This document shows positions 1 through 33,263 of a stretch of 33,263 nucleotides of DNA, piece by piece. Each line of letters opens with the position of its first letter. Position 1 is the stretch's first letter. The translations under genes and the position numbers were made by a program. The DNA comes from an uncultured Spartobacteria bacterium (GTDB lineage: Bacteria > Verrucomicrobiota > Verrucomicrobiia > Chthoniobacterales > Chthoniobacteraceae). The notes below the pieces were generated by a model. That model had not been told where the DNA came from and did no database searches. It was given only the letters and a program-made list of their open reading frames with translations. Location: contig CAIYQA010000320.1 in the NCBI GenBank assembly GCA_903928175.1, forward strand, positions 1 to 33,263. Reading direction: 5' to 3'.

Positions 1-2
1 AC

Positions 3-1007
3 AAGAGGCCCAACCTGCTGCTGCACGACCCGGAACGCCTGCTTCGTATTTTAACCAATCCACAGCGTCCGGTACAACTCATCCTTGCAGGCAAGGCACA
101 TCCGGCAGACCAGGCGGGGCAAGCCCTGATCAAGGAATGGATACGGTTCATCCGGCGGCCCGAGGTCCGTTCCCATGTGATCTTCCTCAGCGACTATGAC
201 ATGCATTTGACTGGACACTTGGTGCAGGGCGTGGATGTCTGGATCAACACGCCGCGGCGGCCTTGGGAGGCGTGCGGAACAAGCGGCATGAAGGTGCTCG
301 TCAACGGAGGTATCAATCTCTCGGAATTGGACGGCTGGTGGGCCGAGGCATACACCCCGGAAGTTGGGTGGGCGCTGGGCGACGGCCAGGAGCATGGCGA
401 CGATCCAGCTTGGGATGCGGCAGAAGCCGAAGCGCTTTACGAACGGCTCGAACGGGAGGTGATACCGGAGTTTTATGCCCGCGATGGGCAGAATATCCCC
501 GCGGCCTGGGTGCAGCGGATGCGGGAAAGCATGGCCCGGTTGACTCCGCGCTTCTCAGCCAACCGCGCAGTGCGCGACTACACCGAACAACATTACCTCC
601 CGGCTTCTGCCGCCTACCGTTTGCGAACTGCTAATAAAGGCGAAATCGGCAAACAAATGCTCGATTGGAAGCAGGCGCTGAATAGTAAGTGGGACTCATT
701 GCGCTTCGGAGACTTGCGGGTTGAAACCAACGCAGACAACCACTTGTTTGAAGTCGAAATCTTTCTGAACGATCTCACCCCCAATGCAGTGCGAGTTGAG
801 CTTTACGCGGACGGAATCAACTGGGGCGATCCCGTACGAGAAGAAATGCAATGTGAGCGACCCCTACCCGATCCCTCCCGTTGCAGTATCTATCACGCTG
901 CGGTGCCCACTGCACGGCCATCAAGCGACTATACGCCGCGAGTAATACCCCGCTGCGACGGCGTCGCAGTTCCCCTGGAAACTGCACAAATCCTATGGCA
1001 ACGTTGA
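3..1007 (+). CDS. glgP: Alpha-glucan (glycogen) phosphorylase, 3' part only
   Basis: Cytoplasmic enzyme that removes glucose-1-phosphate from glycogen or maltodextrin with pyridoxal phosphate as cofactor (GT35). The reading frame is open from base 3, so the N-terminal part lies outside the window; the tracked start at 177 is internal. About 334 residues are visible. GKAHP lies near the left edge. GTSGMKVLVNGG, around residue 97 of the fragment, holds the lysine that binds PLP in this family. The C-terminus has the usual short-form ending (DYTPRVIP...VPLE...ILWQR), so the 3' end looks complete. It is convergent with pgl. Its glucose-1-phosphate product would feed, through glucose-6-phosphate, the pentose phosphate genes that follow. 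The family is certain; the exact glucan substrate is not. Confidence 0.93.
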   Translation, partial: KRPNLLLHDPERLLRILTNPQRPVQLILAGKAHPADQAGQALIKEWIRFIRRPEVRSHVIFLSDYDMHLTGHLVQGVDVWINTPRRPWEACGTSGMKVLVNGGINLSELDGWWAEAYTPEVGWALGDGQEHGDDPAWDAAEAEALYERLEREVIPEFYARDGQNIPAAWVQRMRESMARLTPRFSANRAVRDYTEQHYLPASAAYRLRTANKGEIGKQMLDWKQALNSKWDSLRFGDLRVETNADNHLFEVEIFLNDLTPNAVRVELYADGINWGDPVREEMQCERPLPDPSRCSIYHAAVPTARPSSDYTPRVIPRCDGVAVPLETAQILWQR

Positions 1008-1047
1008 TCGGCCTTAAGTGCTTCGCAGTGAACGTTTATTTTTCCGC

Positions 1048-1066
1048 AAAAAGCCTGAGCCTTTTT
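1048..1066. terminator. Weak bidirectional hairpin between glgP and pgl
   Basis: AAAAAG and CTTTTT can pair across a 7-nt loop exactly between the convergent stop codons of glgP and pgl. The A-rich and T-rich arms could give a U-tract on either strand. The stem is AT-only except for one pair, so it is a weak call. Confidence 0.3.
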
Positions 1067-1751
1067 ACAACAGAGATGCAGCCATGCGGTCTGCGAACAC
1101 CAAAGCCTGAACCCGGTCAATTCTACCGGCCGGGATTGTAGCATCACCGTCTCGCAGCCGGACGAGCATTTTCGCCTTCTCTCGGCCAGTCACCACCCAA
1201 AGGATGCAGCGGGAACGGTTGAGAATTGGAAACGTCAACGTCATCCGGCGTCTTCCGTGCCAAACCTCGGTCAACACGACATTTGAATCGGTCACATCAA
1301 GCACCGGGTCGCCGGGAACGAGTGAGGCGGTGTGTCCATCTACTCCAAGACCCAGATGGACGAGGTCGAACACCGGAGGCAAACCGGCGATCTCCCCGAG
1401 AGTCCGAGCATAGCGGGAGATCGCTGCCTCCAGGTCTGTGGATTCCACCGGCATGGCATGGATATTATTGGGGTTTAGCGGAGTTGCGTTTAAGCATTCG
1501 AGCAGGGGAGTAAGGTTACGATCCGGGTCTCCCGCAGGTGCCACCCTCTCGTCCACCTGCACCACATGTACGTGGTTCCACGGAATCCTCTCAACCGCCA
1601 GGGAGTGTAGCATCAGCCACGGAGTTTTGCCGCCGCTGAATGCGACGACGAAGCGACCGCGCGTTTTTATGGCCGTTCGTGCTTCCGCGGCGATAAATGA
1701 GGCAGCATGGCGAGCGACTGATGTAGCGTCGGGATAAACGAGGAATTTCAT
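1065..1751 (-). CDS. pgl: 6-phosphogluconolactonase (DevB family)
   Basis: Hydrolyses 6-phosphogluconolactone to 6-phosphogluconate, the second step of the oxidative pentose phosphate pathway, in the cytoplasm. The 228-residue length is normal for the DevB/SOL type. Visible family motifs are SGGKTP (residues 39-44), VDERVAP with DPDRNL following, and GLGVDGHTASLVPGD in the C-terminal half, the phosphosugar-binding signature shared with glucosamine-6-phosphate isomerases. It is transcribed away from the SDR gene and converges on glgP. The upstream ribosome-binding site is poor (GAG only), so the start is chosen from the domain boundary. The enzyme completes the route between zwf and gnd, found later on the opposite strand. 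Confidence 0.93.
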   Translation of the reverse strand: MKFLVYPDATSVARHAASFIAAEARTAIKTRGRFVVAFSGGKTPWLMLHSLAVERIPWNHVHVVQVDERVAPAGDPDRNLTPLLECLNATPLNPNNIHAMPVESTDLEAAISRYARTLGEIAGLPPVFDLVHLGLGVDGHTASLVPGDPVLDVTDSNVVLTEVWHGRRRMTLTFPILNRSRCILWVVTGREKAKMLVRLRDGDATIPAGRIDRVQALVFADRMAASLL

Positions 1752-2020
1752 GGCATCTCGGATTTTCCGTGGGAGCGGCAGAAACCATCGTCATCTGATG
1801 GATGTGCGGAGGGCCGCTGGCCCTTCTGCCAAATCGTATGCGCAACGGCTATTGGCGGGATTGAGGGCAAATCGCCGAGTATGATTACTTGAGACGGCAT
1901 TTATTTCTCCCAACCGTCCGCCATCTGCCGATGCGATGAATTACCGATCAATTTTTTCGGGTTCATAGAACCACTTGTCTCCTGCGGAACGCATCCCATG
2001 CACAAAATGCCAGAAATCTC
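1752..2020. promoter_or_regulatory. Divergent intergenic region between pgl and SDR gene
   Basis: This 269-bp gap separates two divergent genes and must hold their promoters. One structure stands out: AGGGCC-gct-GGCCCT at 1810-1824, a perfect 6-bp hairpin with a 3-nt loop lying in the expected pgl leader. I see no convincing -35/-10 pair and no short coding region. Confidence 0.35.
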
Positions 2021-2812
2021 ATGAATACAAATTCCTATCCTTCAATCACGCTCTCCTCAGAGCAGCTTTCGGGTCGGATCGCCGTTGTAACGGGTGCCTC
2101 CAGCGGTATCGGCGCGGCGACGGGCAAACTCCTTGCCATGCGCGGAGCCAAGGTGGCACTGATGGCCCGTCGCAAAAACCTCCTGGATCAACTTGTGACG
2201 GAAATCACGGCATCCGGCGGCGCAGCCTTTGCCTTTGAGGTGGATGTCACCAACCAGGCATCGGTCGATGTGGCAGCCCAAGCCGTGGCGGATAAACTCG
2301 GCGTTGTGAACCTCGTGGTTAACAACGCGGGCATCATGCTACCCGCGCCCATCGTCGAAGGCCGCACCGAAGACTGGGTTCGCATGATCGACCTGAATGT
2401 TACCGGAGCGATGCGGGTTATTGGTGCGTTTGTGCCAGTTCTGATCCAAGCCGCCGGCGACGGCCAACCGGCTGATCTTGTCAACATCTCTTCCATTGCC
2501 GCCCAGTATGTTTTCCCGTCTTTCGCAGTTTATAGCGCCACGAAAGCGGCGATCAGCCACCTCTCGCGCCATTTGCGCATGGAACTGGGGCCTAAGGATG
2601 TGCGCGTCTCCATGATCGAACCCGGAATTGTTGCGACCGAATTGCAGAGTCATGTCACAGACCCGGGCACGCTCGATTGGTTGGTTAGTTCCAAAAAAAC
2701 GATGGACTGGTTGCAACCCGAGGACATCGCCGAAGCGATCACTTTCGCCGTTGGCTTGCCTAAACATGTCAATCTCCAGCAAGTCACCATCATGCCGACC
2801 CGTCAAGTATAG
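2021..2812 (+). CDS. Short-chain dehydrogenase/reductase (SDR) family oxidoreductase
   Basis: A classical SDR of 263 residues with all family landmarks: the NAD(P)-binding TGASSGIG (24-31), NNAG (101-104), the catalytic serine in NISS (about 157-158) and YSATK (Tyr171, Lys175). Such enzymes reduce carbonyls or oxidise alcohols with NAD(P). The ARR after the second beta strand (about 49-51) hints at NADPH preference; this is inference. The substrate cannot be told from sequence. It lies between pgl and a DUF488 gene and may use NADPH made by the neighbouring pathway. No strong ribosome-binding site is visible, so the start could lie up to about 15 codons downstream. Confidence 0.9.
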   Translation: MNTNSYPSITLSSEQLSGRIAVVTGASSGIGAATGKLLAMRGAKVALMARRKNLLDQLVTEITASGGAAFAFEVDVTNQASVDVAAQAVADKLGVVNLVVNNAGIMLPAPIVEGRTEDWVRMIDLNVTGAMRVIGAFVPVLIQAAGDGQPADLVNISSIAAQYVFPSFAVYSATKAAISHLSRHLRMELGPKDVRVSMIEPGIVATELQSHVTDPGTLDWLVSSKKTMDWLQPEDIAEAITFAVGLPKHVNLQQVTIMPTRQV

Positions 2813-2843
2813 GAGTCCATAAAAAAAGGCATTTATCACAAAG

Positions 2844-2876
2844 CGGAAACGGCTGCCGCATGTCTTTTCGTTTCCG
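2844..2876. terminator. 8-bp inverted repeat after the SDR gene
   Basis: CGGAAACG and CGTTTCCG form a perfect 8-bp stem around a 17-nt loop, between the SDR stop and the next gene. There is no T-tract, so termination is only a possibility. Confidence 0.3.
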
Positions 2877-2911
2877 GCAAGGCCGCACGGCTCCTCCTGC
2901 TCGTTTTCTGC

Positions 2912-3304
2912 ATGATGATCCACATCAAGCGCGTGTATGAGGAGGAGGCGAAGGAGGATGGCGAACGTTTTCTCGTGGAACGCCTCTGGCCACGAGGAAT
3001 CAAAAAGGAGATCTTGCACATTAAGGCTTGGTGCAAGGAGGTGGGCCCAAGCACCGATTTGCGCAGGTGGTTCAACCACGACCCTGCAAAATGGAAGGAA
3101 TTCCAGTCCCGCTATCGCGCTGAGTTGGACGGGAATCCCGCAGCCTTGCACCCGTTGCTGGATGCGGCTCGGCGTGGCCCCATCACCCTCATCTACAGTT
3201 CCCACGACAGGGAACACAACAACGCAGTGGCGCTCGCGTCTTATTTGAAAGAGCAGCTTGTCGGCGCAAAGCGCCAAAGACATGCGGCAAAGAGCGGAGC
3301 GTAA
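2912..3304 (+). CDS. DUF488 family protein (YeaO type)
   Basis: A small cytoplasmic protein of 130 residues matching the YeaO branch of DUF488: IKRVYE near the N-terminus, then [25 protein letters not shown] and, near the C-terminus, [16 protein letters not shown]. The biochemical role of this family is not established. There are two adjacent possible starts (ATGATG). The stop is 10 bp before the transketolase ATG, so the two are probably co-transcribed. A second, longer DUF488 protein of a different branch is encoded at 19124-19702. Confidence 0.87.
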
Positions 3305-3314
3305 AGGGCAATTT

Positions 3315-5381
3315 ATGAACCCGGAACTCGATAACCTTTGCGTCAACACCATCCGTTTTCTGGCAGTGGACGCCGTTCAAAAAGCCAATAGCGGACACCC
3401 CGGCTTGCCACTCGGAGCCGCACCGATGGCCTATGTCCTCTGGTCGCGCTTTCTGAAGCACAATCCAAAAAATCCTCGTTGGTTTGACCGTGATCGCTTT
3501 GTCTTGTCGGCGGGCCACGGTTCCATGTTGCTCTATAGTTTGCTGCACCTCACCGGCTACGACCTGTCGCTCGCGCAGATCCAGCAATTCCGCCAGTGGC
3601 AGAGCCAGACTCCCGGCCATCCTGAGCGCAACTGCGCGCCGGGCGTGGAAGTCACAACGGGGCCGCTCGGCCAAGGGATGGGCAACGCCGTGGGAATGGC
3701 CATTGCAGAGGCGCATTTGGCTGCGCGCTACAACCGTCCGGGACACGAGGTGATCGACCATTTTACCTATGTGCTGGCGAGCGACGGCGACTTGATGGAG
3801 GGGGTTGCTGCCGAAGCGGCTTCGCTGGCCGGACGATTGAGACTCGGTAAACTTATTTGTCTGTATGACGATAACCGGATTTCCCTCGCGGCTTCTACCG
3901 ATCTGACTTTTACCGAGGATCGTCTGGGCCGTTTTGGGGCTTACGGATGGCATGCTGAAACGGTCGCCGACGGCAACGACCTTGAGGCAATCGAACAAGC
4001 GCTGGCGAGAGCACGCGCGGAGACGGAGCGGCCCTCTCTGATCGCGATCCGCACCCACATTGGCTACGGATCGCCTCACAAGCAGGATACCTTTGAAGCT
4101 CACGGTTCACCACTCGGCGAGGAAGAAGTCCAGTTCACCAAGCAAGCTCTTGGGTGGCCGCTCGAACCGGCATTTTATATCCCCCAAGCGGCGTTGGAGC
4201 ATTTTCACAGAGCTATCGCTACGGGGCAGAGAGAAGAAGAGCAGTGGAACACAAAATCTGAAACGTGGGCACACGCCTTTCCCGATCTTGCATCCGAATT
4301 CCAGCGGATCATCCGAGGTGAACTGCCTGCGGATTGGGGCGCAGACATTCCCACCTTTCCAGTCGACTCCAAGGGGATGGCCACCCGCGTCGCTTCCGGC
4401 AAAGTGATGAACGCCATCGCTCCACGGCTTCCGGAACTGCTCGGTGGCTCGGCGGACTTGGATCCGTCCACCTACACGGCTCTAGCGGGTGAAGGGGATT
4501 TTGGAAGTCTGCGCGCTGTTCCTGGCGTTACGCAAGGCTTGGTTAGGGGCGGTTGGAGCTATGCCGGGCGCAACATTCACTTCGGCGTGCGGGAGCACGG
4601 CATGGGGGCGATCCTCAACGGGATGGCCGCTCATGGCGGCACAACTCCCTACGGAGCGACGTTCCTGATTTTTTCGGATTACATGCGGCCAGCAATCCGA
4701 CTGGCGGCACTCTCGGAACTGCATGTGATCTACGTTTTCACCCACGACAGCATAGGCCTCGGCGAGGACGGGCCGACCCACCAACCCGTAGAACAACTCG
4801 CCAGCTTGCGGATGATCCCGAATTTGATTGTAATCCGCCCCTGCGATGCGAACGAAACCGCCGTTGCCTGGCGCGTGGCGATTGAAACCCGCGACCGGCC
4901 CGTGGCGCTAGTGTTGAGCCGACAAAACGTGCCCACGCTAGATCGTATGCGGTTTGCGTCGGCGGAAGGTTTGAGGAAGGGCGCGTATATCCTGGCCGAA
5001 GCGCCGGACGGCTCGGCCGATGCGATCATGATTGCCACGGGATCGGAGGTCGGCTTGATCGTCGCCGCGCAGGAGCAATTACTCCGAGATGGCATTCGCA
5101 CCCGAGTGGTGTCGATGCCGAGTTGGGAGCTCTTTGCTGAGCAATCGGAAGAATACAGGAACTCGGTATTGCCTTCATCCGTTCGGGCGCGGTTGGCGGT
5201 GGAAGCCGGGTCCCCGCAGGGATGGTTCCGCTATGTGGGAACCAAAAACGGCGATGTGATAGGCATCAACGGCTTTGGCGCATCGGCTCCCGGCAAAGTC
5301 GTGATGCGGGAATACGGGTTCACTGTTGATGCAGTCTGCCAGCGCGCCCGCGCCTTGGTGCGATCAGAAAAGGAGGGATGA
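3315..5381 (+). CDS. tkt: Transketolase
   Basis: Thiamine-diphosphate enzyme that moves two-carbon ketol units between sugar phosphates in the non-oxidative pentose phosphate pathway. I start it at ATG 3315, preceded by AAAGGG, giving 688 residues, the usual size; the tracked start at 3258 would add 19 unrelated residues and overlap the DUF488 gene. Motifs in order: [17 protein letters not shown] near residue 25, [15 protein letters not shown], the ThDP-binding [13 protein letters not shown]...[21 protein letters not shown] with the catalytic glutamate region, and a C-terminal [14 protein letters not shown] segment. rpiB starts 3 bp after its stop, so tkt and rpiB form an operon, probably with the DUF488 gene upstream. 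Confidence 0.96.
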
Positions 5382-5384
5382 CGT

Positions 5385-5849
5385 ATGCGCGTGGGAATTG
5401 CAGCCGACCACGGGGGATTTGATCTGAAGCAACAACTCGCTGTTGCATTGCGCGAGGCGAATAATGAGGTGCTGGATTTCGGGCCCTCGGAGCGTAATCC
5501 GTTGGATGACTATCCTGATTTTGTAATACCGCTGGCGCGTGCCGTAGCCGGGAATAAGGTTGAACGCGGCGTGGCGGTTTGCGGCAGCGGCGTCGGAGCG
5601 TCAGTTGTCGCAAACAAGGTTCCCGGGGTGCGCGCGGCGTTGATCCTCGATGGATTCTCGGCGCATCAAGGGGTGGAGGATGACGACATGAACATCATTT
5701 GCCTTGGTGGCCGGGTCGTTGGGAACGCCCTGGCTTGGGAGTTGGTGTGCTCGTTTCTCGCCGCCCGGTTCACCGGCGCCGAGCGTCACCGCCGCCGCTT
5801 GGCAAAAATAGCGGGGGTTGAAGGCGTCAGCGCGGAGAAACAAGATTGA
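5385..5849 (+). CDS. rpiB: Ribose-5-phosphate isomerase B (RpiB/LacAB family)
   Basis: Interconverts ribulose-5-phosphate and ribose-5-phosphate. The 154 residues carry the RpiB N-terminus (IAADHGGFDLK, His9), the conserved Asp-Tyr-Pro stretch (DDYPDF) and the catalytic-cysteine loop VCGSGVGASVVANK (Cys66); the commoner form is CGTGIG, so the GSGVG variant is mild. The late DDDMNIICLGGRVVG motif is also typical. An AAGGAGG ribosome-binding site sits 8 nt before the ATG, and the gene follows tkt after 3 bp. Family members can also act on allose- or galactose-6-phosphate, but the setting beside tkt, tal and gnd favours ribose-5-phosphate. It converges on the transaldolase gene. Confidence 0.93.
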   Translation: MRVGIAADHGGFDLKQQLAVALREANNEVLDFGPSERNPLDDYPDFVIPLARAVAGNKVERGVAVCGSGVGASVVANKVPGVRAALILDGFSAHQGVEDDDMNIICLGGRVVGNALAWELVCSFLAARFTGAERHRRRLAKIAGVEGVSAEKQD

Positions 5850-5862
5850 GGTTTTGGAAAGA

Positions 5863-6996
5863 CTAGGAAACTGCGCGAAACCGCGTCGCCATTCCCGCCA
5901 GAGTCTCCAGCAATTTGTCGAAAGGCTTGGTAAATTTTGCGACGGCTTCATCCTCCAGTTGCTGGCTTACGGCATCCAGATTGATCCCGAGTTCCGGCAG
6001 CCGCGCCAACACCGCGCGGGCTTTTTCGATATCGCTTTCCAATCGGGCCGCAGGCACACCGTGATCACGATAGGCATTGAGCGTTTCCATCGGCATGGTA
6101 TTGACCGTGTCCGATCCGATAAGCGCCTCGACGTATTTGACATCCCTATAGGCTGGATTCTTGGTGCTTGTGCTCGCCCAAAGCAATCGCTGAATCTGCG
6201 CGCCATTGTCCGCCAGTTGGCGAAAGCGCTCACTGCCAAAAAGTTCCTTGTAAATCAAATAGGCCATCTTTGCGCAGGCAATGGCGACTTGCCCGCGCGT
6301 CTGCTCCGCCAAGTCCCCATGTTCCCCACCTTGAGTCATGAGCTTTTCGAGCAGCGGGTCTACCAACACATCGATGCGGCTTAGGAAGAAGCTGGCCACC
6401 GAGGTGACGTTCTGCACCGGTTCGCCTTGTGCCACTCGCGCTCTAATTCCAGCGAGGTAAGCATCCGCGACATCTCGATACCGGGGCAGCCCGAAGAGCA
6501 ATGTCACGTTGATGTTGATACCCTCGCTGATGGTTTGCCGGATGGCGGGCAGACCTTCGAGGGTGGCAGGAATCTTAATAAATACGTTGGGCCGATCCAC
6601 CGCCTGCCACAAGCGGCGTGCTTCGGCAATAGTGCCTGCGGTATCGTGCGCAAGGTGCGGGTCGACTTCCAGACTGACGAATCCATCCCTGCCATCCATG
6701 CGTTCATAGAGCGGGCGGAACTCATCCGCCGCACGTTGCACATCTTGCTGGCTGAGGACTTCGTAAATCTCTTTGGGGCTTTTGCCCTCCCTTGCCAAAC
6801 TGCGGATGTCCTCATCGTAATCATGACTTTCCACGATGGCCTTCTCAAAGATTGCTGGATTCGAGGTCATCCCTCGCAATCCATCCTCTTCAATCAAATG
6901 GCGTAGATCGCCGCTGGTAATCAGATCACGCCGGATGTAATCCAGCCATACTGATTGTCCCAACGCTCCAAGTTCTTTCAAGGGATTGTTTTCCAT
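5863..6996 (-). CDS. tal: Transaldolase (long form)
   Basis: Transfers a dihydroxyacetone unit between sedoheptulose-7-phosphate and glyceraldehyde-3-phosphate. I place the start at 6996 (MENNPLKELG), with AAGGAGC about 5 nt upstream, giving 377 residues; the tracked start 10 codons earlier lacks such a site. Landmarks: LGQSVWLDYIRRDLI, GMTSNPAIFEKAI (substrate phosphate region), SLEVDPHLA and PNVFIKIPAT, where Lys141 is the Schiff-base lysine, followed by INVTLLFG. The length matches the roughly 370-residue class seen in cyanobacteria and actinobacteria rather than the 220- or 317-residue types. It is 34 bp downstream of the HAD gene on the same strand and probably co-transcribed. Confidence 0.95.
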   Translation of the reverse strand: MENNPLKELGALGQSVWLDYIRRDLITSGDLRHLIEEDGLRGMTSNPAIFEKAIVESHDYDEDIRSLAREGKSPKEIYEVLSQQDVQRAADEFRPLYERMDGRDGFVSLEVDPHLAHDTAGTIAEARRLWQAVDRPNVFIKIPATLEGLPAIRQTISEGININVTLLFGLPRYRDVADAYLAGIRARVAQGEPVQNVTSVASFFLSRIDVLVDPLLEKLMTQGGEHGDLAEQTRGQVAIACAKMAYLIYKELFGSERFRQLADNGAQIQRLLWASTSTKNPAYRDVKYVEALIGSDTVNTMPMETLNAYRDHGVPAARLESDIEKARAVLARLPELGINLDAVSQQLEDEAVAKFTKPFDKLLETLAGMATRFRAVS

Positions 6997-7030
6997 AATG
7001 CTCCTTCCATAGCTGCTGCTTTTCAAACCG

Positions 7031-7642
7031 TTATCCGAGCAATTTTTCCAACTCGACTTGTGTTGTCGCGAGGCTGGTGTGATGCACCCCGTGAATCCCT
7101 AGACCAGAAGCAACTTCCACAAACATTCGGCGGTCATCCACATAAACCACCTCCTCCGGCACCGCTTGTGCGGCATCGAGAGCGAGCCGGTAGATGTCTT
7201 CGTCGGGCTTTCGGTAATGCACAAATGCGGAGCAAATATAGAAATCCACCAGACTTCCCAACCCGAAGTTTTGCACGCGGTGCTCGGTAAGTTCCCGCCC
7301 CTCATTGCTGACTGCCACGACCCGCAGGCTGTGGCGCGTTTTGAGCTTGGAAAAGTAGTCGATGGTCTCCGGGAATGGCTGTGATTGGGCGAACAAAAAC
7401 GCCCTGAATTTCTCCCGAGTGAACGCCCGCGGTTGATTGAAGACGACCAAGTCCAGGTAGCGGTCGAGAGTCATTTTTCCGACTTCATACGTGACGAAGG
7501 TCATGTGATGGCGATCGTTCATCTCCTCCTGGTCAAGACCGAATTCGGCTGCGGCGAGTTTGCGCATGTGACGATCCCAGCCGTTGGTTAGGAGCACGTT
7601 GCCAATATCGAGAAACAATGTGGTAATGGGATTTCCGCGCAT
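7031..7642 (-). CDS. HAD-superfamily hydrolase (YihX-like sugar-phosphatase type)
   Basis: A HAD-IA phosphatase of about 203 residues. The start at 7642 is preferred because GAAAGGAC lies just upstream; the tracked start adds 10 residues. Motif I is FLDIGNVLL, with the nucleophilic Asp followed by Ile-Gly-Asn rather than the usual Leu-Asp-Gly; the DxGN form is known in YihX-like glucose-1-phosphatases. Motif II is AVSNEG, motif III is the Lys in YRKPDEDIY, and motif IV is YVDDR. It sits directly upstream of tal and divergent from gnd, so a sugar phosphate is a reasonable substrate, but this is inference. The second acidic residue of motif I is absent, so general acid-base catalysis may differ from standard members. 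Confidence 0.85.
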   Translation of the reverse strand: MRGNPITTLFLDIGNVLLTNGWDRHMRKLAAAEFGLDQEEMNDRHHMTFVTYEVGKMTLDRYLDLVVFNQPRAFTREKFRAFLFAQSQPFPETIDYFSKLKTRHSLRVVAVSNEGRELTEHRVQNFGLGSLVDFYICSAFVHYRKPDEDIYRLALDAAQAVPEEVVYVDDRRMFVEVASGLGIHGVHHTSLATTQVELEKLLG

Positions 7643-7777
7643 CGTTGTCCTTTCTCGCCCGATTGGCGGCAAAGCCCGGCGGTCTACGCCAGAATTCGCA
7701 GCCGCGTGATGAAAAGGCCGTGGAGTTCCTTACAGTCAACTCCCTCCGAAATCCGATTTATGGGGAGGGGTTGAGAA
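7643..7777. promoter_or_regulatory. Divergent promoter region between HAD-tal and gnd-zwf
   Basis: This 135-bp gap lies between genes read in opposite directions and must contain both promoters. GAGGGG just before the gnd ATG is its likely ribosome-binding site. I do not see a clear operator palindrome. Confidence 0.4.
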
Positions 7778-9181
7778 ATGAACGAAAAATGCGAACTTGG
7801 GATGGTCGGGCTTGGCGTGATGGGGCGCAATTTGCTGCTCAACATGGCCGATCATCATTACAGGGTTGCGGGTTATGACAGGGACGCAGGGAAGGTTGCC
7901 TTATTGGGCGGATATGGGCCAAACATCCAAACGTTTGACAATGTCGGGGGCTTTGTCGCCGCGTTGCGGGAACCACGCGTTGTCATGATGCTGGTGCCGG
8001 CCGGCCCGCCGGTCGATTCCGTGATTCACGATCTGTTGCCGCATCTCACAGAGGGGGATTGCATCATCGATGGCGGCAATTCCTTCTTCAAGGACACCGA
8101 CCTGCGTCAGCGGACGCTTGCGGAACGCGGCATCCATTTTCTTGGCGTCGGGGTTTCTGGCGGCGAAGAAGGCGCGCGCCATGGTCCCTCGATGATGCCG
8201 GGCGGGCCACGACAAGCATGGGAGCGTGTCCGCCCAGTCTTCGAGGCTATTGCCGCGCAGGTGGACGGCGAGCCTTGCGTGAGCTACATGGGGCAGGGCT
8301 CAGCGGGGCATTTTGTAAAAATGGTTCACAACGGAATTGAATACGGGATCATGCGGCTGATTGCGGATGCCTACGACTTGATGAAACGAGGCATGAACCT
8401 CAATGACGACGAACTGAGCGCTGTTTTTGATCAATGGAACGGGACAAACCTGCGCGGTTTCCTAGTGGGAATCACCGCCCACATCTTCCGAAAAATGGAC
8501 GAGAAGACCGGCAAAAGGCTTGTCGATGTGATTCTGGACGTCGCAAGGCAAAAAGGAACCGGCATGTGGACTTCGCAGACCGCAATGGAACTCCACGTCC
8601 CCGTTCCCACCATCGACATCGCAGTATCGATGCGTGATCTTTCCACCCTCAAAACCGAACGGGTCACCGCAAGCAATCTCTTGGGCGGTTCTGCAACCAT
8701 GCAGGTTGGTGACAAGGAGGCGTTGCTCACGCAAATGCCCCGCGCGCTCTACGCCGGAATGCTGATCACTTTTGCCCAAGGGATGGCGCTTTTGCACGTT
8801 GCGTCTCGCAGTTGTGGGTATGATTTGAACTTGGAAAGCGTTGCGCGCATCTGGCGTGGCGGATGCATCATCCGGTCGGCGTTGCTTGATCCGATCTCTG
8901 TTGCATTTCACGCTCAGCCTGATTTGCCGAATCTGTTGCTCGACCCTGCCATAGCAACCGAGCTTTCCACACGGGAAACTGATTTGCGCGCGGTGGTTTG
9001 CGCTGCAGTCGCCCACGGTATTCCTGTGCCGGGATTGATGTCCGCACTCGGTTATTATGACAGCTATCGCAGCGCGTGGCTCCCGGCGAACCTGATCGAG
9101 GCGCAACGCGATTTCTTTGGCGCTCATGGCTATGAGCGGATCGACGAAAAAGGAACCTTTCACACGGAATGGACACAATGA
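7778..9181 (+). CDS. gnd: 6-phosphogluconate dehydrogenase (decarboxylating)
   Basis: Oxidises and decarboxylates 6-phosphogluconate to ribulose-5-phosphate, making NAD(P)H. The 467-residue protein has an N-terminal Rossmann motif (VGLGVMGRNLLLNMA, from about residue 9), IDGGNSFFKDT, the substrate-binding GVSGGEEGARHGPSMMPGG, and HFVKMVHNGIEYGIM with the catalytic lysine and asparagine. The all-helical C-terminal domain ends YDSYRSAWLPANLIEAQRDFFGAHGYER, the usual substrate-contact tail. The ATG follows GAGGGG at good distance. The stop overlaps the zwf ATG in an ATGA, so the two are translationally coupled. The operon probably continues into the Rieske and cytochrome b genes. Confidence 0.96.
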   Translation: MNEKCELGMVGLGVMGRNLLLNMADHHYRVAGYDRDAGKVALLGGYGPNIQTFDNVGGFVAALREPRVVMMLVPAGPPVDSVIHDLLPHLTEGDCIIDGGNSFFKDTDLRQRTLAERGIHFLGVGVSGGEEGARHGPSMMPGGPRQAWERVRPVFEAIAAQVDGEPCVSYMGQGSAGHFVKMVHNGIEYGIMRLIADAYDLMKRGMNLNDDELSAVFDQWNGTNLRGFLVGITAHIFRKMDEKTGKRLVDVILDVARQKGTGMWTSQTAMELHVPVPTIDIAVSMRDLSTLKTERVTASNLLGGSATMQVGDKEALLTQMPRALYAGMLITFAQGMALLHVASRSCGYDLNLESVARIWRGGCIIRSALLDPISVAFHAQPDLPNLLLDPAIATELSTRETDLRAVVCAAVAHGIPVPGLMSALGYYDSYRSAWLPANLIEAQRDFFGAHGYERIDEKGTFHTEWTQ

Positions 9182-10688
9182 ATGAATCCGTCGAACCCAC
9201 TGTATTCGTGATCTTCGGAGGCACCGGAGACCTCGCCTGGCGCAAGCTGATCCCGGCGCTTTTCAATCTTCAACAAACGGGATGCCTGCCTGCGAAGACC
9301 GCAATTATCGCAATCGGCACCTCGGAAAAGGACGAAGAGTCCTGCGCGAGCGGCTTCACGAGGGCGTAAAGCAGTTTGCGCGCCCTGCCAATCCCGGAGA
9401 TTGGGAGTCCTTTGCGCCCCGCATCAGATACCAGCGAGGTGACTTCATGGATCCCATTACTTACGAGCGCCTTGCCGCTACCCTTGCGGATATGGATCGG
9501 GAGTGGAGCACCGAGGCTCAACGTATATTCTATCTCGCCGTTCCTCCCTGGATGTTTGAGGCTATACCCATAAAACTATCAGAAGTTGGCCTGGCGAGTC
9601 GGAAGCAAACCCGGCTGGTTGTTGAAAAGCCCATTGGTTCCGATCTCGAATCAGCGAAAGCCGTAAACCGCACCCTGACACAAGCGTTTCACGAATCGCA
9701 AATATTTCGTATCGACCACTATCTTGGCAAAGAGACCGTGCAGAACATACTCGCGTTTCGCTTTGCCAATCCGCTCTTTGAACCGCTCTGGAACCGGAAC
9801 TACATCAACCACGTCGCGATTACTGTAGCGGAGCAGGTGGGTGTCGAACACCGCGGTCGCTATTACGAGAAAGCTGGCGCACTCCGCGACATGATCCAGA
9901 ACCATTTATTGCAACTGGTCAGCTTGATTGCCATGGAACCACCGGTCTCCTTTGCAGCCGATGAAATCCGCAACAAGAAAGTCGATGTCCTGCGCGCCAT
10001 TCGCCCGATGGTGCCAGACAAAATCTCCACATGCGCCGTGCGCGGGCAATACAGAGCGGGTGAAATCAATGGCCAGCGCGTTTGCGCCTACCGGGAAGAA
10101 CCCGACGTGGACCCCAATTCACGCACGGAAACATTCGCTGCGCTCGAACTCTCTCTGGATAATTGGCGCTGGCATGACGTGCCGTTTTATCTGCGCACCG
10201 GAAAGCGGCTTCCAGTCCGGGCGTCAGAAATCGTGATCCAGTTTTGCCGGGTTCCGCACCGGGCGTTTCCGCCGGAGGCCGCCTCCGATTTTCAGCCGGT
10301 TCGGCTTATTCTTTCGATCCAGCCCTTCGAAGGCATCGTGCTCAAATTCCACGCCAAACAGCCGGGACGCAGCATGCATCTGCGCTCGGTTGATATGCGG
10401 TTTGGCTATCAGGAGAACTTTGAAACTCCGTCACCGGATGCCTACGAAACCTTGCTTCGAGATGTACTTGTGAACGATCCGACCCAGTTCAAGCGCGCCG
10501 ACGAGGTCGAGGCCGCGTGGATTGCTGTGATGCCGGTTTTGCAAGCGTGGGCGGCAACGCCCCCGGATGACTTTCCAAACTATGCCGCTGGCACCTGGGG
10601 ACCGAAAGCCGCGGAGGAGCTTCTTGCCCGAAGTGGACGGCAGTGGTTTCCGCCGCTTGCGGTAAAAGCCAGCATTGTGCCCCCTTGA
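9178..10688 (+). pseudogene. zwf: Glucose-6-phosphate 1-dehydrogenase, split by an apparent -1 frameshift
   Basis: First enzyme of the oxidative pentose phosphate pathway (glucose-6-phosphate to 6-phosphogluconolactone). The frame from ATG 9178 gives the N-terminus with the coenzyme motif GGTGDLAWRKLIPALF and stops at 9369. A second frame, tracked from 9282, carries the rest: RERLHEGVKQFAR, RIDHYLGKETVQNILAF with the active-site His and Lys, and DVPFYLRTGKRLP. The natural junction is DEES-LRERLHEGV, which needs one extra base near 9340-9342. Joined, the protein would be about 503 residues, normal length, and no other damage is visible. A base-calling error or a very recent mutation is more likely than old decay. 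Translation would start in an ATGA overlap with gnd. A programmed shift is possible but unsupported. Confidence 0.88.
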
Positions 10689-10694
10689 GGTTAT

Positions 10695-11183
10695 ATGAAA
10701 CTGGAGAAGATCACCCGTCGTCGCTTCCTGACCGGGATCAGCTTTGGGCTCGCCGCTGCGAGTGCCGCGCTGGTAAGCGTGCCGGTGATCGGTTCCATCC
10801 TGGTTCCGCTGTTCCGAAGGCTGCCCGAAGTGTGGCGTTCTGTGGGGCATGTGGATTCCTTTGAAGTAGGCAAAACGGTTCCGGTGGTCTTCCAAAACGC
10901 GGACCCGCTGCCGTGGGCGGGGGTTTCGGCAAAGAATGCCGCGTGGTTGCGGCGCGTGAGCGAGACCGAGTTTGTTGCGTTTGCCATCAACTGTATGCAT
11001 CTCGGCTGCCCAGTGACCTGGCTTCCAGATGCTGAGTTGTTCATGTGCCCGTGCCACGGAGGCGTGTACACCAAAGACGGAGAAGTTGCGGCGGGACCTC
11101 CACCCAAAGCCCTGGCACGCCATCAAGTGCGCGTGCGAAATGGGGAGGTGGAAGTCCTGACCATGCCCATTCCCATTGCTTGA
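10695..11183 (+). CDS. qcrA: Rieske iron-sulfur protein of a bc-type quinol oxidoreductase
   Basis: The [2Fe-2S] subunit that takes an electron from quinol and passes it to a c-type heme. The 162 residues begin with a twin-arginine signal (TRRRFLTG, about residues 7-14) and a hydrophobic anchor (LAAASAALVSVPVIGSILV), so it is probably Tat-exported and membrane-anchored. The cluster boxes are CMHLGC and CPCHGG; two Cys and two His are present. The commoner forms are CTHLGC and CPCHGS, so both boxes have small substitutions; the second-box Ser to Gly change could lower the cluster potential (inference). GAGG just before the ATG is the ribosome-binding site. It lies 6 bp after zwf and 16 bp before the cytochrome b gene, in one operon. 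Confidence 0.92.
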   Translation: MKLEKITRRRFLTGISFGLAAASAALVSVPVIGSILVPLFRRLPEVWRSVGHVDSFEVGKTVPVVFQNADPLPWAGVSAKNAAWLRRVSETEFVAFAINCMHLGCPVTWLPDAELFMCPCHGGVYTKDGEVAAGPPPKALARHQVRVRNGEVEVLTMPIPIA

Positions 11184-11199
11184 CCGAAAGGCCCCGGAG

Positions 11200-12618
11200 A
11201 TGTTCCTGCGAATCTTCAAAACAACCTGGGCATGGCTCGACGCGCGGTTGGGAATCTCTGCCCTCGTCGTGCCGATGATAACCCACCGAGTGCCACCGGA
11301 CGCGCGTTGGTGGTATGTCTTTGGCAGTGCAACGCTTGCCGCATTTCTCCTCCAGGTTGTCACCGGCGTGATGCTTTCCTTTTCCTATGTCCCTTCGTCC
11401 GGGGATGCCTATGCGGCGTTGCAATACCTCTCCCATGATGCGCCGTTTGGCCGGTTACTGCGGGGGCTCCACTACTTCGGCGCATCAGCTATGGTGTTGA
11501 TGGTCGGTATCCACGCGCTGCAAGTCTTTCTTTTCGGCGCGTACAAATTCCCGCGCGAGTTAAACTGGATCACCGGGGTGTTGCTGCTTGGGTTGACGTT
11601 GGGAATGGGCTTCACTGGTCAAATCCTCCGATGGGATCAAACGGCCGTATGGTCTGTGGTCGTTGGTGCCGAACAAGCGGGTCGCGCGCCGTTGGCTGGG
11701 GAATGGATTGCGCGATTGATTCTGGGAGGCGGGAACATTGGCGGGATGACGTTGAGCCGATTTTTCGTCCTCCACGTGTTTGTTCTTCCCGCGCTCATTA
11801 TGGGTTTGGTCGGCGCGCACCTGCGCTTGGTGTTGCGCAACGGTATTTCGGAGCCGCCCAAACCCGGCGCGCCGGTCGATCCCACGACATACCGGCAGGA
11901 TTACGCGGCGCTCTTGGAGAAAACGGGCCGTCCCTTTTGGCCGGATGCCGCGTGGCGTGACGTGGTGTTTGCAGCGGGTATGATTGTGGTAGTTGTGCTT
12001 TGTGCCTTCCTCTTGGGGCCCCCGGAACTCGGGAAACCGCCCGATCCGTCGCTCATCCACGCCGACCCGCGTCCCGATTGGTATCTGCTCTGGTATTTCG
12101 CCGTGCTTGCCTTGCTACCTCCGGCAACAGAGAACGTTTTCATCGTCTTTGCGCCGCTCGCAGCCGGGGTCGCGCTGCTCGTTATACCACTCCTCTTCCC
12201 GCGTGGAGAGCGGCATTTCAGCCGTCGCCCTTGGGCGGTGGCGGCGGTGTTGACGCTGCTCGTCATGTTCGGCGCACTCTGGCGCGCCGGGTTGGACTCC
12301 GATTGGTCGCCCGACTTCACAGCCCAGCCGATTCCCCAAAAAGTCGTGGCGTCCACTGACCCTCTGGTGCAACACGGGGCGCAGTTGTTTTTTTCCAAGG
12401 CTTGCATCCACTGCCACGCAATCGAAGGGAATGGCGGGCGTCGCGGCCCGAATCTCACCGATGTGAGCGACCGCCTGACCCAAGAGCAGATCACCATCCG
12501 CATCCTCAACGGCGCAACGAATATGCCAGCGTTTGGCGACATTTTGAAACCCGACGAGATGAAAGCGCTTTCGGTTTTCTTGGAATCGCGACGCGAACCC
12601 GGAAGGAAAAGCAATTAG
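11200..12618 (+). CDS. Cytochrome b (b6 + subunit IV) fused to cytochrome c
   Basis: Core of a compact quinol:cytochrome c reductase. The start is placed at ATG 11200 (GGAG immediately upstream) rather than TTG 11176; 472 residues. Helix B has His91 and His105 with 13 residues between; helix D has His192 and His207 with 14 between, the b6f-like spacing. PDWY (292-295) is the quinol-site motif, in place of PEWY. Membrane helices run to about residue 362. A C-terminal domain then carries one c-heme site, CIHCH (402-406), with Met442 as likely axial ligand. In many bacteria these three parts are two or three proteins; here one chain holds all, and no separate cytochrome c1 gene is seen. The stop codon overlaps that of the convergent NADH dehydrogenase gene. 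Confidence 0.92.
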   Translation: MFLRIFKTTWAWLDARLGISALVVPMITHRVPPDARWWYVFGSATLAAFLLQVVTGVMLSFSYVPSSGDAYAALQYLSHDAPFGRLLRGLHYFGASAMVLMVGIHALQVFLFGAYKFPRELNWITGVLLLGLTLGMGFTGQILRWDQTAVWSVVVGAEQAGRAPLAGEWIARLILGGGNIGGMTLSRFFVLHVFVLPALIMGLVGAHLRLVLRNGISEPPKPGAPVDPTTYRQDYAALLEKTGRPFWPDAAWRDVVFAAGMIVVVVLCAFLLGPPELGKPPDPSLIHADPRPDWYLLWYFAVLALLPPATENVFIVFAPLAAGVALLVIPLLFPRGERHFSRRPWAVAAVLTLLVMFGALWRAGLDSDWSPDFTAQPIPQKVVASTDPLVQHGAQLFFSKACIHCHAIEGNGGRRGPNLTDVSDRLTQEQITIRILNGATNMPAFGDILKPDEMKALSVFLESRREPGRKSN

Positions 12619-13874
12619 GGTTTCGCTTTGCGGGGAGCCACATTGGTGATGAGTCGGGCACCCCGGTAAAAGTTGAAATAGCTCCAGGCCCAGTCCAAGA
12701 GGACGATGACGCGGTTGCGGAATCCGATCAAGAAAACAAGGTGAACCAAAAGCCACGCGAGCCATGCCAGAAATCCGTTGAACCGGAGACCGCGAATATC
12801 CGCCACAGCGGCGCGACGGCCGATGGTCGCCATGGAGCCTTTGTCGAAGTAATGGAAGGGGATGGTCAGCCTCCCTTGGATTTGGGCCAGGATATTGCGC
12901 GCGGCGTGCCGACCTTGTTGCATTGCCACGGGGGAGACTCCGGGAAGCGGGCTGCCGGTTTGGTGCGAAAAGTTCGCCAAATCTCCGATGACATAGAGAT
13001 TTGGATATCCCGGCACGGTCAAATCGGGATTGACTCGAACCCGCCCCGCGCGATCCGGTTCAACGCCGAGCTGGCTTCCCAAGGGCGAGGCCGCGTTGCC
13101 CGCCGCCCAGATCACCGTGCGGCTGTGAATGAACTCGTCCGGCGTTTTTACTCCATCGCCGCCAACATCCTCCACTTTCGTTCCCGTGCGCACTTCAATG
13201 CCGATGGCTTGGAGTTTGCGCAGGGCTTTGGCGGAGAGACTATCCGCAAAGCTCGGGAGGATTCGAGGCGCGGCGTCCAGAAGGAGGATGCGGGCTTGGC
13301 TCGGGTCAATCCGGCGAAAATCCCGAACCATCGTGTAGCGGGCAATCTCCCCGAGCGCCCCCGCCATTTCCACCCCCGTCGGTCCGCCACCCACCACCAC
13401 AAAGGTCAAGGCAGCCTGCCGTGTTGCGGGATCGTCCGTTTTTTCAGCTTCCTCGAAGGCGAGCAGCATCCGCCTACGAATCTCCAGCGCGTCTTCGATA
13501 CTCTTGAGTCCCGGCGCATCCTTCTCCCATTCCGGGTGCCTAAAGTAGGAATGGGTGGCACCGGTGGCCAGAATCAGATAATCATAAGGGAAAGCGCCGT
13601 CGCTGGTAATGACTTGATTGCGAGTCGGATTCACTTGGAGAATGTCGGTCATGGAGACCGTTACATTCCTTGCTCGGCGAAGAATGTGCCGGATCGGCTG
13701 GGCAATCTGTGCTGGGGAAAGGGCTGCACTTGCCACTTGGTAGAGGAGCGGCTGAAAGAGGTGATGATTTGCGCGGTCAAGCACCAACACATGCACCGCT
13801 TTATCTGCGAGCGCTTTTGCGGCTGCCAATCCCCCAAAACCGGCTCCAGCGATGATGACTTTGGGATAATTCAC
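12615..13874 (-). CDS. ndh: Type II NADH dehydrogenase (NDH-2), FAD-dependent
   Basis: A single-subunit, non-proton-pumping NADH:quinone oxidoreductase on the inner face of the membrane. Motifs: the FAD site IIAGAGFGGLAAAKAL at the N-terminus, LILATGATHSYF, the NADH-binding VVVGGGPTGVEMAGALGE, YVIGDLA for FAD closure, and a C-terminal amphipathic/hydrophobic segment (WLAWLLVHLVFLIGFRNR) typical of the membrane anchor. The frame extends to TTG 13892, but GTG 13874 gives the expected short N-terminus (NYPKVIIAG) and about 419 residues. It follows the heme O synthase gene on the minus strand with almost no gap, so they form a two-gene operon. It would feed electrons into the quinone pool used by the bc complex and by the NO reductase at 22776. 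Confidence 0.93.
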   Translation of the reverse strand: MNYPKVIIAGAGFGGLAAAKALADKAVHVLVLDRANHHLFQPLLYQVASAALSPAQIAQPIRHILRRARNVTVSMTDILQVNPTRNQVITSDGAFPYDYLILATGATHSYFRHPEWEKDAPGLKSIEDALEIRRRMLLAFEEAEKTDDPATRQAALTFVVVGGGPTGVEMAGALGEIARYTMVRDFRRIDPSQARILLLDAAPRILPSFADSLSAKALRKLQAIGIEVRTGTKVEDVGGDGVKTPDEFIHSRTVIWAAGNAASPLGSQLGVEPDRAGRVRVNPDLTVPGYPNLYVIGDLANFSHQTGSPLPGVSPVAMQQGRHAARNILAQIQGRLTIPFHYFDKGSMATIGRRAAVADIRGLRFNGFLAWLAWLLVHLVFLIGFRNRVIVLLDWAWSYFNFYRGARLITNVAPRKAKP

Positions 13875-13878
13875 GGCG

Positions 13879-14760
13879 TCATTTCCAAGCAAAAAGCATC
13901 AGGCCCAACAACGCCGGGAGATAAATAATCGAAACCACAAAAAGACGACGGGCGGATTCACAGTTCCGCTCAAACAGAAACAAACCCGAGCTGGCCAGCA
14001 GGACGCTATCCAACAAAAGTGCGCCCATGAGATAAACCGTCCCCGCCGTTCCCATAAAGAAAGGGGTCAATGTAATCCCTGTGAGAATCCCCGAGAAAAT
14101 AAGACCGTGCAGCGCAGCAGATTGCCCGCTGGCGTCAGCCGAAAGAAAGGCGAACCCGGCGTTCGCGTAATCGTCGCGGTGCATCCAGGCAATAGCTACC
14201 AAGTGAGGGATCTGCCAGGTGAAAAGCACCCCGAAGAGCATACCGGCTTCCCATCGCAACAAGCCGTCCACCGCCGCCCACCCGATGACAGGCGGGAGCG
14301 CGCCCGCAATTGCGCCGACGAACACACATGCCGAAGATCGTCGCTTCATCGGGGTATAGGCTGCAAGATAGACCACAAGCGCCACGGCTGCCAGGCAGGT
14401 GGCAAGCACCGTTGTTTGCAGCGCAAGACATGCCAACCCTGCGAGAGTCATCCCAACCCCAAAGACAAAAGCCTCAGGCCGTGTGACGCGGCCTGCGGGT
14501 AGCGGACGGCCTAGGGTTCGGGTCATCAACCGATCCCAGCGCACTTCGATTACCTGATTCAAAACAGCCGCACCACCGGACACCAGTGCGGTTCCAAATA
14601 ACGCGAACGCCAATCTCTGCCAGTCGATTGCCTCCCGGCTTGCCATGCAGAACCCGACAGCCGTGGCAAAGAGAACCAGAAGCCCCAACCGCGGTTTGGT
14701 AAGGCGCAAAAAATCCCATCCCCGCTCTGCGGAAGCGATATAGAAATGCGCTGCTTGCAT
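13879..14760 (-). CDS. ctaB: Protoheme IX farnesyltransferase (heme O synthase)
   Basis: Adds a farnesyl group to heme B to make heme O, the first step toward heme A for the oxidase encoded next door. The 293-residue polytopic membrane protein belongs to the UbiA prenyltransferase superfamily. The first catalytic aspartate motif is NQVIEVRWDRLMTRTLGRPL, followed by YTPMKRRS and HRDDYANAGF, the second conserved region. The ATG at 14760 is preferred to the TTG at 14775. No heme A synthase (ctaA) gene is seen in the window, so whether the oxidase carries heme O or A cannot be judged here. The gene lies divergent from coxB, with ndh immediately downstream. Confidence 0.94.
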   Translation of the reverse strand: MQAAHFYIASAERGWDFLRLTKPRLGLLVLFATAVGFCMASREAIDWQRLAFALFGTALVSGGAAVLNQVIEVRWDRLMTRTLGRPLPAGRVTRPEAFVFGVGMTLAGLACLALQTTVLATCLAAVALVVYLAAYTPMKRRSSACVFVGAIAGALPPVIGWAAVDGLLRWEAGMLFGVLFTWQIPHLVAIAWMHRDDYANAGFAFLSADASGQSAALHGLIFSGILTGITLTPFFMGTAGTVYLMGALLLDSVLLASSGLFLFERNCESARRLFVVSIIYLPALLGLMLFAWK

Positions 14761-14919
14761 GGAGTCCGGTGACAAAACGGATGGATGTATTGGGAAGGCC
14801 GGGTGCTCATCTCAAATAACCTGCAAATGCACGGAAAAACATGCCTCGTTCATAATTCAACGGCCTGTGCACCAGCTTTATTCGATGTTCTGACCGAGGA
14901 TACCCAAGGCCAACCGCGC

Positions 14920-15858
14920 ATGAAATTGCAGGATACATCGGTTTTCGACGCAAACAGCCCACAAGCGCGCGCCATCCTCCACCTTTTCTATTTCGACCTG
15001 GCAATTTCTGCCGTGATTTTTTTGACGGTTGCCTCACTGGTTCTTTATGCCGTCATTCGGTTTCGTCAGCGGCCCGGCGAGGGCGAACCGTTCCAAGACC
15101 CAGGAAATCCCAAGCTCGAAACGCTCTGGACCGTCATTCCCGCGCTCATCCTTTTGGCACTCTTGGTGGCGACAGCTTACACGATGCGGGTCGTCAATCC
15201 TCCGGTCATTCGTTCGGATCCCAACGTGGCTGTTATCGCCCATCAGTGGTGGTGGGAATATCGGTATCCGCACTCCGGGGTTTTGACCGCCAACGAACTG
15301 CACATGCCGCTCGGCAAAAAGTGGCTCCTGCGGCTGGAATCGGCGGACGTCATTCACGACTTCTGGGTTCCCGGTCTCGGTGCAAAGGTGGACGCCATTC
15401 CGGGCCATCCGAACTATCTCTGGCTCACACCCTCGAAAACCGGGGTCTATCTGGGCACCTGCGCGGAGTTTTGCGGAGAAGAACACGCCCTGATGGGCAT
15501 TCGTGTGATCGTGCAATCGTCGGAGGAATTCGAGGCCTGGCAGCAAAGCCAACTCCGCGTTCCGGCCAAGCCTACAGGCGTCGAGGCCGAACGGGGGGCG
15601 CGGCTCTTTGAAGAACGAACCTGCATGAATTGCCACACCATCGCGGACACGAAAGCCAGGGGAACGGTGGGCCCGGATCTGACGCATGTGGGCGACCGCC
15701 AAACGCTCGGTTCCGGGGCGATCCCCAACACGCTGGATCAACTCACAAAATGGATCATGGACCCCCAAAAGATCAAACCGGGTTGCAACATGCCCAGCCT
15801 GAAGTTGACGGAATCTCAAGCCCACGACATCGCGGTTTATCTGGAGGCACTCAAATGA
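14920..15858 (+). CDS. coxB: Cytochrome c oxidase subunit II fused to cytochrome c (caa3 type)
   Basis: Carries the CuA center and one heme c that pass electrons to subunit I. I propose ATG 14920 (MKLQDTSVFD, 312 residues), because the 45 residues before it in the open frame (from 14785) look neither like a signal peptide nor like the family; that longer start remains possible. Two membrane helices lie at about 22-47 and 72-90. CuA ligands are all present: His146, then Cys181, Glu183, Cys185, His189 and Met192 in CAEFCGEEHALM. A cytochrome c domain follows, with CMNCH at 235-239. The fused heme c makes this a caa3-like oxidase that could take electrons from the bc fusion protein. Its stop overlaps the coxA start (ATGA). 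Confidence 0.92.
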   Translation: MKLQDTSVFDANSPQARAILHLFYFDLAISAVIFLTVASLVLYAVIRFRQRPGEGEPFQDPGNPKLETLWTVIPALILLALLVATAYTMRVVNPPVIRSDPNVAVIAHQWWWEYRYPHSGVLTANELHMPLGKKWLLRLESADVIHDFWVPGLGAKVDAIPGHPNYLWLTPSKTGVYLGTCAEFCGEEHALMGIRVIVQSSEEFEAWQQSQLRVPAKPTGVEAERGARLFEERTCMNCHTIADTKARGTVGPDLTHVGDRQTLGSGAIPNTLDQLTKWIMDPQKIKPGCNMPSLKLTESQAHDIAVYLEALK

Positions 15859-17504
15859 GCGAAGAATCCCCGGCGAATAGAGCCATCACTTCCCTGGCGG
15901 ATATGAAGGAATACCGCGGCATGCTCAGTTGGATCACGTCGGTTGATCACAAGCAGATTGGCATCCTGTATATTGTCTCGGCGTTTGTCTTCTTTCTCGT
16001 GGGGCTCGGCCTGGCGCTCGCCATGCGCATCCAGTTGATGGTGCCAGTGAGCCACTTCATGTCTCCCGGAGCTTACAACCAGATTTTCACGATGCACGGC
16101 ACAACCATGGTTTTTCTCATGGCGATGCCTTTGCTGTTCGGGTTCTCGGTCTATTTCGTGCCGCTGATGATCGGAGCCCGCGACATGGCTTTCCCACGTC
16201 TGAACGCCCTCGGATACTGGCTCTATCTCTTCGGGGCGCTGATGATGTATTTCAGTTTCGTCGCGGGCGGTGCGCCGGATGCCGGGTGGTTCAGCTACGC
16301 GCCGCTGACCGAAAAAGGCTATTCCTCATCCCCCGGAATTGACTATTGGGCGCTAAGTCTGCTCGTGATGGGCGCCGGTTCCGTGGCGACGGGGATCAAC
16401 CTCATCGTGACCGTTCTGACCCTGCGGGCACCCGGCATGACGTTGACCCGGACACCCCTTTTCATCTGGATGATCTTTTTCAATGCGTTCCTGGTCATCC
16501 TGTCGCTGCCTGCCCTCAACGCGGCACTGGTGATGATTCTCGCGGATCGGCAACTCAACGCACACTTTTTCTCACCCGCGCACGGCGGCTCAGCCCTCCT
16601 GTGGCAGAACTATTTTTGGCTGTTCGGGCACCCGGAGGTTTACATCCTGGTTCTGCCCGCCTTTGGAGTCATATCGGAAGTCATCCCGGTCTTCTCGCGC
16701 AAGGTCATCTACGGGTATGGTTTCCTTGCGGCATCGACGATAGCCATCGCTTTCCTGAGCTACGGAGTCTGGATTCACCACATGTTCGCCACCGGCATGA
16801 GCTATGTGATCCTGTATGTGTTTGCGGGAAGCAGCATGTTGATAGCCATCCCGACGGGAATCAAAATTTTCAACTGGATCGCCACGATGTGGGGGGGCTC
16901 CATCCGATTCACCACAGCCATGCTCTTTGCCACGGCTTTCCAGATCCAGTTTACCGTGGGTGGGTTGAGCGGCGTGGCCTTTGCGGCCATTCCCATCGAC
17001 TGGCAGCTCACCGACAGCTATTTCGTCGTGGCGCACATCCACTATGTCCTATTGGGCGGCACGCTCTTCGCCATGTTCGCGGGCACTTACTATTGGTTTC
17101 CGAAAGTCACGGGACGCCTGCTTTCCGAGAAGATCGGCAAACTGCATTTCTGGCTGATGGTGCTCGGCTTCAATGGCACGTTCTTCGGGATGCACTGGCT
17201 TGGCATCGCAGGAATGCCCCGGCGGGCCTACACGTACCTCGATCGCCCGCCGCTCGGGACGCTGCACCTTATCTCGTCGCTGTTCGCCTTCGTTCTGGCG
17301 CTGGCTATTTTGGTTTTCCTCTGGAACGTGGCGAGAAGCTTGCTTAAGGGCGAAGTCGCCGGGGACAACCCGTGGGGCGGATGGACTTTGGAATGGGCGA
17401 CGACCTCTCCGCCGCCGGTGGAAAACTTTGACCGGGTGCCATCCGTGCGGGGACGCCGTCCGCTCTGGGATTTGGCCCACAAAACGGAAGGAGGCCAACC
17501 ATGA
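15855..17504 (+). CDS. coxA: Cytochrome c oxidase subunit I
   Basis: Catalytic heme-copper subunit that reduces O2 to water and pumps protons; 549 residues. The start is the ATGA overlap with coxB at 15855; the tracked 75-codon extension is in-frame read-through. Heme and copper ligands are present: His81, His259 with Tyr263 in GHPEVY, His308-309, His394 and His396. Glu261 in GHPEVY marks an A1-type enzyme. D-channel Asp110 and Asn117 (GARDMAFPRLN) are present, and the K-channel Thr334 and Lys337 (IPTGIKIF) are intact. One oddity: the usual FGNY reads FSVY, so the D-channel Asn is Val99. The next gene, coxC, starts inside its stop codon. Confidence 0.96.
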   Translation: MSEESPANRAITSLADMKEYRGMLSWITSVDHKQIGILYIVSAFVFFLVGLGLALAMRIQLMVPVSHFMSPGAYNQIFTMHGTTMVFLMAMPLLFGFSVYFVPLMIGARDMAFPRLNALGYWLYLFGALMMYFSFVAGGAPDAGWFSYAPLTEKGYSSSPGIDYWALSLLVMGAGSVATGINLIVTVLTLRAPGMTLTRTPLFIWMIFFNAFLVILSLPALNAALVMILADRQLNAHFFSPAHGGSALLWQNYFWLFGHPEVYILVLPAFGVISEVIPVFSRKVIYGYGFLAASTIAIAFLSYGVWIHHMFATGMSYVILYVFAGSSMLIAIPTGIKIFNWIATMWGGSIRFTTAMLFATAFQIQFTVGGLSGVAFAAIPIDWQLTDSYFVVAHIHYVLLGGTLFAMFAGTYYWFPKVTGRLLSEKIGKLHFWLMVLGFNGTFFGMHWLGIAGMPRRAYTYLDRPPLGTLHLISSLFAFVLALAILVFLWNVARSLLKGEVAGDNPWGGWTLEWATTSPPPVENFDRVPSVRGRRPLWDLAHKTEGGQP

Positions 17505-18055
17505 TGGAGCGCAACAAAATGGGCATGATCCTCTTTCTGCTCTCGGAGGCGGTGTTCTTCCTGCTGCTCATTCTCGCCTACGCCTTTTACCACACCTCAG
17601 GAGAATTGGGTACGCAGGCGGCCAACGCGCTCGACGTGGTCAAGAGCGCCCTGTTTTCCGTCGCCCTGCTGAGCAGCAGCATCACCCTGTGGCAGGCGGA
17701 TGTCTGCTTGAAATCCGGTGGCCGATCGCAAGCCCGCCTCTTGCTGGCTGCGACGATCCTGCTCGGTTTGATTTTTCTCATCGGGCAGGGAACGGAATAT
17801 GCCCATCTTCTGCGGGAGCACGTCACAATCAGCCGGAATCTTTTCGGGACGACCTTTTTTACGCTGACTGGCTTTCACGGGCTGCATGTTGCCGTGGGAT
17901 TGGCTTTGTTGCTCATATTGCTTGGACTGGCTGTAATTGGAACCTCGCGTGAACCCACCTCCCTGGCGATGGAGGCAATCTCCTTCTATTGGCATTTTGT
18001 GGACGGCGTCTGGGTGGTAATTTTCGCAGTTGTCTATTTGTGGGGATACGTATGA
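17501..18055 (+). CDS. coxC: Cytochrome c oxidase subunit III
   Basis: Membrane subunit of the oxidase that stabilises subunit I and its proton uptake. The 184 residues form about five transmembrane helices, the short bacterial form without the first two helices of the seven-helix mitochondrial type. Conserved features are FLLSEAVFFLLLI with its glutamate, GQGTEYAHL, FTLTGFHGLHVAVG and FYWHFVDGVWVVIF near the C-terminus. It begins within the coxA stop (ATGATGG; a second ATG is 3 nt on) and ends overlapping the next gene. The ATGA overlaps on both sides imply translational coupling and fixed stoichiometry. Confidence 0.95.
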   Translation: MMERNKMGMILFLLSEAVFFLLLILAYAFYHTSGELGTQAANALDVVKSALFSVALLSSSITLWQADVCLKSGGRSQARLLLAATILLGLIFLIGQGTEYAHLLREHVTISRNLFGTTFFTLTGFHGLHVAVGLALLLILLGLAVIGTSREPTSLAMEAISFYWHFVDGVWVVIFAVVYLWGYV

Positions 18056-18861
18056 GTGGATGGGACATACTCACTTCCGGTTGGGAGTTTCATCCTTCCG
18101 TCGTGGCGGGGTGCGCACTTCTGCTTGCAGCATATCTGACAGCGGTTCGTTTCCGCATGAACCGGAACACCCTCTTTTTTGTGTCGGGAGTGGGGGTGAT
18201 GTTCCTGGCCTTGGTCTCGCCGCTCGATTCCTTGGGCGACGACTATCTTTTCAGCGCGCACATGGCGCAACACATCCTCCTGGATATGGTCGTGCCGCCG
18301 CTCTTCATGCTTGGCCTCTCGAGCGCAATGGCCGCCGCGCTCTTACGCTGGCCGCCCGCAGCCTGGGCAGAGCGGATTCTCGGCAACCCCGTATTCGCGT
18401 GGACTCTTGGCATTACCACGCTTTGGCTATGGCACCTGCCAGCCCTCTACAATGCCACCTTGGAAAACAAAGGCATCCACATCTTTGAGCACCTGATGTT
18501 CCTCGTGACAGGAACAATCTTCTGGTGGCCGGTCTTTTCCCCGCTTCCCGAACGACGCCTGACCCCGTTAGGTTCCGTGATCTACCTCACCCTTGGAGCC
18601 ATTGCAAACGCCCTCCTGGGCATCATCTTCACCATTTCCGCAACGCCGTTTTATTCGGGTTATGCGAATCCCAAGGACGAACTCGGTGCGCTTTCCTTGA
18701 TACGCGACACCTGGGGGCTCACGCAGATTGCAGATCAGCAGTTGGGCGGCGCTTTCATGTGGACCTTTGGCAGCGTCATCTTTTTCTGGGCGATCATGGT
18801 GATGGTCACCCGCTGGCTTCGAGAAACCGAATCACAATCTAACGGAGGAAACGAGAAATGA
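18052..18861 (+). CDS. ctaG: CtaG-family cytochrome c oxidase assembly protein (caa3 type)
   Basis: A polytopic membrane protein of 269 residues matching the caa3_CtaG family, which helps build the copper-containing oxidase; it is unrelated to the Cox11-type CtaG of proteobacteria. Visible family marks: SPLDSLGDDYLFSAHMAQH, HILLDMVVPPLFMLG, WHLPALYN, HIFEHLMFLVTGTIFWWP and ADQQLGGAFMW. The His-rich helices are plausible copper ligands (inference). The start is the ATGA overlap with coxC at 18052; the tracked 21-codon extension lies within coxC. The stop overlaps the next small gene in another ATGA. Confidence 0.9.
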   Translation: MSGWDILTSGWEFHPSVVAGCALLLAAYLTAVRFRMNRNTLFFVSGVGVMFLALVSPLDSLGDDYLFSAHMAQHILLDMVVPPLFMLGLSSAMAAALLRWPPAAWAERILGNPVFAWTLGITTLWLWHLPALYNATLENKGIHIFEHLMFLVTGTIFWWPVFSPLPERRLTPLGSVIYLTLGAIANALLGIIFTISATPFYSGYANPKDELGALSLIRDTWGLTQIADQQLGGAFMWTFGSVIFFWAIMVMVTRWLRETESQSNGGNEK

Positions 18862-19112
18862 CCAACGGGGCTGAAAACAACGTGGAGGGATCAAACGAAG
18901 TCGTTGAATCGAACCCCCGTACGGACTATTCCGATTGGCACGCGCCGCTTCCCGAAAGGTTGCCAAAGCCTACCATGTGGCCCGCAGTGCTGGCCTTGGG
19001 CGTTTGTTTTCTGGCTTGGGGCATTGTGACTTCCTGGTTCGTTTCCGCCGCAGGGTTTGTATTGTTCGGTGCAGGATGTGCCGGTTGGATTACGGAATTG
19101 CGCAAAGGGTAA
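18858..19112 (+). CDS. Small two-helix membrane protein, probable oxidase subunit IV-like
   Basis: 84 residues: a hydrophilic acidic N-terminus (about 1-38), then PKPTMWPAVLALGVCFLAWG and a second hydrophobic helix (AAGFVLFGAGCAGWI), ending in a short charged tail. The proline-rich lead-in, two helices and a GW pair before the tail resemble small accessory subunits found at the end of bacterial caa3 operons, but I cannot name a family with certainty. It starts in an ATGA overlap with ctaG, the fourth such junction in a row, so it is surely part of the oxidase operon. The last gene of the tightly coupled set; the DUF488 gene follows after 11 bp. Confidence 0.75.
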   Translation: MTNGAENNVEGSNEVVESNPRTDYSDWHAPLPERLPKPTMWPAVLALGVCFLAWGIVTSWFVSAAGFVLFGAGCAGWITELRKG

Positions 19113-19123
19113 ATGGACTGAAA

Positions 19124-19702
19124 ATGGGTGATGACCAGAGGCAAGATCGACAGCGTTGCCCAGCCCTGATCCCTTCGCTGGCAATCTGGACCATTGGTCA
19201 CTCGACTCGGACAATCCATGAGTTCATCGATCTCCTGCACCACCACCAAATTTTGAATCTGGTGGATGTGCGGCACTTCCCGGGATCGCGCCGTTTTCCT
19301 CACTTCAGTAAATCGGCCATGCAGCATTCTCTATCCATCGCGGGCATCCGCTATGAGCATCTGATAGAACTCGGGGGACGTCGGCCAGCGCGACCGAACT
19401 CCCATAACATCGCTTGGCGCAATGCAGCGTTTCGAGGTTATGCCGACTACATGGAGACTCAGCCGTTTCATGATGGCATTACCAACCTTTTGGAGATCGC
19501 TCGCTCTGGGCGCACCGTGATCATGTGTTCTGAATCGGTTTGGTGGCGCTGCCACCGTTCGATGATTGCTGATTTTCTCAAAGCAGCAGGCGTGCAAGTA
19601 TTCCACATCATGGGACTGGACAAAGTCCAAGAGCATCCATTTACGTCGGCTGCGCGGGTGTCGGAGGGAAAACTTTCGTACGAACACAACCCCAAGGAAT
19701 AA
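19124..19702 (+). CDS. DUF488 domain-containing protein
   Basis: A soluble protein of 192 residues matching the longer DUF488 branch: IWTIGHSTRTIHEFIDLL near the N-terminus, LVDVRHFPGSRRFPHF, LGGRRPARPNS, FRGYADYM and MCSESVWWRCHRSMIADFL. The conserved Cys, Trp, Cys and His cluster suggests metal or nucleic-acid chemistry, but no activity is established for the family. The ATG at 19124 is chosen because the 63 codons before it in the tracked ORF overlap the preceding gene and have no family similarity. It lies between the oxidase operon and the Crp/Fnr gene, which follows after 20 bp, and could be co-transcribed with either. Confidence 0.85.
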   Translation: MGDDQRQDRQRCPALIPSLAIWTIGHSTRTIHEFIDLLHHHQILNLVDVRHFPGSRRFPHFSKSAMQHSLSIAGIRYEHLIELGGRRPARPNSHNIAWRNAAFRGYADYMETQPFHDGITNLLEIARSGRTVIMCSESVWWRCHRSMIADFLKAAGVQVFHIMGLDKVQEHPFTSAARVSEGKLSYEHNPKE

Positions 19703-19722
19703 CTAGGACGCTGATTCCGCAG

Positions 19723-20463
19723 GTGATAAGATCGAGCGCAATGCGGCAAGACCTCAATTCTACTCGGTTGGTTGCGATCACGAACTCGCTCCGCGCTTGC
19801 CAGTTGTTTGGCGGCGTTGCAGCGGAAGACTTGGAAAGCATCGCTGCTTTTGTCGTACCGAAGGCATTAAAAAAGGGGGATTATCTTTTCCGCGAAGGCG
19901 CGTCCGCCGAAGGTTTTTATGTTGTGAGGACCGGCTCGATCAACGTGCATCGGGTCAGCCCGGCAGGCAGGGAACAGGTGATCAGCGTATTCCGCGCAGG
20001 GCAATCATTCGCTGAGGCTGCTGTGGCCAGCCAAGGCGGTTACCCGGCGGATGCGCGCGCCCTCGAACCATCCAATGTGTTGTTGGTGCCGAAAGCCGAC
20101 TTTGTCGAACTGCTGCGCAAACGACCGGAACTCGCGTTGCGCATGCTTGCTTCGATGAGTCAGCATTTGCGGGTGATTGTCGGTCGCTTGGAGGATTTGA
20201 CGCTAAAGGACGTGGAGACTCGGCTGGCCAACTGGCTCTTAAAGCGTTGCAAAAAACCTCCTGGAACCGCGAAAGAGATGCTTCAACTGGAAGGCACCAA
20301 GCGGGTGCTGGCAGCGGAACTCGGCACGACGAGCGAAACCCTTTCGCGCACGCTTGCAAAATTTCGCGACGACGGGTTGCTGACGGTTTCCGGGAAGTCG
20401 ATCACCTTGTTTAAACCTGCCGAAATCGAGAAACTTTTGCGCCGGAATCTCGGCGAGGTCTGA
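19723..20463 (+). CDS. Crp/Fnr-family transcriptional regulator, probably NO-responsive
   Basis: A 246-residue regulator (240 if ATG 19741 is used instead of GTG 19723; neither has a clear ribosome-binding site). The N-terminal half is a cyclic-nucleotide-binding-type beta barrel (LKKGDYLFREG, YVVRTGSINVHRVSPAGREQVI, AGQSFAEAAV), then a long dimerisation helix and a winged helix-turn-helix (VLAAELGTTSETLSRTLAKF). It lacks the N-terminal cysteine cluster of FNR, so it does not hold FNR's [4Fe-4S] sensor. Its layout is that of the Dnr/NnrR group, which sense NO through heme; that is inference from neighbours. Likely targets are the two FNR/DNR-like boxes at 22274 and 22341. It converges on hcp. 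Confidence 0.88.
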   Translation: MIRSSAMRQDLNSTRLVAITNSLRACQLFGGVAAEDLESIAAFVVPKALKKGDYLFREGASAEGFYVVRTGSINVHRVSPAGREQVISVFRAGQSFAEAAVASQGGYPADARALEPSNVLLVPKADFVELLRKRPELALRMLASMSQHLRVIVGRLEDLTLKDVETRLANWLLKRCKKPPGTAKEMLQLEGTKRVLAAELGTTSETLSRTLAKFRDDGLLTVSGKSITLFKPAEIEKLLRRNLGEV

Positions 20464-20475
20464 TCCAATGCCGAA

Positions 20476-20504
20476 CCGCCGGTCCCCTGCAGGAGAACCG
20501 GCGG
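20476..20504. terminator. GC-rich hairpin between regulator gene and hcp
   Basis: CCGCCGGT and ACCGGCGG form a perfect 8-bp GC-rich stem with a 13-nt loop that itself contains the palindrome CCTGCAGG. It lies exactly between two convergent genes and probably ends both transcripts. There is no marked T-tract. Confidence 0.6.
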
Positions 20505-20527
20505 CCCGAGCCTGGTTCTAAACGTCT

Positions 20528-22180
20528 TTACGCGGCGGTGCCCAAAATCGCGGCCAGATCCTTCTCCGGCGTGTCAATGGGCATAAGGTTGAATTTCTCC
20601 ACCAATACGCCCAGCACCGTCGGCGTGATGAATGCGGGCAGGGTTGGCCCGAGTCGGATGTTCTTGATGCCGAGAAAGAGCAGCGTGAGCAGAATCGCCA
20701 CGGCTTTTTGCTCATACCAAGAGAGTATCATCGAGAGCGGCAGTTCGTTGACGCCGCATTTGAAGGCGTTTGCGAGAGCCACCGCGACTTGGATCGCGGA
20801 ATAGGCATCGTTGCACTGGCCCATGTCCAGCAGGCGCGGAATGCCGCCGATGTCTCCGAAATCGAGTTTGTTAAACCGATATTTTCCGCACGCCAAGGTT
20901 AGTATCACGCAGTCATCCGGCACGGATTCGGCAAACTCGGTGTAATAATCTCGCCCCACTTTTGCGCCGTCGCATCCGCCCACAAGGAAGAAGTGCTTGA
21001 TCGCGCCGCTTTTCACTGCCTCGACGATTTTATCCGCCACGCCCAGCACGGCGTTGTGGCCGAATCCCGTCAGGATGGTTTTCTCCGATCCGTCCTCGGC
21101 GAATCCCGGCGAGGAGAGGGCTGCCTCGATGACGGGCGCAAAGTTGCCGTCGCTAATATGACGGACGCCGGGCCAACCGACATGGCCGGCGGAAAAAATC
21201 CGCTCCTTGTAGTTGGGCTGCGGTTCCTGAATGCAATTGGTCGTCATCAGGATAGCCCCTGGAAACCGCGCGAACTCCACTTTCTGATCCTGCCAGGCCC
21301 CGCCGTAGTTGCCCGCGAGATGTTTGAAGGCTTTGAGTTTCGGGTAGCCGTGGGCGGGCAGCATTTCGCCGTGGGTATAGATATTGATGCCCATTCCCTC
21401 AGTTTGCTGGAGCAAGTTTTCCAAGTCCTTCAGATCGTGGCCGGAGACGAGGATCGCTTTGCCCTTGATCGGCTCAACGCGCACGGAAACCGGCACGGGA
21501 TGCCCGTAGGTGGCCGTGTGGACCAGATCCAGCATTTCCATGATCTTGAGATTGATTTCGCCACACCGCATCGAGAGTGCAAAGAGCCCGTCCACGCTCG
21601 GCTGTTCCTCAGCGATATAGCTCAACGCCTCGCTGAAGTAAGCATACACCTCGTCGGATTCCTGGCCGAGAATCATCGCGTGATCCGCGTAGGCCGCCGC
21701 GCCTTTGATTCCATAGAGGAGCAACTCCTGGAGTCCGCTGATGTCCGGTCCGAATTGGTCGCAGCGGGAGAGCACCGAGACCACCTCGCCTTGTTTTACC
21801 AGGCCGGGAAGCGTCTCCTCCGGCGACCAAGTTGCGGGGCCACGCAGCACCTCTGGGGATTGTCCCGCTTCCTTCGCCGCCCGTTCGTAGAGATTCCTCG
21901 CAACATCGCGAACGGCGGCTCCGCGTCGAATCACTTTCTCGATTGCCGGGGCATCGAAATTGACATTGGTGACGGTTATAAAAAGGGCTTCGAGAATGAA
22001 GCGGTCGATGGCGCGATCTCTTGCGCCCAGGCGGTGCGCGCGATGGGCATATTGCGCAACGCCCTTGGCCGCATGAACCAGCAGGTCTTGCAGAATGGCG
22101 GTCTCATCGTCCTTGCCGCAGACGGCGAACGTGTTGCAGCCGGTTCCTTTGGAAGTTTGCTCACATTGAAAACAGAACAT
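20528..22180 (-). CDS. hcp: Hydroxylamine reductase / hybrid cluster protein, class I
   Basis: Iron-sulfur protein with a hybrid Fe-S-O cluster, linked to reduction of NO or hydroxylamine under nitrosative stress. I start it at 22180 (MFCFQCEQT), giving 550 residues; the tracked 58-residue extension lacks family similarity. The N-terminal cysteines Cys3, Cys6, Cys15 and Cys21 have CX2C-X8-C-X5-C spacing, the class I pattern typical of anaerobes, which binds a [4Fe-4S] cluster, rather than the class II pattern of E. coli. Downstream cluster-ligand regions are visible (ILVSGHDLKDLE, TNCIQEP, GCDGAK, ACGKYRFN, LDMGQCND). No hcr reductase gene is adjacent. A DNR-like box lies about 94 bp upstream of the start. 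Confidence 0.94.
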   Translation of the reverse strand: MFCFQCEQTSKGTGCNTFAVCGKDDETAILQDLLVHAAKGVAQYAHRAHRLGARDRAIDRFILEALFITVTNVNFDAPAIEKVIRRGAAVRDVARNLYERAAKEAGQSPEVLRGPATWSPEETLPGLVKQGEVVSVLSRCDQFGPDISGLQELLLYGIKGAAAYADHAMILGQESDEVYAYFSEALSYIAEEQPSVDGLFALSMRCGEINLKIMEMLDLVHTATYGHPVPVSVRVEPIKGKAILVSGHDLKDLENLLQQTEGMGINIYTHGEMLPAHGYPKLKAFKHLAGNYGGAWQDQKVEFARFPGAILMTTNCIQEPQPNYKERIFSAGHVGWPGVRHISDGNFAPVIEAALSSPGFAEDGSEKTILTGFGHNAVLGVADKIVEAVKSGAIKHFFLVGGCDGAKVGRDYYTEFAESVPDDCVILTLACGKYRFNKLDFGDIGGIPRLLDMGQCNDAYSAIQVAVALANAFKCGVNELPLSMILSWYEQKAVAILLTLLFLGIKNIRLGPTLPAFITPTVLGVLVEKFNLMPIDTPEKDLAAILGTAA

Positions 22181-22273
22181 AGTGCTTGGATATTTTGGGA
22201 ATGGGTTGATCGTCCAGGCAGCAATTGACCGCCTGACTCCGAGAACGACTACCTTGCGTGCGAGCGCCCCGCA

Positions 22274-22287
22274 TTGATCCGCGTCAA
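22274..22287 (-). promoter_or_regulatory. FNR/DNR-type box upstream of hcp
   Basis: TTGATCCGCGTCAA fits the TTGAT-N4-(A/G)TCAA pattern of FNR/DNR-type regulators. Its center is about 100 bp before the hcp start. The match with one half as GTCAA is the form reported for denitrification regulators. No strong -10 could be fixed at class II distance. Confidence 0.68.
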
Positions 22288-22340
22288 TGTTTTTGGAAAA
22301 ACCCCATCGGATCGTTTCGCGGCGCAAATCCGCAGAATGC

Positions 22341-22354
22341 TTGATCCTCATCAA
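22341..22354 (+). promoter_or_regulatory. FNR/DNR-type box upstream of DUF2249-norZ
   Basis: TTGATCCTCATCAA is a perfect TTGAT-N4-ATCAA palindrome. TAATGT at 22377-22382 lies 32 bp downstream center to center, the spacing expected when the box sits at -41.5 (class II activation). The predicted transcript would begin near 22389, 34 bp before the DUF2249 ATG. Confidence 0.78.
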
Positions 22355-22380
22355 GGAACTCAGCTTGCGTTTGAACTAAT

Positions 22381-22401
22381 GTTGGTGAACATCCTACCAA
22401 C
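22381..22401. promoter_or_regulatory. Short inverted repeat around the predicted norZ-operon transcription start
   Basis: GTTGGT and ACCAAC form 6-bp arms with a 9-nt spacer, covering the start point predicted from the upstream box. It could be a second operator, perhaps for a repressor, or a leader hairpin. Evidence is the symmetry alone. Confidence 0.3.
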
Positions 22402-22422
22402 AAATCAACCATCCATAACACC

Positions 22423-22713
22423 ATGAGCTTTCCTGAAATTCCCAAATCCAAAACCCTCGACGTCCGCCAAATCCCGTGCTCGGACAAGCACCGCCAAATT
22501 TTTGAACGCTGGAATGATATTGCGCCGGGCGATTTCTTCGTTCTGTGGAACAGGCGTGACCCGATTCCGCTCCTGCGCCATTTTGAAGCGGCGCTTGCGG
22601 GCTGTTTTACCTGGGAATACCTGCAAAACGAACCGGACTCCTGCCGGATCAAAATCTCCAAACTCCAGGTAACGTCAGAAGTCACTGACTACCCGACCTG
22701 CCACGGTCACTGA
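22423..22713 (+). CDS. DUF2249 domain protein
   Basis: A 96-residue soluble protein matching DUF2249, a TusA-like fold: LDVRQIPCSDKHRQIFERW at the N-terminus, PGDFFVLWNRRDPIPLLRHFEA in the center and FTWEYLQ near the end. The family often occurs beside NO reductase and other nitrogen-oxide genes, but its reaction is unknown. The usual DHDP of the central motif reads RRDP here. It starts 69 bp after a perfect FNR/DNR-like box and ends 62 bp before norZ, with which it is probably co-transcribed. The C-terminus TCHGH has a Cys and two His that could bind metal (inference). Confidence 0.87.
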   Translation: MSFPEIPKSKTLDVRQIPCSDKHRQIFERWNDIAPGDFFVLWNRRDPIPLLRHFEAALAGCFTWEYLQNEPDSCRIKISKLQVTSEVTDYPTCHGH

Positions 22714-22775
22714 GGCAGCCCCCATCCGTAGCACCCGCCAGAAGCGATTGATCTCTGATTCAAGTCATCGCTTCC

Positions 22776-25091
22776 ATGAACTCAATAACACCCCCTTCGG
22801 GTCAGCAATCCCCTTCGCAGCGCCCCCTGCTGGTATCCCGGCACTGGGTTCAGGCGGCGATCCTTATCTTTCTCTTCGGGTTCTTCGTGCTCGGGTTCCT
22901 AGCCTATCGCACCTATACGAGCCAGGCACCAATTCCCAGCAAAACGGTCGATCCGCAAGGCGCAGTGGTGTTTACGCGAGCCGATGTCATGGGCGGCCAA
23001 CAGGTGTTTTTGCGCAATGGGCTGATGGAATACGGCTCGATCTTCGGTCACGGCGCATACCTTGGCCCCGATTACACCGCCGATTGTTTGCGGCGCTGGG
23101 CGTTGGCGGTGTTGGAGTCCAAGGGCGGCGCAATCGCGGATAAGGCGCGCGCGGAAACCTTACGGGAATTCAAGACGAACCGATTCGATCCAACTACCGA
23201 CACGCTGAGTTTTTCCAGCGCTCAGGCGAAGGCATTCAACGATCTGAAGGTCTATTACGGCAAATTTTTCGGTGAACCGACCTCCCGGTTCGGGCTTCGA
23301 CCCAAAGCGATTTCCGATAAGCAAGACATCCAGCAGCTTAGCGCCTTCTTCTGCTGGGCCGCCTGGGTGACCACCGCACAGCGACCCGGCGAGGACTATT
23401 CCTACACCAACAACTGGCCGCCGGAACCGCTGGTGGGCAATGCGGCAACCGGCGACGCGGTGGTATGGAGCGTCCTTTCGCTGATTGCCCTGTTGGGTGG
23501 AATAGGCCTGCTCTTCGCCGCCTTTGGGCGTTGGGATTTCCTCGGCTGGCATAGCCGCGAGCGCGAGAGTCTTGCCTTCAGGGCGCCGGATTCGGTGGCG
23601 CTGACTCCCAGCCAACGGGCCTGTGCCTGGTTCTTCCTGGTCATGGTTGCCTTGTTTCTTATTCAAACGATGGTGGGCGGGGCCTCCCAGCATTATCGGG
23701 CCGAACTCTCCAACTTCTTCGGGATCGACCTTGCGCGGTGGTTGCCTTTCAACCTTGCCCGCACCTGGCATTTGCAGCTTGCCATTTTCTGGGTTGCCAC
23801 CTCGTTTCTTGCGGCAGGAATTTTTCTCGCGCCGATGATTTCAGGGAGGGAACCCAAAGGCCAACATTGGCTCGCTTACGGACTTCTTGGGGCACTCGCC
23901 TTGGTCGTGTTTGGGAGCATGGCGGGCGAGTTTGCCGGAATTCACGGCTTATTTCGTCAGAACTGGGAATGGTTCGGCGCCCAAGGGTTTGAATACCTCG
24001 ATCTGGGCCGGTTCTGGCAGGTATTGCTGATTGTAGGGCTATTCTTCTGGGTGGTGATTCTCTATCGCGGATTGCGCGGACACCTTGCGGGCGAGAACAA
24101 GGGCAACATGCCGTGGCTCTTCTTTTTCTCGGCGCTCTCGATTCCTGCTTTCTACGCTGTGGGCCTCCTGGCTCGGCCCTCGGTGCATTTCACCACCACC
24201 GATTTCTGGCGGTTCTGGGTCGTTCATCTTTGGGTGGAGGATTTTCTGGAACTCTTCACCACCATCATGGTGGCCTACCTCTTCGTGCTGCTCGGCGTGG
24301 TGCGCGAACGCGTAGCCCTGACGGTCATCTACCTCGACATCGTGCTCTATTCGGCGGGCGGTGTCATTGGAACCATGCACCACGTCTATTTCTCAGGCGA
24401 ACCCGCTATCCACATGGCCCTCGGGGCCTTTTTCTCTGCGGCGGAAGTCATACCGCTCACATTTTTGACCGTTGAAGCGTGGCGTTTCCTGCAACTCGGC
24501 TCGGTGCAACAAGCGAAGTCGGGCGCTCCCTTTCCCCATTTTTGGGCGGTGATGTTCCTGGTTGCGGTCGGCTTTTGGAACTTCCTGGGCGCAGGCATCT
24601 TTGGCTTTTTGATCAACCTGCCCATCGTCTCCTACTACGAGATCGGCACTGCTTTGACGGCAAACCACGCCCACGCTGCCATGATGGGCGTGTATGGCAT
24701 GCTCTCGGTCGGACTGTCACTCTTTTGCCTGCGTTATATGATCCCCGAAGCGCGGTGGTCGGATCGCGCCGCCAAACTCAGTTTCTGGTCGCTCAACATC
24801 GGACTTTTCTGGATGGTCTTTGTCACGCTGTTCCCGCTGGGCATCCTCCAACTCTACACCTCCGTCAACGAAGGATACTTTGAGGCCCGCAGCCTCAAAA
24901 ATATCACGAGCGGAACCAACGCGCTTCTGGAATGGATGCGGTTACCAGGCGACGTGGTGTTCATCCTGGGGGGCGTAATTCCGATTCTATACCTTTGCTG
25001 GCTTGGCGTGCGCTACATGAGACCGTACGTCCATGAGGAAGAACCTCGGCCTGCCCTGTTCACAGAAATCAGTGAAGACGAAAAAATGTAA
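22776..25091 (+). CDS. norZ: Quinol-dependent nitric oxide reductase (qNor)
   Basis: Reduces two NO to N2O with electrons taken directly from quinol; a single-chain heme-copper-superfamily enzyme with a non-heme iron (FeB). The 771 residues match qNor in length: an N-terminal anchor and periplasmic extension (to about residue 220) fused to a NorB-like core. Ligand motifs: TWHLQLA, HLWVEDFLE (FeB His and Glu), GTMHHVYF (two FeB His) and NHAHAAMMGVYG (heme b3 and heme b His). No CXXCH is present in the extension, consistent with quinol rather than cytochrome c as donor. With no nitrite or nitrous oxide reductase gene in the window, NO detoxification is more likely than full denitrification. Quinol would come from NDH-2 and other dehydrogenases. 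Confidence 0.95.
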   Translation: MNSITPPSGQQSPSQRPLLVSRHWVQAAILIFLFGFFVLGFLAYRTYTSQAPIPSKTVDPQGAVVFTRADVMGGQQVFLRNGLMEYGSIFGHGAYLGPDYTADCLRRWALAVLESKGGAIADKARAETLREFKTNRFDPTTDTLSFSSAQAKAFNDLKVYYGKFFGEPTSRFGLRPKAISDKQDIQQLSAFFCWAAWVTTAQRPGEDYSYTNNWPPEPLVGNAATGDAVVWSVLSLIALLGGIGLLFAAFGRWDFLGWHSRERESLAFRAPDSVALTPSQRACAWFFLVMVALFLIQTMVGGASQHYRAELSNFFGIDLARWLPFNLARTWHLQLAIFWVATSFLAAGIFLAPMISGREPKGQHWLAYGLLGALALVVFGSMAGEFAGIHGLFRQNWEWFGAQGFEYLDLGRFWQVLLIVGLFFWVVILYRGLRGHLAGENKGNMPWLFFFSALSIPAFYAVGLLARPSVHFTTTDFWRFWVVHLWVEDFLELFTTIMVAYLFVLLGVVRERVALTVIYLDIVLYSAGGVIGTMHHVYFSGEPAIHMALGAFFSAAEVIPLTFLTVEAWRFLQLGSVQQAKSGAPFPHFWAVMFLVAVGFWNFLGAGIFGFLINLPIVSYYEIGTALTANHAHAAMMGVYGMLSVGLSLFCLRYMIPEARWSDRAAKLSFWSLNIGLFWMVFVTLFPLGILQLYTSVNEGYFEARSLKNITSGTNALLEWMRLPGDVVFILGGVIPILYLCWLGVRYMRPYVHEEEPRPALFTEISEDEKM

Positions 25092-25179
25092 CTATCGGGA
25101 CATGTCGCGTTCGCAACAGGAATCGAATTGTGAAACCTCTCGGCGGAAACTGCGGCTGGCGCTTGTCAACATTTTGCGT

Positions 25180-25196
25180 GAAGCTCACAAAGCTTC
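25180..25196 (+). promoter_or_regulatory. Leader hairpin before the YgbA_NO gene
   Basis: GAAGCT-cacaa-AGCTTC is a perfect 6-bp hairpin ending 6 nt before the ATG at 25203. No ribosome-binding site is visible elsewhere, so the hairpin lies where ribosomes would bind. It could be an operator or limit translation. Confidence 0.35.
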
Positions 25197-25202
25197 CAAA
25201 AT

Positions 25203-25673
25203 ATGACAAGCGTTCAAAAGCGATTGCAACGTGAGCGGATTACCATCCAACTCATGATCGGAATTTACTGCCGGGGTCGGCATTTGGAGGTGGAATCCCT
25301 CTGCGCTTCCTGTCAGCAACTAGCCGATTACGCGATGCAGCGCGTCGATAGATGCCGGTTCCAGAAAGCCAAACCCACCTGTGCCAAGTGCCCAATCCAT
25401 TGCTATAATCCGGCCATGCGAGAGCAGGTGCGAGAGGTGATGCGTTATGCAGGGCCGCGAATGATGCTACATCACCCCTTACTCGCCATTTTGCACGCAC
25501 TGGATGGATGGCGCACCCGTAATCCGCAAGTCATCGCCGCCAGCGTAAAGCCCGCTCACCTTGAGCAACAACGCGATTCCTTCGGGTCAGTAAGCGCCCA
25601 GGAAAAATGCCACCTGCAAATAGTCTCGCTCGTTCATAGGTTCAGAATGCCGCAAAAGGCATCGAACCCGTGA
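25203..25673 (+). CDS. YgbA_NO family protein (nitrous oxide-stimulated promoter family)
   Basis: A 156-residue soluble protein of the YgbA_NO family. The family core occupies residues 5 to about 105: ERITIQLMIGIYCRGRH, then LCASCQQLADYA, CRFQKAKPTCAKCPIHCYNP and MREQVREVMRYAGPRMMLHHP. Five conserved cysteines suggest a metal or Fe-S site (inference). In enterobacteria ygbA belongs to the NO-responsive NsrR regulon, which agrees with its place 111 bp after norZ. The last 45 or so residues have no family similarity and may be an extension or read-through into the decayed region that follows. This is the last recognisable gene of the NO block. Confidence 0.85.
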   Translation: MTSVQKRLQRERITIQLMIGIYCRGRHLEVESLCASCQQLADYAMQRVDRCRFQKAKPTCAKCPIHCYNPAMREQVREVMRYAGPRMMLHHPLLAILHALDGWRTRNPQVIAASVKPAHLEQQRDSFGSVSAQEKCHLQIVSLVHRFRMPQKASNP

Positions 25674-25732
25674 GTTAAACGCGGGGCAGAAACCGTTAAA
25701 AAACCATTAACACCTTGGGGAAACTCTTCGAT

Positions 25733-25960
25733 TTATTCGGGACATTGCCCTGCCAGATAGGCGAGAGCCGCGAGCGCAGCCTGAATCTTGGTCAGGTTCG
25801 CAGTTCCGAGAGCGGCGTTGATCTGGTCAGTGCTCACCTGTTTCCAATGTAATAGGCCACTGGGAACCGAGGCCGGATGTCACTGCCGATGGAGTAGATC
25901 GCTACTTTGGATCTACCCCTGGTGAGCAACATCGAGAACTTGTCCTGTTTTCGGCCATAA
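25733..25960 (-). pseudogene. Possible frameshifted remnant of an unknown gene
   Basis: On the minus strand one frame reads QIYGRKQDKFSMLLTRGR and later SIGSDIRPRFPVAYYIG before a stop at 25834; a second frame then continues STDQINAALGTANLTKIQAA to a stop at 25733. Both pieces have protein-like composition and join end to end with a single shift near 25845. I do not recognise the protein. It may be chance. Confidence 0.3.
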
Positions 25961-26044
25961 ATCTGGTAGCAAATGGTAGCAGACAAGTCAGAACAACTCA
26001 CGCCAACTCAGCATAACGTTTTTTTGCAGGCATTGCCGTCTGGC

Positions 26045-26127
26045 CCTTTATTCATACGGTTTCCAGAGTAAATTTGCCAGAAAATCATTTTCAATCATCT
26101 CGGGTTCGAGCCCCGTAGACTCCGCCA
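26045..26127 (+). repeat. 83-bp direct repeat, left copy (att-like, tRNA-Ser-like 3' end)
   Basis: Matches 32071-32153 with no length change. Both ends are near identical: CGGTTTCCAGAGTAAATT on the left and a final 26 bp (GGTTCGAGCCCCGTAGAC then TCCGCCA) that looks like the T-arm, acceptor strand, discriminator G and CCA of a tRNA-Ser. The 27 bp between have diverged. No D-arm or anticodon arm is present, so this is not a whole tRNA. It reads as an attachment site left by an integrase that targets a tRNA end. Confidence 0.72.
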
Positions 26128-26150
26128 CTTTGCAAATCTCTGCAAAGTGG
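26125..26150. repeat. Hairpin starting in the CCA of the left repeat
   Basis: CCACTTTGCA and TGCAAAGTGG form a perfect 10-bp stem with a 6-nt loop. The left arm begins with the CCA that ends the 83-bp repeat. The right repeat copy is followed by an analogous but different hairpin. Confidence 0.55.
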
Positions 26151-26299
26151 CTTCATTACAAGCCTCCAGCCTAATAACAGGCTTCAATAAAGCTGGTGAA
26201 CTTTCAATTTTCTGTCCAGTTTCGGTTTCAAGCGCGATCTTCGGGATCCAGTCGGGTTGGGGCTTGATTCGGATATTTCGCACATCAATATGCCCCTAG

Positions 26300-26677
26300 A
26301 TGACACTCGAGCATAAAAAACCACCGGGGCGAAAAAAATACCAGTCCGCAAAAGCCCTGGATCCAACAAATGATTTCTGGGCGAACATCGATGTCAATAC
26401 TTTCGGCATATGGGCGAACCATCCGCTACGTACATTGGCGACAAAAGTCGCCACAATACGGTTGCAACAGGACTCCGACAAGACCGGGGGCACAACTAAA
26501 TCACGCGAATGGTTGCGAATCAAAATCGAGGAATTGAAAAAAGAAATGGGTATCCAAATGACCGAGATGGCTCTGCAGGGTAGGGTTCTTTACGACCAGA
26601 GCCAAACCAATACGGGGTGGCTTGTAATCCCACTCGACGGCTCGGGCGGCAGGACTCCACAGCGCGCCAAAACATAA
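26300..26677 (+). CDS. Hypothetical protein, 125 aa
   Basis: Not recognised. The N-terminus is basic (HKKPPGRKKYQSAK), followed by a stretch with DFWANIDVNTFGIWANHP, a charged helix (SREWLRIKIEELKKEMG) and a C-terminal QTNTGWLVIPLDG. Composition is that of a soluble protein, perhaps DNA-associated at the basic end. No ribosome-binding site is visible. It is the first ORF inside the left repeat. The opposite strand carries an overlapping ORF (26501-26740) whose start looks like a signal peptide; only one is likely to be real, and the plus-strand frame looks more protein-like throughout. Confidence 0.38.
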   Translation: MTLEHKKPPGRKKYQSAKALDPTNDFWANIDVNTFGIWANHPLRTLATKVATIRLQQDSDKTGGTTKSREWLRIKIEELKKEMGIQMTEMALQGRVLYDQSQTNTGWLVIPLDGSGGRTPQRAKT

Positions 26678-27478
26678 ACCAAGTGCGAGAACGTGAATGC
26701 GAAGGGAGTGCTGAGGTTCCTTTTTATTCGATGAGTCCATTCTGATGAAGCTGACGATTTTTCGAGAGGCACTCCTGCGGTTTTTCCATTTGCCGCAAGG
26801 TGTTATCGGATGCTTCTCTCCCTGTCGAACAGAAGAGCACTCATGATGCCTGATTCGCACATCAGGGAAACTCTGATCCCTGGCTTGTTGCAACGGTTTT
26901 CATGTTCTGATGTGATGATCGGGAAAATTGGACGGGGGGACCCATCAACGCATCTCCTCCAATCTCCTTTTAAACAGGGTTCCCAAAATCGGGCATATTG
27001 CGATAAGCCACCCGATTTCCAACCGATAGTATTCATCACTTTCTCCCGTCAGCGGAAAAAACGGGGATAACTTGGTGTTCGCTTGCCGTTTATTTTCAGG
27101 TCAAAAAGAGTGATCCGAGCACATTGGAAAACTCAACCATCAAAGTGACAAGTAATGGCCCCATGTATGGGCGTGAGGTTGGAGTTCAGAGAGCATGGTC
27201 AATTCGCCCATCCCTCGCCGCCCCATCGGTTATATCTTGCTGGGGTCGCCTTGATCTGGCAGGGTCGAACCATCGACATCGGATACGATTGCCATTCTTT
27301 TGCGTTAGTTTTTCTTCAACAACGCTCACAGGGGAGAGAGGTCCACGTCGACGAAGATCGTTACTACAAGGAAAACACAGTGAAAATATTATTGCGAGTC
27401 TCAAACGAAACGCCTCAGCATTAGGCACCTAATTTACCCACCTAACAGAGTAATCTCTCAACTGTTTCTTGAAAGCCA
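26678..27478. other. Intergenic stretch without a convincing gene
   Basis: Short ORFs exist in several frames but none is recognised. The best is 27155-27424 (+), with VALIWQGRTIDIGYD and REVHVDEDRYYKENTVKILL, which may be a fragment of a decayed gene. CCTGAT-tcgcac-ATCAGG near 26850 is a small palindrome. AT content is higher than in the metabolic part. Confidence 0.35.
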
Positions 27479-27784
27479 ATGAAGAAGTCGCTATTCCTTA
27501 CAATCCTGTCGTTGTCAATTTTCGCGGTCGCGTTTCTAGGTGAAGCCGTCATTAGTGTCAGTTTTGAAAGTTCAGATGGTTTGTGGAGCGATTCCACATG
27601 TCCGTTGAAAGGACGCGGTTTTCGCATAGTATTAGCCGATTTCGAGAAATACCGCATGATGGCAAATAATCCGAATGTAACTTTGGTCAGAACCACTCGT
27701 GCCCCATTCTGGTTCGTTCAGAACAATCCAGAATGGAACGTTCCATACGCACCACCCTCTGGATATGCCAAGCCGCGGTTTTGA
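27479..27784 (+). CDS. Hypothetical small exported or membrane-anchored protein, 101 aa
   Basis: Not recognised. The first 24 residues form a classical signal sequence or anchor (MKKSLFLTILSLSIFAVAFLG). The mature part has one cysteine, then RGFRIVLADFEKYRMMANN and aromatic- and proline-rich PFWFVQNNPEWNVPYAPP. GAAAG lies about 7 nt before the ATG. It stands alone within the mobile region, with lower GC than the metabolic genes, which suggests transfer. Function unknown. Confidence 0.5.
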   Translation: MKKSLFLTILSLSIFAVAFLGEAVISVSFESSDGLWSDSTCPLKGRGFRIVLADFEKYRMMANNPNVTLVRTTRAPFWFVQNNPEWNVPYAPPSGYAKPRF

Positions 27785-28087
27785 GCATTTTGCATAAGTG
27801 AATGCAAACGCCTCGCGTCTCGATTTGCCTCAATTTGTCATTTATCTGAGAGACCGAGAAAAAGAATCAAATTTTTGATTTTCGTTGGCGGGAATCGTTG
27901 ATCTTGGCTCGGTGGAAATCCGGCTGCTTTTTGCTGCCATTCGACGAGTTGGGGAATCTTACCTCCTCAATTTCATCAGGGAAACCCTGCCTTACAATAA
28001 GTCCTACGCTGCCGCATCTGGATTATGCCGCGCAGATGGTTGCATCCGCTATGGATGCTGCGGCATCGGCGCAGCATAGTGGCATAA
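27785..28087. other. Spacer ending in palindromes at the integrase 3' end
   Basis: No gene is seen in the first 235 bp, which are AT-rich with a run AAATTTTTGATTTT near 27870. The last 70 bp hold the nested palindromes described separately. The tracked 64- and 120-codon ORFs here run through the palindromes and look like noise. Confidence 0.4.
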
Positions 28088-28089
28088 TC
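28021..28089. repeat. Nested inverted repeats at the end of the integrase remnant
   Basis: GATTATGCC (28021-28029) and GGCATAATC (28081-28089) are perfect 9-bp arms. Inside are GCATCC-gctat-GGATGC (28042-28058) and GATGC-tgcg-GCATC. The right outer arm overlaps the stop codon of the recombinase fragment. ATTATGCC-type ends beside tyrosine recombinase genes recall RIT (recombinase-in-trio) elements; that link is from memory and unverified. Confidence 0.6.
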
Positions 28090-28387
28090 AGAGGGCTGCC
28101 AGGAAGGCGAGCAACTCGTCGTTCGGACGATAGCGGCCTACGGGAATGGCGACGGGCTGGGTTTTGGCCAGAGCTTGTTCCTTTACCTGGATGTCAGCGT
28201 GGATGTACATTTGCGTGGTTTCCACGGATTCATGGCCCAACCAAAGCGCAATCACCGTGAGATTCACTCCTTTCTGGATCTGCATGGCTGCGCTATGGCG
28301 AAGCACATGTGGGGTAATAACCTCTGGCTTGCCCCATGTCCCCCTCGCAGAACGCTCACCAACAACGTAGCCCACTTGGGAGAGCAA
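28088..28387 (-). pseudogene. Tyrosine recombinase/integrase, C-terminal fragment
   Basis: The remaining 99 residues hold the second half of a tyrosine recombinase catalytic domain: HVLRHSAAM (His and Arg of the HxxR motif), LIALW-type ALWLGHES (His/Trp site) and TTQMYIHAD, with the nucleophilic tyrosine, then a tail ALAKT...GRYRPNDELLAFL. The first catalytic arginine and the whole N-terminal DNA-binding part are missing; the frame is closed by a stop at 28403-28405 and opens only from TTG. The gene is therefore truncated and inactive. The tail type is shared by recombinases of transposon-like elements, and the end lies within a palindrome, as expected at an element boundary. Confidence 0.85.
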
Positions 28388-28515
28388 CCACGAAAGCGGA
28401 CTTCAATCAGCTCCAGATGCTCTGCGTGCTTTAGAATGAAAAATGCCGATTGGTGAAAATCCCGGTAGGCGATCCACCGACAATCGCCCGATCTACACTG
28501 CTGCTCCTCAAGAAG

Positions 28516-30939
28516 TCAATCCCACTTGAAAACGCCGTTTGGGTCTTCCTTGACCAGTTCATAACCCATTTGGCGAAATGCCGACAAGCGCTTCCGGTGC
28601 ATGTGGGACGTGAGGGCATTGTCCGTCTCGACGTAGTCATAAACACGAACTTCGCTCTTTCCCTTACACTGCCGGTGCAACCGTCCCGCATACTGAATGA
28701 TCCGTCCCTTGAATGAGATCGGCATAGCGAGAAACAACGTATCCAACTCCGCCAAATCAAACCCCTCCCCAAGCAACGACGAGGTCGCCAACAAAATAAA
28801 TGGTTCGCGCGCAGACGCCCGCCGCTGGAGTTCGCCAAACAAAGCCCCTCTTTGTTTCTTGTTCATGGAACCGTCAATCCTGAAAATTATACCCTCGTCG
28901 CCGGGCATGCTTGTTTTCAACATGGCTTCCAAGTGCTGAAGGTGTTCTTTGCGGTCGCTCAAGACGCCACTGAAGCGTTTTTCGAGGGCGGCGCTGACAA
29001 TGTCTGCCACAATCGCCTTATTGCGTTCGTCCGAGTTTACGATGGCATCCCAGAGGAGGTGAATTGGCAATCGGCTCTCCGCGGGATCCCTGCGTAGCAA
29101 CAAGTCGCGCACAATCAGTTTTCGCAGAACCGCTGGGTCGCCATCCATCTCGACTTTATGACGGATCGGCCCGCACTGGAGAAAAAGCAGTTTTTGAAGA
29201 CCGTCCTTGCGAACGGGAGTAGCCGTGAGCCCAAGGATAAACCGCGCCGGAGTCTTCTTGATCACCGCTTCAATGGATGCAGCCGGAACATGATGGCACT
29301 CATCAATGACGATATGGCTGTAAGGAGCAAGTAGGGCCTCCGGGAATTCGCATCTTGTCAGCGTTTGTAACATTCCAAGCGTGACGGAGGCAGACGGATC
29401 GATCCCTGATTGCCCCAAAACAGAAATGGACGAATCTTCCAATCCCAAGAACGTCTTGATGCGCTCGCGCCACTGTTCAAGCAGCGTTTTTCGGTGAACA
29501 AGAACCAGCGTCGATGTACCTCGTTGTGCGATGATCGCACAGGCCATCACGGTCTTTCCAGCCCCGGGCGAAGCCATCAGGACACCCTCGTCATGCTCCA
29601 TTACTTCCCGGACAGCCTCGCTCTGAATACTGGTCAGTTCCCCCGCGAAAGAAAACTCCACTTTCGACGCCACGGGGCGCTCATCTGATACCTTGAGCTT
29701 ACCGCCAGCTTTATGAACGAGAGCCTTGAGTTGCGGAAGTGTTCCCCGGGGCAACACAATAACACCTGGCCGGAGCGCTCCGCAGAAAATGAATCTCGGA
29801 ATGTTATAGGTTGGAAAACGCAACCGCTGCTTTTCGTAAAACACAGGGTTGGCAAGAGTGCCCAATCGTTTGATCGCGGAGATTAGGCAGGCAGGGAGTC
29901 CGTCTGCGGCAATTTCAATCTGGGCATTGCGGCGCACTTGAATGGTTCCTGTGAATACCCCCTTTGTCACCGCTGCGGGCAGAATATCCAGCACCCTCTC
30001 GTCGAATCTCAAAGCAAAGTTCTCGCGAGGCTCCGTGGATTCGTCCTTCACCGCACCAACGATGGTTTCAACAAGGCGCTCCAAAACATCGGGTGCCACC
30101 CTGCGAATTGATGCCAAATAACCCCACTGATCCGAAATCGAACACAATGATTTGTCCAGAAACACGGTATTCCCCTGCTCACGAGTGCCCTTCTGGAGAG
30201 GCAGTGCGATCAGGTTGCCAAATCCGCCATCGGGCAATGTGTCCTGATTCGGGAAAAATCGGTCATACGTTGCCAGCTTCATCCCGGAATGAAGAGAAGA
30301 AGCTTTTGTCGTGATCAATGTTCCCAATTGACGAGCCAGGGTCGCCGACGTGGGCGCTGTGAAAAAAATCCATCCGTGTGCGCCTTGGCCAGAGCGGGAT
30401 CGTTCCACGGCGACATCCAGGCCAAAAGATTCTGCGGCTTCCCGATAGGCGGTAACATCTGTCTCCCATCCATCTCCATCGAAATCCGCTGCAAGGAAGA
30501 TGCAAGTGTTGTCCTCGCGGATCGCATACGTTCCGATGGTTTGCCTGCCCGTGAGATGAGCCAAAACAGCTTCTTCATCAAGAGGAGCGAATCTCTGATT
30601 GAAACACTCCGCACATTTCACGCGCGGCTTTTCGCAAATGCCGCGCGCCCATTCATTGAGACAAACAGGCGAATAACCTTTCTTTCCCGATCTTGAGTTT
30701 TCCCAGAGCCGGGGAAATACGTTTTCCCTGCAGCGGAAGAGCGACAGAAAAAAAGCGATTTTTTCATCCGGCGTGGCAGGTCCCTCTGGCAACGGTTGAT
30801 GAACAGCTTCAGGCGCTGGGAGTCTGCGAAGCTCCTCCAGTTCACTCCGAAGCGCCTCCTTCTTAATTTCAATACGCCGGAGTTCTTCCTCAATCTGGGC
30901 GATTCGCTGTTGCGGCATTTTTCCCGTTTGACTATTCAT
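28516..30939 (-). CDS. TOTE conflict-type primase-helicase (AEP domain plus DEAD/DEAH helicase)
   Basis: A large 807-residue protein. In order: an N-terminal coiled coil (about 10-42, IEEELRRIEIKKEALRSELEEL); a cysteine group Cys93, Cys102, Cys109, Cys112 that could bind zinc; an archaeo-eukaryotic primase domain with the metal-binding FLAADFD (Asp152, Asp154) and SGQGAHGWIFF (His188); NQDTLPDGGFGNLIALPLQ; then a superfamily 2 helicase with Walker A SPGAGKT (457-463), DECH (546-549), LTATP and QYAGRLHR near 750. This is the architecture annotated as the TOTE conflict system primase, thought to act in element-host conflict; no activity is proved. All catalytic motifs are intact. ATG 30918 is an alternative start with a better GGGA site. 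It lies 42 bp after the toxin gene, same strand. Confidence 0.88.
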   Translation of the reverse strand: MNSQTGKMPQQRIAQIEEELRRIEIKKEALRSELEELRRLPAPEAVHQPLPEGPATPDEKIAFFLSLFRCRENVFPRLWENSRSGKKGYSPVCLNEWARGICEKPRVKCAECFNQRFAPLDEEAVLAHLTGRQTIGTYAIREDNTCIFLAADFDGDGWETDVTAYREAAESFGLDVAVERSRSGQGAHGWIFFTAPTSATLARQLGTLITTKASSLHSGMKLATYDRFFPNQDTLPDGGFGNLIALPLQKGTREQGNTVFLDKSLCSISDQWGYLASIRRVAPDVLERLVETIVGAVKDESTEPRENFALRFDERVLDILPAAVTKGVFTGTIQVRRNAQIEIAADGLPACLISAIKRLGTLANPVFYEKQRLRFPTYNIPRFIFCGALRPGVIVLPRGTLPQLKALVHKAGGKLKVSDERPVASKVEFSFAGELTSIQSEAVREVMEHDEGVLMASPGAGKTVMACAIIAQRGTSTLVLVHRKTLLEQWRERIKTFLGLEDSSISVLGQSGIDPSASVTLGMLQTLTRCEFPEALLAPYSHIVIDECHHVPAASIEAVIKKTPARFILGLTATPVRKDGLQKLLFLQCGPIRHKVEMDGDPAVLRKLIVRDLLLRRDPAESRLPIHLLWDAIVNSDERNKAIVADIVSAALEKRFSGVLSDRKEHLQHLEAMLKTSMPGDEGIIFRIDGSMNKKQRGALFGELQRRASAREPFILLATSSLLGEGFDLAELDTLFLAMPISFKGRIIQYAGRLHRQCKGKSEVRVYDYVETDNALTSHMHRKRLSAFRQMGYELVKEDPNGVFKWD

Positions 30940-30981
30940 CCCGGTGATTTCGTCTCAACGCCTTTTCTCAACAACCCAAAC

Positions 30982-31488
30982 TCAACTTGCCTCAGTGTTA
31001 TGCTGGCGCACAGTCTGGATGGGAAGAAAGAGCGTTAAGGGGGAGTCTTCCAAGGGTATAAAACTAAATTGAGCATAATAAGCAGCTGCTTGCTCATCCT
31101 TGGCATCGACGAATAACCCCACACCTCCGGCAATTTTCTCGGCGCGTTCCACCATTTGAAATGCACAGGAAAGCAGCATGTGCCCAATACCCTCCCGTTG
31201 CCTTGCCTGCGAAACCGCCAACCGCCCCAAGCGCATGGCGGGAATTTGTTGCGGAAGTTTTTTGGCCAGCGCAGGCGGCAATATTCCCCCGTCAATCTGG
31301 CAGTAAGTCAGGGTGAAATAACCTGCGATGGCTTCCTTCGCGCCTTCCTCTACCAAGACGTAGGTCTTTGCGATTCCCTTTGCTTCGTGTTGCCGGGCAA
31401 TTTGCCGCAAATACCGATTCAGCGGCTCGACTCCGCAGTCGAATCCAGCGCGATCATGATGATCCGCAAGCGGTTCGAAATTAAACAC
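30982..31488 (-). CDS. GNAT-family acetyltransferase toxin (TacT/AtaT-like)
   Basis: A 168-residue GNAT protein of the kind that acetylates aminoacyl-tRNA and stops translation. Marks: FDCGVEPLNRYLRQIARQHEAKGIAKTYV at the N-terminus, typical of TacT-like toxins; LGRLAVSQ followed by the acetyl-CoA loop RQREGIGHMLL; GLFVDAKDEQAAAYY, with the tyrosine used as general acid; and F-x-PL near the end. Its start overlaps the antitoxin gene by 8 bp, the normal arrangement. It sits just upstream of the TOTE primase-helicase gene, so one transcript could cover all three. The catalytic features look intact; which tRNA is the target cannot be told. Confidence 0.9.
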   Translation of the reverse strand: MFNFEPLADHHDRAGFDCGVEPLNRYLRQIARQHEAKGIAKTYVLVEEGAKEAIAGYFTLTYCQIDGGILPPALAKKLPQQIPAMRLGRLAVSQARQREGIGHMLLSCAFQMVERAEKIAGGVGLFVDAKDEQAAAYYAQFSFIPLEDSPLTLFLPIQTVRQHNTEAS

Positions 31489-31762
31489 GAACGTTGGCCT
31501 TGAAGAGTGAAGCCGCGCGTTTCAGACGGGCGTTGGGCTTCGGAGGGTTTTCCAGAAGGGAAAAGACCTGTTTGGCCTGGGTTTCAGAGAGCCGGATCAG
31601 AGTTTCCCGCTCAACAATCTGCTGCGCCTCCTTGTAGGCGGATTGCACTAAAAATTGATTGAGAGCGGCTCCTTGCAAATCGGCTGCCATTTGGATCACC
31701 CGCCGGACTTGCTCAGGAACTCGGGCTACAACGCGGGCGTTTTTGGGATGGATAACCTGCAT
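31481..31762 (-). CDS. DUF1778 / TacA-type ribbon-helix-helix antitoxin
   Basis: A 93-residue antitoxin starting at ATG 31762 (MQVIHPKNARVV); the tracked ORF begins 29 codons earlier, inside and beyond the operator. Residues 8-45 (ARVVARVPEQVRRVIQMAAD) fit the ribbon-helix-helix DNA-binding fold of DUF1778, followed by a helical toxin-binding tail (ETLIRLSETQAKQVFSLLEN...ARLKRAASLF). The family binds its own promoter and neutralises the GNAT toxin. A strong palindrome lies immediately before the ATG, and the toxin gene overlaps the 3' end. Together this supports a working toxin-antitoxin module that would stabilise the island. Confidence 0.88.
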   Translation of the reverse strand: MQVIHPKNARVVARVPEQVRRVIQMAADLQGAALNQFLVQSAYKEAQQIVERETLIRLSETQAKQVFSLLENPPKPNARLKRAASLFKANVRV

Positions 31763-31780
31763 GGTGCCAATATGGCACCA
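31762..31780 (-). promoter_or_regulatory. Operator palindrome of the toxin-antitoxin pair
   Basis: TGGTGCCAataTGGCACCA has perfect 8-bp arms with a 3-nt spacer and ends at the antitoxin ATG. That is where a TacA-type repressor would bind. The TGGTGCCAA half recurs at 32034 beside another palindrome. Confidence 0.72.
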
Positions 31781-32008
31781 CCACAATGATTGGTCAACCC
31801 CTTTGCTGTCTTTCGTATCAGAATGAGGCAAAGCCCCCCATGATACCATCGCGCGTTCCGATTACCGGTTGGTCGGAGTCTACGACCAGGATACCCCAAA
31901 GCGGGCTGCAATGCTGCAAAAACGGCACTTTTTCCCGATGCGGCGGCGCGGCGGACGCGAAAATGCGGTTTTTGCGAGGGTGACAGATTTACTCTGGGAG
32001 GGTGACAC

Positions 32009-32039
32009 GCATGTTGCTTCAACATGCACCAACTGGTGC
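32009..32039. repeat. Two adjacent palindromes near the right att-like repeat
   Basis: GCATGTTG-ctt-CAACATGC (32009-32027) has perfect 8-bp arms. It overlaps GCACCA-ac-TGGTGC (32026-32039). They lie 32 bp before the right repeat. Binding sites for a recombination directionality factor or a second antitoxin operator are possible readings. Confidence 0.5.
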
Positions 32040-32070
32040 CAACTTCCAAAAATGCCGATGGCGATCAGAG

Positions 32071-32153
32071 CCTTTAACCATGCGGTTTCCAGAGTAAATT
32101 CGGCAAAAATTGAAAACTTAATCTTTTGGGTTCGAGCCCCGTAGACTCCGCCA
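32071..32153 (+). repeat. 83-bp direct repeat, right copy (att-like, tRNA-Ser-like 3' end)
   Basis: Partner of 26045-26127, in the same orientation and equal length, 6,026 bp apart. The ends match and the middle 27 bp differ. The integrase-like N-terminus begins 93 bp downstream, the usual position of an integrase gene next to its attachment site. The divergence in the middle shows that this is not a fresh duplication. Confidence 0.72.
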
Positions 32154-32186
32154 TCCGCAAAGCCTGATGGATAAAGGCGCGGATGG
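32151..32186. repeat. Hairpin starting in the CCA of the right repeat
   Basis: CCATCCGC (32151-32158) and GCGGATGG (32179-32186) pair perfectly over 8 bp with a 20-nt loop. As on the left side, the arm begins with the terminal CCA of the repeat and the right arm ends in TGG, though the sequence differs. Confidence 0.5.
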
Positions 32187-32245
32187 CAAAAATGAGGGTT
32201 CTAAAAATTTGGGAACATGGCGCGGCTGAGAATTTCCGCTGTCTT

Positions 32246-33082
32246 ATGCCTCGCAAACAATACCTCCCCTGGCCGAGAAAAGTGCGCTCCGGTCATTCCG
32301 TCGTCACAGTCTACCGCAACCATTACAAGGGCGCGTGGCGCTATCAACTCCGCTACATGCAAGGTGGGATTGTAGTCCGCGAGGCCTACTCTGATGAAAC
32401 AGACGCCATTTCCCAGGCTGAGAACAAGGCCGACGAACTCAACGCCGGTGAGAATGGGGCGCTTACGCTGAATCCTGAGCTTGCGGCGATCTACCGGGCG
32501 GCCCTTAATGCGTGCGCTTCCGTTGATAAGGGCGTCTCACTGGATGCGGTTTGCCGGGAGTGGGCGGAAATCAAGCGCAGATTGGGGCACGTCGCGCCGA
32601 TGACCGCCGTGGACGAGTTCCACTGCCTGGCCAGCCGTGGGCGGCTGGGTGGCGAGGATCATTTTCTTGCGCGTTGCCGGGAGTTTGGGGTGATCACCGT
32701 CTTGGCCACGCAATCCCTCTCCCTTTTGGCGGGAGCGCTCCGGGACTCAGACAAACTGCACGCCTTGGCCGCGAATTGCCGCACACGTGTCTTCGGCTCC
32801 AACACCGACGGCGTGACCAATAACTTGGCCGCCGGGTTTTGCGGAACGAGCAAGGGCACTCCGGTTCAACGGGCGCGGGTTTGGCACGAAAGCAAGGCGT
32901 TCCGCCGGGCTGTCAGCGACTCGGACGGCGAGGAGCGATTGCTTGTCGAACCGCACCGGTTCGCGGAACTGCGGACCGGACAATTCTACGTTGCCACACC
33001 ATCGCGCGGGGTCTATTGGCTTGACCTTAACTTCCGATTGGCGAAGCCGACCGTGAAGGTTCTCCGGCCACCCGCAGAATAG
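32246..33082 (+). pseudogene. Chimeric ORF: integrase N-terminus joined to TraD/VirD4-like ATPase C-terminus
   Basis: A 278-residue frame (ATG 32246; the tracked start adds 21 residues). Residues 1 to about 118 resemble the arm-binding N-terminus of tyrosine recombinases: VTVYRNHYKGAWRYQLRY, then EAYSDETDAISQAENKADEL and LAAIYRAALNAC. From about residue 120 the sequence changes to the end of a conjugative coupling protein: Walker B-like AVDEFHCL, REFGVITVLATQS, NCRTRVFGSNTDGVTNNLAAG, and a closing LRTGQFYVATP. The integrase lacks its catalytic domain and the coupling protein lacks Walker A, so a deletion fusing two genes is the simplest reading. The frame stayed open through the join. Neither original function can remain. 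Confidence 0.68.
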
Positions 33083-33154
33083 GATTCAAGGTAATCGCGT
33101 TGTAAGATGGGCAACCGCGAGGAGGGCGTGATTCAAAGTGGGTGAGTAAAGATT

Positions 33155-33263
33155 TCAATTCCAGAGATGGGCCCATTGACCGTTGGCGCGTAGGACTCGG
33201 AGTTGCGCAACGGCGTCGGCATTTTCGGCAAGCCAGGCCGTTCCGGGTTGCTTGAGACGTGCC
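33155..33263 (-). CDS. C-terminal end of an unknown protein, possibly a transposase (partial)
   Basis: On the minus strand the frame entering at the right edge reads ARLKQPGTAW, LAENADAVAQLRVLRANG, then QWAHLWN and a stop at 33155-33157. The pattern (K..G..W...NADA..QLR.LR.NG.W...W) resembles the end of some transposase families such as ISKra4, but 35 residues are too few to be sure. The rest lies outside the window. Confidence 0.45.
   Translation of the reverse strand, partial: ARLKQPGTAWLAENADAVAQLRVLRANGQWAHLWN

Follow-up and report, generated by a model that had tools for sequence, protein, structure and literature searches.

The divergent gap between hcp and the DUF2249-norZ unit in this Spartobacteria genome carries two FNR/DNR-type boxes, which are very probably the operators of the Crp/Fnr-family regulator encoded beside hcp, each forming the activator half of its own predicted class-II promoter. 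The window, the whole stretch of 33,263 nucleotides that was analysed, is contig C320 of a 3.62-Mb assembly that is 95% complete. Within it, cytochrome oxidase genes with ctaG are followed by a DUF488 gene, the regulator gene, hcp, the gap, a DUF2249 gene, norZ and ygbA. The regulator gene (19723..20463, plus strand, with its start at GTG 19723 or ATG 19741) encodes the Pfam cNMP-binding and HTH_Crp_2 domains. On the minus strand, hcp (20528..22180) encodes a hybrid cluster protein of the NO reductase/hydroxylamine reductase family (Prismane, 9e-165), which also has an NCBIfam hydroxylamine reductase match above the cut-off and PDB matches. On the plus strand beyond the gap lie the DUF2249 gene, first of its unit (22423..22713; PF10006, 1e-21), norZ (22776..25091), encoding a single-subunit, quinol-dependent nitric oxide reductase with COX1 and NorB cytochrome-c-like domains and a match to a PDB qNOR (1.8e-162), and a YgbA-family gene (25203..25673; PF11756, 4.6e-42). 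No box of its own was found for ygbA in the upstream scan, and the gene is likely the distal member of the DUF2249-norZ unit. An Rfam search of the window gave no matches.

The gap (22181-22422) runs from the hcp start codon, which ends at 22180 on the minus strand, to the DUF2249 ATG at 22423; it measures 242 bp, not the 243 bp given in a sequence-only reading of this DNA that preceded our analysis. Both 14-mers singled out in that reading are present: site 1, TTGATCCGCGTCAA, at 22274..22287 and site 2, TTGATCCTCATCAA, at 22341..22354. Both boxes are of the TTGAT form on the plus strand, and site 1 reads TTGAC in the direction of hcp. A genome-wide search located TTGAY-N4-RTCAA at 17 places in the assembly; 15 of these are inside ORFs, and the only two between genes are site 1 and site 2. 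The assignment of the sites to the FNR/DNR type is supported by sequence, more strongly by the comparison across the class than by the single locus. The regulator is the sole HTH_Crp_2 protein and the sole cNMP-binding domain protein found in the assembly, a second Crp/Fnr gene being conceivable in the roughly 5% of the genome that is possibly missing. As the only Crp/Fnr gene found, and one located next door, it is the obvious candidate to act on the boxes.

The earlier reading had also placed a -10-like TAATGT at class-II spacing from site 2. This element (22377..22382, plus strand) has its A and T 30.5 and 34.5 bp 3' of the site centre, which puts +1 at 41.5 from that centre; the predicted DUF2249-norZ start is thus near 22389, with site 2 centred at -41.5 and a 34-nt leader. 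A feature absent from that reading is that site 1 likewise has a class-II promoter layout, directed at hcp on the opposite strand, with a -10-like TAGTCG (22246..22251, minus strand) at class-II spacing, a predicted start near 22239, the site centre at -41.5 and a 59-nt leader. T-12 and A-11 are present in TAGTCG; position -7 is G, not T, and this T is missing both in the window and in its closest relative, locus L053. With both sites spaced in this way, the gap can be read as two back-to-back class-II promoters, the predicted geometry being that which defines the Crp/Fnr class-II type, a site at -41.5 plus a -10 element. In L053, where the regulator is 84% identical, the counterparts of site 1 and site 2 are TTGATCTACATCAA and TTGATTCCCCTCAA, the latter with one mismatch; both boxes are kept although the rest of the gap has diverged.

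The same geometry recurs across the class. When 33 box-to-gene sequences were aligned by their box centres, conservation beyond the box was strongest for A at +30.5 (27/33), T at +34.5 (25/33) and G at +27.5 (25/33); with one hcp per genus, the same columns stood at 13/15, 12/15 and 11/15. These columns (G..A...T) are a predicted -10 element and extended -10 G, located where a site centred at -41.5 needs them. Since the strongest conserved positions other than the box are a -10 element at exactly class-II spacing, activation is the most likely role of the sites.

Box and regulator also occur together. The class survey covered 335 genomes, in 30 of which hcp was found by the search used; in 26 of the 30, counting the window's own genome, the corresponding search found a relative of the regulator, at identities down to 29%. 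Of the 26 genomes with a regulator relative, 24 carry a perfect box 65-123 bp upstream of hcp, versus none of the four without (Fisher, 5.5e-4), and the two exceptions have a one-mismatch box (G293) and a distant hcp (G324). In most of the regulator-bearing hcp genomes the two genes are not neighbours, and in some they are far apart. A box also precedes ygbA in 5/5 other loci examined. The promoter pattern TTGAYNNNNRTCAA-N20-GNNANNNT, whose -10 columns were derived from hcp and ygbA upstream regions, partly in the same genomes, gave 92 matches in 45 of 51 regulator-bearing genomes versus 24 in 14 of 51 genomes without the regulator (Fisher by genome, 4e-10), part of the raw excess being a matter of size, since the control set consists of smaller genomes (about 164 Mb together, against 238 Mb; about 0.15 vs 0.39 matches per Mb). 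Seven of the 24 control matches come from one genome, most of them resembling copies of a repeat, and most of the fetched matches precede genes other than hcp and ygbA.

We read the genes behind 76 fetched promoter matches, a list that retains chance matches inside ORFs. They include DUF2249 (9), copper nitrite reductase (4), cupins (4), azurin (3), nitronate monooxygenase (3), RIC/YtfE (2) and hcp (2), as well as NapA, hemN, cbb3 subunits, a TonB copper receptor and ygbA. With nirK, azurin, qNor and RIC behind boxes or the full promoter, control of nitrite and NO reductases is predicted from sequence only. Several of the listed genes are target kinds described for DNR, NnrR and HcpR (PMC1274295), and the predicted class-wide Verrucomicrobiota regulon is a DNR/HcpR-type denitrification and NO regulon. 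A partial literature search found no earlier description of such a regulon in Verrucomicrobiota.

In 26 of the same 76 matches (L195-L270, all in regulator-bearing genomes), an ATG begins precisely +41.5 or +42.5 from the centre of the box, other offsets typically accounting for one to three. An ATG at the predicted transcription start suggests leaderless mRNAs for many regulon genes; the window's hcp and DUF2249 genes are not of this kind.

The Crp/Fnr gene beyond hcp had been described as lacking an FNR-type cysteine cluster, and indeed the protein has two cysteines only, C26 and C176; an assignment as FNR was rejected, the four-cysteine [4Fe-4S] cluster being absent. The family profile has DNR (3dkw, 5.5e-44) as its best PDB match, ahead of CRP and FNR, and AF2/Foldseek confirmed the Crp/Fnr fold, in which DNR, HcpR, CRP and FNR were not told apart. 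Filing the regulator as DNR was also set aside, because the DNR haem ligand is not conserved: His139, given this role as cited in PMC8510549, aligns with Arg150, which is invariant in 30 aligned relatives. The family keeps His148 and Cys26 almost without exception. The recognition helix reads S-E-T-L-S-R, with ExxSR invariant in the 30 relatives. At the CRP-180 position there is Ser204, followed by Glu205, in agreement with the HcpR1 rule (Ser or Pro at CRP-180, Glu at 181), and Ser at this position has been linked to FNR-like rather than CRP-like boxes (PMC1274295). The upstream scan found no box before the regulator gene or DUF488, so that no autoregulation is visible. The DUF488 gene (18935-19702) ends about 20 bp 5' of the regulator gene, whose transcription may therefore begin at a promoter on the side of cox and DUF488. 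The locus had been called a self-contained NO-response regulon; the adjoining regulator, the boxes and the NO-handling targets are as described, but "self-contained" holds only in part for a locus with no box before the regulator gene and a norZ that probably arrived recently.

From the targets we infer that the signal is NO. It is conceivable, if rather doubtful, that the boxes are real Crp/Fnr operators of a regulator that senses something else, such as low O2 or redox, with the near-invariant Cys26/Cys176 as sensing residues, or a small ligand bound in the cNMP pocket, the NO genes being one output of an anaerobic switch. The Arg150 in place of His139 and the near-invariant C26 and H148 speak for such a signal, as does the presence of cbb3 oxidase and NapA among the class-wide targets. 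However, the targets of known role are mostly NO and nitrite enzymes (hcp, qNor, RIC, nirK, azurin), and DNR-type relatives elsewhere also lack His139, for example the hcp-linked protein of Acidithiobacillus ferrooxidans. This alternative concerns the signal only and is compatible with the paired class-II promoters. A tentative wider proposal, which we regard as possible, is that one Crp/Fnr lineage with neither the FNR cysteines nor the DNR haem ligand governs a Verrucomicrobiota-wide NO and denitrification regulon through a different sensing device, with Cys26 and His148 as candidates, and often through leaderless class-II promoters.

Each site is also placed 108.5 bp upstream of its neighbour's promoter, and upstream FNR sites can modulate class-II promoters. 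This would suit repressor operators, or one looped pair, in place of two independent activator sites, a reading that we consider improbable: the spacing between the sites is not kept, being 67 bp in the window, 55 bp in L053 and 40-81 bp for opposed box pairs in other gaps of the class, whereas the distance from box to -10 is constant, a pattern more in keeping with independent promoters than with a fixed looped pair. In three of the opposed-pair gaps (L072, L256 and L265), the -10 on either side matches at all three positions.

It is very unlikely that another NO regulator, of the NsrR-type Rrf2 family or NorR, controls the gap and that the FNR-like boxes are secondary. The search for such regulators covered the Rrf2 family, of which the assembly encodes three proteins; the C-X5-C-X5-C spacing typical of NsrR/IscR is found in none of them, C-X8 clusters being present in two and no cluster in the third. 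Moreover, what is conserved upstream of hcp across the class is the FNR-type box together with its spaced -10, which tracks the Crp/Fnr gene. That the boxes are chance matches in AT-richer intergenic DNA is hardly credible, as the 14-bp pattern does occur at 17 genome places but simulated 242-bp gaps held one site in 231 of 200,000 cases and two sites in none, and the class-wide conservation contradicts it.

Under the preferred reading, with two independent activator sites, a regulator dimer would bind at -41.5 upon the signal, presumably NO (or low O2), replacing the -35 element and recruiting RNA polymerase. From site 1, on the bottom strand, transcription would start near 22239 into hcp; from site 2, on the top strand, it would start near 22389 into DUF2249-norZ and probably ygbA. 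The hybrid cluster protein and the quinol NO reductase would thereby be switched on together, in both directions. The locus would be the local form of the class-wide regulon, working like proteobacterial DNR and HcpR.

Among known systems, DNR of Pseudomonas and beta-proteobacteria, with the motif TTGATnnnnATCAA (PMC1274295), shares the Crp/Fnr fold, the absence of FNR cysteines, the kind of box and the class-wide targets (nirK, nor, hemN, azurin), and site 2 of the window fits its motif exactly. It differs in the haem ligand, in that the class boxes are more often of the TTGAC form (22/33, with C and T forms mixed), and in the prominence here of hcp, DUF2249 and ygbA. HcpR1 of delta-proteobacteria and cyanobacteria has the motif TTGACnnnnGTCAA and, as described in PMC1274295, a regulator gene adjoining hcp or norB, accompanied by an FNR-like box; Ser/Pro at CRP-180 (Ser204 here) and the Glu and Arg are likewise kept. 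The class boxes mix C and T forms, neither window box has the full TTGACnnnnGTCAA form, and the denitrification targets in the class are wider. The dnr/hcp locus of A. ferrooxidans (plasmid pACF1), a species for which a DNR-regulated hcp was predicted (PMC1274295), resembles the window in that hcp and a Crp/Fnr gene diverge from a gap containing TTGATTTCAATCAA. Its regulator is 32.6% identical, it has one site and no norZ, and its unit carries an FAD oxidoreductase and NnrS, unlike the window. FNR of E. coli and A. fischeri shares the fold, the ExxSR recognition helix, the box and the class-II -41.5 geometry, but the window regulator is without the [4Fe-4S] cysteine cluster.

The gene norZ itself is probably a recent recruit, since the L053 locus has DUF2249 with no norZ behind it and a genome of the same genus encodes a 92%-identical NorZ protein at another locus with no box. 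The DNA similarity to the same-genus copy begins 9 bp before the ATG, and norZ probably moved in behind an existing DUF2249 promoter. In a norZ-centred comparison, most relatives are without a box (present in 9/30), so the box tracks hcp and ygbA better than norZ. A qNor may be brought into the regulon in this way, by coming to lie behind a box that is already there. At the DNA level, norZ (22776-25091) is 85% identical to 7518-9833 of L018, in the same genus. One norZ relative (L067 4305-6510, in G317) is in two pieces around residues 558-585, possibly through a frameshift or assembly error.

Downstream of these genes, identical 26-bp direct repeats, GGGTTCGAGCCCCGTAGACTCCGCCA, are found at 26102-26127 and 32128-32153, 6026 bp apart. 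The repeat resembles the 3' end of a tRNA or tmRNA; a tRNA gene search found none. The repeats look like the attachment-site ends of a small integrated island, and a stretch between them on the minus strand (28090-28390), similar by eye to the C-terminal end of a tyrosine recombinase, is possibly the island's broken integrase.

The predicted Verrucomicrobiota regulon represents a new branch within a known kind of nitric-oxide response and not a new kind of system. With it, Verrucomicrobiota, which are common in lake and soil, gain a testable NO and denitrification regulon under one regulator lineage, with a promoter sequence specific enough to list candidate targets from a genome. It also ties the unstudied DUF2249, YgbA and cupin proteins to NO handling.
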